From: Myxococcales bacterium | GTDB taxonomy: Bacteria > Myxococcota > Myxococcia > Myxococcales > JAJYLH01 | Assembly (NCBI GenBank): GCA_021787845.1 | Contig: JAJYLH010000003.1 | Span: 1 to 64,000, forward strand | Reading direction: 5' to 3' | DNA length: 64,000 nt | Shown: in pieces, positions 1 through 64,000 of the stretch | Layout of the letters: each line of letters begins with the position of its first letter | How positions within the stretch are numbered: the stretch's first letter is position 1 | Translations under genes and position numbers: made by a program | Notes under the pieces: model-generated | Databases searched by the model: none | What the model was told of the DNA's origin: nothing | Seen by the model: the letters and a program-made list of their open reading frames with translations, nothing else

Positions 1-1
1 G

Positions 2-667
2 GACCGCGATCTACGAGATCAAGAACTTCCGACCATTCCGCGCGCCGGGGAGCGGAAACTTCAGGTCCTTCTTGACCTCCGGAAGTACGCGCGCTCGAAG
101 ACCATCGCGCTCGAAATCAGTTATGGTGGTGCCACATTCCTGATGCTCAGCGGCGCCACGATCATCATGCTGATCCGGGGGCTCCTCTGGGCTTGTCGCC
201 GGATTCCCAAGAGCATCTGGATCGGCTTGGGCATCGCGAGCGTGGTCGTGGTGGCCGGTTTCCTTCTGCGTCCGAAGACCAGGAGGAAGCTCCTGGAGTT
301 CTATGGCCGTGCGCGCGTCAAGCTCTCGCTAATTGCCGATCGACTTCTTCCGATCCTAGGGGAGCTCGTCGAGGCTGCGAGCCGCAATGGGAGTATCGCG
401 GACGAGGTGGCCGATCGCTACCCGGAGTTCATCGGCCGCCCGCGGCGACTCACCCTGAAGGCGGCCGCGCTTCGCGCTTGTCTCGCATCGCCCAACCCAC
501 TGCCAATTGCCGAACTGGAGCAGGATGTCCTCCATGAAGGATACGTCCCGCGCTCGAAATACTATCCAAAGAGCCTTCGAAGAGTCTTGAGGTCCGACCC
601 GATCTTCCAGAAGACCCCCGAAGGCTGGTCGGTTCGGCGTGATTCCCTTGGGAGTTTCGCATCGTAG
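2..667 (+). CDS. Membrane-anchored protein with C-terminal winged-helix-like domain (5' partial)
   Basis: The reading frame is open to the left edge of the window, so the true start lies outside; the first internal ATG is at 143. Two hydrophobic segments can be seen: a weak one after the internal Met, and a strong one of about 18 residues (IGLGIASVVVVAGFLL). A basic stretch follows, and then a C-terminal region of about 65 residues (from LTLKAAALRACL to EGWSVRRDS) whose spacing resembles the HARE-HTH/winged-helix modules found in RNA polymerase delta subunits and restriction proteins. The product is probably an inner-membrane protein with a cytoplasmic nucleic-acid-binding tail. The fold is inferred from pattern only and the function is unknown. 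Confidence 0.55.
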   Translation, partial: DRDLRDQELPTIPRAGERKLQVLLDLRKYARSKTIALEISYGGATFLMLSGATIIMLIRGLLWACRRIPKSIWIGLGIASVVVVAGFLLRPKTRRKLLEFYGRARVKLSLIADRLLPILGELVEAASRNGSIADEVADRYPEFIGRPRRLTLKAAALRACLASPNPLPIAELEQDVLHEGYVPRSKYYPKSLRRVLRSDPIFQKTPEGWSVRRDSLGSFAS

Positions 668-1166
668 GGTGTGCATGTGTGGACGAGCGACAAGGGGTGA
701 GTTGTCGTTGGCGCTCGGCGTTGCCGGTACTGTGGGCTCCGGCAGTACCGCTCGGTGGGCGAGAGCGCTGGAGTAATGGAACCCGCCAGCCCGCAAGGCT
801 CTCGGCCTGCGAGGGGCCGAACCGAGAGCGCGCATAGGGGTGCGACACGCGCCTTCCCAAAGGTGGATGTCCCGAGGGACAGAATTCACTCTTCACGGCG
901 AGACAAGGCCAAAGGGATTAGGAGGCGTCGTGGCGCAGGGCGCGCTATGCCTCACCGGACGGAAGCCCAGGTAGCCGCTGCGGCGCCCTGGGTCGTCACC
1001 GCCGAGGAGACGACCATGGTGGTTGCCGACCAGCTCTCGATTCTCGTCGAGGACGGACCTGACTTGACGAGAGGCGATGGCATTGACCAGGCACCCGGCG
1101 ATAGGGCATCCTCACTTCGTTTTTCGAAGGACCATCCGCCCGGGACCGAGAGGGCAGGAGGCTCCG
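668..1166. other. Non-coding stretch with two hairpins
   Basis: No convincing gene is seen; open frames here have the composition of frame shadows. Two inverted repeats are visible. One is CGGTACTG (725-732) with CAGTACCG (743-750), which could end the upstream transcript but has no T-run. The other is CTCTCGG (799-805) with CCGAGAG (822-828). The 3' part must contain the promoter of the lipoprotein gene starting at 1167, but no clear -35/-10 pair was recognised. Confidence 0.4.
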
Positions 1167-4100
1167 ATGACGAAGTGGCGGCTGCTCGCACTCCTACCAG
1201 GCTTGTTTCTCGCCGGCGGATTCGCCTGCGGCTCGCCGCCGATCGCACCCGCGGCCGACGCCGGAACGCGCCCCGGCTGCGTGCGCGGCGCGAGCGCCGC
1301 TTGTGCCTGCGTCGATGGCGAGATGGGTGCTCAAGTTTGCCAGCCCGACGGCACCTTCGCGGCCTGCGCCTGCACCGGAACGGCGACCGACGGCGGTTCG
1401 GCGGGCATCGACGGCGGCTCGGACGCGGGCTCGGTGGCGACGTGCATCCCGGGCGCGAGCGTCGCGTGTGCCTGTGTCGATGGCGAGACGGGCGCTCAGA
1501 TTTGCCTGGCCGATGGCACCTTCGGCGCGTGCGCGTGCGCGGGAACGGGCACGGCGGACGGCGGGGCCGACGGAGGACTGGACGCCGGCATGCCGGGATT
1601 GTGCGTGCCCGGCGCGAGCGCCGCCTGCGCCTGCGTCGATGGCGAGACGGGCGCCCAGGTCTGCCAGGCGAGCGGCACCTTCGCGCCTTGCACGTGCGAG
1701 GGTCCGCAACCAGATGGCGGCACGAACGGCCAGACCGGCAACCTCACGGGGCAGATCGTCATCATCGGCGACCAGGACGCGACCGGTACCCGTGTCCAGC
1801 TTCAAAACGCGGGCCTCACGCTGAACACGACCGCGGACTCCCATGGCGACTACCAACTTTCCGGCATCCCGTCCGGCGCGTTCGGCCTGAGCTTCCAGAA
1901 GTCGCTACCCTTGCCGCCCCAATCGGGCTTCCCCGACGCGCCCGACGGCAGCCCGCTCGCCCTCGACTACGACGCGACCCTGCCGAACCTCCTGTTCCTG
2001 CCCGGCGGCGACGGCTACCTCGTCGATGGCAACATCTATCCGCTCGGGCGCATCGAGCTTCCCGCGGGTCGCCAGCTCGCGTCGGGCACGGTCTATGCGA
2101 CCCTGTCTCCAGACGGCTCCGCCCTCGCGTACATCACCGGCGTCGATCAGTACGGGACTGGAACTGGGACACTCCAGCTCGTCGGGGTTCCCGATGGAAC
2201 GCCGACCATGCTTGCAACCGGAGTGACCGCCGGCAACTTCTGGTTCACGACGGACGGCAAATGGCTGTTCTATCTCACAGGTCTTCGTGGCCTCGTCGGG
2301 ACACTCTTCCAGGTCGCCAGCCGCGGCGGAACGCCGGTCGAGCTCGGCACAGGGGTGCCACCACCGTCCTTCTACTCTCCATCCAAAGGGCCCGTCGTGC
2401 TGACGCCGGATGGCATGCACGCCTTCTATCTCACGAGCTGGAACGGGGACACGGGGAGCCTCGAAGAGGTGGCGGTGAGCGGCGGGACTCCGGTCCAGCT
2501 CGGCACGGGCTGCCCCTGGGACTCCAGAGGCCCGGCTCTGAGCCTCACTTCAGACGGCTCCCATGCCTTCTATTTCACCAACTGGAACGGTCTTGTAGGC
2601 ACCTTGAACGAGGTCGACGTGGCTGACGGAAATACCTTTCAGCTCGGCGACTACGTGGCTCGCTCCGGGAACCCCGTGCTGACCACAGATGGGAGCTACG
2701 CGTTCTTCATCACGGATGCCGAAAGTGCAAACACCCTCTACGAGGTGCCGGTAGCCAGCGGAAAGCCGTTGCGCCTCGACGACGGAGTCACGCAGCTCGG
2801 ACTCAGCTCCGATGGCGGCGACGGGTTCTACCTGACGCAGGACCAGATGCTCCATGGATTCACCGTGGGGAGCGGCACGCCGATTGAGCTGGCGTACGGG
2901 GTCTCCTCGTTCCTGCCCACCGCGGATGGCAAGCACGTCTTCTACCTTGGAGGCGGGAGCTCGGGAGACCTGTACGAGATCTCCAGCGTCGGCGGGGTGC
3001 CGGTCCCGCTCGGCGTCGGGGTGTTTAACTTGGGCCACTATTACTTCCAGCTCACGCCAGACGGAAGCCACGCTTTGTACCTCGTGAATTGGAACTCCAG
3101 CGACGATAACACCGGCACCCTCTATGCGGTTCCGGTCGAAGGTGGCAATCCCGTGGAGCTTGGAACCGGAGTGCCCAGTCTATCCGGATCGTACCCGCAG
3201 GACAGGGATCTGAGGCTGACGCCGGATGGGAGCCACGCGTTCTACTTGTCCGATACCAACGCCAGCACCGGCACTGGCACGCTCAACGAAGTCTCCTTGG
3301 TGGATGGCAAGCGGGTCCAGCTCGCGACGGGCGTCTGGACGTTCCGTCCGACCGACGATGGAGCGCATGCCTTCTATCTCGCGAACTGGATTGGGGATGA
3401 CTGGGGGGGTGGCATCGGGACGCTCTATGAAGCGGCGGTCGCGGGCGGTGCTCCGGTCCAACTCGGCGCTGGGCTGAAGGATCTGTACAACGATGACTTC
3501 TTGCTGACCCCGGATGGAACCCACGCCTTCTATCTGAGCGACGGCCTCTACGAGGTCAATGTCGCGACCGAGGCCAAGGCCAAGCTGGCGACAGGCGTGA
3601 CGACCCTCGCCAGCGATTCGTTCCAGCTCACGCCCGATGGAGGCGATGCCTTCTACTTGGCGGGCTGGAGCGGGACCAGCACGAACGGCACCGGCTATCT
3701 CCACGAGCTCGCGCTGGGAAACGGCGCCGACGTCGTGCTCGGCTCGGGCGTGCCAGCGTTCACCCAGCAAGGGTACTACGGAGACCCGACCTCCGTTTAC
3801 TTCCTGCTCACGCCGGACGGTTCGCATGCCTTCTACCTTGCCGGGTACGACGGCGCCACCGGCAAGCTCTACGACGTGTCGACCGCGCGAGGGACGCAAG
3901 TCCTGGTCGGCACAGGGGTCCCCGAAGGCTACGCGCTTTCGCCCGACGGGAGTCACGTTGCGTTCATCGCCTCGTCGAGCGCCACGGCCGGCGGCACGTT
4001 GAAGATTGCTCCGGTTGCGGTTGGCGGACCGATCACGCTCGCGAAGTCGGTGTTGGGGTTCGCCTTCTCCCCCGACGGCCAGTACCTCACTTGCAACCTC

Positions 4101-4292
4101 GCCAACGACTTCTGGAACGGCAAGACCTCGACCACCGCGGTGGTCCCGGCCGCCGGCGGCGCGGTGGTGCCGATCAACGACTTTGGGTCGCTTTCCTACG
4201 TTCCCGGCGGCGTCCTCTTCGTCCGTCGCGGCACGCCGGTGCCGTACGACTTCGAGGACGGGCTCTACCTCACGCCCCTGAGCGGACCGTAG
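1167..4292 (+). CDS. Large secreted lipoprotein: Cys-rich repeats plus TolB/WD40-like beta-propeller repeats
   Basis: The start is ATG 1167, preceded by GGGCAGGAGG; it gives an N-terminal signal peptide ending near a Cys (GGFAC, a poor lipobox). Residues about 35-180 hold three near-identical Cys-rich repeats containing the pattern ACACVDGE.GAQ.C, separated by Asp/Gly linkers. A carboxypeptidase-regulatory-like (CarboxypepD_reg) segment follows (ADSHGDYQLSGIPSGAFGLS). The remaining ~750 residues are about a dozen repeats built on LTPDGSHAFYL, each followed by a GT.VQLGTGV-like strand, which is typical of TolB/WD40-type propeller blades. The protein is 1041 aa and is likely on the cell surface or in the periplasm. 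Ligand and role are unknown. The gene stands alone. Confidence 0.8.
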   Translation: MTKWRLLALLPGLFLAGGFACGSPPIAPAADAGTRPGCVRGASAACACVDGEMGAQVCQPDGTFAACACTGTATDGGSAGIDGGSDAGSVATCIPGASVACACVDGETGAQICLADGTFGACACAGTGTADGGADGGLDAGMPGLCVPGASAACACVDGETGAQVCQASGTFAPCTCEGPQPDGGTNGQTGNLTGQIVIIGDQDATGTRVQLQNAGLTLNTTADSHGDYQLSGIPSGAFGLSFQKSLPLPPQSGFPDAPDGSPLALDYDATLPNLLFLPGGDGYLVDGNIYPLGRIELPAGRQLASGTVYATLSPDGSALAYITGVDQYGTGTGTLQLVGVPDGTPTMLATGVTAGNFWFTTDGKWLFYLTGLRGLVGTLFQVASRGGTPVELGTGVPPPSFYSPSKGPVVLTPDGMHAFYLTSWNGDTGSLEEVAVSGGTPVQLGTGCPWDSRGPALSLTSDGSHAFYFTNWNGLVGTLNEVDVADGNTFQLGDYVARSGNPVLTTDGSYAFFITDAESANTLYEVPVASGKPLRLDDGVTQLGLSSDGGDGFYLTQDQMLHGFTVGSGTPIELAYGVSSFLPTADGKHVFYLGGGSSGDLYEISSVGGVPVPLGVGVFNLGHYYFQLTPDGSHALYLVNWNSSDDNTGTLYAVPVEGGNPVELGTGVPSLSGSYPQDRDLRLTPDGSHAFYLSDTNASTGTGTLNEVSLVDGKRVQLATGVWTFRPTDDGAHAFYLANWIGDDWGGGIGTLYEAAVAGGAPVQLGAGLKDLYNDDFLLTPDGTHAFYLSDGLYEVNVATEAKAKLATGVTTLASDSFQLTPDGGDAFYLAGWSGTSTNGTGYLHELALGNGADVVLGSGVPAFTQQGYYGDPTSVYFLLTPDGSHAFYLAGYDGATGKLYDVSTARGTQVLVGTGVPEGYALSPDGSHVAFIASSSATAGGTLKIAPVAVGGPITLAKSVLGFAFSPDGQYLTCNLANDFWNGKTSTTAVVPAAGGAVVPINDFGSLSYVPGGVLFVRRGTPVPYDFEDGLYLTPLSGP

Positions 4293-4356
4293 GGTGGATA
4301 AGCCCCGCCGCTAATGCCCATCCGGCCGAACCTCGACACGAGCGACGTCCAGCCGC

Positions 4357-4690
4357 TCACGCGCTCTCCCTCTGGCCGACTTCGGTCCTGCTCACCATCC
4401 GCTTGATCTGCACGGGCGCGAAGGGCCGGCCGGTCCGGCTCCGGATGCCGCGGCTCTCCAGCTCGCGCGCGACGCCGCGAAACGTCGCACCCTCGGCGCG
4501 AAGCCGGCGCGCGAACTCGATTGCGGCCTGCTCCTCGGGCGCGGGCTCGACGTGCTCACCATCCGCGGCAAGGCGAAAGCCCCAGGGTGCCTGCCCGCCC
4601 GTGTATTCGCCCTGCGCCTGCTTGTGCTGCATCGCCACCGACGTGCGCTCGCCGATCGTTTCCCTCTCCCATCGGCCCGAGGAGCATCGC
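4357..4690 (-). pseudogene. Serine recombinase C-terminal remnant
   Basis: On the minus strand the peptide RETIGERTSVAMQHKQAQGE is followed by YTGGQAPWGF and later by GATFRGVARELESRGIRSRTG and PVQIKRMVS. This matches the region after the catalytic domain of large serine recombinases (the ERE..ERT helix and the 'Recombinase' domain). The N-terminal resolvase domain with its catalytic Ser is absent: upstream of about 4685 the sequence belongs to an unrelated membrane-protein gene in another frame. It is therefore a decayed fragment, not a working enzyme. Confidence 0.7.
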
Positions 4691-5056
4691 GGTCCAGAAC
4701 AGCCATAGCGGCTTCTCCGCGTGCCAAAGGGCGAACGGTCCCATGAACGCCCATGCTGCGCCGAACAGGGAGCCCATTGCCAGCCAGACGGCCCATCTCT
4801 GGTCTCGATCGACGGTCGCGTTGACGATGCCTCCTTCAATGAAAGCGGCAAGCGCGGTCAGCAGGTAGCCGTTGGGCCCAAACGCACCAGCATCGCCCAC
4901 CGCAAGGAGCAACGACCCGGGATCAGCCCAGCGCAGCCCAGCAGCCAGGGACAGTTCCAGGTAAAGAGCGCCGGCGGCGACCGGGGCCCCGATGACCACG
5001 GCAAGCAGCCCGCCGACGAGAAATCGCAGCGGTCGGAAGTGGCGGGCGTGCTTCAT
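4556..5056 (-). CDS. Multi-pass membrane protein, 3' end replaced by recombinase remnant
   Basis: Translation from ATG at 5056 starts MKHARHFRPLRF and gives about four hydrophobic helices (around residues 10-35, 45-75, 88-110 and 115-130), with no recognised family. After MLLGPMGEG the frame runs into the serine-recombinase remnant and becomes Arg/Gly/Ala-rich noise, so only about the first 130 codons look native. The gene appears truncated by an insertion or deletion that left the recombinase tail behind. Upstream (5057-5218) nothing else is coded. Function unknown. Confidence 0.5.
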   Translation of the reverse strand: MKHARHFRPLRFLVGGLLAVVIGAPVAAGALYLELSLAAGLRWADPGSLLLAVGDAGAFGPNGYLLTALAAFIEGGIVNATVDRDQRWAVWLAMGSLFGAAWAFMGPFALWHAEKPLWLFWTAMLLGPMGEGNDRRAHVGGDAAQAGAGRIHGRAGTLGLSPCRGW

Positions 5057-5218
5057 GGCAACATCCGGTCGAGCGCTCGGCCATGCCGCATGGTAGCAGG
5101 GCTGACGGCGGCCCGCGAGGCGATGTCGGTGGGCGCGGCATCGAGCGAGCGCTCCTTGGTCGGTCTGCCGTCTTCGCCCCTGGCGGCGCGACGGGCTTTC
5201 GGTGGTTAGGCTCGATGC

Positions 5219-5515
5219 ATGCTGAAGATCGGCGGCAGCCATCGGATGCGGAAGGCGCTCTTCGTTCGCGGCTTGAGGCAAGGCTATCTCAACGTCGAGG
5301 AGGTGGAAGCCGCGGTTCCGCCGGGCACGATGTCGGCAGCCGAGCGATGGCTTCTCTATTTCTCCTTGCGCGCGTCCGAGGTCGAGCTGCGCGACGCCGA
5401 CGGGCACATCCTCACGCCCGACGACCTGGTGCCCGAGCATCGTCGCGCTCGCCAGGCCGCCGTCCGCCAGCGCGCCAAGGCGGCAGAAGCAAAGGCGGAG
5501 GGAACTGGGCGCTGA
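5219..5515 (+). CDS. Small protein resembling sigma-70 region 1.1
   Basis: A 98-aa protein. Residues about 13-60 (LFVRGLRQGYLNVEEVEAAV, then PPGTMSAAERWLLYF and ASEVELRDADG) fit the sigma-70 region 1.1 pattern of RpoD: a helix, 'GYLT.EE...ALP', a helix, then '.GIEV.D'. The tail is Ala/Lys/Arg-rich. No other sigma region is present. In RpoD, region 1.1 masks DNA binding, so a free-standing copy could modulate polymerase, but that is inference. ATG 5219 is used; an internal Met at codon 10 is an alternative start. Confidence 0.55.
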   Translation: MLKIGGSHRMRKALFVRGLRQGYLNVEEVEAAVPPGTMSAAERWLLYFSLRASEVELRDADGHILTPDDLVPEHRRARQAAVRQRAKAAEAKAEGTGR

Positions 5516-5542
5516 CCGGCCCCTCCCCAATCCGCCGGTGCC

Positions 5543-5629
5543 GTAGGATGGGTGGAGCGGAGCGCAGCCCATCGTCGTACGGCGACCGCCGGAGCGGTGG
5601 GTTTCGCCTACGCTCCGCCCACCCTCCGC
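5543..5629. repeat. REP-like pair, GTAGGATGG family
   Basis: Two similar units of about 32 bp face each other: 5543-5574 (starts GTAGGATGGGTGGAGCG, with an internal GATGGG/CCCATC stem) and the inverted unit near 5596-5629 (CGCTCCGCCCACCCTCC). A related pair sits at 23655-23737. The right unit forms the last codons and the TAG stop of the antiporter gene that ends at 5608. It has the form of a bacterial REP/BIME element. Confidence 0.6.
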
Positions 5630-6894
5630 AGTTGCCATCGCAAGAGCGGTGGTGTCATCAGCGACGTCACGGCGACGACGAAGACGATGGCCGAGAACTC
5701 GTCTTCGGACAGGAACGGCGTGCCGTGAACGAGCAAGCGCCGGCCGACGTCGGCGAAGATCAGAGTCACCTCGCCGCGAGGAATCATCCCGAGCGCGACG
5801 GTCAGCTTCGACGTCCCGCTCGGCGCGGCGAGACCCAGGACCAGCCGCGACACGACCGTCACCGCGACCAGCGCTCCGGTCAGAAGCCACACGGTCGGAT
5901 GTCCGAGCCGCCAGAGCTCGACGCGGGCACCCATCACGACAAAGAAGATCGGCGTCAGCACCTGGCCGACCGGATGAATCAGGTCCTCCAGCTCGTGCTC
6001 GCCGCGGTCGATCAGCGTCCGATACTCCGCCCGGTCGAGCGTCAGCCCCGCCGCGAACGCTCCGACGATCGGCGCGAGCTGGACGTAACCCGCAATCGCC
6101 GCGACGCCGAACGCGAACGCCAGCGCAATCGGCAGGAGCAGGTCCGGCGAGCGCATCCGCTTCGAGATGCGGAAGATCCATCGCGACACGCGCGGGCCGA
6201 GGATGAGCGCGCTCGACAGGAAGGCGATGGCGAGAAGGCCCGAACGCACCGGCAGACGCCAATCGAACGCGTGCCCGCCGGCCATCCCGATAGCGATGCC
6301 GGTGACGAGCGAGAGCACGACGAGCGCGAGAACGTCGTCGACCACCGCCGCGCCGAGGATGAGCTTCGCCGCTCTGGTGGTCGATTGCTTGAGGTCGCGC
6401 AACACGCGCGCGGTGATGCCGACGCTCGTTCCGCAGACCGCGCCGCCGATGAAGAGGCCGAGCACGAAGCTGTGCCCCGGCAGCATCGCCATCCCGAGGC
6501 CGATGCCGCCCGCGACCGCGCCGATGACGCCGATGGTCGCGACGAGCGTCGCGCGACCGCCGATGGAGAGCAGCTCCGAGACCGTCGACTCGAGCCCGAC
6601 CTCGAAGAGCAGGACCACGACGCCGAGGCTCGCGAGCACTTCGAAAATCGGCGCGTGCGCGATGTCCGGAAGCGGCACGCCCAAGTGGATGAGCCCGCCG
6701 ATGGCGATGCCGACCACCAGCTCGCCCAGGACCGCCGGCTGCCCGACGCGAAGCGCCAACTCGCCGCCCAGCTTCGCCGCCGCCAGGATGACCAAGAGGC
6801 CGACGAGCACCGGCATCAACGAGTCGTGCGCCGCGCCAGGAGCACAGGCGAACGCCGAGCCAGCGACAAGAAGAAAGAGGACGAGGCGCTTCAT
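5608..6894 (-). CDS. Cation/proton antiporter, CPA2 (KefB/NapA-type) family
   Basis: A 428-aa integral membrane protein with an N-terminal signal-like helix (MKRLVLFLLVAGSAFACAPG) and roughly 11-12 further hydrophobic helices. Family features include LGELVVGIAIGGLIHLG near the N terminus, an acidic residue in LLFEVGLES, AAVVDDVLALVVLS (the DD pair that binds cation in CPA2 exchangers) and IPRGEVTLIFADVG. Length matches the transmembrane core only; there is no C-terminal RCK/TrkA-N regulatory domain. It probably exchanges Na+ or K+ for H+ across the inner membrane. Its last codons lie in a REP-like repeat. Confidence 0.85.
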   Translation of the reverse strand: MKRLVLFLLVAGSAFACAPGAAHDSLMPVLVGLLVILAAAKLGGELALRVGQPAVLGELVVGIAIGGLIHLGVPLPDIAHAPIFEVLASLGVVVLLFEVGLESTVSELLSIGGRATLVATIGVIGAVAGGIGLGMAMLPGHSFVLGLFIGGAVCGTSVGITARVLRDLKQSTTRAAKLILGAAVVDDVLALVVLSLVTGIAIGMAGGHAFDWRLPVRSGLLAIAFLSSALILGPRVSRWIFRISKRMRSPDLLLPIALAFAFGVAAIAGYVQLAPIVGAFAAGLTLDRAEYRTLIDRGEHELEDLIHPVGQVLTPIFFVVMGARVELWRLGHPTVWLLTGALVAVTVVSRLVLGLAAPSGTSKLTVALGMIPRGEVTLIFADVGRRLLVHGTPFLSEDEFSAIVFVVAVTSLMTPPLLRWQLRRVGGA

Positions 6895-7182
6895 GGCAGC
6901 TCACGTCTCCGAGTCGCCCACACTTGGAGCCGGCCATGGGAGTGTCCGGGTGAGCACGGCATCCTGGGCGATCCCGGACCGCGACGTGCCCGGCTCCAAC
7001 ATCGGGCAAGTGTGTCGACCGGACAGGCAAGGGTCGCACGAGCCCGTGGCACGTCGGATGGGCCGAGCAGCGAGGAACCGATCCTCCACAGGCGGTCGAG
7101 CGCCGTTCGTGCCCGCGCGGGCGCGAAGCCGCATCGTTTGCGGTGGACGGCAAGCCCTCTTTGACACCGGAAAGGAGACCTC

Positions 7183-8364
7183 ATGGCGGACCTGCGCTCG
7201 CTCATCTCGGCGCTCGTGAAAGTGCCGGACGGGCCGCCGATCGTGACCTTGTATCTCGATGCGCGCTGGAAAGACGAGCACCAGCGCGACCGCGTGCGCC
7301 TGTTCTTTCACGATCGCGCCCGCGAAGCGAGAGGCATCTTCGACGTCGCCGCGCCCGAGGCCCAGGGCATCCGGCAGTCGCTCGACCGCGTCCAGCGCTT
7401 CGTCGACGGGCTCGTCAACCAGGACATCCATCCGGACGCGCGCGGGGTGATGGTCGTCGCGAGCGAGCCGCGCGCGCTCTTCGAGGAGGCGCTCGTCGAG
7501 GACCCGTTCGAGCCGGCGATGTTCATCGACTCGAAACCGCGGCTGGCACCGCTCATCGAGGCGGCGTTCCTGGTCAAGCCCGCCTACCTCGTCGAGGTCG
7601 ATGCGAGGAGCGCGCTCATCCTCGAGCTCGGCGCCGAGGGGATGATCGACGAGCACTCGCTCGAGCGCGAGGTGCCGAGCCGGCACAAGCAGGGCGGCTG
7701 GTCGGCGCCCAGGTTCGCGCGGCACGTCAAGGAGCACATCCGGATGGTGTGGAACGAGGCGGCGAAGCTACTCGTCGATTTCGTGCGCCAGGATGGGAGC
7801 GGCGCCATCGTGCTCTTCGGCCAGGAGCCGAACCTGCGGGCGTTCTCGCGTGAGCTGCCGCCGGAGCTGCAGGGCCGCATCGTCGCGATGCGCCCGGCGC
7901 CCAGGGACCGGCGGGCGCTTCTCGCCTCCGCGCGCGAGGCGCTGGAAGAGGAGCGCATCGCGCACGAGTTCGCGGTCGTCCATCGCATCCTGCGCCAGGG
8001 GCTCGCCGACCGCAGCGGCACCGTCGGCCTCGACGACACGTTGCTCGCGATGAACGAACGGCGCGTCAGGCTCCTCGCGGTGAGCCGTCGCTTCCAGGCG
8101 CGCGGCTACCGGTGCGAGCGGTGCGACGCGCTCTCCGCGGCCGGCGCGACGGCCTGCGTCTTCTGCGACGGGCCGACGACGATCGTCAACCTGCGCGAGG
8201 AGCTGTTGCGCCGCTGCGTCGCGCAGGGCGCCGAGGTGCTCGTGACGCCGGAGTCCGGACCGCTCGATGCCTACCGCGGCATCGGCGCGCTGCTCCGCCA
8301 TCTCACCGGCGAGGAGCGCCAGCATCCGGCCGGGAGCACCGGAGTCGAGACCCGCGCACCGTGA
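7183..8364 (+). CDS. Bacterial eRF1-like (baeRF/Vms1-like) protein with zinc ribbon
   Basis: A 393-aa protein starting at ATG 7183 behind a strong AAGGAG site. The N-terminal half (VTLYLDARWKDEHQRDRVR ... FEPAMFIDSKPRLAPLIEA) and the middle (YLVEVDARSALILELG) follow the domain order of bacterial release-factor-like proteins (baeRF). The C-terminal part has a zinc ribbon, CERCDAL...CVFCDG, and then an L7Ae-like segment (AQGAEVLVTPESGPLDAYRG) as in eRF1 domain 3. Relatives include eukaryotic Vms1/ANKZF1, which releases nascent chains from stalled ribosomes, so a role on the ribosome is plausible. It stands alone, divergent from the antiporter and upstream of tRNA-Ala. Confidence 0.6.
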   Translation: MADLRSLISALVKVPDGPPIVTLYLDARWKDEHQRDRVRLFFHDRAREARGIFDVAAPEAQGIRQSLDRVQRFVDGLVNQDIHPDARGVMVVASEPRALFEEALVEDPFEPAMFIDSKPRLAPLIEAAFLVKPAYLVEVDARSALILELGAEGMIDEHSLEREVPSRHKQGGWSAPRFARHVKEHIRMVWNEAAKLLVDFVRQDGSGAIVLFGQEPNLRAFSRELPPELQGRIVAMRPAPRDRRALLASAREALEEERIAHEFAVVHRILRQGLADRSGTVGLDDTLLAMNERRVRLLAVSRRFQARGYRCERCDALSAAGATACVFCDGPTTIVNLREELLRRCVAQGAEVLVTPESGPLDAYRGIGALLRHLTGEERQHPAGSTGVETRAP

Positions 8365-8367
8365 CGG

Positions 8368-8394
8368 TTGACAACCGTCCGCGCGCAAGCTAGA
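8368..8394 (+). promoter_or_regulatory. Probable promoter of tRNA-Ala
   Basis: A perfect -35 TTGACA (8368-8373) is followed after 15 bp by TAGAAG (8389-8394); CTAGAA one base earlier is an alternative. The tRNA starts at 8441. The -35 lies inside a short palindrome (GACGGTTGACAACCGTC). Confidence 0.55.
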
Positions 8395-8440
8395 AGGCGC
8401 AGCTCTTCGACGGCGCCCCCAGACGCCGCCGCCGACCGAT

Positions 8441-8519
<79 letters not shown>

Positions 8520-8520
8520 G

Positions 8521-8565
8521 AACAGGCGGTTTCCGGCTTCGGCCGGGGCCGCCTGTTTCTTTTTT
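8521..8565 (+). terminator. Intrinsic terminator downstream of tRNA-Ala
   Basis: AACAGGCGG (8521-8529) pairs with CCGCCTGTT around a GC-rich loop and is followed by a T-rich run (TTTCTTTTTT). It lies just inside the element, so the element brings its own terminator for the tRNA it restores. Confidence 0.85.
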
Positions 8566-8572
8566 CGGGCCT

Positions 8573-8596
8573 CGGGGTAGCTCCCGGGGTAGCTCC
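8573..8596. repeat. Tandem 12-mers, possible integrase arm sites (left end)
   Basis: CGGGGTAGCTCC occurs twice head to tail (8573-8584, 8585-8596). The same 12-mer and its variant CGGGGTAGACCC recur only near the other end of the element (18097-18181), upstream of the integrase gene. Position and arrangement fit arm-type binding sites for the integrase or an accessory factor (inference). Confidence 0.5.
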
Positions 8597-8662
8597 CGGC
8601 AGGGCGTAGGGACCCGCCCGCCGGGTTCTTGCGCGGGGGCAGAGGAGGCGCCTACCCTGTGG

Positions 8663-9073
8663 ATGATGGCTGAGACGCTCCGCTTCTGGATCGTGCTGCG
8701 CGAGGCGCCCGATGTCCCTGGCACTTGGATCGGCCACTGCCTCGAGCTCGACGTGGTCTCCCAGGGCGACTCGCCCGCACACGCGCTCTCGATGACGATC
8801 GAGGCCATCGGCATCGTTCTCGAAGGGGACGCCGAGAGCGGTCTCGATCCGCGTCGCCGCCGCGCGCCGGAAGAGGATTGGGAGGAGTTCGGAGCGCTTC
8901 TCGGCCGCTCGACACCGCTGCCCGGCCCGAATGCGCTTCGTGCGATCGAGGGCCTGACGGATCACCTCGAGGCGCTGCTCGCGTGCGTTGAGCTGGGACC
9001 AGCGAACGCCGAGGTCGAGGTGCCGGTGGCGTGGGCGGCGCGAGCGGACCGTGCCCCGTCGCTCTCCGTCTGA
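8663..9073 (+). CDS. HicB-like antitoxin
   Basis: A 136-aa protein beginning MMAETLRFWIVLREA. Residues 5-55 follow the HicB partial RNase-H-like fold: VPGTWIGHCLELDVVSQGDS, then PAHALSMTIEAIGIVL. The start at 8663 is chosen because GGAGG (8644-8648) lies upstream and the region before it is the tRNA/attL zone. HicB proteins bind and silence the HicA mRNA interferase and repress their own promoter. The next gene is HicA-like and overlaps it. The C-terminal part (60 aa) has no recognisable ribbon-helix-helix motif. Confidence 0.7.
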   Translation: MMAETLRFWIVLREAPDVPGTWIGHCLELDVVSQGDSPAHALSMTIEAIGIVLEGDAESGLDPRRRRAPEEDWEEFGALLGRSTPLPGPNALRAIEGLTDHLEALLACVELGPANAEVEVPVAWAARADRAPSLSV

Positions 9074-9293
9074 CGTGCCGGCGCGTCTGTCGGATATCGC
9101 CCGCGCGTGCGCGGCCCTCGGAATCGAGGTCGAGAAGCCGAAGACCGGCTCCCACTGGAAGGCGCGCCTCGGAGGCACCGTTTTCCCGATACCGGCGGGA
9201 AATGCGGGAAAGACCGAGATTCCAGACCTCTATATCCGAAAGCTGTGCCGCTGCTTCGGCATCGACGAGAAGACGCTGCGCTCGCTCCTTTGA
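9051..9293 (+). CDS. HicA-like mRNA interferase toxin
   Basis: An 80-aa protein. The core has KPKTGSHWKARLGG followed by VFPIPAGN and LYIRKLCRCFGID, matching the HicA double-stranded-RNA-binding-like fold, in which the His of GSH is catalytic. No ATG is close; GTG 9051 or GTG 9075 are the plausible starts, and the former makes a 23-nt overlap with the HicB-like gene, consistent with translational coupling. The order here is antitoxin then toxin, the reverse of the commonest hicAB order but seen in some systems. It would cleave mRNA if the partner were lost. Confidence 0.62.
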   Translation: MPRRSPSDVPARLSDIARACAALGIEVEKPKTGSHWKARLGGTVFPIPAGNAGKTEIPDLYIRKLCRCFGIDEKTLRSLL

Positions 9294-9681
9294 GCCGCTC
9301 CCGCTCCCCTAAAGCCGCCGGGGCGAGGCCGTCCGTTGCCGCGTGCGCACTCCGCGGAGCGCAGTTCCCGCGGGTCGGCGGCAGCGGTGATGAAACCTCG
9401 ACGCGCAACCGAGCGTAGTGCCCGAGTCTGCCAACCCCTCGCCCGTCACGAAACCCCGGCCGATCCAGGCGTTTCGCCCGCCTTGCAGGCTCGACAACGG
9501 CGGGCGCGGCACGACGAGGTGACGCCGAGCGGTAGCCAAACCGGTCAGCATTGTCGCGTCGTGCGCGTGGCGCGGCGAGCGTGCCCCAGCCCGTGCGCTT
9601 CACTTCGTCGCAGGGTTGGCCACGGGAGAGAGCGGCGGAACCGAATAGATAAAGCGAACCTGGTTAGCGGGTGCGGTGCCG
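9294..9681. other. Non-coding stretch inside the element
   Basis: No credible gene is seen. It contains AGCGGTAGCC followed by CCGGTCAGCATT (9541-9552), a 12-mer shared exactly with the repeat region at 11900-11911, so it may hold a related protein-binding site. It separates the convergent HicBA-like pair and the ATPase operon. Confidence 0.4.
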
Positions 9682-10347
9682 TCATTCGTCTGCGATGGCT
9701 TCGAACGCTCGCATCCGCGCGTTCGCGAGTTCCATCGCGGTCCACAGCAGCGCCACAAGGTCCGGGTCGAAGCCGATGATTTCCCATGCCCGATGCAGGG
9801 CATCGCGGACGGGCACGTCATCCCCGTGGAGCACGTCCACCGCCGCGCAGAACGCTTGCCAGACTGAAAGCGGCCACAGCTCCCGGTTCGCCGCGCGTAG
9901 GTCGTCGAGCACCGGGCCGATCCAACGGTCGCGGGAGGGAGACACAGCGCCTGGGTCCCCCCTGTTTTCGGCGTGACGGCGTGACACCGGCTTGTCTTTC
10001 AGCGGATTCGTGCGATCCGGTGGCGTGACGGGAGGCGTGACGGTCACGAGCGGACGGCGTGACGGCCGGGCCGTTGCGTCACGTCGGAGGGTGACGGGAC
10101 CGCCGCCGTGCTCCCACGGCGCTCCCTGTGAGCAGTACCAGAACTCGCCCGAGAGGAACGCTAGGCGGTCGGGATGACGCGGGCACTCGAAGTGCTTTTC
10201 ATCGGCCACCCGCAGCCCGAGCGATCGCGCCAGGTCGAGAAGCTCGCGCTCCGTCGTGCGGTCGGGGGGTGTCACGCCTCCCGTCACGCGCCCGTCACGC
10301 TGGGTGTCACGCCATCGCGATCGCGGAAACGCTTTGAAATGAGGCAT
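9682..10347 (-). CDS. Element protein of unknown function with a Cys/His cluster
   Basis: A 221-aa protein starting at ATG 10347 (MPHFKAFPRSRWRD), 2 nt after the TGA of the DUF3631 gene (TGACGATG), so translationally coupled. An N-terminal basic stretch rich in 'VTGGVTPPDRT' is followed by FECPRHPDRLAFLSGEF and WYCSQGAPWEHGG, a C..H...C...H cluster reminiscent of a degenerate zinc finger of the primase type. The C-terminal part is helical (LWPLSVWQAFCAAVDVL). Coupling to the ATPase suggests a role in element replication. The family is not recognised. Confidence 0.6.
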   Translation of the reverse strand: MPHFKAFPRSRWRDTQRDGRVTGGVTPPDRTTERELLDLARSLGLRVADEKHFECPRHPDRLAFLSGEFWYCSQGAPWEHGGGPVTLRRDATARPSRRPLVTVTPPVTPPDRTNPLKDKPVSRRHAENRGDPGAVSPSRDRWIGPVLDDLRAANRELWPLSVWQAFCAAVDVLHGDDVPVRDALHRAWEIIGFDPDLVALLWTAMELANARMRAFEAIADE

Positions 10348-10349
10348 CG

Positions 10350-11771
10350 TCACGCCGTCACGCCTTCTGCGGGGGGTGCTACCGGCGGGAGGTATCTCTC
10401 GACGACGGGGGCGAGGTCGGACCGGAGATAGCCGCGCCCCCGGTCGGTGTCCTGGCGGCTCTGCCGGGGTTCGACCTTGAAACGTCGGATTTGGCGCGAC
10501 AGCCACGCCGAGTCGATGGGCCTGCCCTTGTTGGCGGAAACCCAGCCGGCCACCTCGTCGGCCGTGAGCCGCTCCACGATGGTCTTCAAGGTGAGGAAGT
10601 CGCTCCCGTCCGAGTAGAGCGCCCACACGGCCGCGAGCAGCCGCTCGCGCACGTCCATCGCGTCGGCCTCGCCCTGCGCGCACAGCGTGACGAGCGCCTT
10701 CCGGGAGCGCTCCGGCCAGGCACCTCCGGCGAGGTCGGCGATCGCGAGCAACGGTTCCACGATGTCGCGCTGCCGGTCGTTCAGCCCTTCGGGAAGGTCG
10801 GGCGACAGCTCGGCGAGAGCGTCGGCGTTGTCCATCGCCCACCGGGCGCATCGAGGCGCGAGCGCGCGCACCTTCTCACGAGCACGTCGGTCGAACCGAG
10901 CGACAGCGGCACCGCTAGCCTTGCGCTCCATCCGGATCGGGACAGAGCGGTCGGCCAACGTGTCCGGCAGCGAGCCGATGCCCGCCAGCGTAACGGGCGC
11001 GAAGGCGGAGAACGGCTTCGGCTGGTGGTCGTCGCCCTCGCACCGAATCACGCTTCCCGATCGCGTATATCCTCCATTGAGAACAGCGCGTAGCTCGCCC
11101 GCGTTCTTCTGGTCGATGTTGTCCGTCTCGTCGATGAGCAGGGTCGGTTGCCACGCTTCGATGCTTCGATAGAGGGCGGCAGCGGTTACGCTTGCCGCCA
11201 TCATCGGCACTCGACAGACGAGCCCGAGCAGCTCCAGCACGATGCCCTTGCCGCACCGTTTCGTGGGCGAGGTGAGCGCGAGCCGCGGCGTGTAGTCCGC
11301 CGCCTCGAACGCCCAGGTGTGCAGAACCCACAGGGCGAGCACCGGGGGTGCGCCAACGGGCAGCACCACGTGCCGGGCGAAAGCCGCCTCGAGGTCCCCG
11401 AGTAACTGCGCCGTGCCCTGCGGTTCCTCTGCCGGTTCCACCTCGGCGATAGGATCGCCGGCAGCGCTGCCGCCCACCTTGGCCGTCGGCCCAAGGAATG
11501 CGTCGACGGTCCTGGCCGACGACTGGACTGTCGGTGAGCCGTCGGGCTGCCGGAGAGCGCGGAGCAGGCCGATCGCGCCCTCTCGCGTGATTGCGCGAGC
11601 ACCTGAGTCGAGCCCTTTGGCCTGCTCTGCGAGCGCCCGGAGCGCAGCCTCTACGTCGGCGAGATTGCTGTCGGCGTACAGATCGACACCCGCGATCGTG
11701 CCGACGTGAACGCGACGAGGATCGGATGCGCTATTGCTACTCTGTAGGGATTCGTCTAAGCTTCTCGTCAC
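10350..11771 (-). CDS. DUF3631-domain P-loop ATPase of mobile elements
   Basis: A 473-aa protein. The start is set at GTG 11771, which has AGGAGG (rc of 11777-11782) at 5-nt spacing; the upstream in-frame ATG at 11888 lacks such a site and lies in the repeat region. The core shows a Walker-A-like TSPTKRCGKGIVLELL, Walker-B-like PTLLIDETDNI and ADRSVPIRMERK, the signature order of DUF3631 proteins, which accompany primase/helicase genes in phages and islands. It is probably a DNA-dependent ATPase or helicase-loader acting in replication of the element. It is followed 2 nt later by the Cys/His protein. Confidence 0.75.
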   Translation of the reverse strand: MTRSLDESLQSSNSASDPRRVHVGTIAGVDLYADSNLADVEAALRALAEQAKGLDSGARAITREGAIGLLRALRQPDGSPTVQSSARTVDAFLGPTAKVGGSAAGDPIAEVEPAEEPQGTAQLLGDLEAAFARHVVLPVGAPPVLALWVLHTWAFEAADYTPRLALTSPTKRCGKGIVLELLGLVCRVPMMAASVTAAALYRSIEAWQPTLLIDETDNIDQKNAGELRAVLNGGYTRSGSVIRCEGDDHQPKPFSAFAPVTLAGIGSLPDTLADRSVPIRMERKASGAAVARFDRRAREKVRALAPRCARWAMDNADALAELSPDLPEGLNDRQRDIVEPLLAIADLAGGAWPERSRKALVTLCAQGEADAMDVRERLLAAVWALYSDGSDFLTLKTIVERLTADEVAGWVSANKGRPIDSAWLSRQIRRFKVEPRQSRQDTDRGRGYLRSDLAPVVERYLPPVAPPAEGVTA

Positions 11772-12137
11772 GTGGGCCTCCTGGGGTCCATCGAGGGCGG
11801 GCCGCCGGCAGCGGTGCCGCCCTGTTCGTTCAGTGGTAGGCTGTGGCGCTGCCGGTGTGCATTCCAGCTCGGCGGCGGGTATGATCACCTGTAGCGGTGC
11901 CGGTCAGCATTTCAGGCACAAGCCCTACGCCAGCGCTATCGCTTAGTTCAAAGCAAGTCACGCGGTGGCACCCTAGGTCAGCACCGGTATCGGTTGGCGG
12001 TAGCGATGCCCCCCGCCGCTTTACGGTGTGAGCAGAAGCGGTGCCGGATGCCGATTTCGCCGCTACCCACGGTTGTGCTATGTTGGCGGTAGCGCTACCG
12101 CTCCACTCGGCACCGGCGCGGTCGTGAACGTGACCGG
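11772..12137. repeat. Iteron-like repeat region between alpA-like and ATPase genes
   Basis: On the plus strand, short related motifs recur: GTAGCGGTGCCGG (11891-11903), AAGCGGTGCCGG (12036-12047), GTGGCGCTGCCGG (about 11843-11855) and GCAGCGGTGCCG (about 11809-11820), the first three each followed by a short .GCATTTC-like tail; TTGGCGGTAGCG occurs twice (about 11994-12005 and 12084-12095), the second inside the palindrome AGCGGTAGCGCTACCGCT or its near equivalent. One copy shares CCGGTCAGCATT with 9541-9552. Position upstream of a replication-type ATPase suggests an origin with iterons, or a multi-operator promoter. Confidence 0.5.
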
Positions 12138-12329
12138 TCACAGCGCGTCCCGGTCGGCCATCCACTTCGCGATGGCTGCGTCCACCTCGTCGGCCGCCCA
12201 CCGGGTCGTGCGCCCGCCAAGGCGCACGGGCCGCGGTAGCTTCCCGGCCGCTGCCCACCGCCAGATGGTCGTGCGACTCACCCGGAACCGGGCGGCCAGC
12301 TCAAGGTCAGTGACGAATCTCGTGTCCAT
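12138..12329 (-). CDS. AlpA/excisionase-like HTH protein
   Basis: A 63-aa protein, essentially a single MerR/AlpA-type winged helix: TDLELAARFRVSRTTIWRW (the recognition helix), then GKLPRPVRLGGRTTRWA and DEVDAAIAKWM. Such proteins activate integrase genes or act as directionality factors (Xis) that promote excision, and they often control satellite and island genes. The adjacent repeat region is the obvious candidate binding site. Length is normal for the family. Confidence 0.85.
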   Translation of the reverse strand: MDTRFVTDLELAARFRVSRTTIWRWAAAGKLPRPVRLGGRTTRWAADEVDAAIAKWMADRDAL

Positions 12330-12431
12330 GTTCTCCGTCCCGTCTCTCCCCTTTGCGCGGGTGAGCAGGACGAAGCGTGGGCGTGTGCGATCGTTAGGTC
12401 CAGACGACGAGCGGGGACAAACGAGAGAAAT

Positions 12432-13244
12432 TCAGGATGCCGTTGTCCCCGGTCCCGGCACTCTTTGGAGCGCCTTCTTCCACCGCTCGCGCCGCACTCG
12501 TTCACTCTTTTCGGGCAAGTCGACGCCCGTGTAGAGCGCCGCCAGCGCGAAGGCGCTCGCGCCGGGCATCTTCGCGATCAACGGCTTCGGTTTCTTGTCG
12601 AAGGTGAACAGGCCCTTCGGCACTTTCGCGTCGCCGGGTACCAACACCTCCTTCCAAAACAATTTCCGCTCGCCATCTCCGCTCATCGGAGGCCGGGAGT
12701 GCAGGTCGTAGGCGCGGATCATCGTGTTGCGTCGCACCTCGTTGACAATCGCGCGCGACTCCAAATCGGCAGCCTTGGGCTTGGTGACGTGCGGGCGCGC
12801 GGCGTTCATGGCGTCGCGCAGCTCCATGAGAGCGAGCTTGAGCCGATAACCGGCCGCACTCGCGTCGCGCGAAATCCGGCCGCCATGCAGAACCGCCGCC
12901 GCCGCCCCTCGTCTGCCGAAGTCTTCATGCTCTTCGGGAAAGAATTCCGGCGCTCCACGAAGCAGCTTCGCCACGTTGTTAGACAGACGCTTCCCTGTCG
13001 CGTCTTCAAGCCAATCCAGGAAGTCACTCGTCCACTTCTCGCGGCGGACCTCCTGCTTCGCGACCTTGATGAACGTGCGCGCCAGTGGCCCTGCGTCGCC
13101 TCCGCATACTCTCACCAGCTCTTCGAAGTAGCCGCGTTTGTCCGGGTCGTTAATAGGCCCCATTACCCTCCTCACCACCTTCTCCTGTTTGTTCGCCGAG
13201 GAAGCGGTGCGCGCGATCGGTTGCCGTGGTATCCTCTTCGCCAT
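12432..13244 (-). CDS. Unknown basic protein of the element
   Basis: A 270-aa Lys/Arg-rich protein, MAKRIPRQPIARTASSANKQ at the start, with no transmembrane segment and no recognised domain. ATG 13244 gives the longest form; an internal ATG at 13163 (MGPINDPDKRGYFEELV) sits behind GAGGAGGG at short spacing and may be the real start. The middle is helical (AAGYRLKLALMELRDAMNAA) and the end is GVDLPEKSERVRRERWKKAL. It lies between the alpA-like gene and the small membrane protein gene, all on the minus strand. Confidence 0.6.
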   Translation of the reverse strand: MAKRIPRQPIARTASSANKQEKVVRRVMGPINDPDKRGYFEELVRVCGGDAGPLARTFIKVAKQEVRREKWTSDFLDWLEDATGKRLSNNVAKLLRGAPEFFPEEHEDFGRRGAAAAVLHGGRISRDASAAGYRLKLALMELRDAMNAARPHVTKPKAADLESRAIVNEVRRNTMIRAYDLHSRPPMSGDGERKLFWKEVLVPGDAKVPKGLFTFDKKPKPLIAKMPGASAFALAALYTGVDLPEKSERVRRERWKKALQRVPGPGTTAS

Positions 13245-13318
13245 CGGACGCGGCCTCCATCTGAACCGACAGTGAGGGCGGGCCGTTCGGGCGGCGCCGC
13301 CCTCCGTCTTTCAGACGA

Positions 13319-13513
13319 TCATGCCTGCATAGCAAGGTGTTGGATCTCGTCGATCCGACTTTCGAGCTTGTCTACCCGGTCCTCAAGTCGGATACAACCG
13401 TTCACGAGTTCGTCGTGCCGGCCGACAAAATCCGTAAGGTACCGGCGCAGCACAACGAGCGAGGCCCAGAGGTAGACGCAAAATGCGGCAAGCACAAGCG
13501 CAACGACGATCAT
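13319..13513 (-). CDS. Small membrane protein with coiled coil (64 aa)
   Basis: ATG 13513 is preceded by GGAGA. One N-terminal transmembrane helix (MIVVALVLAAFCVYLWASLV) is followed by RRYLTDFVGRHDEL and a heptad-rich tail (CIRLEDRVDKLESRIDEIQ) likely to form a coiled coil. It starts 17 nt after the stop of the collagen-like lipoprotein gene. The topology (N-in or N-out anchor plus coiled coil) resembles small phage inner-membrane proteins such as i-spanins, but there is no homology evidence. Confidence 0.7.
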   Translation of the reverse strand: MIVVALVLAAFCVYLWASLVVLRRYLTDFVGRHDELVNGCIRLEDRVDKLESRIDEIQHLAMQA

Positions 13514-13530
13514 GGCAGTCTCCTTGGGCG

Positions 13531-14316
13531 CTACGGGAGAACCTGAACGATCCGAAGATCCCGTGAAAACTCGGGGACAACGCATCCCAACAAGGCAACG
13601 TGGAACGAGAAGCTCGGTACGTTGTCGACAGAGTAGCACCAACTATTCGCGCCCTGATACTCTTGGTAGGCGCCCGCACTACACTCGGGAATCTCGTGCC
13701 AATTCTGTTGTGTACAGCCGCCGGAAGGACATATTTGGTCAAGAAGATGGACTGTGGTTGAACCGCCCGTCCAGAGGTCTGCGGTAATCTCAGGGTCAGT
13801 GATCGTAATGTTGCAGGCGAGCCGGTCGCTGCTGTAACAGGGCGCGCCGTCGGGGCCGGACGCGACCCAACAGGCTCCGCCGTCGGGGTCGGACACGTTC
13901 AGGCCGGGCACGGTCACGAAGGTCTTGACCGTGCGCGTGCCACTGTCGTTGATGGTGCATGAGCCGGGGTCACCTTTCGGTCCCTGGTCGCCAGGTGCGC
14001 CGTTGCAGGCGTAAGCTGTAGCGCCATCAGACGACGAGATTGACGTGCCGCCATACAGGCAGTGCGCGTCGCCCGGCACCAGCGAATCGACCGTGATGGA
14101 CGTTCCCGGCGCGCCGGGGTCGCCTTTGGCTCCCTGCGTGCCCGCCGGCCCCGCGGGACCAGTGTCGCCCGCCTCGCCTTGGGCACCGGTCGGCCCCTGC
14201 GGACCGATCGGGCCTTGCGTGCCGGTCGCGCCCTTCGCTCCCTGGGGACCGGCCACCGTCTTCGTGCATCCGAGCGCGAGAACCGCGACGCAAAGGCAAA
14301 GATAGCTGTTTCTCAT
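13531..14316 (-). CDS. Collagen-like repeat lipoprotein 1
   Basis: A 261-aa protein. The signal peptide ends in LALGC (lipobox-like; Cys about residue 17). It is followed by TKTVA and 17 uninterrupted Gly-X-Y triplets (GPQGAKGATGTQGPIGPQ...), with a second short run near residue 105 (GAPGDQGPKGDPG). The remaining C-terminal ~150 residues are Cys-rich (SCTINDSGTRTVKTFVTV; ICPSGGCTQQNWHEIPEC) and unlike any family I recognise. Gly-X-Y runs form a triple-helical stalk, so a trimeric surface lipoprotein with a globular head is likely. It is paired with a small membrane protein gene, as is its paralogue. Confidence 0.8.
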   Translation of the reverse strand: MRNSYLCLCVAVLALGCTKTVAGPQGAKGATGTQGPIGPQGPTGAQGEAGDTGPAGPAGTQGAKGDPGAPGTSITVDSLVPGDAHCLYGGTSISSSDGATAYACNGAPGDQGPKGDPGSCTINDSGTRTVKTFVTVPGLNVSDPDGGACWVASGPDGAPCYSSDRLACNITITDPEITADLWTGGSTTVHLLDQICPSGGCTQQNWHEIPECSAGAYQEYQGANSWCYSVDNVPSFSFHVALLGCVVPEFSRDLRIVQVLP

Positions 14317-14385
14317 GGCACTCCCTCGGACACACGGAAAGCGGTACCACCCCCGGCAAGCGGCGTCAAGGGCACGGGCACCGTG

Positions 14386-14547
14386 CTAAAGGCGCTCCGA
14401 CCCCTTGAGGAAGACGAAGCCGCAAAACGCCAACGCGACTCCCGCCGTCGGGTTGAAAGCCGGCCGGTCGACATCCGCACCCCCGAGCGCAACCACCAGA
14501 CCCGCGACGGCCGCCAGCACGCCGAGCCAGAAAAGGAACTTCTTCAT
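14386..14547 (-). CDS. Small two-helix membrane protein (53 aa)
   Basis: ATG 14547 is preceded by GGGAG at good spacing. Translation: MKKFLFWLGVLAAVAGLVVA, then LGGADVDRPAFNPTAG and VALAFCGFVFLKGSERL, ending at TAG 14386-14388. Two hydrophobic helices are joined by a short loop, with Lys at both ends, a holin-like or small structural membrane protein topology. It lies 26 nt after the upstream lipoprotein gene and 69 nt before the next, so it is probably in the same transcript. Function unknown. Confidence 0.72.
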   Translation of the reverse strand: MKKFLFWLGVLAAVAGLVVALGGADVDRPAFNPTAGVALAFCGFVFLKGSERL

Positions 14548-14573
14548 GGGAATCTCCCGGAGAGAACGTTCGC

Positions 14574-15224
14574 CTACGGCACAAACCCGTCGACGAGCAG
14601 TTGCCCGTTACCGGCGGCATGCCTGGCACAGAGCGATTCGCCGGCTCTGACGAACGTGCGAAGCCCGCTACCGATCGATAGCGGGCGAAAGCCGAAGGCG
14701 ACGGTTCCGGGCTCGGCATGGTTCGCGGCACACGATCCCGCTGGCGCGGCGTAGAGGATGGGGGCGCCGGCGGCGTCCGTCAGAACGAACGGCCCGTCGA
14801 TGAGCCGCGCGTCCATGTACACCGTCCCTGACGGGGGCGTATCGAGGAGCGCGCTCGCGGGGCAGCCGGGCTGGCTGCAATCCTGCGCATGAGCCTGGAG
14901 GCAGTCGCTGCCCGAGACACAGAAGGCCAGGTCGCACGTGGGTGGTGTCGAACAAGTCCATTGCAGAGAGATCGAAACGAGCCGCGAGGGATCGCTGTCC
15001 GGTGGAACAACCGGCACCGAACCCGCATCCGGCGACCACGCAGCTCCGGGCGGGCCGGGCTCACCGGTCAACCCCTGTTGGCCCATCGCACCCGTGTCGC
15101 CCTTGTCGCCCTGCGGACCTGCCGGGCCTTGCGGCCCCCGAGCGCCCATAGGGCCTATCGGCCCGATGGAGGACTTCGTGCATCCGACCGCGGTGATGAC
15201 GATGAGAAGCGCAAGGCGCCTCAT
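14574..15224 (-). CDS. Collagen-like repeat lipoprotein 2
   Basis: A 216-aa protein, paralogous in design to the one at 13531-14316: signal peptide [15 protein letters not shown], then TKSSI and 14 Gly-X-Y triplets ([18 protein letters not shown]...). The C-terminal ~145 residues differ from the paralogue but also carry several Cys ([27 protein letters not shown]) and a possible receptor-binding or shielding domain. First gene of the four-gene minus-strand cluster. Its likely location is the outer membrane, with the triple helix extending outward or into the periplasm. Confidence 0.8.
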
Positions 15225-15667
15225 GGCGACCCCAGGCCCCCCCCAAGACGGCGGCCGACGCTAGTCCGCGCGACGGGAGCTGTCGAGTCCTTTCGCGCGC
15301 ACGCGATGCCCGCAAGAACGTCGAGGCAATACGACCGGCCCGATCCCTGCCCCCCGTTCTCCAAGATCAGGGGATATTACGGGCAACGGGCGAATCCCAA
15401 CCGGGGTTTCTGAGAAATTCGCCAAGCCGGGCGGTGCCGGTGCGGTGCCGGTCGCCTCGCGCGCGCGCGCGAGCGGATGTGGGCGATCGCGGCGGTGCCG
15501 GCCGTGCCTTCGTCCCGCCGCGTCCCGCGTGCGTCCCGCGCCGAGCGCCTTGATTTTCACGGTTCGGGACCGTCGGGACGCACGGGACGGTCCGAGCGGT
15601 CCACTTCCCGCCGGCGCCGTGCGAAGCTGCGCGGTAGATCGAACCGAGTCCGAAGGGCGACAAGTCG
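15225..15667. other. Control region upstream of collagen cluster and HigBA-like pair
   Basis: Divergent intergenic region with no gene. A run of three CGTCCCG motifs (about 15511-15538) faces three inverted GGGAC motifs (about 15566-15589) across an AT-richer centre (TTGATTTTCACGG), forming an imperfect long hairpin. It also has a CG-alternating run (GCGCGCGCGCG near 15460-15472). The inverted motifs are 80 bp before the HigB-like start and are a candidate operator for the XRE antitoxin. Confidence 0.45.
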
Positions 15668-16099
15668 ATGGCCACGAGGCAGCAGAGCGGACCACCGTAC
15701 GAGCTTGAGTTCTACGTTGACGCGAACGGCAAAGAGGTCGTGCGGGAGTGGTTGCGCGGGCTGTCGCTGCGCAAGAAGCAGATCATCGGCGCGACGATGA
15801 ACGAGGTGCTCCAACACCTCGGGGTCGGCGTGTGCGAAACGAAGTTCGGGCGGCAGCTCGGCGGTGGTCTGTTCGAGTTTCGCGTGCGCGTCGATGCGGG
15901 CTCCGTCCAACCCGGCCTGCCGCCCGAGAAGGTGCTGCTCCGCGTCTTCTGCCACGCGCACGGCAACCGGATCGTTCTGCTCTTGGGCGGGTACGACAAG
16001 GGCGAGGACCCGAGCGCCAAGCGCCAGCAGGCGGAAATCGAGCTGGCGCGCAAGCGGCTCGCCGAATGGCGCTCACGGCAGGCAGGAAACAGGGGTTGA
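15668..16099 (+). CDS. RelE/HigB-type toxin (Gp49-like)
   Basis: A 143-aa protein. YELEFYVDANGKEVVREWLR, a helix (KKQIIGATMNEVLQHLG), then KFGRQLGGGLFEFRVRV and VLLRVFCHAHGNRIVLLLGG, closing with GYDKGEDPSAKRQQAEIELA. This is the order seen in phage-derived Gp49-like HigB ribosome-dependent mRNA nucleases, including the final 'F.KK....P..EI..A' type segment. It is followed 47 nt later by an XRE antitoxin, the canonical HigBA order. Confidence 0.8.
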   Translation: MATRQQSGPPYELEFYVDANGKEVVREWLRGLSLRKKQIIGATMNEVLQHLGVGVCETKFGRQLGGGLFEFRVRVDAGSVQPGLPPEKVLLRVFCHAHGNRIVLLLGGYDKGEDPSAKRQQAEIELARKRLAEWRSRQAGNRG

Positions 16100-16146
16100 C
16101 GCCCATGTGTTTTACGCATAGGCTTCTCTTCGGGTGAGGTGGGCCG

Positions 16147-16542
16147 ATGGCGGACGACCTGAAGCAGTTTCTCGACGAGGTACGGGCCGAGTCCGAGGCG
16201 GCAGGCCCCGAGGCGGTCGCCGAGCTCGAGGCGTATCGGCGGCACTTCGAGCTAACCCGGCAGCTCCACGAGCTGCGCGTGGCTCGCGGCTTGAGCCAAG
16301 CCGAGCTGTCGCGCCGGTCGGGGGTACAGCAGAGCGAGATTTCGCGCATCGAGCACGGCCGCGGGAACCCGACCTATCAGACGCTCGCGGCGCTGGCGGG
16401 CGCGCTGCGCTCGCGTATCGCGTTCGTGCCGGCAACCGAGACGACCGTCCGCGCGAAGCGCGCGACCGTGACTCGAACGCACGCCGAGCGAAAGCCCTCA
16501 AGCCGGGCGTATTCGAGAAGCGCGGTCTACGCCAAGCGGTAG
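16147..16542 (+). CDS. HigA-type XRE-family antitoxin
   Basis: A 131-aa protein with a helix-turn-helix at about residues 36-90: LTRQLHELRVARGLSQAELS, then RRSGVQQSEISRIEHGRGNP and TYQTLAALAGALRSRIAFVP. The acidic N-terminal arm (MADDLKQFLDEVRAESEAAG) fits a toxin-wrapping segment. The C-terminal tail is basic (RAKRATVTRTHAERKPSS). It is preceded by GAGGTGGG. It probably neutralises the upstream RelE/HigB-like toxin and represses the pair through the inverted motifs upstream. Confidence 0.82.
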   Translation: MADDLKQFLDEVRAESEAAGPEAVAELEAYRRHFELTRQLHELRVARGLSQAELSRRSGVQQSEISRIEHGRGNPTYQTLAALAGALRSRIAFVPATETTVRAKRATVTRTHAERKPSSRAYSRSAVYAKR

Positions 16543-16699
16543 CGGTGTCGTTCGCAGCCGATGCCACACCCTGACGCTCGCCCGGACCTGACGCGCTCCG
16601 CCTATCGGGAGCAGTGAAGGAAAGCCGGAGGGCTTTCGTCGGTTCTGGCGGCCTCGCCGGCAAGGACGCGGGCGAGGTCGGCAGTGGCGCCACCGGGGC

Positions 16700-18064
16700 T
16701 CACGCGATGGACACCACCTTCGCGCCGTCCAGCTCGCGCCCTTCGACGATGCGAGTCAGCTCGGCCGCCCACGCGACGAGCGCGGCGCGCTTCTCCTTGT
16801 CGAAGTCGTGCCGTTGGTAGACCTTCATCATGCCGACGAGCGCGTGATTCAGCACCCGCTCGACGACGTGCGGCGGGAAGCCGAGCGCGCCGAGCCGGGT
16901 GGCGACGGTGCGCCGGAGGTCGTGCGGCGTCGGCCGGGGCGCGGTCGGCCGCGCGACCTGACCGGACGTGTCCGCCTTCACCTTGCCGGCCTTGCTCGAC
17001 CCTTCGGCGCGGCTCAGGACAGGCTTCGCGGCCGGCGCCGCGTCCGTTGGCAGGGCAAAGACCTTCTCCATCGCTTTCGTCAGCGCGTCGCGGGTCAGCG
17101 GGCCGACGGCGCGGGTGCGGTTCTCGTCGCCCTTGTGGCCAGACAGCCGGAGGGTCCGGGCCGGGAATAGGAAGCCCTCGCTGGCGAGCGGCAGGGCCTC
17201 GCGCACGACGGCGAGCGCGGCCGGCGACAGCGGCACGACGTGCTCGAGGCCGTTCTTCGAGCGCGCCGCCGGCAGCGTCCACCGGGCCGCGTCGAGGTCC
17301 AGCTCTTCGAGAGCGATGCCGGCCGCCTCGCCCGCCCTCGCGCCGGTGAGCGCCACCAGGCGCAGCGCCAGCCGGGTCGAGGGATGAAGGTGCCCCGGCG
17401 CCGTCGCGAGCCAGAACGTGCGCAGCTCGTCGTCGGTCAGCACGCGCTCGCGCGGCTTCTCCCGAGTCGGCCGGACATGCACCGCCGGATCGTTTTCGAG
17501 CACCCCGGCGTCGACCGCGAACCGGAACATCCGCTTGACCACGGCGAGCGTCCGGTTGGCGATGACGGGCGCATCGCCCTCATGCGGGTTGCGGACGGAC
17601 TGCACGAGGGCCGCCACGTCCGCGCGCTTCACCTCGTCGAGCTTGAGCTTGCCGATCTTCGGCAGCACCTTGCGCGCGAGAAGCCACTCGTCGAGGCGCC
17701 AGCTCTTTTTGTTCGGCCGGGCATGCTCGTCGAGGTAGCGGGTCGCGAACGCCTCCACGGTCGGCATCCGCGCGGCCTTGACCTTCGCCCGCTGCGCTTC
17801 GGCCGCCGGGTTGGAGCCGGTGCGAAGCTGCGCGGTCAGCTCGGCCGCCCGTGCGCGGGCGTCGGCGAGGCCCACGGTCGGCCAGTCGCCGATCGTGACG
17901 ACGCGAAGGCGTCCGCCACGTCCGCCCTGCCGGTAGCAGAAGCGCCAGCTCTTCGCGCCGGAGGGGTAGAGCCGGAGGTAGAGGCCGCGCGTCAAGTCGT
18001 CCTTCACGTCGAGGCGCTTGGCCGGGGGTCGAAGTTGGGTGATGGCCTTCGCGGTGAGGTTCAT
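16700..18064 (-). CDS. Tyrosine-family integrase of the element
   Basis: A 454-aa protein with start ATG 18064 (MNLTAKAITQLRP) behind GAAAGG. Domains: N-terminal DUF4102/arm-binding type (GLYLRLYPSGAKSWRFCYR; VTIGDWPTVGLADARARA), SAM-like core (VEAFATRYLDEHARPNKKSW), then the catalytic domain with Arg in LTGARAGEA, HDLRRT (HxxR), LNHA and the nucleophile Tyr in MMKVYQRHD. It is adjacent to attR, pointing inward. Residues near 340 (PVLSRAEGSSKAG) are encoded by a dispersed hairpin repeat (16994-17024) inserted in frame between catalytic motifs; all active-site residues remain, so it may still work. Confidence 0.92.
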   Translation of the reverse strand: MNLTAKAITQLRPPAKRLDVKDDLTRGLYLRLYPSGAKSWRFCYRQGGRGGRLRVVTIGDWPTVGLADARARAAELTAQLRTGSNPAAEAQRAKVKAARMPTVEAFATRYLDEHARPNKKSWRLDEWLLARKVLPKIGKLKLDEVKRADVAALVQSVRNPHEGDAPVIANRTLAVVKRMFRFAVDAGVLENDPAVHVRPTREKPRERVLTDDELRTFWLATAPGHLHPSTRLALRLVALTGARAGEAAGIALEELDLDAARWTLPAARSKNGLEHVVPLSPAALAVVREALPLASEGFLFPARTLRLSGHKGDENRTRAVGPLTRDALTKAMEKVFALPTDAAPAAKPVLSRAEGSSKAGKVKADTSGQVARPTAPRPTPHDLRRTVATRLGALGFPPHVVERVLNHALVGMMKVYQRHDFDKEKRAALVAWAAELTRIVEGRELDGAKVVSIA

Positions 18065-18096
18065 CGAAACGCCTTTCGCCACAGCGTTCGCGGCTT

Positions 18097-18181
18097 CGGG
18101 GTCTACCCCCGGGGTAGACCCCTCGAACAAGCGACATCGCCGGGACAAGAGGCGGTCCGGGGTAGCTCCCGGGGTAGACCC
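18097..18181. repeat. 12-mers, possible integrase arm sites (right end)
   Basis: A near-perfect palindrome, GGGGTCTACCCC and GGGGTAGACCCC around one C (18098-18122), is followed by the tandem pair CGGGGTAGCTCC (18158-18169) and CGGGGTAGACCC (18170-18181). They lie directly upstream of the integrase start and match the left-end pair at 8573-8596. A role in integrase binding or autoregulation is inferred. Confidence 0.5.
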
Positions 18182-18309
18182 CGGCGGCGCCAAGAGTAGC
18201 TCCGTCCCGACACAGCATGCAACATGCCAGAGCGGGGAACGCCTTGTTTTCTGCCGTATTTAACGGATTCGTGACACGACGCGCGACAGCCTGGAACGGC
18301 AGGTCGTCA

Positions 18310-18359
18310 GAATGGCATTCAAGAGGTCGTCGGTTCGATCCCGATCAGCTCCACCATGA
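18310..18359. repeat. attR: displaced 3' half of the original tRNA-Ala
   Basis: A perfect copy of 8470-8519, beginning in the anticodon stem and ending just after CCA. There is no 5' half, so it cannot fold as a tRNA. It marks the right boundary of the integrated element. Confidence 0.93.
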
Positions 18360-18364
18360 AGCGA

Positions 18365-18395
18365 GGGCCCGGTTCCGAGAAGGAGCCGGGCCTTC
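18365..18395 (+). terminator. Displaced original tRNA-Ala hairpin
   Basis: GGCCCGGTTCC pairs with GGAGCCGGGCC across a GAGAA loop, right after the attR tRNA fragment. It has no U-run, so termination would be weak or factor-dependent. It was presumably the native downstream hairpin before insertion. Confidence 0.5.
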
Positions 18396-18437
18396 GCGCT
18401 TCGCGCGAGAACACGCGAGCTCGACCCCGGCGGACCA

Positions 18438-18483
18438 GACCGATCGGTCGGATCCGACTGATCGGTCTGATCGAGCTGATCGG
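18438..18483. repeat. 9-bp-unit palindromic array, copy 1
   Basis: Period-9 units of the CCGATCGGT/CGGATCCGA type are arranged as a palindrome centred on GGATCC, with arms of about 16 bp and one mismatch. Other members: 47971-48014, 50631-50676, 53554-53603, 56340-56387 and 58013-58060. All are intergenic. Confidence 0.75.
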
Positions 18484-18558
18484 AGCGCCTCACGTCCCGG
18501 CGTCCCTGTCGTCTTCGCGAGGCCCGACATGGGGCAGGCTCAGGGCACCTGCCCCGCC

Positions 18559-20298
18559 CTACCCCTTCATCGCCTTGACGATGATGCCGGGGAGCGAGAA
18601 CGGGTTGTGGCTCATCTCGAGGTCGACGAGCTTGGCGCCGATTTCGTGGGCGCGCGCGTTGTCGAAGAACCACGGCGGCTTCGGCCGGACGACGAGCGGC
18701 CCGCGCACGACGCTCTTCTCGATGCCTTCGAGCATGAACGTGTTGTGGACGAACCCGCGCCCCGACTGGATGTTCTCGAGCGTCGCCGACGGATGCCCGC
18801 CCCACGGCGTCGAGACGAAGCCGTAGCCGAGCGCCGGCCAGTGGTTGATCGCGACCGTGCCGTAGCGCAGCGCCATCGTCGCCTGGTCGAGCGCCGCGCC
18901 CACCTCGTAGCGCCGCTCGGTACGCGGGTCGACGATGATCTCCGCGTTGAGCGTGCCCCACAGCTTGTCGTTCGCGAACACCGTCGCCGCCTGGAGGAAC
19001 GCGATCGGCTCGGACGCGTCGAGCTCGACCACGCTCACGATGGAGCAGAACGGCTCGGTCGTGAACTGCGTCTCCTCCGCCGCCGCGTCGAGCCCGGAAA
19101 CCACCGTCCACGCGAGCTCGCCTTCCTTCGCCGCGCCGATGCGCTCCGCCGCCTTCCCCTCGGTCAGCTTCGCGTATCGGTCGGCGGCGCCCGGGTAGTA
19201 CGCCCTGCGCGGCGGGACCTGCGCCAGGCATCCATTCACCAGCGCGAGGAACGCGTCCTTCTGCTCCCAGCCCTTCGCGACGACCAGCATCTTCGCCGCG
19301 TTGCAGTTGAACGACGCGTTGTTCGTGATCTGGCTCGTGACGTTGCGCGCGGTGAAGGCGAGCTCCTTGTCGGTGAACCGGCCAGGCACGATCATCACCG
19401 GGCTCACGTTCCCGAGCTCCGAGCTGATGTCCTTCTTCAAGAGCGGGTCGTTCGCCGCCTTGCGCCGGTCGCGCTCCGGTCCCGGCGGGCCCCAGACGAT
19501 GGCGTCGTGCGTCCGGTCGGAACCCGTGATGTGGATGTCGTCGACCAGCGGATGGCGGCAGAGGTACGCCCCCACGTCAGCGCCGCCGTAGACCACCCGG
19601 AGGTAGTCCCGCGCGATCAGCGGCTGGAACGCCTGCTCGAACACCGGCCCCAGGTACTCGTTGACCGGGTTCATCTTCAGGAGCGACACCCGCCCTTCGA
19701 CGAACATCTTGTAGAGCGCGTCCATCGGGCCGATGGAGGAGACGTTCCCGGCGCCCAAGGTGAGCGTCAGCCCTCCCGTCGGATCCTTGCGCTTGTAGAA
19801 CGACGCCTGCTTCTCGCGCGCGTCGTCTTCGGTCAGCCCCTTCTCCATCACCACGTGGCCGGTGAAGCCGGCGAAGAGCAGCTTGTCGAGGAGCCCGGTC
19901 GGAAACACCTCGATGACCAGCCGCCCGTCCGGACGCCGGTGGACACCGGTGCCGAGGGGCGGCGTGCCCGCGCGCAGGATGGCCTGGAGCGTCTCCACGA
20001 AGAGCCGGAGGTTTCGCATCACGAGCATCGGCCCGGCCAGCCACTCCTCGCCCGCGACCGGCGCGCTCTCGTCGAAGCCCTTCGCCCGACACGCCTCGCG
20101 AATCCACGTCGGGACCGACGCCTTGACCGTCACCATGCAGCTCTTCAAGAGCGCGATCTTGTCGGCGATCGGCAGGCGCACGAACTCGTCCTTCTTCGCG
20201 GCGACCGTCGAGAGCGCGCGATCCATCGCCTCCTGCGTCGTCTCGGTCTGGCTGCGGGCGGTCTCGCTCATCGCGAGCGCCGTGTGCGGATCGGCCAT
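18559..20298 (-). CDS. Aldehyde dehydrogenase family protein
   Basis: A 579-aa NAD(P)-dependent aldehyde dehydrogenase homologue; ATG 20298 has AGGAGG at 5 nt. Recognisable are LTLGAGNVSSIGPMDALYKM with VSLLKMNPVNEYLGPVF (nucleotide-binding region), ITGSDRTHDAIVW, ISSELGNVSPVMIVPG (the ELGG-like motif with catalytic Glu) and NASFNCNAAK (catalytic Cys). It is about 80 residues longer than typical 500-aa members, with an extended N terminus. Substrate unknown. It precedes no obvious operon partner; a flavin reductase gene lies 93 nt upstream on the same strand and may share the transcript. Confidence 0.85.
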   Translation of the reverse strand: MADPHTALAMSETARSQTETTQEAMDRALSTVAAKKDEFVRLPIADKIALLKSCMVTVKASVPTWIREACRAKGFDESAPVAGEEWLAGPMLVMRNLRLFVETLQAILRAGTPPLGTGVHRRPDGRLVIEVFPTGLLDKLLFAGFTGHVVMEKGLTEDDAREKQASFYKRKDPTGGLTLTLGAGNVSSIGPMDALYKMFVEGRVSLLKMNPVNEYLGPVFEQAFQPLIARDYLRVVYGGADVGAYLCRHPLVDDIHITGSDRTHDAIVWGPPGPERDRRKAANDPLLKKDISSELGNVSPVMIVPGRFTDKELAFTARNVTSQITNNASFNCNAAKMLVVAKGWEQKDAFLALVNGCLAQVPPRRAYYPGAADRYAKLTEGKAAERIGAAKEGELAWTVVSGLDAAAEETQFTTEPFCSIVSVVELDASEPIAFLQAATVFANDKLWGTLNAEIIVDPRTERRYEVGAALDQATMALRYGTVAINHWPALGYGFVSTPWGGHPSATLENIQSGRGFVHNTFMLEGIEKSVVRGPLVVRPKPPWFFDNARAHEIGAKLVDLEMSHNPFSLPGIIVKAMKG

Positions 20299-20391
20299 GG
20301 CGCCTCCTCTCGCGCCGCTCGCTCGATGAGCGGCAGCCCGCGACCATAACAGCCCAGAGCGGCGAAGCCGACCGCTCGCGTCGGCTCGAGC

Positions 20392-21222
20392 TCACCACCC
20401 CTCGGTGAACAGCCGCTCTTTCGGAATGCCCAGGCTGAGGACGAGCGCGCGCATCGATTCGAGAAAACGCGGCGCCGGCTTTTCCCCGCGCTCCCGCGCC
20501 GCGCGCGCTTCGTGAATCGGCACGCTCGGGCCGCAGACGTAGAACCACGCGTTCTCGAGGTCGGGCACGTTCGCGCGCAAGGTCGCCTCGTCGATCCGCC
20601 CCGGCCGCACCTCGCGTCGGGCGGGCGCTGGCGCGCGCGCGTCACGCGTGAGCGCGTGCACGACGCGAAGGCTCCCGGGATGGCGCGTCTCCAGCTCGGT
20701 CAGCGCGTCGCGGAAGATCACGTCCTCCCAGCGCTTGTTCGAGTAGAGGAGCGTGTGCCGCGCGTCGACGCCGCGATGGAGCGCGTCCTTCAGGATGGCG
20801 AACGAAGGGACGATGCCGCTGCCCGCGCACAGGTGGACGACGTGCGCGCCGTCCCCGAGGTCCTCCGGCAGGGTGAAGAGCCCGGCGTAACCGGTGCAGA
20901 AGAGCTTCTCGCCGACGCCCGAACGCGACAGCCCGGGCGACATCAGGCTCGGGAACTCGCCGGCCGGCTCCTCCTTCACCGTGATCGCGACCAGCTCCTC
21001 GTGCGGCGCCGAAGCGAGCGAATAGGCGCGCGGCTTTTCCTTGCGGCCCTTGAGCGCCTCCAGCTCCCGCGCGCGCCCGCGGGTGAAGTCCTGGCGGTGC
21101 GGGTCGAGCGAGAGGAACTGGCCGGCTCGGAAAGCGTGAGGGCTGCCGGTCTCCAGCCAGAGCGACACGGTGTCCCAGGTCTCCCGCACGACCGCCCGGA
21201 CGGTGGCCTCGAAGGTCGACAC
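20392..21222 (-). CDS. FAD/NAD(P)H ferredoxin reductase-like oxidoreductase
   Basis: A protein of about 276 aa. FNR signature order: HAFRAGQFLSL, RAYSLASAPHEE (FAD-binding RxYS), GLSRSGVGEKLF, then LCAGSGIVPSFAILK (NAD-binding G-rich loop) and AWFYVCGPSV. No ferredoxin domain is attached, so it would pass electrons between NAD(P)H and a separate partner (oxygenase or ferredoxin). No ATG is near the N terminus of the homologous region; GTG 21222 is the likeliest start. It lies upstream of the aldehyde dehydrogenase on the same strand. Confidence 0.75.
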   Translation of the reverse strand: MSTFEATVRAVVRETWDTVSLWLETGSPHAFRAGQFLSLDPHRQDFTRGRARELEALKGRKEKPRAYSLASAPHEELVAITVKEEPAGEFPSLMSPGLSRSGVGEKLFCTGYAGLFTLPEDLGDGAHVVHLCAGSGIVPSFAILKDALHRGVDARHTLLYSNKRWEDVIFRDALTELETRHPGSLRVVHALTRDARAPAPARREVRPGRIDEATLRANVPDLENAWFYVCGPSVPIHEARAARERGEKPAPRFLESMRALVLSLGIPKERLFTEGW

Positions 21223-21287
21223 GTCGGAAGATTTAAGGCTCGCGACCGGAATTCGCGACGAGCGATCGACGACGAATCGGCTTCCGG

Positions 21288-22490
21288 TCAGAGACAGACC
21301 GAGACCGAGGCCGAAACCGCCTGGCAGGTCGTGTTGTCGGTCGGGCAGACCTCCGCGTCCGACCCCGCCCCCGCGTCCGGTCCCGACCCCGCGTCCGACC
21401 CGGACCCCGCGTCCGACCCGGAGCAGGGAACTGCGCACAGCGTGTGCGACGCGCCGGTCTTCTCGTCGATGATCGGCAGGTCGCACTTGGCGCCCGGCGG
21501 GTCGCTGCACTGGCTGTCGAGCGTACACGGGCCTTGGAAGCAGAGGCCCGGCAGCCCCGCTCCCGGCGTCACGCAGACCGCTCCCGGCACGCAGGCGCCG
21601 GCGTCCGGCCCGCACGAGTCATAGGGCTTCTGGGTCCCGGGCGGCAGGCAGGTCTTGTGGTCGCCGTCGGCCTCGCAAACCCAGCCGGTTCCCGCCGGAC
21701 ACGCTTGCCCTTGCGTGCAATCGGGAAGGCAGGCTTGACCCTGGCCGCTCGCGAACGACACCTCGCAGCGGTCGGTGCCGGGACACGGATTGCCGTTCGA
21801 GCAATCGGGGTAGCAGCGGCAGTCGCTCTTGTCCGCCGTCGTCCCGATCGCGTCGAGGCCGGGCGCGCAAGCCTCGGTCGCGCAGCTCTGGTAGGCGCCA
21901 GCGGTGCTACCTCCGTCCGGCGCCCCGCCGCAACGGCCGCTCACCCAGTCGCACGGTAGCGCTCCGGGGCAGATGGCCGGATAGACCCGGCAATCCGGGA
22001 GGCAGGTGCCCTGCCCCTCGTCGTCGGGGACGCAGACGTACTGCGCGCGGCAGGCGGAGCCACCGTCGGCTGTCGCGCCGCCGCAGCCCTCGAGGCAGGT
22101 CCCGAAGGTGACGCCGTGGCACGCGCCGGCATCGCCGCAGTCGGCGTCGGACCAGCAGGCGGTGGCCTCGTCGGGGCAGGTGCCCGGCTGCGCATCCACG
22201 CAGCGGTTGCCCTTCCCGCAAGCGTCATCGCTTTCGCAGCCCTTGACGCAGTAGCCGCCCGGGTAGTCCGTCCGGCAGAAGAAACCGTCGCTGCACGTAC
22301 CGGGGAGATAGGTCTGGTCGGCGGTGCAGGCGGAGCCGGTGACGCCGACTCGCAGCGCTCCGCCGTCCGGGAGAGGGGCGCCGCCGTCGACCCACTTCGA
22401 CGAATTCGTGCCGCATCCGCCCGTCGACTGGACCGCGACGAGCCCCCCGATGGCGAGCGCCGCGACGAGAAGAAGGCGCTGCCTGCGCAT
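21288..22490 (-). CDS. Cys-rich secreted lipoprotein
   Basis: A 400-aa protein starting at ATG 22490 (MRRQRLLLVAALAIGG). The signal peptide is followed by QSTGGCG, a plausible lipoprotein cleavage point. The mature part has about 40 Cys in repeats like CTADQTYLPGTCSDGFFCR, DACGKGNRCV and CWSDADCGDAGACHG, resembling the disulfide-rich Cys repeats of myxobacterial surface proteins. A tandem linker (GSDAGSGSDAGSGPDAG) lies near the C terminus. No catalytic domain is seen. It is probably an outer-membrane or secreted adhesin or structural protein. Confidence 0.75.
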   Translation of the reverse strand: MRRQRLLLVAALAIGGLVAVQSTGGCGTNSSKWVDGGAPLPDGGALRVGVTGSACTADQTYLPGTCSDGFFCRTDYPGGYCVKGCESDDACGKGNRCVDAQPGTCPDEATACWSDADCGDAGACHGVTFGTCLEGCGGATADGGSACRAQYVCVPDDEGQGTCLPDCRVYPAICPGALPCDWVSGRCGGAPDGGSTAGAYQSCATEACAPGLDAIGTTADKSDCRCYPDCSNGNPCPGTDRCEVSFASGQGQACLPDCTQGQACPAGTGWVCEADGDHKTCLPPGTQKPYDSCGPDAGACVPGAVCVTPGAGLPGLCFQGPCTLDSQCSDPPGAKCDLPIIDEKTGASHTLCAVPCSGSDAGSGSDAGSGPDAGAGSDAEVCPTDNTTCQAVSASVSVCL

Positions 22491-22785
22491 CCACCACCTC
22501 GGGAAAAGAACTCTCCACCCCGTCGCACACGGCCTTCGCCCGCCAGCGCGCCGGCGTTCGAACAGGAGCGAACACAGTAGAAACCGATGGCCGGCGGTGT
22601 CAACGCGCGAGGCGGCGCACCCTGCGCTCGCCTTGGGGTCCGCCGCCGGTGGAGGTCGCGACCTCGCGCGGGAGTTGCCGCAGCCCGAGAGGGGGAGCGG
22701 CGCCGTTCGGACGGGTCGAAAATCGGGAGCCGCCGGCATCAGTCGCGCCCAAGCGGAGCGAATCGCCGGAAGGAGCGGGGCGCCA

Positions 22786-22839
22786 TTGACATCCCCACGC
22801 GATGGATGCTATGGGCCGCGCCCCTTTGCTTGGGGCGGC
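22786..22839 (+). promoter_or_regulatory. Promoter and start-site palindrome of PP2C gene
   Basis: TTGACA (22786-22791), 17 bp, CTATGG (22809-22814). Immediately downstream an inverted repeat, CGCCCC (22819-22824) with GGGGCG (22832-22837), overlaps the expected transcription start and could be an operator or 5'-UTR hairpin. The second classic PP2C gene at 62138 has the same arrangement. Confidence 0.6.
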
Positions 22840-22865
22840 TCTTCTTCGAAACTGATGGCGGTCGC

Positions 22866-23627
22866 ATGAGCTTTTCCACCGCGGGCCTGACGGATGTCGG
22901 TCGCAAGCGCGAGCACAACGAGGACGCGCTCCTGGTCGCGCCGGAGCACGGGCTCATCGTCGTCGCCGACGGGATGGGCGGTCACCAGGCGGGCGAGGTC
23001 GCGTCGAACATCGCGGTGACGATGCTCGCGGAGCTGTTCGAACGCTTCGCGGAAGATCCGGAGGTCACCTGGCCGCACCCGCTCGACCATCGGTACGACG
23101 CCGCGGCGAACCGGCTCCTCGCCGCCTTGCAGCTCGCCAACGCCAAGATCCACGAGAGCGCTCACGAGGAGGGGAAGCAGGGGATGGGCACCACCTGCGT
23201 CGCGCTCCTGGTCGACAAGGCCCACGCGTGGGTGGCCTGGGTGGGCGACAGCCGCGGCTACTTGTGGCGCGAGGGCGCGCTCCAGCAGGTGACGAGCGAC
23301 CATTCGCTCTTCGGCGAGCTCGTGCGCAGCGGCCACCTGAAGCCCGCGGATCTGGCGACCTTCCCGCACAAGAACGTCATCACCCGCGCGCTGGGGATGG
23401 CGGCGACGGTCGAGATCGACCTGGTGCGGGTCGACCTGCAAGACGGCGACATCCTGCTCGCGTGCTCCGACGGCCTGTCCGGAATGGTGGACGACGAGGA
23501 CATCGCGGCGCGGCTCTCCCGCGAGGTACCGCTGGACGATGCCTGCCGCGAGCTGATCGACGCCGCGAACTCCGCCGGCGGAATCGACAACGTCACGGTC
23601 GCGCTGGCGCGCTACCAGGCGAGCTGA
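22866..23627 (+). CDS. PP2C-family Ser/Thr protein phosphatase (Stp1-like)
   Basis: A 253-aa bacterial PPM phosphatase from ATG 22866: TDVGRKREHNEDAL (metal ligand region), LIVVADGMGGHQAGEVAS (DGMGGH), MGTTCVALLV, WVGDSRGYLWREGALQQVTS DHS region, LACSDGLSGMVDDEDI and GGIDNVTVALARY (DN). All metal-binding Asp residues are present, and the length is typical of Stp1/PrpC. It dephosphorylates substrates of Hanks-type kinases in the cytoplasm; no kinase gene is adjacent. The second PP2C (62138) is the same size and is a likely paralogue. Confidence 0.93.
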   Translation: MSFSTAGLTDVGRKREHNEDALLVAPEHGLIVVADGMGGHQAGEVASNIAVTMLAELFERFAEDPEVTWPHPLDHRYDAAANRLLAALQLANAKIHESAHEEGKQGMGTTCVALLVDKAHAWVAWVGDSRGYLWREGALQQVTSDHSLFGELVRSGHLKPADLATFPHKNVITRALGMAATVEIDLVRVDLQDGDILLACSDGLSGMVDDEDIAARLSREVPLDDACRELIDAANSAGGIDNVTVALARYQAS

Positions 23628-23654
23628 GCAGGACCCCTTTCATTCGGCGTATCG

Positions 23655-23737
23655 GTAGGATGGATGGAGCGGTAGCGGAGCCCATCGGTCGATGCGCGAA
23701 GGACTGATGGGCTCGGCTGGCGCTCCACCCGTCCTAC
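23655..23737. repeat. REP-like pair, GTAGGATGG family
   Basis: Left unit 23655-23687 (GTAGGATGGATGGAGCGGTA...) and inverted right unit 23706-23737 (...GGCGCTCCACCCGTCCTAC) frame an 18-bp centre. It lies between convergent genes (PP2C and DsbD-like) and may act as a bidirectional hairpin. Confidence 0.65.
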
Positions 23738-23782
23738 AAGCTTCTCCCGCCCAACGACCGCTTCCTGCCCCGCGGCACCCCT

Positions 23783-25192
23783 TCAGTGAACCGTCGCGAT
23801 CAACTTCGCGAACTGACCGGGCGGCAGGTAGCCGTCGATCCTGGGCTGGGCCCGCTGGCGCCCGTCGCCGTCGATGAACGTCACCACCGGGAGGCCGACG
23901 ACGCCGTATTTCTTCTGCAGCGCGTCCACCTCGTCCGTGTCCTGGCTGCTGTCCACCTTGAGGGGCACGAAGCGCTGGTTGACGAGCGCGCGCACCCGCG
24001 GGTCCGAGAAGGTCTTGCGGTCGAGCTCCATGCAGGCGGTGCACCAGGTCGCGAAGAAGTCGGCGAGGACCGGCTTGCGCTCCGCGCGCGCGCGCGCCAG
24101 GGCCTGGGGGGCCGAGGTGAACCAGTGGATTTTGGGGACCGGCGCCGCTGCCGCTGACCCTGGTCCCGCATGGACCGCGACCGCCATCGACGCGCCCGGC
24201 TCGTAGATCCATCCGACGCGCAGGGCGAACGCGGCGACGATCACCGCGACGCCGAAGCTCTTCACCGTCACCTGGGTGGCCGAGCCGTGGAAGGAGAGGT
24301 GCACCGCTCCCGCCAGGACCGCGAGCGCGACCAGCACGCCCGCCGCGGTCGCGAGGATCGCCTCGGAGAACGCGCTCGGATGCGGCTTGGGCAAGAAAGG
24401 TTGAAGGAACGAAATCGCGACCAGCACGAGCGCGATGCCCATGAGGCTCTTGACGACGTCCATCCACGGCCCGCTCTTCGGGAGCGACATCGAGAACGTC
24501 CCGAGGACGAAGAACAGCAGCCCCATCCCCAGCGCGTAGGTGAGCAGGAACCAGAACCCCAGCCACAGGTTTCCGCTCTTCGCGACGAACGTCAGCACCG
24601 CCATGAGGACAGGACCGGTGCAGGGGGCCGCGACGATGCCCGCGACCAGCCCCATCAGGAACGCGCTCGTGAAGCCGACGCCGGCGACGCCGGACAGCTT
24701 CGCCTGGAGCCCCGCGGGCAAGGCGAGGTCGAAGGCGCCGAACATCGAGGCCGCGAACACCAGCATGAGAACCGCGAAAGCTCCGACCACGATGGGGTTT
24801 CCCATCTGCCGGCCGAACTTGTGACCGGTGGCCGCGGCGACGAGGCCCAAACCGGTGTACATCACCGCGATGCCGCCCACGTAGGTCGACGACAGCGCTG
24901 CCGCTCGGCCCCGGCTCCTCGCCTTCTTGCCGGCGCCGAAGATGGCGACCGTGATCGGAATCAGCGGGTAGACGCACGGGGTCAGGCTGGTCAGGACGCC
25001 GGCGAGGAACAGGACCGGTATCGCTATCCAGCCGAAGGCGCCGAGGTACCGGGTCAGGTCGGTCCCCGGGCCGGTCAACGTGCCTGGCAGGAGCGCTACC
25101 GCCAGCCCGGCGAGGATCGCGCCGCCCCACAGCCGCACGGCGCGGTTTCCGAGCATCGGGCGCAGGGAGGCGTTCCGGGGCGTCTGAGCCAT
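23783..25192 (-). CDS. DsbD-like thiol:disulfide transporter (CcdA-type membrane domain plus thioredoxin)
   Basis: A 469-aa protein. ATG 25192 has GGAG 6 nt upstream. The N-terminal helix ([20 protein letters not shown]) is followed by the CcdA/DsbD beta domain with [19 protein letters not shown] and [20 protein letters not shown], whose paired Cys carry electrons across the inner membrane. The C-terminal thioredoxin (gamma) domain has [20 protein letters not shown] with the WCxxC site. The periplasmic alpha domain of E. coli DsbD is missing, so another partner must deliver electrons onward. It is divergent from the isc operon. Confidence 0.9.
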
Positions 25193-25387
25193 CTGTTCTC
25201 CGCCGACAACGGCCCATCGCTGCGAAGGGCCGCGAAAAAGGCCGGCAAGATAACGCACGAACCGGGCGCTCTCACCTCGCTCAGGCGGACAGGCGTGGTC
25301 TTCGACGCGGCCGCCCTCCGCGCGCCCGCCTGCCCGAAGGCCGCGTCGACGGACCGTTGCGCGCCCGAAACACCCCGCCTCGGTCGC

Positions 25388-25415
25388 TTGACAGGTTTCG
25401 AGGCTGCCGTATAAG
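25388..25415 (+). promoter_or_regulatory. Sigma-70-type promoter of the isc operon
   Basis: TTGACA (25388-25393), 16-bp spacer, TATAAG (25410-25415), about 85 bp before the iscS start. No IscR gene lies upstream and no clear IscR box was recognised. Confidence 0.65.
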
Positions 25416-25500
25416 TAGACTCGTCTGGTCGGTTTTCTCGCCGGCGGCTGTTGAACCTCGGCGGAAGGCTCCGACAGCGGCAGGCGAAGAGGCGAAGACG

Positions 25501-26715
25501 ATGGTCAAGACCCCGATCTACATGGACAACCAGGCGACGACGCCGCTCGACCCGCGGGTGCTCGAGCGGATGATGCCGTACCTGACGAGCGAGTTCGGGA
25601 ACGCCGCGAGCCGGTCGCACTCGTTCGGGTGGGCGGCGGAGGAGGCGGTCGAGAAGGCGCGCGGGCAGGTAGCGGCGCTCGTCGGCGCGAGCGAGAAGGA
25701 AGTCGTCTGGACGAGCGGCGCGACCGAGTCGACGAACCTCGCGCTCAAGGGGGTCGCCGAGTTCTACAAGGACAAGGGCAACCACCTCATCACGGTCCAG
25801 ACCGAGCACAAGGCGACGCTCGACTCGATGAAGCGGCTCGAACGGCAGGGCTACGAGGTGACGTTCCTGCCGGTGGCGCCGGACGGGCTCCTCGACCTCG
25901 CGCAGCTTCAGGCGGCGATCCGGCCGACGACGATCCTCGTCTCGGTGATGGCGGCGAACAACGAGATCGGGGTGCTGCAGCCGATTGGCGAGGTGGGGAA
26001 GCTCTGCCGCTCCCAGGGAGTGCTCCTGCACGTCGACGGCGCTCAAGCGGCCGGGAAGGTTCCGCTCGACGTGAACGAGATGGCCATCGACCTGATGAGC
26101 CTGTCGGCGCACAAGATCTACGGCCCGAAGGGGATGGGCGCCCTCTACGTGCGTCGCAAGCCGCGGGTCCGGCTCGCGCCGATCATCGACGGCGGCGGGC
26201 ACGAGCGGGGGATGCGCTCGGGCACCCTGAACGTCCCCGGCATCGTCGGGATGGGCGCGGCCTGCGAGCTTTGCCAGGCGGAGATGGCGACGGAAGCGCT
26301 GCGGCTCGCCTCCTTGCGCGACCGGCTCCTCGACGGCTTGAAGCGCAAGCTCGACCTGCTCACGGTCAACGGCTCGATGAAGCACCGGCTGCCGAACAAC
26401 CTGAACGTCTCGTTCGCCTACGTCGAGGGCGAGGCGCTGATGATGGCGATTCACGACGTCGCGGTCAGCTCCGGCTCGGCCTGCACCTCGGCGTCGCTCG
26501 AGCCGTCGTACGTCCTGCGCGCGCTGGGGGTCCCGGAGGAGCTCGCGCACACCAGCATCCGCTTCGGGCTCGGCCGGTTCAACACCGAGGAGGAGGTCGA
26601 CTACGTCATCGACCTGCTCTGGGACAAGGTGACGAGACTGCGGGAGATGAGCCCGCTCTACGAGATGGCGAAGGAAGGCATCGACCTGAAGCGAGTGAGC
26701 TGGGCGGCCCAGTAG
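25501..26715 (+). CDS. iscS: Cysteine desulfurase IscS
   Basis: A 404-aa PLP enzyme that removes sulfur from cysteine for Fe-S cluster assembly. Seen: [18 protein letters not shown] at the N terminus, [13 protein letters not shown], the PLP Lys in [17 protein letters not shown], and the mobile-loop catalytic Cys in [20 protein letters not shown]. Group I IscS length and loop. First gene of a seven-gene operon with all ISC partners in the classical order except that iscR is missing. Confidence 0.97.
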
Positions 26716-26726
26716 CGGAGAAACCG

Positions 26727-27164
26727 ATGGCCTATTCGGAGAAGGTGCTCGACCACTACAACAACCCGCGCAACGTGGGGACGCTCGACAGGAACGACGA
26801 GAGCGTGGGGACGGGGCTCGTCGGCGCGCCCGCCTGCGGCGACGTGATGCGCCTGCAGCTCAAGATCGGCGAGGACGGCATCATCGAGGACGCGAAGTTC
26901 AAGACCTTCGGCTGCGGGTCGGCGATCGCGTCGAGCTCGCTCGTCACCGAGTGGGTCAAGGGAAAGAGCCTCGAGGAAGCCGGGCAGATCAAGAACTCGC
27001 AGATCGCCCAAGAGCTGGCGCTGCCGCCGGTGAAGATCCACTGCTCGGTGCTGGCCGAGGACGCCATCCGCGCGGCGATCGCCGACTTCAAGAAGAAGCG
27101 GGAGGCCAAGCGGCAGGCGGAAGCGGTGCCGCAGAACGAGGCCCCTGCCGGAGTGCAGGCGTAG
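26727..27164 (+). CDS. iscU: Fe-S scaffold protein IscU
   Basis: A 145-aa protein starting MAYSEKVLDHYNNPRNVGTL. The three scaffold Cys are in GAPACGDVMRLQL, KTFGCGSAIASSS and KIHCSVLAEDAIRAAI; LPPVK before the last Cys is the recognition motif of the HscA chaperone. A basic/Gln-rich C-terminal extension (KKKREAKRQAEAVPQNEAPA) is longer than in E. coli. It starts 11 nt after iscS. Confidence 0.97.
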   Translation: MAYSEKVLDHYNNPRNVGTLDRNDESVGTGLVGAPACGDVMRLQLKIGEDGIIEDAKFKTFGCGSAIASSSLVTEWVKGKSLEEAGQIKNSQIAQELALPPVKIHCSVLAEDAIRAAIADFKKKREAKRQAEAVPQNEAPAGVQA

Positions 27165-27203
27165 ACCGAGCTGCGCGGGCCCCGGTCGACCCGCGGCTCT
27201 CCC

Positions 27204-27281
27204 GCTCATCCTGAGCGCAGTCGAAGGATGAGCTCTCCAAGCGGTTGGCCCGCTCGCCCGTCGACTGCGCTCAGGGTGAGC
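27204..27281. repeat. Two CTCATCCTGAGCG hairpin repeats between iscU and iscA
   Basis: Unit 27204-27233: GCTCATCCT pairs with AGGATGAGC around a 12-nt loop. Unit 27252-27281 is an inverted, diverged copy (GCTCGCCCG...AGGGTGAGC). The same family occurs at 31013-31066, about 31140-31230 and inside the integrase gene (16994-17024). In the isc transcript they would make two hairpins splitting iscSU from iscA onward. Confidence 0.8.
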
Positions 27282-27299
27282 GGCACTGAGGAGCGCGCG

Positions 27300-27728
27300 A
27301 TGGGAACCGGGCTTTCAATCGATCTCTTGAAGCTGAGCGTGAAACCCACGGTGGCGGTGCCGCATGCCGAGAGCGCTGCCGAGTCGCGCGAGGCGAAGCT
27401 GACCGTCACCGCTTCCGCTGCCCAGGCCATCCGCGCCGAGCTCGACAAGCGCGCCAGCACCACGTCCGAATCGGGATTTCGTGTCGGCGTCCAGGGCGGT
27501 GGCTGCTCGGGGCTGTCGTACACGATGGCGTTCGAGGACCACCCGCGCCCGGACGACAAGGTGGTCGAACAGGACGGCGTCAGGGTCTATTGCGACCCGA
27601 AGAGCCACGTCTACCTCGCCGGCAGCGAGCTCGACTACGTCCGCACGCTGATGCGCACCGGCTTCGAGGTGCGCAACAACCCCCAGCAGAAGAGCTCCTG
27701 TAGCTGCGGCACGAGCTTCTCCGTGTAG
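27300..27728 (+). CDS. iscA: A-type Fe-S carrier IscA
   Basis: A 142-aa protein. The conserved core starts at LTVTASAAQAIRAELDKR; ligand Cys are in GVQGGGCSGLSYTMAFED and SSCSCGTSFSV (C-x-C near the end). It has an N-terminal extension of about 35 residues (MGTGLSIDLLKLSVKPTVAV) compared with E. coli IscA. It accepts clusters from IscU and passes them to apoproteins. Confidence 0.93.
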   Translation: MGTGLSIDLLKLSVKPTVAVPHAESAAESREAKLTVTASAAQAIRAELDKRASTTSESGFRVGVQGGGCSGLSYTMAFEDHPRPDDKVVEQDGVRVYCDPKSHVYLAGSELDYVRTLMRTGFEVRNNPQQKSSCSCGTSFSV

Positions 27729-27764
27729 GCCGCGGGTTAGCGCTCGACTGAGAAAGATAGCTCC

Positions 27765-28388
27765 ATGATTGCCTGCTGGTCCTGTCACAAGGAAGCTGGA
27801 CCGTCGCCGTTCTGCTCGGCGTGCGGCGAACTCCAGCCGGCGCGGCCGCGCGACGCGTTCCAAGTGTTCGACCTTTCGCCCCGCTACCACCTCGACCTCG
27901 CGGTGCTGGAAAAGAGCTGGCGCGAAAGGTCGAAGAAGCTGCACCCGGACAAGTTCGTCCGGGCCGGCGCCCGGCAGCGGCGGTTCGCCCTCGAGCAGAC
28001 GACGCTGTTGAACCAGGCCTACAAGGAGCTCAAGAGCCCTCTCGCTCGGGCGGAGCTGATCCTACGGTCGAACGGTTACTCGACGCCGACGGCGGAGGCG
28101 GGGAAGGCGGGCGCGGGCGAGAAGCTGCCGCTCGAGTTCTACGAAGAGGTGATGGTCGACCGCGAGGCGCTGGACGAGGCGAAGGCGGAGGGACCGGAAG
28201 CGGTGCAGGCCCTCGCGAGCCAGGTGCTCACCCGGCGCGACGCGACGCTCGCGATCATCGACCGGGCGTTCGCGGACTGGGAGCGGTCGGGTGACGCGGC
28301 GGCGCTCGGGCCGGCGGAGCCGGAGCTCGCGAAGCTGCGCTACTACGCTCGGTTCGTCGATGAGGTCGAAGGGCGGCCCCACGATTAG
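27765..28388 (+). CDS. hscB: Co-chaperone HscB with N-terminal zinc ribbon
   Basis: A 207-aa J-domain protein: DAFQVFDLSPRYHLDLAVLE, RSKKLHPDKFVRAG (HPD motif), then the C-terminal helical IscU-binding domain (LPLEFYEEVMVDREALDEAK). At the N terminus CWSCHKEAGPSPFCSACGE forms a CxxC...CxxC zinc ribbon absent from E. coli HscB but typical of human HSC20 and its relatives. It stimulates the HscA ATPase and delivers IscU. Confidence 0.95.
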   Translation: MIACWSCHKEAGPSPFCSACGELQPARPRDAFQVFDLSPRYHLDLAVLEKSWRERSKKLHPDKFVRAGARQRRFALEQTTLLNQAYKELKSPLARAELILRSNGYSTPTAEAGKAGAGEKLPLEFYEEVMVDREALDEAKAEGPEAVQALASQVLTRRDATLAIIDRAFADWERSGDAAALGPAEPELAKLRYYARFVDEVEGRPHD

Positions 28389-28398
28389 GAATTCAAGG

Positions 28399-30219
<1,821 letters not shown>

Positions 30220-30288
30220 AGAGCGAGACCGCTCCTGGCTGGGGGAGCCCAAGGGGAGCGGTAGCGGCGCCGGGAAGGAGATGCGGTT

Positions 30289-30699
30289 TTGCCCAAAGTG
30301 ACGTTCCGATTCGAAGGCCGGGAGGTCGAGACCGAGGTCGCGCCCGGGACGAACCTGTTGGAGGCGGCCGAGCAGTGCGGCGCGCGCGAGGGCCACGCCT
30401 GCGGCGGCGTCTGCGCCTGCTCGACCTGCCACGTCTACGTCGTCCAGTGCTACGGCTCGCTGACCGAAGCGAGCGACCAGGAGGAGGACATCCTCGACAA
30501 GGCGTTCGACGTGAAGCCGAATTCGCGCCTCGGGTGCCAGGCCGAGGTGACGAACGAGAACGTGGTCGCCGACATCTCGGCGGAGTCGCTGCAAGCCTGG
30601 TACGACGAAAACCCGAAAGAGCGGGCCGAACGCGACGAACGGTTGCGCGCGGAGGGCAAGGCGATTCCGCCGCCGGCCCGCGACCTGCGAGACCTCTAG
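30289..30699 (+). CDS. fdx: ISC-type [2Fe-2S] ferredoxin
   Basis: A 136-aa adrenodoxin-type ferredoxin. Cluster Cys lie in AREGHACGGVCACSTCHVYV (C-x5-C-x2-C after alignment) and the fourth in NSRLGCQAEVTNENVV. TTG 30289 is taken as start because GAAGGAG sits 8 nt upstream; ATG 30281 gives only a six-codon frame, and GTG 30298 is the alternative. The C-terminal extension (QAWYDENPKERAERDERLRA) is charged and unusual. It donates electrons for cluster assembly. Confidence 0.92.
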   Translation: MPKVTFRFEGREVETEVAPGTNLLEAAEQCGAREGHACGGVCACSTCHVYVVQCYGSLTEASDQEEDILDKAFDVKPNSRLGCQAEVTNENVVADISAESLQAWYDENPKERAERDERLRAEGKAIPPPARDLRDL

Positions 30700-30717
30700 C
30701 GAAACGGGGAGACCTTC

Positions 30718-30918
30718 ATGGCCTTCAAATGGACGGACGTCCGCGAAATCGCCATCGCCCTGGCGGAGCGCTTCCCCGAGACGGATCCGCTCTCGGTGCG
30801 TTTCACGGACCTGCATCGTTGGGTGCGCGAGCTGCCCGGTTTCGAGGACGATCCCGAGAAGTCGAACGAGAAGATTCTCGAAGCCATCCAGATGGCTTGG
30901 TTGGACGAACGGGAGTGA
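30718..30918 (+). CDS. iscX: IscX
   Basis: A 66-aa acidic protein. [34 protein letters not shown] and [20 protein letters not shown] match IscX (YfhJ) along the whole length. It binds IscS and iron and tunes desulfurase activity. Last gene of the isc operon, 18 nt after fdx. Confidence 0.95.
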
Positions 30919-31274
30919 GCGGGCGGATCCCGAATACGCTCTCGCTAGCTAGCACCGCTGCCGGGGGCCGATTTCAGCTCGACTGTGGAACCGCTCATCC
31001 TGAGCGTATCCACCCGCTCATCCTGAGCGTATCCACCCCGCTCATCCTGAGCGTAGTCGAAGGATGAGCCGGCGGTGCGCCACCGGGACTTGCACCTCAT
31101 GACGCCAGGTCTTTCAAGGTGCCACCGAGCGAAAGACCGCTCGTCGTGAGCGCAGTCGGAGGGCGGGCGGATTTTCGCATCGGCGCTCGTCCCTCGTCCT
31201 TCGGCTGCGCTCAGGGTGACCGCTCGGGATGAGCGGCGATTCCGGCTCAGGCCCACCTTGAAAGCCCTGACCTC
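30919..31274. repeat. Non-coding stretch with CTCATCCTGAGCG hairpin-repeat cluster
   Basis: Three head-to-tail partial or full units lie between about 30990 and 31066 (CTCATCCTGAGCGTA at about 30995, 31018 and 31042; the last is complete with the GAAGGATGAG arm). Degenerate units follow near 31140-31160 and 31190-31230. No gene is seen. The hairpins follow the isc operon and may mark its 3' end. Confidence 0.7.
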
Positions 31275-31685
31275 ATGACGCCCCTCGATCCCAATCATTG
31301 GCTCTATCGCCTCGCGCCGGACGACTGGCTTCTCGCCGCGCGCCACGAACGCGCTCAAGCGATGTCGGCGTTCGCGAAGCACGACCGGCGGACGGGCGTT
31401 GCCTGCGCCCGACGCGCCGCGGGGATGGCGATGAACGCGCTCCTCGTCCTCGTCCCGAACGATGCCTGGGGCCGCAGCTACGTCGAGCACCTGCGGGCCG
31501 CCCGGGGAGATGAAGCGCTCCCGTTGGCCGTCCGGGAGGCGGCAGGGCTGCTGGTCGACGCCTCGCTCTCGGCGCCCCGGTTGGTCCAGCTCGGCGGAAC
31601 CGCTGATGATGGGCTTGTCGCCGCCGCGACCTCGGTCATCGGCTGGTGCGCCGAGCGCGTCGAGAGGCTCACCTCTTCCGGCTGA
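31275..31685 (+). CDS. Small helical protein, HEPN-like
   Basis: A 136-aa protein (MTPLDPNHWLYRLAPDDWLL). All-helical pattern: AARHERAQAMSAFAKHDRRT, GVACARRAAGMAMNALLVLV, then LPLAVREAAGLLVDASLSAP and a last helix ending WCAERVERL. The A(L).A...F...  paired-helix style with R-rich helix 2 suggests a HEPN fold, but the catalytic RxxxxH motif was not found. It follows the isc operon after repeats and is probably transcribed separately. Function unknown. Confidence 0.55.
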   Translation: MTPLDPNHWLYRLAPDDWLLAARHERAQAMSAFAKHDRRTGVACARRAAGMAMNALLVLVPNDAWGRSYVEHLRAARGDEALPLAVREAAGLLVDASLSAPRLVQLGGTADDGLVAAATSVIGWCAERVERLTSSG

Positions 31686-31701
31686 GCGAAGCGGCAGCGC
31701 T

Positions 31702-33396
31702 CTAGTGATACGGGCTGGCGGTCGAAATCGAGTAGGCCGGCTGGAAGATCTCCGCGGAATCGAGGAAGGTCTGGGTCGAGCCGCCGTACTCGATGCCCCC
31801 GCAGGCGAAGACCGTTCCATCGAGGAGCGTCGTGTACGCGCCCAGGTAACGGTCGTTCATCATCTCGCTCCCCACGGGCACCACCGAGACGGGCGCGCCT
31901 TCGCCGGTCGAAGAAGCCGCGAAGATCGCGGCGGTCTTGGATGTCTCGGGCGGGTTGTTGGTGGTCCCCGAAATGCCGCCCATCACGAGCACCGTCCCGT
32001 CGCGCAGCGCCTCGATGCCCCCTTGTCCTCGGCGCTCGTCGGTCGACGGCCCGCCGCTGACGGTCTTGGCATCGACGTCGATGACGAAGGCGTCGTTGGA
32101 CGCGTAGGGGTAGAGCGTCGGCGGTTCGGGGCCTTGAGGGGTTTCGTACCCCCCGGCAACCAGCACCGTGAGGTCGCCCCCGAGCGACGTCATCCCGTCG
32201 AGGCCGAGCGGCGCCGCCATCGGGTAGGCGAGGCCCATCGGACCGCTGGAGCTGCTGAGCTGCAGCGCGACGTTCCAGCCCTTGGTCGGGTCCTTGTTCC
32301 CCTCGTCGTCGAAGGTCACGCTGTTCGGCCGCTCGACGAAGAGGTCGGTGTTCGAAACCACCTGCGTGCCGTCCCAGCCCCCGACGATGAGCACCCGCCC
32401 CCGGGTCAGGCCGACGGCGGTCAGCTCGGCGCGCGGGTCCTTGTCGTAGAACTCCAAGCCCGACTGGACGAACTGCATCTGCTGCGGGTCGAAGACCTCG
32501 ACGGAGTCGAGAGGCACAGGGTTGACCGCCGGGTTGCCGTCGGTGCCCAAGCCCCCGTAGCCGCCGGCGACCAGCACCGCGGAGCCGTCGAGCGGCGCAG
32601 CGGCGGCGAACTTCATCCGCGGCGTCGCCATCTCGATGCCGGTATTCAAGGCGTTGGTCTTCTCCTGGAAGACGTCCGCCTCCCGAATGACACCCGTTCC
32701 GTTCACGCCGCCCGCAATCAGCGTCATCGTCGTGCCGGGGATGTGGACCGCGACGTGGAAGGCCCGCGGCACCACCATGTCGGGCCCCGGCGTCAGGGTG
32801 CCCGTGCGCGGATCGTAGATCTCCGTCGAGCTCAGGTAGGTCCGGTTGCCCTGCCCATCGTCGGCGAACCCTCCCACGATCAGCACCCGGCCGTCGTAGA
32901 GCGTCGTCGCGGTGGCGCCGGCGCGCGGGTCGGCGAGCTTCTCGCAAACCGTCGGCGCGCCCGAGCTCGCGACCGAGGTGAAGGCGCCGACCCGACGCAG
33001 GAAGACCGACATGTTCTGGGCGGCAGTGCTCTCGGAGAGGTCGAGCGGTCCCGTCTCCCCGCGCGAAACGATCTTCCCCGACGCGTCGAGCCCCTCGACC
33101 ACGATGTCGCGGTCCTTCCCCACCGGGATGTTCGGGAGGACCTGGCTCGTCGCGCCGTTCAGGCTCGCCGTCGTCTGGAGCTGAAAGCCGGCGATGCCGG
33201 GGCCGTAGACGGTGAACCGCAGTCGGACGACGTTGGTCAGCGGGTCGAGAGTCGACGCTGATTCGCAGACGCGCGTGACCAGATGGACGTTGACGGGCTC
33301 GACGCTGCTCGCGCAGGCTGAGCCGAGCGCCAACGCCACCGGGAGCGTCTTCTTGAATGCCCGCGCTCCTCGCGCGAGCCGGGGCGCGAAATCCAT
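31702..33396 (-). CDS. Kelch-repeat secreted lipoprotein
   Basis: A 564-aa protein with signal region KKTLPVALALGSACASS (lipobox-like SAC). An N-terminal beta domain of about 130 residues precedes kelch blades built on GRVLIVGGFADDGQGNRTYL, STEIYDPRTGTLTPGPDM and later AVLVAGGYGG, RVLIVGGWDG, TVLVMGGISG and TVFACGGIEYGG, about six repeats forming one propeller. It begins 6 nt after the PEGA gene stop, so the two are one operon. An envelope or secreted binding protein of unknown ligand. Confidence 0.78.
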   Translation of the reverse strand: MDFAPRLARGARAFKKTLPVALALGSACASSVEPVNVHLVTRVCESASTLDPLTNVVRLRFTVYGPGIAGFQLQTTASLNGATSQVLPNIPVGKDRDIVVEGLDASGKIVSRGETGPLDLSESTAAQNMSVFLRRVGAFTSVASSGAPTVCEKLADPRAGATATTLYDGRVLIVGGFADDGQGNRTYLSSTEIYDPRTGTLTPGPDMVVPRAFHVAVHIPGTTMTLIAGGVNGTGVIREADVFQEKTNALNTGIEMATPRMKFAAAAPLDGSAVLVAGGYGGLGTDGNPAVNPVPLDSVEVFDPQQMQFVQSGLEFYDKDPRAELTAVGLTRGRVLIVGGWDGTQVVSNTDLFVERPNSVTFDDEGNKDPTKGWNVALQLSSSSGPMGLAYPMAAPLGLDGMTSLGGDLTVLVAGGYETPQGPEPPTLYPYASNDAFVIDVDAKTVSGGPSTDERRGQGGIEALRDGTVLVMGGISGTTNNPPETSKTAAIFAASSTGEGAPVSVVPVGSEMMNDRYLGAYTTLLDGTVFACGGIEYGGSTQTFLDSAEIFQPAYSISTASPYH

Positions 33397-33402
33397 CGAG
33401 GC

Positions 33403-35424
33403 CTACCAGGTGATGGTGGCGGTGGCGCTGGTCGGGGTCTTCGGGCTCAAGAGCGCGTACCCGAGATAGGCGAGCCCGCCCGCGGCCACGACGCCGATGC
33501 CGCTCCACATCAGAATCGTCGCTGTCGAGCTGTGGCTCTGGCCCGATTCCATCTCCTCCATCTGATGCATCTGCTCCGGCGAGAGGTCCGACATCGACGA
33601 GGCCTTCGGGGCGGGCAGCGCGGGCTGGAGGTCGACGGGCTTGGGCGGCGGCGCCGAGGGGGTCTGCGTCTCCTCGGCCTCCACCTGCTCCAAGACGTTC
33701 TGCTGGGTCGCCGGCGCCACCTTCGGGGCTGGCGCCGTCACCGGCGCAGGCTTGACGGCAGCGGTGCCGATGGGCGTCACGACGGGCGCGGGGACCGGAC
33801 CGGTGACCGGGGCCGCCGGCTGCTCCGCGATCGGCGCGACCGGGCGTAGCCGGCGCGTCGGATGCGGCGGCATCGCGGCCGCGGAATCGGGCGGGCCGCC
33901 CCCCGCCACGACCACCACCGGGCGATGGGGCACCGCCGGCGGGGGCGTCTGGTCTTCGTGGGTGACCGGACGCAAGTGATCCTCTCCGGCAGCGCTCTCG
34001 CTCGACGCCACCGCGGGCCCGGCCCCGGTTCCGGTGACCGTCACCACGTTCAAGCTCGCCTCGACGCTGACCGGCCGCGCTTTCGGAAAGAACGCCACCG
34101 ACCCGTCCGGCACCACGCCCTGGAAGGCGGCCACCTTCCGTGACAGGTCGCTCGTCAGCTTGAAGACCTCGATTTCCGCGCCAATCATCTGCGGGTCGAA
34201 CTCGAGCGGCGCGAGCAGCTCGACCTTCTGGTCCTTGACCCGCAGCGCGTAGGTGTGCGCGTGGATGAGCTGCCCCGTCTTGTGCAGAGCCCCGAAGAGG
34301 ACGTAGTCCGCCTGCGCCTGGCGGCCGAGCTGCTGGATGTCCCCGAGAATCGGCGCGGAAAAGGCGTTGTCCGCCAGGGCCTTCGCAACGTTCGAGCGGG
34401 CCCCGCCCGCCTTCCCGAAAAGGTCCGCCGTCACGTCCACCTCGTCCCCGGAAGCGACGGACACCGTCTTCCAGTAGGCCCCGGCGTCCGGCTTGACGAC
34501 GAGCAGGTAATGGTCACCAGGAACGATTCCCTGAGCCAGGAGCGGTGTCTCTCCCAATCGATGCCCGTCGAGGGTGACCGTCGCGCCCTCGGGGCTCGAC
34601 AGCACCTTCAAGGACCCGCGCGGCTTCGCCAGGTACTCCTTGCGCTGCCGATTCTGGAGCATCACGAAGAGGTTGACCACCTCGCCCTTCTTCAGCACCC
34701 GCGCCGGGTCGATTCGAATCATGTCGCCGAGCAGCTTCATCGATTCCTTTTCCGACCCCAGCCGGAACTGCGCCATCGAGAGCTGCAAGTAGGCGTCGGA
34801 AAGCGGCTGGAAGTCGTCGGCGCCCTGGAAATTCCCGAGGAACCGCTGAATGCCCTTTTCGTAGAGCTTCGCGGCGACGGTGATGCGATGGCGTTTGACG
34901 AGGCCGTCCGCCTGGTCGAAGTTGGCGATCGCCTGCGCGATCTGGTCCCGCGCTTGGTCGAGGTCCTGCTTCCACGCCGCCGCCTGGGCCGACGGAACAG
35001 TCAGGTGCACCACCGAGAACTGGTTGGTCGCCGACAGCTCGTCTTCGACCAGTCCGGTCGCCTTGTCTCCCGCCGACTGCGGCATCTCGCCGTAGAGCGG
35101 GGCGTACGGGAGCACCAGGACGGCCGGGAGGGAACCGGCCGGGGCGGGGGTTCCGGCATCGGCACCGCTGTCGTTTGCCGGCGGCGCCGCCGCTGGGCTG
35201 GTTCCCTGGTGGACGGCGGAGCCGGGGGTTGGGACGAGGTCGGTGTCGTCGCTGCTCGAGTCGGTGGCGCCGCTGTCGTCATCGCCGGAGAGTGGCGCGA
35301 GGGCACCGGACGGACCGGCGGCGGAGGCCGGCGGCGCCGCTGGAGACGGCGAGCCCTTCGCCATGGCGGCAGGGCTCACGGCGAGCGCGAAGAGACACAA
35401 GCTCAGAGCGAGGCGGGACCACAT
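33403..35424 (-). CDS. PEGA-domain envelope protein
   Basis: A 673-aa protein. Signal peptide MWSRLALSLCLFALAVSPAA is followed by a Pro/Ala/Asp low-complexity region (about residues 25-95), a domain of about 60 residues (PAVLVLPYAPLYGEMPQSAG) like those that compute lipoprotein paths in Myxococcota, a helical TPR-like region (RITVAAKLYEKGIQRFLGNF) and a PEGA domain (GSLKVLSSPEGATVTLDGHR). A long Pro/Ala/Val linker leads to a C-terminal membrane helix (ATILMWSGIGVVAAGGLAYL). It is anchored in the membrane and probably binds surface polymer. Operon with the kelch protein. Confidence 0.75.
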   Translation of the reverse strand: MWSRLALSLCLFALAVSPAAMAKGSPSPAAPPASAAGPSGALAPLSGDDDSGATDSSSDDTDLVPTPGSAVHQGTSPAAAPPANDSGADAGTPAPAGSLPAVLVLPYAPLYGEMPQSAGDKATGLVEDELSATNQFSVVHLTVPSAQAAAWKQDLDQARDQIAQAIANFDQADGLVKRHRITVAAKLYEKGIQRFLGNFQGADDFQPLSDAYLQLSMAQFRLGSEKESMKLLGDMIRIDPARVLKKGEVVNLFVMLQNRQRKEYLAKPRGSLKVLSSPEGATVTLDGHRLGETPLLAQGIVPGDHYLLVVKPDAGAYWKTVSVASGDEVDVTADLFGKAGGARSNVAKALADNAFSAPILGDIQQLGRQAQADYVLFGALHKTGQLIHAHTYALRVKDQKVELLAPLEFDPQMIGAEIEVFKLTSDLSRKVAAFQGVVPDGSVAFFPKARPVSVEASLNVVTVTGTGAGPAVASSESAAGEDHLRPVTHEDQTPPPAVPHRPVVVVAGGGPPDSAAAMPPHPTRRLRPVAPIAEQPAAPVTGPVPAPVVTPIGTAAVKPAPVTAPAPKVAPATQQNVLEQVEAEETQTPSAPPPKPVDLQPALPAPKASSMSDLSPEQMHQMEEMESGQSHSSTATILMWSGIGVVAAGGLAYLGYALLSPKTPTSATATITW

Positions 35425-35606
35425 CGGACGCTTTGGCTCCTGAAAGAAACGACGCCGACCCGAAGCGTTCTAGCTACGCGAATTGGCGCTTCGAGTCAAT
35501 CCGAGGGGCGGCGCCGGTGGCGGACGTGCGCGCCGTCCGTCTATCCTCTTCGACGCGCGGCCGGCGGTTTCGATCCGAAAGCGGGCAAGGCGCCCTTCGA
35601 GAAGGG

Positions 35607-37253
35607 GTGAGAGCGGCTTTGCGGTTGTCCATTCCGGGGCGGGTCTTCCTCGGCTTTTCCACGGTCCTGGCCGCGTTCGGCCTGGTGACGGTGTTCGAGC
35701 TGACGAGCTTGCGCCACGTCGACGCGGAGCTGGAGCTGGTCGGCCGGCCGTACCACCAGCTCACCCGGCTCGTCGCCTTGCTCGAGTCGAGCTACCGCTC
35801 CAGCGAACAAGCGACGGGGCGGCTACTCGAGGAGACCGACGCGAGCGCCCGGGTCGCGCTCCTGATGCACGCGACCGGCTACCAGCCGCGGGTCGCGCGG
35901 CAGAAGATCGCGTCGGCCCGGTCGATCGTCGCTGCCCTGCGCCGGAAGCCGGCGCCGGGCGACCTCGCGTTTCTGGACCGGGTGGACGGCCTGTTGTCGG
36001 CGTTGAACCTGCGCTACGACCGCTACGTCGCGCAGGGCTTGCTGGTGCGTCACCTCATCCACCAGGTCGAGCGCGCGCCGCCACCGCAAAAGGCCCAGGC
36101 GGAGGCCAAGCTCGAACAGGCGATGCGCGCGCTCAAGGCGATCGAGCAGGGCATCGGCGAAGGCATCAAGGACCTGTCGGGCGAGCTCGACACCCGCATC
36201 AACCTGCGCGTGCAGCAGATCGGCCACGACGAGCAGGAGAGCGCGTTCTTGGTGCTCGTCTTCTCCCTGGTCGCGGTGCTCGTCGGGCTCCTCGTCACCG
36301 CTCTCGCCCAGCGCACGCTCTCGCCGATTCGGCGCTTGACCGAAGCGGTCAAGGACGTCGGCGAGGGACGGTTCTTCCAGAAGCTCCCGGTCGAGCGCGA
36401 CGACGAGCTGGGCCTCTTGGCCCGCGAGCTCAACGCGATGGCGAAGAAGCTCGCCGAACGCGACAAGCAGCTTTCGGAGAAGAACCAGGAGCTGTTGCGC
36501 AGCGCGCGGCTCGCGGCGGTGGGCAAGCTCGCCGCGCAGATCACCCACGAAATCCGCAACCCGCTTTCGAGCCTGTCGCTCAACGCGGAGCTGCTCGAGG
36601 ACCAGCTCAAGGACGGCGCTTTCGCGGACCAGGAGGCTCACGACGAGGCCCGGGTGATCGTCGCGTCGATGGGGCGGGAGGTCGACCGCCTCGCGGAGAT
36701 CACCGAGGAGTACCTGCGCTTCGCTCGGCTGCCCAAGCCCCAGCTCGCGACCGTCGACCTCAACGACGAGGTCGAAGAGCTGACCGATTTTCTCGCCGAG
36801 GAGATGGCGCGCTCGAAGGTCAACCTCGACCGCGAGTTGGCGAAGGAGACGCCGCTCGTGCGCGCCGACGCGAGCCAGGTGCGGCAGGTGCTCCTGAACC
36901 TCCTGCGTAACGCCCGCGAGGCGACCGGCGAGGACGGCCACGTCCTCGTGCTCACCCGCGTCGAGGCGGGCCATTCCGCCGCCCTGCTCGAGGTGCGCGA
37001 CGACGGGCCGGGCATCGCCGAGGAGCAGAAGGCTCAGCTCTTCGAGCCGTTCTTCTCCACCAAGGAACGCGGCACCGGTCTCGGCCTCGCCCTGGTCCAG
37101 CAGATCGTCCACGATCACGGCGGCGCGGTGGTTTGCGAGAGCGCTCCCGGCCAGGGCACGCGGATGATCGTCACGCTGCCGCTCGCTCCGTCCTCGACCG
37201 ACGTCGCGCCACCGCCCGAAGAGCCCTCCGACGTCGTTCAGAGGGCGCGATGA
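35607..37253 (+). CDS. Membrane sensor histidine kinase (HAMP-HisKA-HATPase)
   Basis: A 548-aa protein. First transmembrane helix VFLGFSTVLAAFGLVTVFEL, a helical periplasmic sensor of about 190 aa, second helix AFLVLVFSLVAVLVGLLVTA, HAMP (LSPIRRLTEAVKDVGEGRFF), phospho-His in QITHEIRNPLSSLSLNAELL, N box LLNLLRNAREATG, and DDGPGIAEEQKAQLFEPFF with G2 GTGLGLALV. GTG 35607 is used; TTG 35619 is an alternative. No response regulator is nearby, so it is an orphan kinase. Its end overlaps moeA by ATGA. Confidence 0.9.
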   Translation: MRAALRLSIPGRVFLGFSTVLAAFGLVTVFELTSLRHVDAELELVGRPYHQLTRLVALLESSYRSSEQATGRLLEETDASARVALLMHATGYQPRVARQKIASARSIVAALRRKPAPGDLAFLDRVDGLLSALNLRYDRYVAQGLLVRHLIHQVERAPPPQKAQAEAKLEQAMRALKAIEQGIGEGIKDLSGELDTRINLRVQQIGHDEQESAFLVLVFSLVAVLVGLLVTALAQRTLSPIRRLTEAVKDVGEGRFFQKLPVERDDELGLLARELNAMAKKLAERDKQLSEKNQELLRSARLAAVGKLAAQITHEIRNPLSSLSLNAELLEDQLKDGAFADQEAHDEARVIVASMGREVDRLAEITEEYLRFARLPKPQLATVDLNDEVEELTDFLAEEMARSKVNLDRELAKETPLVRADASQVRQVLLNLLRNAREATGEDGHVLVLTRVEAGHSAALLEVRDDGPGIAEEQKAQLFEPFFSTKERGTGLGLALVQQIVHDHGGAVVCESAPGQGTRMIVTLPLAPSSTDVAPPPEEPSDVVQRAR

Positions 37254-38485
37254 CAGCGGAGCTGGTGCCGTTCGAGGAGGCGGTGGCGCGGGTGCTGGCC
37301 GAGGTCCAGCCGCTGCCGGCCGAGACGGCGCTTCTCGCGGCGGCGGCGGGGCTCATCCTGCGGGAGCCGCTCCAGGCGCTCTACGACGTGCCCCGCGAGG
37401 CGACGAGCCTGATGGACGGCTACGCGGTGCGCGCGAGCGAGGTCGCGCCGGGCCGACCGCTCGAGGTTGCTTTCGAGACCGCCGCGGGAGGACTCGCCCC
37501 GAGACCGCTCTCGCCGGGCGAGTGCGCTCGCATCTTTACGGGAGCGCTGCTGCCGGCCGGCGCCGATGCCGTCATCCCTCAGGAGGATGCAACCCGCACG
37601 GGCGACGCCGTGTCGTTCGCGACGAGGCCGGGCCCGGGCAGCGAAGTGCGGCAGGCGGGGGTGGAGGCGCGCGCGGGCGACGCGCTCTTGCCCGCGGGGT
37701 CGGTGGTCGATGCCGGCACGCTTTCGCTCGCGGCCACGGTCGGGTACGGACGGCTCCTGGTCGGCGCGCGGCCGGTCGTGCAGATCGTCTCCACCGGGGA
37801 CGAGTTGGTCGCGCCGGGCGAACCGCTCGCGCCCGGGAAGATCCACGAAGCGAACAGCGGGGCGCTGGCGCGATACGCGAGCCAGTGCGGCGCCATCGCG
37901 CGATCGGACCTCGCGCCGGACGATCCCGAGCGCATTGCGGAGAAGTCCCGCGACGAGCACGCGGACGTATTCGTCACCACCGGGGGCGCGTCGGTCGGCG
38001 ACCGCGATTTCGCGCGGGAGGTGTTGGCCCGTCTCGGAGGGCGACAGATCTTCTGGCGCGTGGCGATGCGTCCAGGGAAACCGGTGCTGTTCGGCGTGAT
38101 CGATCGACCGGACGTGCGGCGGCAACTCTTCTTCGGGCTGCCAGGCAACCCAGGAGCGGCGGCGCTCACCTTCGACGTGTTCGTCCGACCCGCGCTCTTC
38201 GCGCTGCAGGGCGCGAGCCAGCCGCGGCGGCCGCGCGTTCTGGCGCTCCTCGGCGAGACCGTCGACAAGCCGGAGCACCTGACGTTCCTCGTCCGCGGCC
38301 GGCTCGTCGCGAAGGAGGCGATGCTCGTCTTCCGGCCCGCGGCCAGCGCGCTCGCCGGCGGGTCGATGAGCACGCGCTCGCTCCCGAACCTGGGGGCGGT
38401 AGCGGTCCTGCCTCCCGGCACCGGACGCGTCGAGGCAGGGAGGAAGGTCGAGGTCGAGCCCTGGGGGCCGGTCGAGCCGGGCTGA
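37250..38485 (+). CDS. moeA: Molybdopterin molybdotransferase MoeA
   Basis: A 411-aa protein. LVPFEEAVARVLAEVQPLPA at the N terminus, PREATSLMDGYAVRASEV, CARIFTGALLPAGADAVIPQ, then VQIVSTGDELVAPGEPLAPG and VFVTTGGASVGDRDFAREVL (MoCF-binding GGxSxG type), and VLFGLPGNPG-like FFGLPGNPGAAALTFDVFV. It inserts molybdate into adenylated molybdopterin in Moco synthesis. Overlap with the histidine kinase stop suggests coupled translation, an unusual partnership. Confidence 0.93.
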   Translation: MTAELVPFEEAVARVLAEVQPLPAETALLAAAAGLILREPLQALYDVPREATSLMDGYAVRASEVAPGRPLEVAFETAAGGLAPRPLSPGECARIFTGALLPAGADAVIPQEDATRTGDAVSFATRPGPGSEVRQAGVEARAGDALLPAGSVVDAGTLSLAATVGYGRLLVGARPVVQIVSTGDELVAPGEPLAPGKIHEANSGALARYASQCGAIARSDLAPDDPERIAEKSRDEHADVFVTTGGASVGDRDFAREVLARLGGRQIFWRVAMRPGKPVLFGVIDRPDVRRQLFFGLPGNPGAAALTFDVFVRPALFALQGASQPRRPRVLALLGETVDKPEHLTFLVRGRLVAKEAMLVFRPAASALAGGSMSTRSLPNLGAVAVLPPGTGRVEAGRKVEVEPWGPVEPG

Positions 38486-38537
38486 AGCGGACACGCACCC
38501 AGGCACCGCCCCCGCCGGGTGGCGGCCCTCCGATTGG

Positions 38538-38762
38538 TCAGCGGCGCCAGAGGTGGGCGACCAAGCTCAGGATCAGCGTCAGCACCAGGCTGATGACGAT
38601 CATCGTCCCCAGCGGGATGAGTATCCGGACGTGCGCGCGCTGAAGGCGGATGTCACCGGGCAGCTTCCCGGGACCGCCCGCCCTCTCCAAGAGCAGGAGA
38701 ACGACACCGGTCACGGCCAGCGCCGCCCCGGCCAGGAGCAAGAGGCGACCGACCGATGGCAT
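38538..38762 (-). CDS. DUF2905 family small membrane protein
   Basis: A 74-aa protein with two hydrophobic helices: LLLLAGAALAVTGVVLLLLE, the signature GKLPGDIRLQR, and LGTMIVISLVLTLILSLVAH. This fits DUF2905 (YozB-like) proteins along the whole length. Function is unknown. Convergent with moeA. Confidence 0.88.
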   Translation of the reverse strand: MPSVGRLLLLAGAALAVTGVVLLLLERAGGPGKLPGDIRLQRAHVRILIPLGTMIVISLVLTLILSLVAHLWRR

Positions 38763-38860
38763 CCGGACGGCTCCGGTGGAGGCGGTGCCCGAAGAAAGCA
38801 GGAGACGGTTGCCCGCCTCCCGCCATCGGTCATGCTAAGCTTTAGCGCCGCAGGTGATCG

Positions 38861-39457
38861 CTAGTGGACCCGCTTCTCGGCGGCGCTCCAGTCGACGTTG
38901 CGCTGGTACGCCTCGACGTACTTGCCTCGCTCGGTCGGCTTGTAGTCGGGCACGAACGCGTGCTCCCAGGCGTCCATCACCACGATGGGGATGAACCCCG
39001 CGGGGTTGCCGTCGTTGTGCAGGGTCACCCAGTGGTTCGACAAGAGCTTGGTGGTCGGGTCCTGGTAGGTGATGGCCCAGCCCACCCCGCGGAAGCTCGC
39101 GATGGCCTTGAAGTCGGCCATGTACGTGTCCCAGTTGCCGAACGACTTCACCACCGCGTCGAAGAATTTGCCGCTCTGCGGCATCGGGCTGCCACCGGCC
39201 TTCAGGTTGTCGAAGTAGTACTCGTGCAGAATCATCCCGTTGCACTCGAACCCCAGGCGGCGGGTCATCTCGGCGTAGGCGAGGTTGGTGCCGGCCGCCT
39301 TGCCTTCCTTGGCGAGCTGGATGAGCTGCTCGGTCAGCGCGTTGGTGTTCTTCACGTAGCCCTGGTAGAGCGCGAAATGGCTCTCCAGCACCGCGTCGGA
39401 GATGCCGTTCAAGCCCTTCAGGTTCGGCCAAGTGCGGGGCGTGTACTGCTTGTTCAT
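38861..39457 (-). CDS. sodB: Fe/Mn superoxide dismutase
   Basis: A 198-aa protein. Metal-ligand region GLNGISDAVLESHFALYQGY, GFECNGMILHEYYFDNL, VGWAITYQDPTTKLLSNHWV and the signature VVMDAWEHAF (D-x-W-E-H). It disproportionates superoxide in the cytoplasm. ATG 39457 fits the normal length. The sequence at the active site does not by itself tell Fe from Mn. The symbol is tentative. Confidence 0.9.
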   Translation of the reverse strand: MNKQYTPRTWPNLKGLNGISDAVLESHFALYQGYVKNTNALTEQLIQLAKEGKAAGTNLAYAEMTRRLGFECNGMILHEYYFDNLKAGGSPMPQSGKFFDAVVKSFGNWDTYMADFKAIASFRGVGWAITYQDPTTKLLSNHWVTLHNDGNPAGFIPIVVMDAWEHAFVPDYKPTERGKYVEAYQRNVDWSAAEKRVH

Positions 39458-39686
39458 GATTTCCTCGAAAGTCGGTTGAGAATCGCCGGGCGCTGGACTC
39501 CCGTCGCGCGGCCGCCGCCCCGGACCGAGCACCGAGCGCGGCTCGTTCGAGCGCGAGGGAGATAAGAACGCCGCTCCCCAGCGTCAAGGCTCGGCCAGCG
39601 TCGGGCCGCGGGATGTCCGGCACCGGTCGTTGGGTGGCGACCTGCTAGGCTTACGGCGCGACCGGTCGAGGCGGCGAGGAGTCGAA

Positions 39687-40823
39687 GTGCCAACGTTCTA
39701 CGCGACCGCGAGCGCCGGAACCGAGGAGTTGCTCGCGGCGGAAATCATCGCGCTCCCCGGCTGCGACGCGCCCGCGCGTCACGTGCGCGCGGGCAAGGGT
39801 GGCGTGCGCTTCTCCGGGGAGCTCGGGACCGCTCTCGCCACCTGCTTGTGGTCCCGCACGGCGATGCGGGTGCTGCTTCCCGTCGGCTCGTTCGAGGCGA
39901 AGACAGCGGAAGCGCTCTATGCCGGCGTCCGGGCCATCGACTGGAGCGCGCACCTGACGAGCCGCCACACCTTCGCGGTCGAGGCGACGGGGAAGACGGA
40001 AGCGCTCCGGCACACCCATTTCACCGCGCTGAAGGTGAAGGACGCCATCGTCGACTCGCTGCGCGACCAGACCGGCGCCCGGCCGAACGTCGACGTCGGC
40101 TCGCCGGACGTGCGGGTGGTCGCCCATCTCTCGCGCGACCGGTGCGACCTGTCGCTCGACATCTCGGGGGAGCCGCTCTTCAAGCGCGGCTACCGGCGGG
40201 AGCCGGTCAAGGCGTCGCTGAAAGAGAACCTGGCGGCGGCGGTGCTGCTCGCCGCGGGCTACGAGGGGACGAGACCGCTGCACGACCCCTTGTGCGGCGC
40301 CGGGACCCTCGCCATCGAGGCGGCGCTGATCGCCAAGAACCGGGCGCCAGGGTTGCAGCGTCCGTTCGGCATCGAGCGGTGGCCGTCGTTCGACGCGCGC
40401 CAGAAGGAGTTCCTGTTGGATCTACGGGCGACCGCGCGCCGCCACGAACGCGCACAGATTCCGCTGGTCCGCGCGAGCGATCGCGATCCGGAGGCGGTGG
40501 CGGCGACGCGGGTGAACGTCCAGCGCGCGGGCCTGTCCATCGACGTGTTGGAGCTCGACGCGCGGGGAATCGCGCCGCTCGATCCGCCGGGGTTCATCGT
40601 CGCGAACCCGCCCTACGGCGAGCGGCTGGATGCTGGCGGAAAGAAAAGCCGCAAGACGTTCTTCTGGCAGCTCGGGCAGAAGTGGCGGGCGTTCGCCGGG
40701 CACCGGCTGGCGCTCCTCGCCGGCGGTCCGGAGCTGGAGAGCGCGTTCGGCCTGAAGCCGGTTTCGCGACGCCGGCTGTGGAACGGGCCGATTCCCTGCG
40801 AGCTGCTCATTTACGAGCCCTAG
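39687..40823 (+). CDS. THUMP-domain class I SAM RNA methyltransferase (RlmL/Trm14-like)
   Basis: A 378-aa protein. GTG 39687 has AGGAG at 5 nt. The N-terminal THUMP-type domain (FYATASAGTEELLAAEIIAL; RHTFAVEATGKTEALRHTHF) is followed by a Rossmann methyltransferase: LHDPLCGAGTLAIEAALIAK, RASDRDPEAVAATRVNVQRA and the catalytic GFIVANPPYGERLD (NPPY). It methylates the N2 of a guanosine in 23S rRNA or tRNA; the precise target cannot be told. It has only the N-terminal half of E. coli RlmKL. Confidence 0.87.
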   Translation: MPTFYATASAGTEELLAAEIIALPGCDAPARHVRAGKGGVRFSGELGTALATCLWSRTAMRVLLPVGSFEAKTAEALYAGVRAIDWSAHLTSRHTFAVEATGKTEALRHTHFTALKVKDAIVDSLRDQTGARPNVDVGSPDVRVVAHLSRDRCDLSLDISGEPLFKRGYRREPVKASLKENLAAAVLLAAGYEGTRPLHDPLCGAGTLAIEAALIAKNRAPGLQRPFGIERWPSFDARQKEFLLDLRATARRHERAQIPLVRASDRDPEAVAATRVNVQRAGLSIDVLELDARGIAPLDPPGFIVANPPYGERLDAGGKKSRKTFFWQLGQKWRAFAGHRLALLAGGPELESAFGLKPVSRRRLWNGPIPCELLIYEP

Positions 40824-40826
40824 GCG

Positions 40827-41993
40827 ATGGCCGGCGTGTTCTCGCGACGGACGAGCTGGACTTCGAGCGAGAACCGCATCGCCAAGGCGGTGCGGTCCCG
40901 GCAAGCGCATGGGCTCCCGCTCCTCGACCTGACGGAAACGAACCCGACCCGGGTCGGTCTCGGGCTGCCCGAGGAGATTCTGCGTGAGGCCGCGCTCGAT
41001 CCGGCGGCTTTGCGCTACGAGCCCGACCCGCTCGGCCGTCGCGACGCGCGCGAGGCGGTGAGCCGCTATCACGGCACGCGAGTTCCGCCCGAGCGCATCG
41101 TCCTGTCCGCCTCGACCAGCGAAGCGTACTCGCAGCTCTTCACGCTCCTATGCGATCCGGGCGACCGGATCCTGGTCCCGAACCCCAGCTACCCGCTCTT
41201 CGAGTATCTGGCCGGAATCGCTTCCGTCGAGGTGGAGGGCTACTCCAGCTTTCCCTTCGACGGCTGGCATGTCGACCTGGAAGAGCTGGAAATGAAGGTC
41301 GGCCCGAAGACCCGCGCGGTGCTGGTGGTGGCGCCGAACAATCCGACCGGAGCGATGCTGCACAAGCGCGAGCTCTCAGTCATCGCGGACATTTGCCGCC
41401 GGCACGAGCTGGCGCTCATCGCCGACGAGGTCTTCGCCGACTACACGATCGGGCTCGACCCACATCGGGTGCCGACGCTCGCCGGCCATGCGGGCTGCCT
41501 CACCTTCGTCCTTTCGGGACTGTCGAAGGTGTGTCTCACCCCGCAGCTCAAGGTCGGCTGGACGCTGGTGTCGGGACCGCGACGGAAGGCCTCGGAAGCG
41601 CTCTCGAGGCTCGAGATTCTCGCGGACACCTTTCTCTCGGTGAGCACGGCCTCGCAGCTCGCGGTTCCGAAGCTCCTCGAGGCGCGCGCGACGATTCAGG
41701 CGCCGTTGCGGGCGCGGCTGGAGGCGAATCGGGAGCAGCTCGTTCGGGCGCTCGAGGGCACCGCTGCCGATGTGCTCAGGTCGGACGGCGGCTGGAGCGC
41801 GGTGGTGCGGGTTCCGGCGACCCGGAGCGAAGAGGACTGGGTACTAGCGCTCCTGAAGGCCGACGGCGTTCTCGTTCACCCGGGCTTCTTCTTCGATTTC
41901 GCGCGGGAGGCGTACTTGATCTTGAGCCTCATCGTCGAGGAGTCGGTCTTCCAGCTCGCCGCGCAGCGCCTGGCGGAACACGCGCGCGCCTAG
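40827..41993 (+). CDS. Class I/II PLP aminotransferase (AlaA/AspC-like)
   Basis: A 388-aa protein 3 nt after the methyltransferase. LLDLTETNPTRVGLGLPEEI, PNPSYPLFEYLAGIASVEVE, VVAPNNPTGAMLHKRELSVI, IADEVFADYTIGLD and the PLP-Lys motif LSGLSKVCLTPQLKVGW are typical. The HSLRxSLP/R residue is AFREAYLILSLIVEE near the end. Probably alanine or aspartate aminotransferase; the substrate is not certain. Confidence 0.88.
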   Translation: MAGVFSRRTSWTSSENRIAKAVRSRQAHGLPLLDLTETNPTRVGLGLPEEILREAALDPAALRYEPDPLGRRDAREAVSRYHGTRVPPERIVLSASTSEAYSQLFTLLCDPGDRILVPNPSYPLFEYLAGIASVEVEGYSSFPFDGWHVDLEELEMKVGPKTRAVLVVAPNNPTGAMLHKRELSVIADICRRHELALIADEVFADYTIGLDPHRVPTLAGHAGCLTFVLSGLSKVCLTPQLKVGWTLVSGPRRKASEALSRLEILADTFLSVSTASQLAVPKLLEARATIQAPLRARLEANREQLVRALEGTAADVLRSDGGWSAVVRVPATRSEEDWVLALLKADGVLVHPGFFFDFAREAYLILSLIVEESVFQLAAQRLAEHARA

Positions 41994-42018
41994 AAGCCGA
42001 CCCGGGAAGGCCGTCGGC

Positions 42019-42558
42019 TCATTGCATGTACAGGGCCATTCCTTTTTCTTTGCTGCCCAGCGTGACCATCGTCGTGGTCAGCCAGTCGAAGTAGCCTTTC
42101 ATCTCGTCCCACGAGACCTGGTCCTCGAAGGTCAGCGCGGTCTGCAGCACCAGGTCGCCGTCGGTGTCCACGTAGAACCCGCCGATGTTCCACCGGACGT
42201 TCAAGTCGTTGGCGAAGTCGCGCAGCTCCTTCGAGCCCTTCCACTTGTCTTGCGGCGCGAAGAAGAGCGTGGTGACGAAGCGGTCGATCTCGCCACCCGT
42301 GTACATCTTCGGCGACAGCAAGATCCTCCAGCCGTTCACCGCCACCCCGACGTCGCCTTGGGCCACCTGGGTGACCGTGATCTGGTGCTTCTTCAGCCAG
42401 TCGCCGAGCAGCACCGCCGCCTTCGCGTCGTCGTCGCCGCCGAAGACGAAGGCGTCGGAGTTGGCGCTGGCGCCGGCGCGGGCGCCGCTGGTCGTCGCGC
42501 AAGCGGCGCCCCAGAGCAGCGAAAAGCAGAGGAACGGAACGAGCATTCGCCGAGGCAT
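42019..42558 (-). CDS. YbjN-like lipoprotein
   Basis: A 179-aa protein. Signal peptide and lipobox-like LLWGAACATT, then a domain from about residue 45: LLGDWLKKHQITVTQVAQGD, GWRILLSPKMYTGGEIDRF, GGFYVDTDGDLVLQTALTFE and VSWDEMKGYFDWLTTTMV. This is the YbjN/T3SS-chaperone-like fold seen in small sensory proteins. It lies between the aminotransferase and the kinase triad but on the opposite strand. Confidence 0.65.
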   Translation of the reverse strand: MPRRMLVPFLCFSLLWGAACATTSGARAGASANSDAFVFGGDDDAKAAVLLGDWLKKHQITVTQVAQGDVGVAVNGWRILLSPKMYTGGEIDRFVTTLFFAPQDKWKGSKELRDFANDLNVRWNIGGFYVDTDGDLVLQTALTFEDQVSWDEMKGYFDWLTTTMVTLGSKEKGMALYMQ

Positions 42559-42772
42559 CGGGTCGTTCTCCAGGAGGGCTCTCGCCTGGCACCGGCCAGG
42601 AACGCGCGATCCATAGCACGCCCGGGCGACTCCTCGAACTGGCGCCTGGACCCGCGAAAGACCCTCGCCCGATCGGCCGGCGCCGGCGGAGAGAGAAAGA
42701 CCACCCCTTCGCCATCCAGGGCGCCTATTCTCCACTTCTCGCGCTCGGCAACGCGCGAGAGGAACGGGCGGG

Positions 42773-43957
42773 ATGCCGCTTCCGTCGGTCGATCAATACG
42801 CAGCCGCGGTCCAGTCGCCCCGCCACGCGTTCCAGGACCCGGAGCTGGCCGCCGCGGCCATCGCGCTCGGCCCCTTCGGCCTGCCCCGGGTGATCTCCGG
42901 CAATTTCGGGCTGGTCTACCGGGCGGCGAGCCACTCCCGGCGCGAGTTCGCCCTCAAGGTCTTCACCCGCTTCGAGCCCGACCTCACCCGCCGCTACGAC
43001 GCCATCGCCCAGCACCTGAAGCGCTCCCGCTCGGCGCGGTTCGTGGGGTTCGATTTCCAGCCGGCCGGCATCCTCGTCGAGGGCGCGCGCCACCCGCTCC
43101 TGAAGATGGAATGGATCGAAGGCACCACCCTCGCCCGCTACCTCGCGCAGAACTTGCGCTCGGACCTGCTCTACGACGTGGCCCACGACTGGATCCGCCT
43201 CGTCGAGGAGCTCGGGCAGACCGGCATCGCTCACGGGGACCTCCAGCACGGCAACGTCATCGTCACCGCCGCCGGCTTGAAGCTCGTCGACTACGACGGG
43301 ATGTTCGTCCCGGCCCTACGGGGCCTGCCGGGCGTCGAGCTCGGCCACCGCAACTACCAGCACCCGGCTCGCACCGGCACCGAGTTCCACGCGGAGCTCG
43401 ACAACTTTTCCGCCTGGCTCATCGACGTCTCGCTCCTCTCCCTCGCCGCCGATCCCAGCCTCTGGCGCCGCTACTCGGGCGGCGACGAGAAGCTGCTCTT
43501 CTCCCAGGCCGATCTGCAGGCGCCCGCCTCGTCGGCGCTCTTTCGGGAGCTCGAATCGAGCGGGCGTCTGCACGCGGTCAACGGGGCGCGGCTGCTCAAG
43601 GAGCTCTTGCGGCGCCCGCCGGAAGTGGCGCCGAGGCTCACCGGCGATGCCGCTCAGCGCCACCTCCACCTGGGGATTCCCCTCCCGCCGGCGCCGACCG
43701 GATGGGTGCCGCGGGCGCCTGCGTCGGGACCGATTCCGGGATGGCTCCACGACCAGCTCCATCCGACCGTGGTGCGCGTCGCCGCGCCGCGTCCGCCTCC
43801 GGCACCGCCGGTGTGCAGTTGCGGTCGGCCCATCCTTCCGGCACGGGCGGGGATGCGGGGCTCACAGTGCGGCCGCTGTCATTCGCGGACACGGCGGGGG
43901 CGGCGGTGCAACCAGCATGTCCGGCCGGGACGGACCTACTGCGGCCGGCATCGGTGA
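42773..43957 (+). CDS. Atypical protein kinase of a TerY-P-type triad, C-terminal zinc cluster
   Basis: A 394-aa protein. Kinase features: GNFGLVYRAASHSRREFALK (Gly loop and ATP Lys), LLKMEWIEGTTLARYLAQNL (hinge), GIAHGDLQHGNVIV (HGD...N catalytic loop) and KLVDYDGMFVP, where DYD replaces DFG. A Pro-rich linker leads to about 14 Cys/His in CSCGRPILPARAGMRGSQCG and CGRCHSRTRRGRRCNQHVRP, a zinc-binding tail. Genes for a vWA protein and a PP2C-like phosphatase follow directly, the composition of the kinase-vWA-phosphatase (TerY-P) triads described from comparative genomics. Confidence 0.85.
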   Translation: MPLPSVDQYAAAVQSPRHAFQDPELAAAAIALGPFGLPRVISGNFGLVYRAASHSRREFALKVFTRFEPDLTRRYDAIAQHLKRSRSARFVGFDFQPAGILVEGARHPLLKMEWIEGTTLARYLAQNLRSDLLYDVAHDWIRLVEELGQTGIAHGDLQHGNVIVTAAGLKLVDYDGMFVPALRGLPGVELGHRNYQHPARTGTEFHAELDNFSAWLIDVSLLSLAADPSLWRRYSGGDEKLLFSQADLQAPASSALFRELESSGRLHAVNGARLLKELLRRPPEVAPRLTGDAAQRHLHLGIPLPPAPTGWVPRAPASGPIPGWLHDQLHPTVVRVAAPRPPPAPPVCSCGRPILPARAGMRGSQCGRCHSRTRRGRRCNQHVRPGRTYCGRHR

Positions 43958-44055
43958 TTCGTAGTGCCGTTGACCCGGCGCTCCGCCCGGGATTAGCGTG
44001 CGGGTTTCCATTGCCGCCCGACGATCCCGCCGGACCGCGAACAGGGGATCCGCAC

Positions 44056-44895
44056 ATGTACAGCGCCGAAATCAGCCGCACGAATCCGACGTGCTTTCTC
44101 TTCCTCATCGACCGCTCCGGCTCGATGGACGACCCGTTCGGCGGCGACGCGGGCGGGCGCAAGAAGTCCGCCGCGGTCGCCGACGACATCAACAAGCTTC
44201 TGCAGACCCTGGCCATCCGGTGCGCGAAGGAGGAAGGCATTCGCGACTACTTCCACGTCGGCGTCATCGGCTACGGCAACGAGCTGGTGAAGCCGGCGTT
44301 CGTCGGGCCCCTCGCCGGGCGCGAGCTGGTGCCGATGAGCGAGGTGGCGAACGCGCCCGCGCGAGTGGAGGAGCGCACCAAGCAGGTCGACGACGGTGCC
44401 GGGGGGCTCGCCTCGACGAAGGTCCGGTTTCCGGTGTGGTTCGACCCCATCGCGAGCGGCTCGACGCCGATGTGCAAGGCGCTCCAGAAAGCGCGCAGCG
44501 TGGTCCAGGATTTCATCGCCGGCCACCCGAGCTGCTTCCCGCCGGTGGTCATCAACATCACCGACGGCGAGTCGACCGACGGCGACCCGTCCGGGCTGGC
44601 GGACGAGCTGAAGGCGCTCTCGGTGCCCGACGGGAACGTGCTGCTCTTCAACGCGCACTGCTCCTCGGCGAGGGCGAATCCGGTGCTGTTCGCCGACAGC
44701 GAAGCCGTGCTCCCGGACGATTTCGCGCGGCTCCTGTTCCGGATGTCGAGCGAGCTGACGCCGTTCATGCGCCAGGCGGCGACCGCCGAGGGCATCCCGG
44801 CGAGCAACGACAGCCGCGGCTACGCGTTCAACGCCGGGCTCGTGGAAATCATCAAGTTCCTGGACATCGGCACCCGGGTCGGGAACCTGCGCTGA
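44056..44895 (+). CDS. TerY-type von Willebrand factor A protein
   Basis: A 279-aa protein. MIDAS motif FLIDRSGSMDDPFGGDAGGR (DxSGS), HVGVIGYGNELVKPAFVG, Thr-bearing IASGSTPMCKALQKARSVVQ, and VVINITDGESTDGDPSG (the third metal ligand). No signal peptide, so it is cytoplasmic. It probably binds a phosphorylated or metal-dependent ligand and acts as the scaffold between kinase and phosphatase. It starts 98 nt after the kinase and ends 14 nt before the phosphatase. Confidence 0.87.
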   Translation: MYSAEISRTNPTCFLFLIDRSGSMDDPFGGDAGGRKKSAAVADDINKLLQTLAIRCAKEEGIRDYFHVGVIGYGNELVKPAFVGPLAGRELVPMSEVANAPARVEERTKQVDDGAGGLASTKVRFPVWFDPIASGSTPMCKALQKARSVVQDFIAGHPSCFPPVVINITDGESTDGDPSGLADELKALSVPDGNVLLFNAHCSSARANPVLFADSEAVLPDDFARLLFRMSSELTPFMRQAATAEGIPASNDSRGYAFNAGLVEIIKFLDIGTRVGNLR

Positions 44896-44909
44896 CGCGT
44901 GGGGAGGAG

Positions 44910-45692
44910 ATGGCCGCGACCCGGGCGCAGCTCTTCTGCGTCCCGAAGCGCGGGCTCGACCTCGCGCGGATGGAAGACGTCGCCTGGATGGGGGGCGGCA
45001 GCGCTTCCGATTTTCCGCGGCGCTTCGCCATTTCGGACGGAGCGACGGAAGCGATTTTCTCGCGCTTGTGGGCGACGACGCTGACCCGGGCGTTGGGGCG
45101 CGGCGAGCTGGACGATTTCTCGCCCCGCGCGCTCGAGCCGGCGCGGCGGATCTTCCGGTCGGCGGTGGCGGAGCGGCTTTCCAGGATGCGGGCGGGCGGC
45201 GGCGTGCCCTGGTACGTCGACGAGAAGCTCGTGCAGGGCAGCTTCGCGACGCTCCTGGGGCTCCGGCTGGAAGCGAAGGGCCGGTTCGAGGCGGTGGCGG
45301 TCGGCGACTCCTGCCTCGTTCAGGTCGATGCCGAGGGCCAGGTCCGCGCGCGCTTCCCGCTCGCGTCGCCGGACGAGTTCGGGACGCGCCCGGCGCTCGT
45401 CGGGAGCGATCCTGCGCGCGACGCGATGCTCGTCGGCGAGGTGCGGAGGTTTTCCGGGACCTTCGCGCGCGGCGACACCTTCTTCCTGATGACCGACGCG
45501 TTCGCCGCGTGGTTCTACGCCGGCGCCGATGCGCGCTGGCGGCCGTGGCTCGCGTTCGACGAGCTCGACCCGGCGCGCGCGGCGGACCGCGAGAAATTCA
45601 CCGAGCTCGTCGAGGTCTCTCGCGACGACGGCGAGATGCGCAACGACGACGTGCTCGTCTTGCGGGTGAGAGCGGGCGAATCGGCACGCTGA
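44910..45692 (+). CDS. PP2C-like phosphatase of the triad
   Basis: A 260-aa divergent PPM phosphatase: MEDVAWMGGGSASDFPRRFA then ISDGATEAIFS (the first Asp of DG), GSFATLLGLRLEAKGRFEAV, AVGDSCLVQVDAEGQVRAR (GDS), FLMTDAFAAWFYAG (T-D) and NDDVLVLRVRAG (DD). Its metal ligands are spaced as in PP2C, although it lacks the usual DGMGGH. It starts behind GGGGAGGAG. It should reverse phosphorylation made by the upstream kinase. Confidence 0.82.
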   Translation: MAATRAQLFCVPKRGLDLARMEDVAWMGGGSASDFPRRFAISDGATEAIFSRLWATTLTRALGRGELDDFSPRALEPARRIFRSAVAERLSRMRAGGGVPWYVDEKLVQGSFATLLGLRLEAKGRFEAVAVGDSCLVQVDAEGQVRARFPLASPDEFGTRPALVGSDPARDAMLVGEVRRFSGTFARGDTFFLMTDAFAAWFYAGADARWRPWLAFDELDPARAADREKFTELVEVSRDDGEMRNDDVLVLRVRAGESAR

Positions 45693-45734
45693 TCGCGGCA
45701 CAGCCGTGCCCGCGGCGGCCGGCTCGTCCCGCGT

Positions 45735-45763
45735 TTGACAGGTCTCGGCGTCGCACGGTAGCG
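45735..45763 (+). promoter_or_regulatory. Probable promoter of bioBF
   Basis: TTGACA (45735-45740) followed at 17 bp by the weak -10 GTAGCG (45758-45763). The first 12 bases resemble the isc promoter (TTGACAGGTNTCG). No BirA-type palindrome was recognised. Confidence 0.45.
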
Positions 45764-45800
45764 ATGCGCGCCATGAGCTCGCTCTGAGGAGCCGCTGCCG

Positions 45801-46790
45801 ATGCCCGATTCCAAGCCCGCCGATGCGCTCGACCTCCGTCACGACTGGACGCGCGCCAAGGCGCGGGAAATCCACGACCTGCCGCTCATCGAGCTCGTGC
45901 ATCGCGCGCAGACCGTGCACCGGGCGGCGTTCGGCGACTCGCAGATTCAGCTCTGCTCGCTCCTGTCGGTGAAGACCGGCGGGTGCGCGGAGGACTGCGG
46001 CTACTGCCCGCAATCGTCGCACCACCACACGAAGGTCAAGCCGGAGGCGCTGCTCGATCCGCGGACGGTCCTCGCCGAGGCGAAGGCGGCGAAGGAGAAA
46101 GGCGCGACGCGGTTCTGCATGGGTGCCGCCTGGCGGGAGCCGAAGGACGGGAGCGCTTTCGAGCAGGTGCTGGAGATGGTCCGCGGCGTCAAGGCGCTGG
46201 GGCTCGAAACGTGCTGCACGCTCGGAATGCTGACCGACGACCAGGCTCGGCGGCTGAAGGACGCGGGTCTCACGGCGTACAACCACAATCTCGACACCTC
46301 GCCGGAGTTCTACCGCCAGGTGGTGACGACCCGCGCGTACGAGGATCGGCTGCGCACGCTCGAACGGGTGCGCGGCGCGGGCATCGAGGTCTGCTCCGGC
46401 GGCATCGTGGGGATGGGCGAGTCGGTCGACGATCGCTGCGGGCTGCTCGTGCAACTGGCGCGACAGTTTCCGCATCCGGAATCGGTTCCGGTGAACATGC
46501 TGGTGCCGGTGGAGGGAACGCCTCTGGGAGGGCTGCCGCCCCCCGACACCGTTTCCGTGGTCCGGGTCATCGCGACCGCGAGAATCCTGATGCCGCGCTC
46601 GCGGGTGCGCCTCTCCGCGGGTCGGCTCGCGATGAGTGAGGAAGCGCAGTTGCTCTGCTTTTTGGCCGGTGCGAACTCGATATTCTTCGGCGACAGGTTG
46701 CTGACGACCGGCAACCCGTCGTACGAGCAGGACCTCGCGATGCTCGAACGCGCGGGGCTGATGCCCGTCGCGAGGGAGGCGGTGGGATGA
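45801..46790 (+). CDS. bioB: Biotin synthase BioB
   Basis: A 329-aa radical-SAM enzyme converting dethiobiotin to biotin. Cluster motif [19 protein letters not shown] (CxxxCxxC), then [47 protein letters not shown] and [12 protein letters not shown]; the [2Fe-2S] ligand Cys residues and Arg (VRLSAGR) are present. It overlaps bioF by ATGA. No bioA or bioD gene is in this window. Confidence 0.97.
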
Positions 46791-47974
46791 TCGTGCCGGC
46801 GAACAAGTGGGCCACCGAGGAGCTGGAGAATCTCGAGGCGGCCGGGTTGATTCGGACGCTCGAGCCGCTCGATTCGCCGCAGGGCGCGGAGGTTCGCGTC
46901 GGCGGCGAGGAGCTCGTCAACTTCTCGTCGAACGACTACCTCGGGCTCGCGCAGAATTTCGAGCTCGTCCGGGCGGCGACCGACGCGATGGAGCGGTTCG
47001 GCTTCGGCGCGGGCGCGTCGCGGCTGGTCACCGGCGACACCCGCGCGCATGCGGAGCTGGAGACCGCTCTCGCTCAGCTTTTCGACTCGCCGGCGCTGAT
47101 TTTCAACACGGGCTACGCGGCGAATGCCGGCATCCTGTCGACCCTGGCCAGGCGCGGGGACGCGATCTTCTCGGACGCGCTCAACCACGCCTCGCTGATC
47201 GACGGGGCGCGGCTCTCGCGCGCAAGCATCGAGGTCTATCCGCACCGCGACGCGAACGCGCTCGATCGGCTCCTCGCGGGCTCGAAGGCGCGGCGGAAGA
47301 TCGTCTGCACCGACGCGGTCTTCTCGATGGACGGGGACGTCGCGCCGATTTCCGCGCTGCTCGCGGTGTGCGAACGGAACGGGGCGGCGCTCTTGGTGGA
47401 CGAAGCGCATGCGTTCGGCGTCTTCGGTCCTGCCGGGCGTGGCGTGTGCGAGATGGTCGGGGTCGCGTCCAAAGTCGACGTGCGGATGTTCACGCTCGGC
47501 AAGGCGGCGGGAAGTTTCGGCGCGTTCGCGGTCGCGTCGGAGCCGGTGATCGGGTGGCTCCGGCAGCGGGCGCGGTCGATGGTCTACTCGACGGCGCTGC
47601 CGCCCGGCGTCTTGGCGGCGTCGCGGGCGGCGGTCGCGCTTCTCGCGGCGGCGAACGACCGGCGCGCGCAGCTCTGGCGGCTGACCGAGCGGCTCGCGGC
47701 GGGCCTACGCGCGCTGGGCCTCGAAGCCCAGGACCATTCGCCGATTTTCCCCATCGTGCTGGGAGCTCCCGAACGCGCGCTGGAGGTTTCGGCCGAGCTG
47801 CGCGCGCGCGGCCTGCTCGTCAAGGCGATTCGCCCGCCCACCGTGCCCGAGGGAACGAGCCGCCTGCGCGTCGCGCTCTCCGCCGCGCACACCGACGAGC
47901 ACCTCGCGCGGCTCCTCGCGGCGCTCCGGGAAATCGGCGTCGGCCCAGGTGACGGCGTTCCCGCCTCGGACTGA
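46787..47974 (+). CDS. bioF: 8-amino-7-oxononanoate synthase BioF
   Basis: A 395-aa PLP enzyme of the alpha-oxoamine synthase family: [78 protein letters not shown], the PLP Lys in [14 protein letters not shown], and [20 protein letters not shown]. It joins pimeloyl-CoA/ACP and alanine. It overlaps bioB by four bases. Its stop codon touches a 9-bp palindromic repeat array. Confidence 0.95.
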
Positions 47975-48014
47975 TCAGACCGATCGGTCCGATCGGTCCG
48001 ATCGGTCTGATCGA
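47971..48014. repeat. 9-bp-unit palindromic array, copy 2
   Basis: TGATCAGACCGATCGG pairs with CCGATCGGTCTGATCG around about 10 nt of further units. It starts within the bioF stop codon and separates convergent genes; it may serve as a bidirectional terminator. Confidence 0.8.
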
Positions 48015-48049
48015 CTTCGCGCGGCCGGTCGGGTAAATCCGCGAACGCT

Positions 48050-49027
48050 TCAACGCACGCAGCGGATGTATTCGACGTCGACGACGTCGTTGACGTTGCT
48101 GTCGCCCTCGCTGAAGAGGATCGCCCAGGCGTTGCCGGGGAAGAGGTCGTAGGCGGTGGAGGTCCAGAACCAGTCGGCGGGGGTGCCGGGGAACGCCGCG
48201 TGGTTGATCGTCGGCTCGCCGGCCGAGATGTCGACGAGGCTCATCAGCTCGTCCTTCGTCGGCACTCGCCAGCCGCCGCCCGCGAGAGTCAGGCCCGCGC
48301 AGTAGTCCGCCGCGTCGTTCCACGCGCGCTTCGCGGTCGCCTGCCGCTGCCAGGTGAGGCTGGTCTTCTCGTCGCGCACGGTCTCGCCGACGAGGTCGAA
48401 GCGCCCGGCGATGGTCTCGTTCGCCGGCGCGGTCGCGACGGTCGCGGTCGCGTTCGCCGCGGGCGCGGGCGCAGCGGTCGTGCTCGGCGGGAGCGCTGCC
48501 GCGGTCGTCGCGGGTTTCGGCGCCGGGCTCTGGCCGGTGAACCCCGCGCGCGCGAAAAACTTCGGCGCCTCGTTCTGAATCGCGCTGCGCAGCTCGAGCG
48601 TCGTCTTCCCCGCCACCGACATCGACGCGAGGATGCGCCCGGACTTGGTGTCCATCAGCCGAATCGACGCGGTGTAGGTGCCATCGACGAGCTCGACGGC
48701 GCCACCGATGAACCGCCCGACCTCGAGCTGCCGCGCCATTTCGAGATGGCACGACGACTCGGTGCACTTGGTCGGGTCGATGCCGTTGCCTTCGAGCAGC
48801 GCGATGGTGTTGTCGCCGGTGAGGACCGTCCAGCCGGCGAGCGCGTTCGAGGCCTCGTCGCGCAGGACCTCTTCCAGCGCGACGCGGTCGGCTTTCGTCA
48901 TGTGCCCGCCGGTGTTGGTCACGTCGAGTGGCAGAACCGCGAGGAGATTCTCGACCGCCCGCGCCCGCGGCGCGAAGAGCATCGCGCCGAGCAGAAGCGT
49001 CGCCGCCCAGATCCGAAATGCCGCCAT
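48050..49027 (-). CDS. Secreted protein with C-terminal DUF1566 domain
   Basis: A 325-aa protein. Signal peptide MAAFRIWAATLLLGAMLFAP is followed by a domain of about 130 residues (NLLAVLPLDVTNTGGHMTKA; VLTGDNTIALLEGNGIDPTK; RFIGGAVELVDGTYTASIRL) like the lipoprotein/CsgG-type nucleotide-like folds common in Myxococcota, an Ala/Pro/Thr linker, and a DUF1566 (Lcl C-terminal) domain: VRDEKTSLTWQRQATAKRAW, GGGWRVPTKDELMSLVDISA and WFWTSTAYD. It is secreted or periplasmic; function unknown. Confidence 0.75.
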   Translation of the reverse strand: MAAFRIWAATLLLGAMLFAPRARAVENLLAVLPLDVTNTGGHMTKADRVALEEVLRDEASNALAGWTVLTGDNTIALLEGNGIDPTKCTESSCHLEMARQLEVGRFIGGAVELVDGTYTASIRLMDTKSGRILASMSVAGKTTLELRSAIQNEAPKFFARAGFTGQSPAPKPATTAAALPPSTTAAPAPAANATATVATAPANETIAGRFDLVGETVRDEKTSLTWQRQATAKRAWNDAADYCAGLTLAGGGWRVPTKDELMSLVDISAGEPTINHAAFPGTPADWFWTSTAYDLFPGNAWAILFSEGDSNVNDVVDVEYIRCVR

Positions 49028-49681
49028 CGACGTCCGACCTCCGACGCCTGCGGTCTAGCATCCGGCGGCGCCGGGCGACAAGCTCGCGGGCGCCGGCATT
49101 TCCAGCCCGGTCGCCTCCGCCCGCGGGAGGCCGCGGGAGTTTCGCCGGCGCCGCGATGCGATTTTTCGCCGCCGCGGGCGTTTTCCGCCGGCGATCTCGC
49201 GGTTTTTTCCGAGCCCGCGCGTTTTCTTCGGCGTCGCGTCCGTGATCCCCGGGTCGCGGGAGTTCCCTTCGAGGCTCGCTCCGAGAGATTTTCGCGGCTT
49301 CCGATTCTTTCGCGAGCCAGGTGAAAAAATCTGCTCGTTTCCAATTTCTTCGGGGTGACTTCCGAAAAAATCTGTCAGTTGGTAAATATTTCGAGGCGAC
49401 TTCCGAAAAGAAGTGTCAAGTATCCAATTTCTCGCGCGGCGGGGGCGAAGACCGAGTGTCGGCCATCCATTTTCTCCCGCGCCGGGAGAAATCGACCGCC
49501 GTCGAGGGAAAACAGCGCCCGACACGCCGAAAACCAGGCCATCCGAGGTGAATTCCCCGGCCCCCGGGAGAGCTCGCGGCGTGCCGGGGCGGCTGCCCGG
49601 GGTCGCCGATCGTTTTCCGCGTCGCGGAGGGCAAGAGCGCTGGCGTAACCCGCGGGATGTGTGGTCGGTTTCGGGGGCATA
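49028..49681. repeat. Long non-coding stretch with degenerate 41-bp tandem array (49283-49488)
   Basis: Between the DUF1566 gene and the IR-bounded repeat unit there is no gene with coding character, though several frames stay open. From 49283 four to five copies of a 41-42-bp unit run in tandem (starts at about 49283, 49323, 49364, 49405 and 49447). Each starts GAAAA and has a TCCAATTTC-like centre, and two end in GACTTCC. The stretch is much richer in A and T runs than the surroundings. No promoter, sRNA or CRISPR structure was recognised. Confidence 0.6.
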
Positions 49682-50017
49682 GTAGGATGGACGGTCCGGT
49701 CGCCTCCTGGACTTGCGATGCGCTGGAACGATCCACGCGACCGGCCGTCCGTCGTTCCAGAGCGATCGCTACGGGGACGACGGACAGCTCTGGGATGTCG
49801 GACGGCTCTGGCTCTGGAATGTCGGACGGCTCTGGCTCTGGGATGTCGGACGGCTCTGGCTCTGGGATGTCGGACGGCTCTGGCTCTGGAATGTCGGACG
49901 GCTCTGGCTCTGGAATGTCGGACGGCTCTGGCTCTGGAATGTCGGACGGCTCTGGCTCTGGAATGTCGGACGGCCGTTCACCCGCCTAACGGCGTGCGAC
50001 CGGACCGTCCAACCTAC
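49682..50017. mobile_element. 336-bp inverted-repeat-bounded unit with seven 24-bp repeats
   Basis: Ends 49682-49703 (GTAGGATGGACGGTCCGGT...) and 49996-50017 are inverted copies, 21 of 22 bases matching. Inside, 24-bp units run head to tail seven times (49800-49967), differing only by A or G at one position, preceded by an 18-bp partial copy. Frame 3 would encode MSDGSGSG seven times, but there is no RBS. The form is of a non-autonomous MITE- or REP-type unit; ends share GTAGGATGG with the REP-like pairs at 5543 and 23655. Confidence 0.75.
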
Positions 50018-50063
50018 TGGCCTCGACAGAACCACAAGGCTTCTGGCGCGCTACACCAGCGTC

Positions 50064-50522
50064 TCACGCGGTTTCGGGCGGAGGGCTTTCGGTCGGCCGG
50101 TGGATCTCGTAGCGATGCGTGAGCTTGACGGTGGGCTTGAGCATCGCGGAGATGGAGCAGTAGCGGTCCTGGGAGAGCTCGATGGCGCGTTCGACCTGCT
50201 TGACCGGCACGTCGCCGTAGAAGTGGTAGACGATTTCGATTTCCGTGAAGACCTTCGGGTGCTCGGTCGCGCGCACGCCGCGGGTCTGCATCCGGAAGTC
50301 GGTCAGGGGGGCGCGCATCTTGTGGAGGATGCTGACGACGTCCATCCCGGTGCAGCCGGCGAGGGACATCAGGAGCATTTCCATCGGCCGGGTGCCGGCG
50401 CCGAAACCCTGGAAGTCCGCCGGGCCGTCCATCGCCACCCAGTGGTTCGAGCCCGCCCGCGCGGCGAAAGCGAGCCCCTCGATCTGCCTGAGCTCGATGC
50501 TCAGCTCATGTTCGTCGGCCAT
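50064..50522 (-). CDS. OsmC family protein
   Basis: A 152-aa protein with ATG 50522. The OsmC/Ohr fold is shown by MEMLLMSLAGCTGMDVVSIL (the Cys of LAGC), the second Cys in LSQDRYCSISAMLKPTVKLT, and the N-terminal half AADFQG-like GPADFQGFGAGTRP. Two conserved Cys make it a likely hydroperoxide reductase, of the OsmC-like (YhfA) subgroup. It is the last gene before the repeat-rich region. Confidence 0.88.
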   Translation of the reverse strand: MADEHELSIELRQIEGLAFAARAGSNHWVAMDGPADFQGFGAGTRPMEMLLMSLAGCTGMDVVSILHKMRAPLTDFRMQTRGVRATEHPKVFTEIEIVYHFYGDVPVKQVERAIELSQDRYCSISAMLKPTVKLTHRYEIHRPTESPPPETA

Positions 50523-50630
50523 GGTCTTCGTCTCCTTGGGTGCGCGTCCGGTTCCGGCGCGGGACGCTCGACGCCGCGCCACGCCGACCGTTGGACCCGC
50601 GAGCGCCGCGGGGGATTCGCCCGGGGCAGA

Positions 50631-50676
50631 CCGACGATCGGACCGATCGGTCCGATCCGACCGATCGGTCTGATGG
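50631..50676. repeat. 9-bp-unit palindromic array, copy 3
   Basis: CGATCGGACCGATCGG faces CCGATCGGTCTGATGG (two mismatches in the stem) across CCGATCCGA-type units. It lies between two minus-strand genes, upstream of osmC. Confidence 0.75.
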
Positions 50677-50752
50677 CGCCGGGGAACCGTAGGGCGGGGG
50701 CTCGTCCCCGCCGGTGACTCGCGCCGTGAATCCGGCGGGGGGTGAGGTCGCC

Positions 50753-53422
50753 CTACTTCTCGAACGCTCTCGCGAGGACGTGGCCGCCAGTGGCGCCGGT
50801 GGGAATCGGGATGGTCTCGCCCGCCTGGTACGTCCCGTTGCTCGCCCAGGTGCCCTCGACGAAGTCGGTGGTGGTCGACCAGTCGAGCGCGAAGAACACC
50901 GTCGCGGGAATGTCCGCCGGCTCCGCGGGCTCGCCGGTGACGCGGCCCTTCTCCACCTCCGGGCCGGCGACGATCAGCGGCACGTGCATCGACGACTCGG
51001 GGCCGTAGAAGTCGCCGCCCGGGTCGTCGACGTCGGTCGCGCCGCGTGAGGTGACGATGAAGAGCGCCTTGGGCGCGACCGCCTGGAGCGCGTGGACGTC
51101 GGCGTCGAGCGCCTCGAGCTCCGCGAGCGCCGCCGCGGAATCGCGGTCCTTCGTCCGCTTTCCGCCGAGGCCGACGTAGGCGACCGCCTTCGCGTTCTTC
51201 GAGAAGAAGCTCTTGAGCTCCGCCGCCCCGTTGCTCGCCGCGGTCTCGGTGGTGACGGCCGAGTCCGCCGCGAAGTGGGCGAGAGCGCTCGGGGTCTCCT
51301 CGATGTCCGCCGCCGGGATGCCGACCTTCGCCGCCGCCGAGAGCAGCGACTGGCCGCCGAAGTCGTCGGTCGACCGCCACCGCGCGAGCGCCGCCGGGTT
51401 CGCGGGGGTCCCGAGCGGCGCGTGCGGCTCGAAGAGGAGCCCTTCGCCCGGAGGCGCGGTCTGCGCGGGGTCGCTGTCGACCTCCGGGACCCACGCGCCC
51501 GCCGCGTCTGTGACCGGCGCGCCGCCGGCGAGGATTTCGTACTGGGTCTCCGCCCACGACCGCGAGCGCGTCCACATGTTCTCGAAAGCGGTGCCGCTCT
51601 TCGCGAGAGCCACCAGGTTCGGCGCCGCCGCCATCGTCTTCTTGTCGGTCATCAGCTCGTCCGCGTAGACGCCCGCGAGGTCGACGATGACCACCTGCTG
51701 CACCGACGGCGGCGCGGGGAGCGGTTTGCCGTAGCCCGAGTCGTCGAGAATCGTGTCGCGCAGGGCATCGAGCTGGTCGCTCGTCGAGCTCGAGAGGTTC
51801 GACGGCTGCGGCAGCGCTTCGCCCGGGTCGCCCTTGAGCGCCGCGAGGATCGGCGCGCCCTCGGCGGTGGGAATCGTGAGGCCGAGGATCTTCATCGCGG
51901 TCGGCGCCACGTCCGGATGGTTCACCGGGTGCGGGAGGTACACGCCCTCCTTGAACGCCGGGCCCCACAGGATGAGCGGCACGTACAGCTCGTCGACGGA
52001 GAGCCCGCCGTGCCGGCCGTACGGATACGGGTGGATGGTGGTGTCGAACGGCCCCGGCTCGCTCGTCTTGTCGACGCTGTTGAGCGTCCAGCCGTCCTTG
52101 GGGAAGACGATGATGTCCGCCTGATGCGACGCCTCGATGCGGTAATCGTGGAACCGCCGCGTGTGGTCGTAGCCGTCCCAGGTCATCGTCCGCGAGATGT
52201 CGACGCCCTGCATCGAACCTTCCTGGATCATGTCGACGAGGCCGTGGACGATTTTCTCCTGCGCCTCGGCTCCTCGAGCGGTGCCGGCGTCCTTGACGTA
52301 GGCGTAGATGAGCGCGTCGCCGTCCTCGTTCACCAACCGGTAGTCGGTCGGGCCGACACCGTGAGCGGCGCCTTCGGTCTTCACGAGCTGGTAGAGCTGA
52401 CCGCCGTTCGCGTCGTCGGGATAGGTGCCGAGCGCCGCCTGTTTCGTCGTGTCGACCTTGCCCTGGTCGAGCGTGAACATGATGTTCACCTGCCCCGCCT
52501 CGGGCGACTGGGCGATGGCCTTCAAGAGGTCGCCGACCGCGTCGTCGTAATCGGCGACCACCTTCGCGACTTGCGTGCCGTCCGCGCCGTATTCGCTCGT
52601 CGGGTCGCCGTCCAGCGCGAGGAAGTCCCAGACGAACATGTAGCGGGGGGGCTTCTGCCCGGCGGCAGCGGCCTTCCACACCTCGGCGGCGTCGCGGATG
52701 GTGAAGTGCTCGGTCGTTTCGTCCGCCGACCCGGCGTACGTGGCCTTGGTCGTCCACGGGCCCTGCATGGTGGTGGAGTGGTCGATCGTCGCCGGCGTGT
52801 CTCCGGGGCCGTCGAGGATGAAGTGCTGGTCGATGTACGGCTGCGGGTACTTGAAGATGCCGCTCACGACGCCGTCGACGGTTTGCGCGTCGGCCTGGAT
52901 GCCCATCAGCGACTCGTTGAGGAGCGCGAGGTGCGACACGTCCGCGCCGATGTCCCAGATCGGGAACTGGCCGACGTAGGTGGTCGGCAACTTCGCCGCC
53001 GCCGCGGTGGTCCAGACGTTGTCCACGTGGTGCTTCGCCGCCGGGTTGAGAGGGTTGTCGGGGTACTCGCAGTAGTCGCCGACCGGCAGGCCGGGGAAGT
53101 CGATGTCCGGCGCGAAGTCGTGGGCGTAGTTCTGGCGGTCGAGCGGGCCGTTGGCCGCGACGTCGTGGCCGTCGGGGTAGTTCCCGGTGATGAGCGCCAT
53201 GTTGTTGTGGTTCGAGTGCGTCGGCAGCGCGGTCCGGGAATAGGCGAGCGTGCCCTCGTGGATCATCTTCTTCAGGTTCGGCGCGTTCGCCTGCCAGAGC
53301 GCCTTGAGCCCGTGGTCGTCGATGTCGATCTCGATGACGTAGGGCGTGGTCGACTTCTTCGTCGACGACGGTCCGCACGCGGCGGCGAAGAGGACGAAGA
53401 CGAGCGGGAAGAAACGGCGCAT
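50753..53422 (-). CDS. Lipoprotein with two tandem alkaline-phosphatase-like phosphodiesterase domains
   Basis: An 889-aa protein with ATG 53422 and lipobox LFAAAC. Domain 1 (about 25-540): IEIDIDDHGLKALWQANAPN, TALPTHSNHNNMALITGNYP (where the nucleophile Thr would lie in a T-[HS]-S-N pattern), DFLALDGDPTSEYGADGTQV and HGGLSVDELYVPLILWGP. Domain 2 (about 570-870): VVIVDLAGVYADELMTDKKT, RSRSWAETQYEILAGGAP and STRGATDVDDPGGDFYGPES with HVPLIVAGPEV. Both resemble type I phosphodiesterases; the catalytic metal set in domain 2 seems incomplete. Two domains in one chain is unusual. It is anchored at the membrane, periplasmic or at the surface. Confidence 0.78.
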   Translation of the reverse strand: MRRFFPLVFVLFAAACGPSSTKKSTTPYVIEIDIDDHGLKALWQANAPNLKKMIHEGTLAYSRTALPTHSNHNNMALITGNYPDGHDVAANGPLDRQNYAHDFAPDIDFPGLPVGDYCEYPDNPLNPAAKHHVDNVWTTAAAAKLPTTYVGQFPIWDIGADVSHLALLNESLMGIQADAQTVDGVVSGIFKYPQPYIDQHFILDGPGDTPATIDHSTTMQGPWTTKATYAGSADETTEHFTIRDAAEVWKAAAAGQKPPRYMFVWDFLALDGDPTSEYGADGTQVAKVVADYDDAVGDLLKAIAQSPEAGQVNIMFTLDQGKVDTTKQAALGTYPDDANGGQLYQLVKTEGAAHGVGPTDYRLVNEDGDALIYAYVKDAGTARGAEAQEKIVHGLVDMIQEGSMQGVDISRTMTWDGYDHTRRFHDYRIEASHQADIIVFPKDGWTLNSVDKTSEPGPFDTTIHPYPYGRHGGLSVDELYVPLILWGPAFKEGVYLPHPVNHPDVAPTAMKILGLTIPTAEGAPILAALKGDPGEALPQPSNLSSSTSDQLDALRDTILDDSGYGKPLPAPPSVQQVVIVDLAGVYADELMTDKKTMAAAPNLVALAKSGTAFENMWTRSRSWAETQYEILAGGAPVTDAAGAWVPEVDSDPAQTAPPGEGLLFEPHAPLGTPANPAALARWRSTDDFGGQSLLSAAAKVGIPAADIEETPSALAHFAADSAVTTETAASNGAAELKSFFSKNAKAVAYVGLGGKRTKDRDSAAALAELEALDADVHALQAVAPKALFIVTSRGATDVDDPGGDFYGPESSMHVPLIVAGPEVEKGRVTGEPAEPADIPATVFFALDWSTTTDFVEGTWASNGTYQAGETIPIPTGATGGHVLARAFEK

Positions 53423-53553
53423 CCGACGGGCCTCCGAAAAAGACGCGCGAGTATCGCCCAAGTCGGGCGTCGAGTGCAGGGCCGGCCGGTGAGAAGCGCG
53501 GTGCGGAGGCGCTTTCGCTCGAGACAGCCGCTTTCGCTTGCGCGACCGCCCGT

Positions 53554-53603
53554 CATCGGACCGATCGGTCGGATCGGTCCGATCGGTCCGATCGGTCCGA
53601 TGG
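53554..53603. repeat. 9-bp-unit palindromic array, copy 4
   Basis: CATCGGACCGATCGG pairs perfectly with CCGATCGGTCCGATG (15 bp) around two more CGATCGGTC-type units. It lies in the 404-bp divergent gap upstream of lon, an odd place for a terminator. Confidence 0.8.
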
Positions 53604-53826
53604 CATGCGACGCGCGTCCCCACCCTTCGCGAAAGCCGGCCGCGTCGCGTTCGGGCTGGCGTCCGCTGGCTCGGGGGTTTACACGTCGGGCAGGCGGGGC
53701 TCATCGTCGAGTGGGGGCGAATGAGTTCGGCGCTCCGCTGTTCTTCTGGTACGGCGCGGGGCCGATTTTGCTAGCCTCGGTCGTTCGGGTCGCCGCCGAA
53801 GCCAAAGGCGGCCGTTGGGGTTTCCG

Positions 53827-56295
53827 ATGTTCTTCCGCAACGACGACGACAAGAAGGGCGCCATGCGCAAATCGAGGACGGTTCCGCTCCTGCCCCTCAG
53901 GGACATCATCGTCTTCCCGCACATGGTCGTGCCGCTCTTCGTCGGGCGTGAAAAGTCCATCGCCGCGCTGGAAGAGGCGATGAGCCACGACAAGGACATC
54001 CTCCTCGCGGCCCAGAAGAAGGCGAAGACGAACGAGCCGACCGTCGAGGACATCTTCTCCGTCGGCACGCTCGGAACCATCATCCAGATGCTGCGGCTTC
54101 CCGACGGCACGGTGAAAGTCCTGGTCGAGGGGAAGAAGCGCGCGCGCATCCTCCGGTTTCTCGGGACCGAGCCGTACTTCCTCAACGAGGTCGAGGAGCT
54201 CGACGAGGCCCCCGAGCGCACGGTCGAGATGGAAGCGCTCGTGCGCAGCGTGCAGACGACGTTCGAGGCCTACGTCAAGCTGAACAAGCGCATCCCGCCG
54301 GAGATGCTGATGAGCGTCGCGGCGATCGACGAGCCGGGGCGGCTCGCCGACACCATCGTCGCGCACCTGAACCTGAAGCTCTTCGACAAGCAGGCGATCC
54401 TCGAGGAGGAAGCGGCCGGCAAGCGGCTCGAAAAAATCTACGAGCACATGCAGGGCGAGATCGAGATCCTCCAGGTCGAGAAGAAGATCCGGACGCGCGT
54501 CAAGAAGCAGATGGAGAAGACGCAGAAAGAGTACTACCTGAACGAGCAGATGCAGGCCATCCAGCGCGAGCTGGGCGAAAAGGACGAGTTCAAGAACGAG
54601 CTGCAGGAGCTCGAGGAGAAGATCAAGACCAAGAAGATGTCGAAGGAGGCCATCCTCAAGTCGAAGAAGGAGCTGAAGAAGCTCAAGTCGATGAGCCCGA
54701 TGAGCGCCGAGGCGACCGTCGTGCGCAACTACATCGACTGGATCCTCTCGCTCCCCTGGCAGGAATACACGAAGGACCGGCTGGACATCGCCGAGGCGAG
54801 CGACATCCTCGCCGAGGACCACTACGGGTTACGCAAGGTGAAGCAGCGCATCCTCGAGTTCCTCGCGGTGCAGCAGCTCTCCGACAAGCTGAAGGGGCCG
54901 ATCCTCTGCTTCGTCGGGCCGCCGGGCGTGGGGAAGACGAGCCTCGCGAAGAGCATCGCCCGCTGCATGAACCGCAAGTTCATCCGCGTCAGCCTGGGCG
55001 GCGTGCGCGACGAGGCGGAGATCCGCGGCCACCGGCGAACGTACATCGGCGCGCTGCCGGGGAAGATCATCCAGTCCGTCAAGCGCGCCGGCAGCGGCAA
55101 CCCGGTCTTCCTCCTCGACGAGGTCGACAAGATGTCGACCGATTTCCGCGGCGACCCCTCGAGTGCGCTCCTGGAGGTCTTGGACCCGGAGCAGAACCAC
55201 ACGTTCAACGACCACTACCTGGACCTGGACTACGACCTCTCGCAGGTGCTCTTCATCTGCACCGCGAACACCGTCAGCGGCATCCCGCTCCCGCTCTTCG
55301 ACCGGATGGAGATCATCGAGGTCTCGAGCTACACCGACCGCGAGAAGCTCGCCATCGCCAAGCGCTACCTCGTTCCGAAGCAGATCGAGGCGAACGGGCT
55401 CACGAGCATCCGGGTCGAGATCACCGACCGGGCGTTGATGCACGTCATCAACCACTACACCCGCGAGGCCGGGGTGAGAACGCTCGAGCGCACCATCGCG
55501 AGCGTCTGCCGCAAGGTGGCGAAGCGCGTCCTCAAGTACGGAAAGGACCGGCCGTACAAGGTGACGAGCAAGACGGTCGAGAAGTTCCTCGGGCCCCGGC
55601 AATTCGAGCTCAAGTTCAAGGAGAACGAGGACCAGGTGGGGCTCGTCAACGGGCTCGCGTACACCCAGGTCGGCGGCGTGATGCTGGCGATCGAGGTGAC
55701 GACGATGCCCGGCAAGGGCAAGCTGATTCTGACCGGACGCCTCGGGGAGACGCTCAAGGAGAGCGCCCAGGCCGCGATGAGCTACATCCGTAGCCGCGCC
55801 ACCAAGCTCGGCATCGACCCCAAGAGCTTCGAGGAGATGGACATCCACATCCATTACCCGATGTGGGGCACCGACGGTCCGAGCGCGGGGCTGGCGATGA
55901 CGCTCGCCTTGGTGTCGGCCCTGCTCAAGGTCCCGGTGCGGCAGGACATCGCGCTGACGGGCGAGATCACCCTGCGCGGGAAAGCCGGCATCATCGGCGG
56001 GGTCAAGGAGAAGGCGCTGGGCGCCTACCGCGCCGGCATCCGGACGATGCTGCTGCCGCGCGAGAATCTGAAGGACGTCCCGGAGATTCCGAAGGGCGTG
56101 CGCACCAGGATGAAGATCATCCCGGTCGATCACATGGACGAGGTGCTGCGCGCGGCGCTGACCCTGGAAGACCCGGACGCCTTCTTCAAGGCCGCGGCGG
56201 AGAAGTTCCATGTGCCGCCGCTCAACAGCCAACCGGAAGGGGTGCCGCCCCCCGCGCCGGCCGTCAACGCGCCCGGAACCGCGACCCAGCAGTAG
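53827..56295 (+). CDS. lon: ATP-dependent protease Lon
   Basis: An 822-aa protein from ATG 53827 ([10 protein letters not shown]; a TTG four codons upstream is in frame but less likely). N-terminal Lon domain ([20 protein letters not shown]), coiled middle, AAA+ domain with Walker [16 protein letters not shown], Walker [11 protein letters not shown] and a sensor Arg, and the protease domain with catalytic Ser-Lys: [10 protein letters not shown] and [20 protein letters not shown]. The family is of full length. Degrades damaged and regulatory proteins in the cytoplasm. No adjacent clpX or clpP gene is present. Confidence 0.97.
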
Positions 56296-56339
56296 GGTGC
56301 GCGACCCGTTGGTGCCTGCGAACCCAAACCATCCGTCAA

Positions 56340-56387
56340 GACCGATCGGACCGATCCGACGGATCCGACCGATCGGTCCGATCGGCG
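56340..56387. repeat. 9-bp-unit palindromic array, copy 5
   Basis: CCGATCGGACCGATC pairs perfectly with GATCGGTCCGATCGG (15 bp) around a 14-nt centre, 45 nt after the lon stop; this could terminate lon transcripts before recX. Confidence 0.8.
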
Positions 56388-56471
56388 GGGGTGCGCGGGA
56401 GCTGGGGGGTGAGGATGCTCTTCCTCCGAACCCACGTGCCTTGGAGCTGCCCCCGATCTAGATTCCGCGCC

Positions 56472-56951
56472 ATGCCGAAGCGCCTGCCACTCGCGACCCC
56501 GGAAGCGGCGTACGACGAAGCGGTGCGGATGCTCACTCGCAAGGCACGGAGCATCGCCGAGGTCGCGGCCGGTTTGCGCGAGCGCGAGGCCGATGACCGG
56601 GCCATCGCGGGCGCGATCGATCGGCTCGTGGAGGAGCACATCCTCGACGACGAGAAATTCGCGACGGACGAAGCGACGGCGCTCGTCGACCAGAAGGGCT
56701 TCGCGCCAGCGGCGGCGGTTCGGACGCTCGTCGAGCGGGGCCTGGCGGAAGCGCTCGCGAAGAGCGCCGTCGATGCGGCGAAAGACGGTCGCGGCGAGCT
56801 CGAGCTGTGCGCGCAGGCGCTGAGAAGACATACCCGCGGCGCGCGGCTCGACCAGGCCCAGGCGGGAAAGGAAGCCCGCGCCCTCGCGCGTCTCGGCTAC
56901 GACGAAGAAGTGGTCGCCCGCGTGATCGAAAAGGCGGAGGCGGCGGAGTGA
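56472..56951 (+). CDS. recX: RecX-family regulatory protein
   Basis: A 159-aa all-helical protein. Three-helix repeats: YDEAVRMLTRKARSIAEVAA, GLREREADDRAIAGAIDRLV and EEHILDDEKFATDEATALVD, then LVERGLAEALAKSAVDAA and YDEEVVARVIEKAEAA. It binds RecA filaments and limits recombinase activity. recA is not next to it. Two nt separate it from the next gene (TGACGATG), so they are co-translated. Confidence 0.85.
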   Translation: MPKRLPLATPEAAYDEAVRMLTRKARSIAEVAAGLREREADDRAIAGAIDRLVEEHILDDEKFATDEATALVDQKGFAPAAAVRTLVERGLAEALAKSAVDAAKDGRGELELCAQALRRHTRGARLDQAQAGKEARALARLGYDEEVVARVIEKAEAAE

Positions 56952-56953
56952 CG

Positions 56954-57805
56954 ATGCGGCGGTGGTTGGTAATCGTGAGCGCTCTCGCTCTGTTCGCGCC
57001 GCTCGCGCGCGCGCAGGCGGGAGGCATGGGCGGCATGGGCGGGATGTCCTCGCCTCCACCGAGGCCGGCCGGCTCCGAGGAAGACGTCCTTCCCGAGCTC
57101 GACAAGTCGATCGCGAACGACCCGAACAAGTCGTTCGCCCGCGGCGAGGAGGAGTTCAAGGCGCACAACTGGCTCGACGCCATCGCCTACTTCCGGCACG
57201 TGATGGAGAAGTTCGCGTACGACGTCCCGCTCGCGGCGAAAGCCGAGCTGCGCCTGGGCGACATCGCGTTCGCCCGCGAGAAATTCGGCGAGGCCCGCGG
57301 CTACTACAAGAGCTTCGTCCGCTTCCACCCGATGAACCCGCGGGCCGACTACGCCGCCTACCGCGTCGGGCTGAGCGCGTACCGGGAGATTCCCGGCGAC
57401 CTCTTCTTCGAGCCGCCGAGCATCGAGAAGGACCAGGCCCCGGTCCTCGACGCGCTCACCGCGTCGGAGGATTTCCTCGCCCACTACCCGGAATCGCCGT
57501 ACGTCCCGCAAGCGAAGAAGCTCATCGCGCAGTGCGACGACCGGCTCGCCCGAAACGAGATGTACGTCGCGCATTTCTACGAGAAGCGCGGGAAGTGGAA
57601 AGGCATGCTCCTGCGAGCCGACGGCCTCGTCCGGCGATATCCGGCGTCCAAGCTCGTGCCCGAGGCGCTCTACCTCGCGACCCAGGCGCACCTCGAGTTG
57701 CACGACAAGAGCGCTGCCGCTCAGGACGTCGCCCAGCTCAGCTCGCTCGCGCCCGAAGGCAAGTGGACGAAGAAGGCCCGGGCGATTCTCGCCGAAGCGA
57801 AGTGA
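56954..57805 (+). CDS. Secreted TPR protein, BamD/YfiO-like
   Basis: A 283-aa protein. Signal peptide MRRWLVIVSALALFAPLARA with a signal-peptidase I site (ARAQ), then a Gly-Met-rich stretch (GGMGGMGGMS), and TPRs: SFARGEEEFKAHNWLDAIAY, KAELRLGDIAFAREKFGEAR, DYAAYRVGLSAYREIPG, ESPYVPQAKKLIAQCDDRLA, NEMYVAHFYEKRGKWKGMLL. This is the BamD/CpoB repeat order; BamD has a lipidated Cys that is not evident here. A role in outer-membrane protein assembly is suggested. Confidence 0.7.
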   Translation: MRRWLVIVSALALFAPLARAQAGGMGGMGGMSSPPPRPAGSEEDVLPELDKSIANDPNKSFARGEEEFKAHNWLDAIAYFRHVMEKFAYDVPLAAKAELRLGDIAFAREKFGEARGYYKSFVRFHPMNPRADYAAYRVGLSAYREIPGDLFFEPPSIEKDQAPVLDALTASEDFLAHYPESPYVPQAKKLIAQCDDRLARNEMYVAHFYEKRGKWKGMLLRADGLVRRYPASKLVPEALYLATQAHLELHDKSAAAQDVAQLSSLAPEGKWTKKARAILAEAK

Positions 57806-58156
57806 AGGGCTCGCCGCTTCCCAGTCTGGAGCCCGGCTTCCGTTCTCTTGTGGCACAAGCGTCCCCGCCTGTGGAACGCGCGTGGGAACCCCCTGGACTT
57901 GCCGCGTCGACCAGGCCTCCATGGGCGAGGACGCCCGTGCCACTGGAGAAGAACCGCGCTGAGCTCGAACGAGACGGAAAGCCCGCGAAGTGAATCGCGC
58001 CTCGGCCGCGCGCCGATCGATCCGTCCGATCCGACCGATCCGACCGATCCGTCCGATCGGCGGACGGGGCCGGCGACCACGGGCGGATGCTGAGCGACTC
58101 CGGGGCCGACGGCAACGGCGCGCGCCGGCCCGCCCCCCCTTGACCGCTGCCGCTCC
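57806..58156. repeat. Convergent non-coding stretch: GTGGCAC element and 9-bp array (copy 6)
   Basis: No gene is seen. An inverted-repeat element spans 57850-57943: GTGGCACAAGCGTCCCCGCC at the left faces the inverse of GTGGCACGGGCGTCCTCGCC at the right, with a 44-bp centre. A 9-bp-unit array lies at 58013-58060; its arms match only at CCGATCG/CGATCGG, so it is the most decayed copy. Both genes flanking it end here. Confidence 0.65.
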
Positions 58157-59065
58157 CTATCGCCGGTGCCGTAGCGCGGTGAGCTTCTTGCGCGCCGCCT
58201 TCGCCGCATGGGACCGGGGATAGGTCTGCCCGATGAGCTGGAAGAACGTCTTCGCGTCGTCGGTGTGCCCGAGCTTCAGCTCCGCGTTGCCGATCATCAG
58301 CAGCGCATCCGGGGCCTTCGCGCTTTTCGAGTACTGGTCGGCGACCTTGCGAAACTCGAACAGCGCTTGCATCCACTGCTGTTCCTGATAGTAGCTGTCG
58401 CCGATCCAATACTGCGCCGCGGCGTCGAGAGGGTCGTTCTTGTACTTGCCGAGAAACTCGGTGAACCACTGGCGAGCGGTAGCGGTGTCGCCCTGGTCGA
58501 GCTTCTCCTTGGCCATCTTGTAGTAGTCGGCCTTGTTGTTCGGCCGCCAGAGGGCCTTCTGCCGAGCAGCAGCGGCGGCGGCGGCCGCTTTCGCTGCCGC
58601 TGCGTCGGCCGCCTTCTTCACCGCCTCCAAGACCTGCAACCGCTGGTCGTCCTGGGTCAGCGTCGCCTGCATCTGGGCGAGAAGCGTCTGCGCGGTCTGG
58701 TAGTTGTGCTGCGCTTCTTCCACCTCGCCGCGCAGGTGGTCGACCTGATCGCGCGTCTTGTCGAGCTCCACCGCCAGGTCGGCCCCGGTCTTGCGCGCCG
58801 CGTGGTTCAACGCCGTGAGCGTGTCCCCCACTTCCTTGATCTTCGCGTCGATCTTGCGCAGCGCCGCCTCTTGCTGCTGCTTCAAGAGCTGCTGCTCGCG
58901 GTCGGCCCGCGCCTGGTCCGCCGCCCGTAAGCGCTTCTGCTCGTCGACCTCGCTCTTGAGCCGGACGATGTCCGCTTCCATCGCCCGCCCCTGCTCCACC
59001 GGCACCCAGCAGCCGGTGGAAAGGCATGGGATCGCGGCGATCACGACGACGAAAACCCGCCTCAT
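58157..59065 (-). CDS. cpoB: Tol-Pal-associated coordinator CpoB (YbgF)
   Basis: A 302-aa protein. Lipobox-like CLSTGC at the end of the signal, then a long coiled coil (EADIVRLKSEVDEQKRLRAA; AALRKIDAKIKEVGDTLTAL; DKTRDQVDHLRGEVEEAQHN), an Ala-rich linker (AAAAKAAAAAAAARQ), and C-terminal TPRs: DYYKMAKEKLDQGDTATARQ, GDSYYQEQQWMQALFEFRK. This is CpoB's order, although a lipidated Cys is less usual. It links septal peptidoglycan synthesis with outer-membrane constriction. It is 40 nt downstream of pal. Confidence 0.88.
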   Translation of the reverse strand: MRRVFVVVIAAIPCLSTGCWVPVEQGRAMEADIVRLKSEVDEQKRLRAADQARADREQQLLKQQQEAALRKIDAKIKEVGDTLTALNHAARKTGADLAVELDKTRDQVDHLRGEVEEAQHNYQTAQTLLAQMQATLTQDDQRLQVLEAVKKAADAAAAKAAAAAAAARQKALWRPNNKADYYKMAKEKLDQGDTATARQWFTEFLGKYKNDPLDAAAQYWIGDSYYQEQQWMQALFEFRKVADQYSKSAKAPDALLMIGNAELKLGHTDDAKTFFQLIGQTYPRSHAAKAARKKLTALRHRR

Positions 59066-59105
59066 CGAGACCTCGAGAAAGACCCGGAGCGAGACAACAC
59101 CGTCC

Positions 59106-59876
59106 TTAGCGGAAAGACAAGTCCGCTCGCCGGTTCTGCGCCCAGGCGGTCTCGTTGTGCGCCCGATCGAGCGGACGCTCCTCGCCGTAGCTGACCGTTT
59201 TCAGGAGGCCCGCGTCGACGCCCAGGCCGATGAGGTAGCGCTTGACCGAGCTCGCGCGCTTCTCGCCGAGAACCAGGTTGTACTCCTCGGTTCCTCGCTC
59301 GTCGCAGTTGCCGGCGACGAGCACCGGCTGCGCCTTGAACTTGATGCAGTCCGCGTCCTTGGAAAGCGTCTGCTGCGCCTGGTCGGTCAGGTCGTAGTCG
59401 TTGAAGTCGAAGTGGACCCGGTCGAGCGTGCAGCCCTGGAGCGGGTTCGGCTGGGCGACCGGCGCGCCCGCGACGCACTTCTGGTTCACGCACTTCTCGC
59501 CGGCCGGGCAGTCCTGGTCGGTCGTGCACTCCGCGGCGGGCACGCACTTCTGGTTCACGCACTTCTCGCCGGGCGCGCACTCGTTGTCGGCGGTGCACTG
59601 CGGAACGCACTTCTCGTTGCGGCAGACGAGCCCGTTCTTGCAGTCGGAGTCCTTCGTGCACTCCGGCGCCGGAACGCAGGCGTTGTCCTTGCAGACGTAG
59701 CCCGGCTGGCACTCCTTGTCGCTGCGGCACTGCTTGCACAGGCCGTTGACGCAGACCTCGCCATGGCCCTTGCAGTTCGAGTCCTTGTCGCACTTGGGGT
59801 ACGGGGGAGGGCAAGCGGTGATGCCCAGCGCGAGGAGCACCAGAGCGACGAGCCCGGGACGATGCGATGCGGTCAC
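59106..59876 (-). CDS. pal: Peptidoglycan-associated lipoprotein Pal with Cys-rich insertion
   Basis: A 256-aa protein. Lipobox-like GITAC, then about 110 residues of Cys-rich tandem repeats absent from ordinary Pal (CKGHGEVCVNGLCKQC; CKNGLVCRNEKCVPQC; CPAGEKCVNQKCVAG, about five units of 20-22 residues), then the OmpA-like domain: VHFDFNDYDLTDQAQQTL, VAGNCDERGTEEYNLVLGEK, RASSVKRYLIGLGVDA and TVSYGEERPL with AWAQNRRADLSF. The latter binds peptidoglycan. It anchors the outer membrane and works with Tol proteins and CpoB. No tolQRAB genes are in the window. Confidence 0.92.
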   Translation of the reverse strand: MTASHRPGLVALVLLALGITACPPPYPKCDKDSNCKGHGEVCVNGLCKQCRSDKECQPGYVCKDNACVPAPECTKDSDCKNGLVCRNEKCVPQCTADNECAPGEKCVNQKCVPAAECTTDQDCPAGEKCVNQKCVAGAPVAQPNPLQGCTLDRVHFDFNDYDLTDQAQQTLSKDADCIKFKAQPVLVAGNCDERGTEEYNLVLGEKRASSVKRYLIGLGVDAGLLKTVSYGEERPLDRAHNETAWAQNRRADLSFR

Positions 59877-60015
59877 GTTTTTTTCCTGCTGGCCGCCTGG
59901 GGAAGCGAGAGGCGCGGCCCTCGAGTCGCGCGCCTTACAGCATCGTTCGCGCGGCGTGTCAACGGACCAGAATGGGGGCGCGGGTCCGTCGGTCTTTGCC
60001 GCGGGGAACCGCGCT

Positions 60016-61146
60016 CTAGTTGCCAGCCGCCCACCATTTCTTGATCGGGTGGATTTCGAACCAGCCGTGGCCGTTCGTCGCGTCGGGCGCGCCGTCGAAG
60101 CGGTAGGTGCCGAGGACGATCACCTTCTCTTTGAGCGCGGGGTCGGCGAGAGCGCCGCCGGGCCTCGTCGGGTCCTTGTACGGCGGGCTGTTCTCGCTCA
60201 CCGCGCCCCAGAGGTAGTACGGCGCGTCGGCCGCCGGATATGGGAGGGGCTCGGTGACCACGAGCTGGTCGTGGGTGTCCCCGTCGGGCGCGTGCGCCTC
60301 GAGGAGCACCGTTCCTTCGACGCACACCTCCCGCCCGGTGACCCAGCGGCCGCCGACCAGGTCCTGGGTGCTCGCCGGGTGCGGGCAGACGTCCTGTCGG
60401 GTCGCGCTCGCCGGCACCACGCACAGGTGGCGCCCGACGTCGGCGTCGTGGCGGTAGTTGGGCGCGAAATCACCGTCCTGCTGCATCGAATAGGTCGGGT
60501 CGCACACCTCACCGAGAGGGCAATCCTGGTCGGTGTCGCACGCGCCGTTCACGTCGTGCCAGGCGTCGTCCCAGGCCATCGGCTGGGCGAGGGCGGTGCA
60601 GGTCTTCTTCGCGCGATCGCAGATCAGGTCGTCACGACAGTCGGAGTCGAGCCGGCACGGCTTCCCGGGACCCGAGAGGGGTGCCGCCCCCTCGACCACC
60701 TCGAGGCGGGTCAGGTCGTTGAGCATCGCCCGGGTGCTTGCGTTCCACGCTCCTTCGGCGAAGACGCCGGTCGCCTCGACGACGTCGCCGATCTGCGGGA
60801 GAAGAAACGCGTGGCTCTCCATCTGCGCCGCCGTCAGGTGCAAACCCAAGCCCCAGGCGGCGGCGCTCTTGCTCTGGTCGAAGGTCGGGTCGCCGAAGAC
60901 GACGTCGCTCGGCGCGCTGCCGCTGCGAATCAGCACCCAGCGGTCGGCCAGGGGGTGGTAGGGGCTGTGCGTCTCGTCGAAGGTGATCGTGAAGACCGTC
61001 CCTCGCACGGTGATCGGGCCGGTGGGTCGCTCGGCCAGCACCTCTTCGGGCGAAAGCGGCGCGGGCGCACCCGACTCGGCCGGTGCGCAGGCGGCGACGA
61101 AGAGCATCAGGGCGAGAACGTGGAGCATCACGGCGAGGCGGCGCAA
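60016..61146 (-). CDS. Cys-containing secreted lipoprotein, unknown function
   Basis: A 376-aa protein. Signal and lipobox LMLFVAACAP. The N-terminal half looks like a nucleic-acid-binding/OB-like beta-barrel (PITVRGTVFTITFDETHSPY; LPQIGDVVEATGVFAEGAWN), the middle is a Cys-rich repeat (CRLDSDCRDDLICDRAKKTC; CDTDQDCPLGEVCDPTYSMQ) with the same pattern as Pal's insertion, and the end is WFEIHPIKKWWAAG. Upstream of pal on the same strand, 139 nt apart. It is probably in the envelope; function unknown. Confidence 0.65.
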   Translation of the reverse strand: MRRLAVMLHVLALMLFVAACAPAESGAPAPLSPEEVLAERPTGPITVRGTVFTITFDETHSPYHPLADRWVLIRSGSAPSDVVFGDPTFDQSKSAAAWGLGLHLTAAQMESHAFLLPQIGDVVEATGVFAEGAWNASTRAMLNDLTRLEVVEGAAPLSGPGKPCRLDSDCRDDLICDRAKKTCTALAQPMAWDDAWHDVNGACDTDQDCPLGEVCDPTYSMQQDGDFAPNYRHDADVGRHLCVVPASATRQDVCPHPASTQDLVGGRWVTGREVCVEGTVLLEAHAPDGDTHDQLVVTEPLPYPAADAPYYLWGAVSENSPPYKDPTRPGGALADPALKEKVIVLGTYRFDGAPDATNGHGWFEIHPIKKWWAAGN

Positions 61147-61232
61147 GACTGGCTCCAGGCGAAAGAGGCGGCCGGCGAGTATCCCACCTCCGCGACCCGA
61201 TCGGCGGGCCGCTTCGGTTATCTTCCTTTGCC

Positions 61233-61847
61233 ATGCCGACCGATCCCCGCCTCGACCTCCCGGAACCGCTCCTGGTCGACCCGCTGGCCCGATTTGCCCA
61301 CGTCTTCCGGCTGGCCGCCGAGGCCGAACCCGAGTGGTTCAACGCCGCCTCCCTCGCCACCGTCGGCGACGACGGCCGCCCCACCGTCCGGGTGGTGCTG
61401 GTGAAGGCCTTCGACGAGCAGGGGTTCGTCTTCTACACGAACACCCACAGCCGCAAAGGACGAGAGCTGGCCTCCCGCCCGGCAGCGGCGCTCTGCTTCC
61501 ACTGGCCGGCGCTCCAGGAGCAGGTCCGCATCGAAGGGGACGCCCGCCCGGTCTCCCAGGCCGAGGCCGACGCCTACTTCGCCACCCGGCCGCGCGGAAG
61601 CCAAATCGGCGCCTGGGCCTCCAAGCAGTCCGAGCCGCTCGATAGCCGCCGGCAGCTCGAGGAACGCGTCGCCCGGTTCGAGCGCGAGTTCGCCGGCCGT
61701 CCCGTGCCTCGCCCCCCGCACTGGTCAGGCTACCGGCTGGTCCCCGATCACATCGAGTTCTGGATCGGCCTGCCGAGCCGCCTCCACGACCGGACGCTCT
61801 ACTCCCGCACCTCCGGCGGCTGGTCTCGCACCCTCCTCGCGCCCTGA
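61233..61847 (+). CDS. pdxH: Pyridoxamine 5'-phosphate oxidase PdxH
   Basis: A 204-aa FMN enzyme. ASLATVGDDGRPTVRVVLVK, FVFYTNTHSRKGRELASRPA, AALCFHWPALQEQVRIEGDA, FATRPRGSQIGAWASKQSEP and the C-terminal YRLVPDHIEFWIGLPSRLHD plus RLAP-type end give the full family signature. Oxidises PNP/PMP to PLP. It is of normal length. Followed by an intrinsic terminator. Confidence 0.95.
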   Translation: MPTDPRLDLPEPLLVDPLARFAHVFRLAAEAEPEWFNAASLATVGDDGRPTVRVVLVKAFDEQGFVFYTNTHSRKGRELASRPAAALCFHWPALQEQVRIEGDARPVSQAEADAYFATRPRGSQIGAWASKQSEPLDSRRQLEERVARFEREFAGRPVPRPPHWSGYRLVPDHIEFWIGLPSRLHDRTLYSRTSGGWSRTLLAP

Positions 61848-61867
61848 TGGCGGCCCCGCCGGCGAGG

Positions 61868-61891
61868 GGGAGACCCCGGGGGTCTCTTTTT
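61868..61891 (+). terminator. Intrinsic terminator of pdxH
   Basis: GAGACC (61870-61875) pairs with GGTCTC (61881-61886) in a hairpin with a GC-rich loop, followed directly by TTTTT (61887-61891), 20 nt after the pdxH stop. Confidence 0.88.
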
Positions 61892-62068
61892 CGCGACGGT
61901 TCTCGCGTGCGGCACTTTATTGCAGCTTCTTCCTGAGCGGTGTCGGTCCCTGCAACATACTGCCAGACGCGACGCGGGCTCCGAAAAAGGAGGACCGGGC
62001 CGGCTCGGGCGAGGGGGCGAGCGCATCCGGGATCGGCCTCGATCCCGGCGGTTCTGACGCGGCGGACG

Positions 62069-62119
62069 TTGACCGCTCGCGCGCTTGCCCCTAGAGTGTG
62101 CCGTTTTCGCTGACGGCAC
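62069..62119 (+). promoter_or_regulatory. Promoter and start-site palindrome of second PP2C gene
   Basis: TTGACC (62069-62074), 17-bp spacer, TAGAGT (62092-62097), then the inverted repeat GTGCCGT (62098-62104) with ACGGCAC (62113-62119) overlapping the expected start site. Same layout as the first PP2C promoter at 22786. Confidence 0.65.
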
Positions 62120-62137
62120 GCGCTTTTCGGGTGACAG

Positions 62138-62899
62138 ATGCAGCTCAAGCATGCGGCACAAACCGACGTGGGGATGAAGCGGACCCACAACGAGGACTCC
62201 TTTCTCGTCAACGCCGAGCTCGGGCTCTTCGTGGTGGCGGACGGGATGGGCGGCCACGCGGGCGGGGAGACCGCGAGCCGGGTGGCGGTGACGACCATCG
62301 AGCAGGAGATGCTGCAAGCGTGGGAGAAGGACCCGGAGGTGTTCGCGCACCCGGGCGAGTTGGAGGAGACGCCGCTCGCCGACCTGATGCGCGATTCGCT
62401 GGAGGCCGCTTGCGCTGCCGTCTACCACACGGCCCGGGCGAACCCCGCGCTGGACGGGATGGGCACGACTTCGGTGACGCTGTTGTGCCGAGAGGGCCTC
62501 GCGGTGGCGGGTCACGTGGGCGACAGCCGGCTCTACATGATCCGCGGCGACCACATCCAGCAGATCTCCGAGGACCACAGCCTGGTCCACGAGCAGGTGA
62601 AGGCGGGCCTCCTGACGGAGGAGCAGGCGAAACAGAGCCGGCTGAAGAACATCATCACCCGGTCCATCGGGTACGAGGAGGACGTGCTGGTGGACGTTTT
62701 CGGCGTGCGGCTCGAGGCGGGCGACCTGCTCTTGTTGTGCACCGACGGGCTGTCGAACCTGGTCACCGACGAGGAGGTGAAGAGCGTCTTCGAGACCCTG
62801 CCGCTGGCCGCGGTGCCGCAGAAGCTGATCGATCTGGCGAACGCGGGCGGCGGGGACGACAACATCACGGTGGTCGTGGTCCAGGTCGAGGAGCCCTGA
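62138..62899 (+). CDS. PP2C-family Ser/Thr protein phosphatase (Stp1-like), second copy
   Basis: A 253-aa phosphatase: TDVGMKRTHNEDSFLVNAEL, LFVVADGMGGHAGGETASRV, MGTTSVTLLCREGLAVAGHV, GDSRLYMIRGDHIQQISEDH, LLLCTDGLSNLVTDEEV and GGGDDNITVVVVQVEE. All metal-binding motifs are present. Same size as the first PP2C at 22866 and a likely paralogue. It precedes an M23 endopeptidase gene, but 206 nt away and probably with its own start. Confidence 0.93.
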   Translation: MQLKHAAQTDVGMKRTHNEDSFLVNAELGLFVVADGMGGHAGGETASRVAVTTIEQEMLQAWEKDPEVFAHPGELEETPLADLMRDSLEAACAAVYHTARANPALDGMGTTSVTLLCREGLAVAGHVGDSRLYMIRGDHIQQISEDHSLVHEQVKAGLLTEEQAKQSRLKNIITRSIGYEEDVLVDVFGVRLEAGDLLLLCTDGLSNLVTDEEVKSVFETLPLAAVPQKLIDLANAGGGDDNITVVVVQVEEP

Positions 62900-63105
62900 T
62901 CCGGCGATTCGGGGCGGGCGCCTTGCCAACGCTCGGGCGCTTGCCCTACCCTGCCGTGACGGTTCGCGGGCTCGGGCGCCGAGCCAGGGGGGGCACCGAT
63001 CGCCAGCACGAGACGACGAGGACGACCAGGGGCCGGCAGTCCTCGAGGCCGGAGCCGACCCGGAAGAACGGCTCCGGGACCCAGGAAGCGACCGAAGGAC
63101 AGCGG

Positions 63106-64000
63106 TTGACCAACCCCACGAGCGAACAGCCGAGCCCCCGGGAGCACGACCAGACCTACACGGTGTTGCTGATCCCCGAGCGCGGCGCGCGGGTGGAGAA
63201 GCTGCGGCTGAGCGTCCGGCACGTGTCCCTGCTCCGGCGCCTCGCGCGCTTTCGGCTGTCGGACGTCCAGGTGCGGCTGGCCGTCGCCTTGGTCTTGGCG
63301 CTGGTGGCGGCGCTGGTGGGGATGACCTGGCGGCTCATCGCTCTGAGCGGGCGGGTGCGCGACAACACCCGGCTCGAGGAACAGAACCTCGAGCTGCAGG
63401 CGCGGCTGTCGACGATTCAGGAGAAGATCGGGCACATCAACGGCGTGCTCGCCCGCACGCAGGAGCTCTACGCCCGCCTCCAGGAGATCTCCCAGCTCTC
63501 CGACCCGGCCCGCAAGCTCTCCCTCGACGCTCCCGCGCTGCGGGATCCCCGCCTGCCGGCGGATCCGGTCAGGCTCACGAGCCAGCTCGACCGCCTCTCG
63601 TCCGAGGCCGAGGTGCAGTCGGAGGAGCTGAACACGCTGACCGGCTACTTCGAGGACCGCAAGGCCCTGCTCGCTTCGGCTCCGGCGATCTGGCCGGTGC
63701 GCGGGTGGGTGACGAGCGACTTCGGCTGGCGGGTCGACCCCTTCACCGGCCAGCGGGAACTGCACGAAGGGTTGGACATCGCGAACCAAGAGGGCACGCC
63801 GGTGCTCGCGACCGCCGACGGGACGGTGGTCTATGCGGCGCCCGACGACGGCTACGGCAACGTCATCGTTCTCGACCACGGTTTCGGCATCAAGACACGC
63901 TATGCGCACCTCTCCAAGATCGACGTCCGCATCGGCCAGCGCGTCCAGCGCGGGCAGACCATCGGCCAGATCGGCGACACCGGACGGGCCACGGGACCGC
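63106..64000 (+). CDS. M23 (LytM-type) endopeptidase, membrane-anchored (3' partial)
   Basis: At least 298 aa, cut by the window end. TTG 63106 has GAAGGA upstream; the frame is open further upstream, so the start is tentative. A membrane helix (LAVALVLALVAALVGMTWRL) is followed by a coiled coil (LEEQNLELQARLSTIQEKIG), then the LytM domain: VTSDFGWRVDPFTGQRELHE, HEGLDIANQEGTPVLATADG (the His-Asp pair of zinc ligands) and HGFGIKTRYAHLS (the second H-x-H-like part). Related to the NlpD/EnvC-type factors or to free peptidoglycan endopeptidases. It acts in the periplasm. Confidence 0.88.
   Translation, partial: MTNPTSEQPSPREHDQTYTVLLIPERGARVEKLRLSVRHVSLLRRLARFRLSDVQVRLAVALVLALVAALVGMTWRLIALSGRVRDNTRLEEQNLELQARLSTIQEKIGHINGVLARTQELYARLQEISQLSDPARKLSLDAPALRDPRLPADPVRLTSQLDRLSSEAEVQSEELNTLTGYFEDRKALLASAPAIWPVRGWVTSDFGWRVDPFTGQRELHEGLDIANQEGTPVLATADGTVVYAAPDDGYGNVIVLDHGFGIKTRYAHLSKIDVRIGQRVQRGQTIGQIGDTGRATGP

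Follow-up and report, generated by a model that had tools for sequence, protein, structure and literature searches.

A tRNA-Ala island of a Myxococcales bacterium carries two collagen-like lipoprotein genes, each followed by a putative small membrane protein gene

The window analysed here is a 64,000-nucleotide stretch of contig JAJYLH010000003.1 from a Myxococcales bacterium (GenBank assembly GCA_021787845.1), and it contains an integrative element of 9.84 kb (Table 1). The element is flanked by exact 50-bp direct repeats, attL and attR, each composed of the final 47 bases of a tRNA-Ala(GGC) gene (which ends at 8516) followed by TGA. A 25-base piece of this repeat recurred in none of 100 shuffles of the window. 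An integrase and repeated copies of the tRNA 3' end, the two marks of a tRNA-integrated mobile island, are both present. Four genes inside the island, all on one strand, encode in this order a collagen-like lipoprotein (LP1), a 53-aa hydrophobic protein (sp53), a second collagen-like lipoprotein (LP2), and a 64-aa protein with one transmembrane (TM) helix (sp64).

The remaining island genes were assigned using Pfam, PHROG, and PADLOC. We infer that the DUF3631 protein is a replication-type ATPase of islands. Downstream of it, on the minus strand, a frame at 9682-10347, which has no Pfam match and whose Cys/His motif (FECPRHPDR...FWYCSQG) may bind zinc, perhaps encodes a primase-type partner. 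In PADLOC, the AlpA-like HTH protein in addition hit Mad1, a model from the MADS defence system (1.9e-9), probably as a generic HTH_17 match. Beside attL, a gene pair at 8666-9293 resembles HicB/HicA by eye, with no Pfam match at E<=1, and is perhaps the second toxin-antitoxin-like pair of the island. Site-specific integration, the integrase, the AlpA-like regulator, the replication-type ATPase, and the length of about 10 kb recall P4/PICI-type satellites and AlpA islands (PMC8628076, PMC10111431). In contrast to those satellites, no packaging-type, capsid-size, or structural genes were recognised among the element proteins scanned with Pfam and PHROG, several of which have no function assignment. 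Searches for sibling elements with the DUF3631 protein and the integrase yielded remote matches only; two DUF3631 loci had neither a tRNA nor collagen cargo.

Table 1. Features of the tRNA-Ala island, in window coordinates
Feature	Coordinates	Strand	Evidence and remarks
attL	8470..8519	+	3' part of tRNA-Ala(GGC) gene (8441-8516, ARAGORN); exact 50-bp repeat of 18310-18359
DUF3631 protein	10350..11888	-	Pfam DUF3631 4.6e-35
AlpA/excisionase-like HTH protein	12138..12329	-	Pfam HTH_17 1.4e-8, Phage_AlpA 5.5e-6; PHROG excisionase 7.6e-11
270-aa protein	12432..13244	-	No family or relatives detected by Pfam and similarity searches
Stable hairpin after sp64	13240..13325	-	RNA MFE -45.6 kcal/mol, z -3.5
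sp64, 64 aa	13319..13513	-	One N-terminal TM helix (hydropathy 2.6), then charged coiled-coil-like tail; Shine-Dalgarno AAGGAG; 17 nt after LP2 stop
LP2, 261 aa	13531..14316	-	Lipobox Cys17; 17 Gly-X-Y triplets (residues 23-73), two-Cys module, 5 triplets (106-120); ~140-aa head without detected relatives
Two-Cys module of LP2, 44 residues	13981..14115	-	GDxHC..GG..ACNGAPG type; profile A1 match 3.5e-20
sp53, 53 aa	14386..14547	-	Hydrophobic, probable two-helix hairpin (hydropathy maximum 2.4); Shine-Dalgarno GGGAG; 26 nt after LP1 stop
LP1, 216 aa	14574..15224	-	Lipobox Cys15; 14 Gly-X-Y triplets (residues 21-62); ~150-aa head with 8 Cys, without detected relatives
RelE/HigB-like toxin gene	15668..16099	+	Pfam Gp49 4.8e-5, 23.8 bits, slightly below the 23.9 cut-off
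HTH antitoxin/regulator gene	16147..16542	+	Pfam HTH_3 1.8e-14
Tyrosine integrase	16700..18193	-	Adjoins attR; Pfam Phage_integrase 3.1e-19, Arm-DNA-bind_3 1.6e-18; PHROG integrase 5e-67
attR	18310..18359	+	Second copy of tRNA-Ala 3' end; exact 50-bp direct repeat

LP1 and LP2 each combine a signal peptide and lipobox with the Pfam Collagen repeat, as is characteristic of collagen-like surface lipoproteins. The Collagen model was matched above its cut-off of 27.2 bits by both LP1 (E 1.7e-7, 31.3 bits) and LP2 (E 3.8e-10, 39.8 bits). The lipoboxes, identified by pattern, follow hydrophobic segments and stand immediately before the stalk (AVGC in LP1, ALGC in LP2); the Gly-X-Y runs are perfect and begin in both proteins six residues after the lipobox Cys. 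The distribution of GC over codon positions is in favour of LP1, LP2, and sp53 being translated (GC3 of 0.73-0.83, against 0.66 for sp64), and LP2 is preceded by a Shine-Dalgarno-like site, GAGGGAG.

The gaps along LP1-sp53-LP2-sp64 are 26, 69, and 17 nt. Because an antisense ORF at 13337-13546 fits the GC pattern equally well, the case for sp64 as a gene rests on its strong Shine-Dalgarno site, the short spacing, and its TM and coil composition. The protein has no N-terminal positive charge and carries RR directly after the helix, which by the positive-inside rule suggests that the coil would be cytoplasmic, the reverse of an i-spanin. A resemblance of sp64 to PspB was not significant (E 0.096). 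The stable hairpin 3' of sp64 possibly marks the end of the operon; neither a consensus promoter nor a T-tract terminator was found in that region.

An earlier note made from this DNA had described the four genes as a duplicated cassette on a mobile element. Its gene coordinates and its counts of 14 and 17 triplets proved exact, the second Gly-X-Y run of LP2 being absent from it, and Gly-X-Y lipoproteins with tiny membrane proteins on the minus strand were confirmed by Pfam Collagen, the lipoboxes, and the coordinates. The mobile setting turned out firmer than had been claimed, given the exact tRNA-Ala repeats and the integrase. The proposal of one duplicated functional module found no support: the cassette occurs twice as a gene order and not as a sequence duplication. 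The LP1 and LP2 heads aligned no better than shuffled sequences (z 0.03), the same was true of sp53 and sp64 (z 0.71), and the 5' DNA of LP1 and LP2 showed no more similarity than did that of collagen lipoprotein genes in other genomes, so that duplication in the sense of sequence homology outside the repeat was rejected. The likeness of the two leader-plus-stalk regions is real, but their DNA is no more alike than either gene is to collagen lipoprotein genes of other genomes. In comparisons of the protein leaders, LP2 was closest to a lipoprotein from a different family, 213 aa long (L062), and LP1 was closest to LP2. Within the host genome, LP2 matched chromosomal proteins on contig C24 better (52 bits) than it matched LP1 (35 bits). 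The description of the heads as unrelated and Cys-rich holds only in part: the first Cys pair of LP2 belongs to a standard module of the collagen lipoproteins of the order.

Collagen-like matches to LP2 were found in 44 of the 60 genomes searched. Loci in related genomes were examined using a script that identified genes with a lipobox and a Gly-X-Y run and then looked on the same strand, within 160 nt, for an ORF of 35-110 aa with a TM segment and a Shine-Dalgarno site; as a positive control, both pairs of the window were recovered. In a first set of 42 other genes (two of which are one gene fetched twice), a small TM ORF lay near two, at distances of 150 and 128 nt, the second being marginal. 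In a second set, of ten genes with the two-Cys module, one such ORF was found, and it was the start of another collagen lipoprotein. Only one to three of the 52 comparison genes thus had a small membrane ORF within 160 nt, and the pairing with a small gene is therefore local. The sole loose analogue of the pairing in the window lies at L070:224-1246, where an ORF of 86 aa with two TM segments precedes the gene of a 195-aa collagen lipoprotein by 150 nt on the same strand. No tyrosine-recombinase motif was found in the flanks of the comparison loci, a few kb each, apart from the integrase of the window itself.

The lipoprotein plan itself (lipobox, Gly-X-Y stalk, variable C-terminal head, often in tandem) is common in relatives, and the small partner is not. 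Tandem arrays of such lipoproteins were seen in Labilithrix, a myxobacterium (L051), in Fibrobacter (L052), and in the host (L099). LP1 and LP2 share this plan with the collagen-like lipoproteins of the order (e.g., L062, L064, L069, L130, and L099), and LP2 in addition shares with them the two-Cys GDxHC..ACNGAPG module; the lipoproteins of the order differ in that their flanks showed no recombinase, that they nearly always stand without a small TM partner, and that their heads show no relationship to those of LP1 and LP2. The earlier note had asked whether the parts occur independently of each other. For the lipoprotein type this is largely the case, in related genomes without small membrane partners or a nearby tyrosine recombinase; the heads and small proteins have no relatives to compare.

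Searches of 145 genomes from the order and 195 from the phylum found no match to the heads, sp53, sp64, or the 270-aa protein. Separate searches with sp53 and sp64 gave nothing better than E 0.001, and a single sp53 match (3.6e-4) inside a 677-aa frame was dismissed as a hydrophobic stretch. Viral contigs searched with LP1, LP2, the 270-aa protein, sp53, and sp64 returned Gly-X-Y matches only, and the two read in detail were long collagen-rich proteins in phage-like contigs. Phage records searched with LP2 and plasmid records searched with the 270-aa protein gave no match. Among PDB sequences, the LP1 head had chance matches only (best E 0.41), and the LP2 head matched one designed protein (E 0.015 over 31 residues), which was dismissed. 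AlphaFold models built from single sequences were unusable (pLDDT 44 for LP1 and 36 for LP2), and Foldseek, run with that of LP1, found no structure at E<=0.001, which is unsurprising for so poor a model.

The four genes are reasonably probably one co-oriented cargo operon of the island, in which LP1 and LP2 are modular collagen-like surface lipoproteins conferring an accessory surface trait. This reading is supported by the lipobox-Gly-X-Y architecture, about 50 similar genes in relatives, the spread of the two-Cys module of LP2 in the order and in the array of the host chromosome, the element boundaries, the shared strand, the Shine-Dalgarno sites, and the short gaps. Proteins with a lipobox are lipidated, and those with Thr at position +2 are normally sorted to the outer membrane. 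Repeats of the Gly-X-Y type assemble as trimeric rods. Judging from the signal peptide and lipobox, LP1 and LP2 would be exported by Sec and lipidated at Cys15 and Cys17, and with Thr rather than Asp at +2 they would be sorted to the outer membrane. By collagen geometry (~0.86 nm per triplet), the 14- and 17-triplet stretches could trimerise into a short rod of ~12-15 nm, although a helix of 14 triplets is short and its stability is uncertain. The rod would hold a Cys-rich, probably beta-rich C-terminal head off the membrane, where the head may bind a cell, polymer, or surface. sp53 and sp64, probably co-transcribed small inner-membrane proteins, would be at most accessory or assembly factors, and the stalked-lipoprotein account leaves them unexplained. 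The operon would thereby give the carrier of the island an accessory binding property at the cell surface. By analogy this property is probably adhesion, which is favoured because several characterised bacterial collagen-like surface proteins, such as Scl, PclA, and Lcl, act in adhesion (cited in PMC4565658). Scl1/Scl2, Legionella Lcl, and Burkholderia Bucl likewise have a Gly-X-Y stalk with non-collagenous end domains (PMC4565658). LP1 and LP2 are distinguished from Scl-type adhesins by a lipid anchor in place of LPXTG and by head domains that are not common to both. NCBIfam matches of LP1 and LP2 to bacterial collagen-like adhesins covered the stalk only, at about 26-35 bits against cut-offs of 325-500.

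Other explanations of the cassette were weighed against the accessory surface operon. It is somewhat unlikely that the small ORFs ride along independently (or that sp64 is no gene) and that the two lipoproteins alone form a functional unit, acquired from the chromosome of a member of the order. The rarity of small TM ORFs beside other collagen lipoprotein genes, the mutual unrelatedness of sp53 and sp64, and the antisense rival of sp64 point that way, whereas the strong Shine-Dalgarno site before sp64, the TM-like composition of both small proteins, and the short gaps, smaller within the pairs (26 and 17 nt) than between them (69 nt), speak against it. There is a slim chance that the genes form an envelope system of the island in which each collagen-stalked outer-membrane lipoprotein works with a dedicated tiny inner-membrane partner for assembly, surface delivery, or entry exclusion.

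The earlier note had also raised a phage shield and a lysis-like set. Receptor shielding or superinfection exclusion, in which the outer-membrane lipoproteins would cover or block a phage receptor and the small proteins would help to prevent DNA entry, is quite unlikely. The cassette does belong to a mobile element, with integrase and AlpA-type genes as neighbours, and phage lipoproteins such as T5 Llp, likewise encoded by a mobile element, do block receptors (PMC9586334). Llp, however, is periplasmic, jams FhuA from the inside, and has nothing like a collagen stalk (PMC9586334). PADLOC had no match for the four cassette proteins, the phage records and viral contigs held no relatives beyond the Gly-X-Y stretch, and chromosomes commonly carry lipoproteins of this plan with no recombinase nearby; no positive evidence for a shield came from any of these searches. 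A lysis-like set, with sp53 as holin, sp64 as i-spanin, and a lipoprotein as o-spanin, is most improbable. In its favour are the sizes and TM arrangement of the two small proteins and the adjoining lipoproteins, but an endolysin-type domain was absent among the element proteins scanned (Pfam, PHROG), as were packaging or structural genes. The charges of sp64 suggest the wrong topology for an i-spanin, and the lipoproteins, at 216-261 aa with collagen stalks, are unlike o-spanins.

The lipoprotein family itself is ordinary, and the unusual part is the mobile carrier together with the two small neighbours; the specific cassette is without known relatives. The island shows that modular collagen-like lipoproteins of this kind are carried as cargo by tRNA-integrated islands too, which means that such surface proteins can move between strains. 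The two-Cys module is widespread, being found by profile A1 in 37 of the 145 genomes of the order and 22 of 46 genera, and it is interleaved with Gly-X-Y blocks; none of the proteins scanned had a Pfam match over it. Aligned with six other copies, the one in LP2 shows 43-57% identity to them. In the host chromosome, an array at L099:7258-11999 (contig C24, about 45-50 kb) contains three collagen lipoproteins with six copies of the module, and the two of these lipoproteins that were scanned have FGE-sulfatase-type heads.

What the first reader, a model, noticed from the sequence alone, without database searches (positions are those of the whole stretch)
42773..45692. Stand-alone TerY-P triad: kinase with zinc tail, vWA protein, PP2C-like phosphatase
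Three adjacent plus-strand genes match the kinase/TerY/phosphatase triad predicted to accompany tellurium-resistance (Ter) systems, yet no terB/C/D/Z genes are nearby. The kinase has DYD instead of DFG and a C-terminal cluster rich in Cys/His; the phosphatase lacks DGMGGH. A chemical-stress or anti-phage signalling role is possible; the ligand and the phosphorylated target are unknown.
Basis: partly seen in the sequence, partly recalled or inferred. Interest (0 to 1): 0.6.

Follow-up and report, generated by a model that had tools for sequence, protein, structure and literature searches.

The report
TerY-P defence triad, zinc-tailed kinase
Three neighbouring genes encode a protein kinase, a metal-binding adaptor and a phosphatase of a known bacterial anti-phage module (TerY-P); here the kinase gene comes first, and a short zinc-finger-like tail replaces the usual long C-terminal domain.

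Summary
Three plus-strand genes encode a Ser/Thr-type kinase (42773-43957), a TerY-like vWA protein (44056-44895) and a PP2C phosphatase (44910-45692). They hit the three PADLOC TerY-P profiles: STK_OB 3.7e-77, TerY 8e-103, PP2C 3.8e-23. All three genes co-occur in 35 of 37 related loci from many phyla, always ordered vWA-PP2C-kinase. DYD instead of DFG and the missing DGMGGH are family-wide traits, not defects: metal-binding and catalytic residues are conserved, and AlphaFold models match Ser/Thr kinases and PP2C phosphatases. TerD is absent from the genome, so a tellurium (Ter) role is not supported. The closest tested systems are stand-alone anti-phage TerY-P triads (Gao 2020; P. aeruginosa, PMC10889362). 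Two things set this copy apart in the sample: the kinase gene is first, and the long C-terminal module of most relatives (coiled-coil/HhH, OB, TPR, WD40, PEGA) is replaced by a 47-residue Cys6/His3 tail. Best reading: a horizontally acquired phosphorylation switch, probably anti-phage, whose variable kinase tail sets what it senses or targets. No experiment exists for this copy. Verdict: new variant of a known kind, moderate-to-low interest.

The parts
42773..43957 (+). Ser/Thr-type protein kinase of the TerY-P/STK_OB family, 394 aa; kinase domain about residues 36-290 with HGDLQHGN (154-161) and DYDG (173-176)
   Evidence: PADLOC STK_OB 3.7e-77 over residues 1-268; alignment A1; AlphaFold pLDDT 82.5 and Foldseek hits to CaMKII and PknB
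43742..43759 (+). Short linker motif WLHDQL (kinase residues 324-329), matching W[VILM]x[DE][HYFQ][LVIAM] in relatives
   Evidence: Found in 11 of 37 kinase linkers, shuffled linkers mean 0.05, max 2; motif defined after inspection
43814..43957 (+). Cys/His tail of the kinase (C348, C350, C366, C369, H370, C379, H382, C390, H393), CCCH-finger-like, plus stop codon
   Evidence: Sub-threshold match to zf-TRM13_CCCH, E 0.019 for the tail alone; unique Cys/His density in the window; no homologue found in relatives
44056..44895 (+). TerY-like vWA protein, 279 aa, intact MIDAS (D19xS21xS23, T137, D170)
   Evidence: PADLOC TerY 8e-103; Pfam VWA above cut-off; MIDAS residues invariant in A3
44910..45692 (+). 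PP2C-family phosphatase, 260 aa, with ED (22-23), DGA (43-45), GD (132-133), D196, DD (246-247)
   Evidence: PADLOC PP2C 3.8e-23; Pfam PP2C_2 above cut-off; AlphaFold pLDDT 94 and Foldseek hits to PppA and PstP; alignment A2

Best explanation
This is a stand-alone TerY-P triad: a phosphorylation switch, most likely an anti-phage defence module gained by horizontal transfer. Shown here: the three gene products, their family membership, conserved active-site and metal-site residues, constant co-occurrence, patchy distribution, and no fourth gene shared by distant loci. Inferred: in uninfected cells the PP2C enzyme keeps the kinase and its substrates dephosphorylated; the TerY protein, through its divalent-metal MIDAS, acts as a scaffold joining kinase, phosphatase or substrate; an infection cue tips the balance to the kinase, which phosphorylates host or phage proteins and blocks phage growth. 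The kinase's variable C-terminal arm, here a zinc-finger-like tail, is inferred to bind the cue or the target, possibly nucleic acid.
For: Profiles of all three TerY-P components hit. The triad is complete in 35 of 37 related loci. HGD/N/DYD in the kinase, MIDAS in the vWA and the PP2C aspartates are invariant. Folds are a protein kinase and PP2C. Presence is patchy: TerY in 22 of 195 genomes of the phylum, kinase in 2 of 189 and 2 of 199 in two other sampled phyla; none of 11 bioB loci examined in relatives carries the triad. No fourth gene is conserved across distant loci. Literature: TerY-P protects P. aeruginosa against Autographiviridae with most cells surviving (PMC10889362) and acts against T7-like phages (PMC7699616); stand-alone OB-type triads are antiphage (PMC11090510). 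KKP (PMC11341870) is a precedent for a kinase/phosphatase balance used in defence.
Against: No experiment exists for this copy or, as far as I found, for a zinc-tailed stand-alone triad. The neighbours are housekeeping genes (aminotransferase, bioB, bioF), not a defence island. The OB domain of the tested antiphage versions is absent. The function of TerY and the phosphorylation targets are not given in the papers read; the order of events is by analogy.
Confidence: 0.6

Rival explanations
1. A chromosomal stress-signalling triad (metal, oxidative or DNA damage) in the sense of the predicted Ter-linked TerY-P systems, not a phage defence system. The zinc tail or MIDAS senses metal and the kinase/phosphatase pair reports it.
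For: TerY-P was first predicted as a metal-sensing switch (described in PMC11090510); zinc tail and MIDAS are metal sites; neighbours are housekeeping genes, including a superoxide dismutase at 38861-39532; single copy in the genome.
Against: No TerD in the genome; closest profiles are the antiphage set; distribution is patchy and crosses phyla.
Confidence: 0.25
2. A degenerating TerY-P triad: the kinase has lost its C-terminal effector arm and the Cys/His tail is read-through of non-coding sequence, so the locus is weakly functional or inactive.
For: GC3 is flat over the tail and linker end; no relative shares the tail; gene order is permuted; long end branch in the kinase and PP2C trees.
Against: Three intact frames, all active-site residues kept, GC3 normal over the kinase domain, vWA and PP2C; Cys/His density unique in the window; linker motif conserved in frame up to residue 329.
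Confidence: 0.12
3. The kinase is a pseudokinase or ATP-binding scaffold; TerY and PP2C do the work.
For: DYD for DFG; the beta3 lysine is Arg in 14 of 16 relatives.
Against: This copy has Lys at that place (K62); catalytic Asp156 and Asn161 and metal Asp173 are invariant.
Confidence: 0.1

Closest known systems
TerY-P anti-phage triad with STK-OB kinase (Gao et al. 2020; PADLOC STK_OB/TerY/PP2C)
   Same: Same three components, stand-alone, strong profile hits over all of TerY, most of PP2C and the kinase domain
   Different: Here the OB-containing half of the kinase is missing (profile 1-271 of 562 matched), a Cys/His tail takes its place, and the kinase gene comes first
TerY-P of P. aeruginosa clinical strains (PMC10889362)
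   Same: Three-gene stand-alone module; shown to protect against Autographiviridae with most cells surviving
   Different: Sequences not compared here; different host; function known there, unknown here
TerY-P triads attached to CoCoNuT type II/III-A restriction systems (PMC11090510)
   Same: Kinase carries a C-terminal zinc ribbon; TerY and PP2C present
   Different: No McrBC/CoCoNuT nuclease or helicase near this locus; the tail is a CCCH-like cluster, and sequence relation to the CoCoNuT ribbon was not tested
E. coli YegL-PphC(YegK)-YegI locus
   Same: Also vWA + PP2C + kinase near one another
   Different: Only marginal sequence similarity: YegL E 1e-5, YegI and PphC not significant by BLASTP; a parallel, remote triad at most
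KKP kinase-kinase-phosphatase defence module (PMC11341870)
   Same: Kinase activity restrained by a phosphatase and used against phages
   Different: Two kinases and, as described, no vWA protein; prophage-encoded; an analogy, not a family link

Membership tests
TerY-P triad (stand-alone, Gao type) | TerY-like vWA protein | tested here: met
   PADLOC TerY 8e-103 over the full profile; MIDAS invariant
TerY-P triad (stand-alone, Gao type) | PP2C-family phosphatase in the same cluster | tested here: met
   PADLOC PP2C 3.8e-23, Pfam PP2C_2 above cut-off, PP2C fold
TerY-P triad (stand-alone, Gao type) | Ser/Thr kinase domain of the STK_OB family | tested here: met
   3.7e-77 over residues 1-268; catalytic residues conserved
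TerY-P triad (stand-alone, Gao type) | C-terminal OB fold on the kinase | tested here: not met
   Profile match stops at position 271 of 562; the protein ends in a Cys/His tail. So it is not filed as an STK-OB system, only as a TerY-P triad variant
TerY-P triad (stand-alone, Gao type) | Anti-phage activity | not testable with these tools
   Needs a plaque assay
TerY-P with zinc-ribbon kinase (CoCoNuT-associated) | Zinc-binding C-terminal tail on the kinase | tested here: inconclusive
   Cys6/His3 tail present, weak zf-TRM13_CCCH match E 0.019; no homology to a ribbon shown and zinc binding untested
TerY-P with zinc-ribbon kinase (CoCoNuT-associated) | Linked CoCoNuT McrBC/helicase genes | tested here: not met
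   Pfam scans of neighbours show none
Ter tellurium-resistance system | TerD-family proteins in the locus or genome | tested here: not met
   PF02342 absent from the genome
Ter tellurium-resistance system | TerB/TerC in the genome | not tested
   Not searched genome-wide; none among the scanned neighbours
E. coli YegI/PphC/YegL triad | Orthologous kinase and phosphatase | tested here: not met
   BLASTP not significant for YegI and PphC

The most novel reading that the evidence does not exclude
Stand-alone TerY-P triads are a modular defence platform in which a constant kinase-TerY-PP2C core is re-aimed by swapping the kinase's C-terminal arm (coiled-coil/HhH, OB, TPR, WD40, PEGA, zinc ribbons). 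This locus carries a new, minimal zinc-finger arm with a rearranged operon, and a conserved tryptophan motif in the linker docks the kinase to TerY or the phosphatase.
Probability: 0.25. Interest if true: 0.55.

Novelty: new variant of a known kind. Interest (0 to 1): 0.35.

Why it matters
How TerY-P triads sense phage, and what the kinase phosphorylates, is open as far as the papers read here say. A copy whose kinase arm is cut down to a short zinc-like tail, beside relatives with very different arms on the same core, gives a simple arm-swap test of whether the C-terminal arm sets sensing or targeting. The recurrent W[VILM]x[DE][HYFQ][LVIAM] linker motif is a concrete candidate docking site.

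Tried and rejected
Tellurium/Ter role: rejected as the leading view because TerD is absent genome-wide. Homology of the tail to relatives or to other proteins of the genome: phmmer and tblastn found none beyond chance. Remnants of a lost kinase C-terminus or of a second kinase around the triad: tblastn of 37 related kinases gave only weak hits; the best near the kinase end is L034 at E 0.01 in the linker. Conserved fourth gene: most shared ORFs were antisense shadows of the triad; only close pairs shared real neighbours. Viral contigs (TerY query) and phage records (kinase query) gave no relative; plasmids gave two cyanobacterial ones. YegI/PphC/YegL of E. coli looked like an ortholog set but is too remote. 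Searches of 400 genomes in two other phyla failed; one of these and a third phylum were searched with about 200 genomes each. No solved structure matches the TerY family well by sequence.

Full report
Observation. The window lies in a 6.24 Mb, 153-contig genome (98% complete); kinase and vWA occur there once as close matches (a second, weak kinase hit has E 8.8e-6).

Identity. PADLOC profiles of the TerY-P system hit all three: STK_OB 3.7e-77, TerY 8e-103, PP2C 3.8e-23. Pfam gives VWA and PP2C_2 above cut-off and Pkinase below it. The kinase match covers only profile positions 1-271 of 562, so the kinase domain is shared but the C-terminal half with the OB fold is missing.

Active sites. In 17 aligned kinases H154, G155, D156, N161, D173, Y174 and D175 are invariant, so DYD is the family's normal form. 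The beta3 position is Lys in this copy (K62), Lys in two relatives and Arg in the other fourteen. The vWA has an invariant MIDAS: D19, S21, S23, T137, D170. The PP2C keeps G132-D133, D43-G44-A45, D196 and D246-D247 as invariant positions and has the ED pair at 22-23. The lack of DGMGGH is again family-wide. AlphaFold models (pLDDT 82.5 for the kinase, 94.1 for PP2C) match CaMKII, PknB and PknA, and PppA and PstP.

Co-occurrence. From 195 genomes of the phylum, TerY occurs in 22; from a scan of species genomes 17 further loci came from Planctomycetota, Riflebacteria, Wallbacteria, Chloroflexota, Thiotrichaceae, Paenibacillaceae, Enterobacterales, cyanobacteria and others. Of 37 loci examined, 35 hold all three genes, always in the order vWA-PP2C-kinase; the two exceptions are a contig that ends inside the vWA gene and a weak vWA-only match. 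The window is the only kinase-first case.

Ancestry. In none of the three trees does the window fall with its order's own Myxococcaceae-like clade (family f4); nearest rows by path are L031 (a Planctomycetota MAG) and L032 (an unclassified MAG), with weak support and long branches. In some relatives, bioB lies next to bioF and close to an aminotransferase, without the triad; here the triad and a YbjN-like gene lie between the aminotransferase and bioB. This fits acquisition by transfer but does not prove it.

The kinase arm. Relatives' kinases carry very different C-terminal parts: WD40 (L062), TPR (L038), PEGA (L034), Top1-type zinc ribbons (L044), Zn_ribbon_3 (L047, sub-threshold), by Pfam; coiled-coil/HhH-like and OB-like segments are judged from the sequences and the PADLOC name. 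This copy ends in a 47-residue Cys6/His3 tail. Its density of Cys and His is unique among 77,119 stop-free 47-aa windows of the region, and it resembles the CCCH finger of TRM13 below threshold (E 0.019 for the tail alone). Against it: GC3 is flat there and no relative shares it. In the linker just before it lies WLHDQL, matching a motif found in 11 of 37 kinase linkers against 0.05 expected from shuffles. The motif was defined after looking, and some of the relatives are close kin, so the number overstates significance.

Function. Stand-alone TerY-P triads have been tested: against T7-like phages (PMC7699616) and in P. aeruginosa against Autographiviridae, where most cells survive (PMC10889362). 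CoCoNuT-linked TerY-P kinases have a zinc ribbon, and the authors suggest nucleic-acid binding for it (PMC11090510). KKP shows that a kinase restrained by a phosphatase can be a phage defence (PMC11341870). The best explanation is a phosphorylation switch of this sort; trigger, target and the role of TerY are inferred. TerD is absent genome-wide, so a Ter/tellurium role is unlikely.

Verdict. A real TerY-P triad of a known kind, with a rearranged operon and an unusual kinase tail.

Noticed in passing
47966-48013, 50635-50674, 53555-53601, 56340-56385, 58013-58058, also 18438-18483: Arrays of a 9-base unit (ATCGGTCCG and variants) recur at several sites, mostly between genes; a 14-base probe matches 40 times against 1.8 expected. 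Function unknown.
   Followed up: partly
49787-49974: A 24-base tandem repeat, 7.8 copies, 98% matches, in a region without a clear gene.
   Followed up: no
22587-23627: A second, ordinary PP2C-type phosphatase gene (Pfam PP2C_2 2.5e-19), not linked to the triad.
   Followed up: no
L062 3973-8580 (-); relatives in L063 and L064; L032 13458-16829: In some relatives a large SF1-type helicase gene, in L062 with an MTES_1575 REase domain, lies beside the triad; a remote (25%) helicase relative lies downstream of the triad in L032.
   Followed up: partly
L044 9580-14433: An Obscuribacterales triad followed by two further kinase-like genes in a row, one without the HGD motif.
   Followed up: no
42773-43957, residue 62: The beta3 catalytic lysine is Arg in 14 of 16 aligned relatives but Lys here.
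   Followed up: partly
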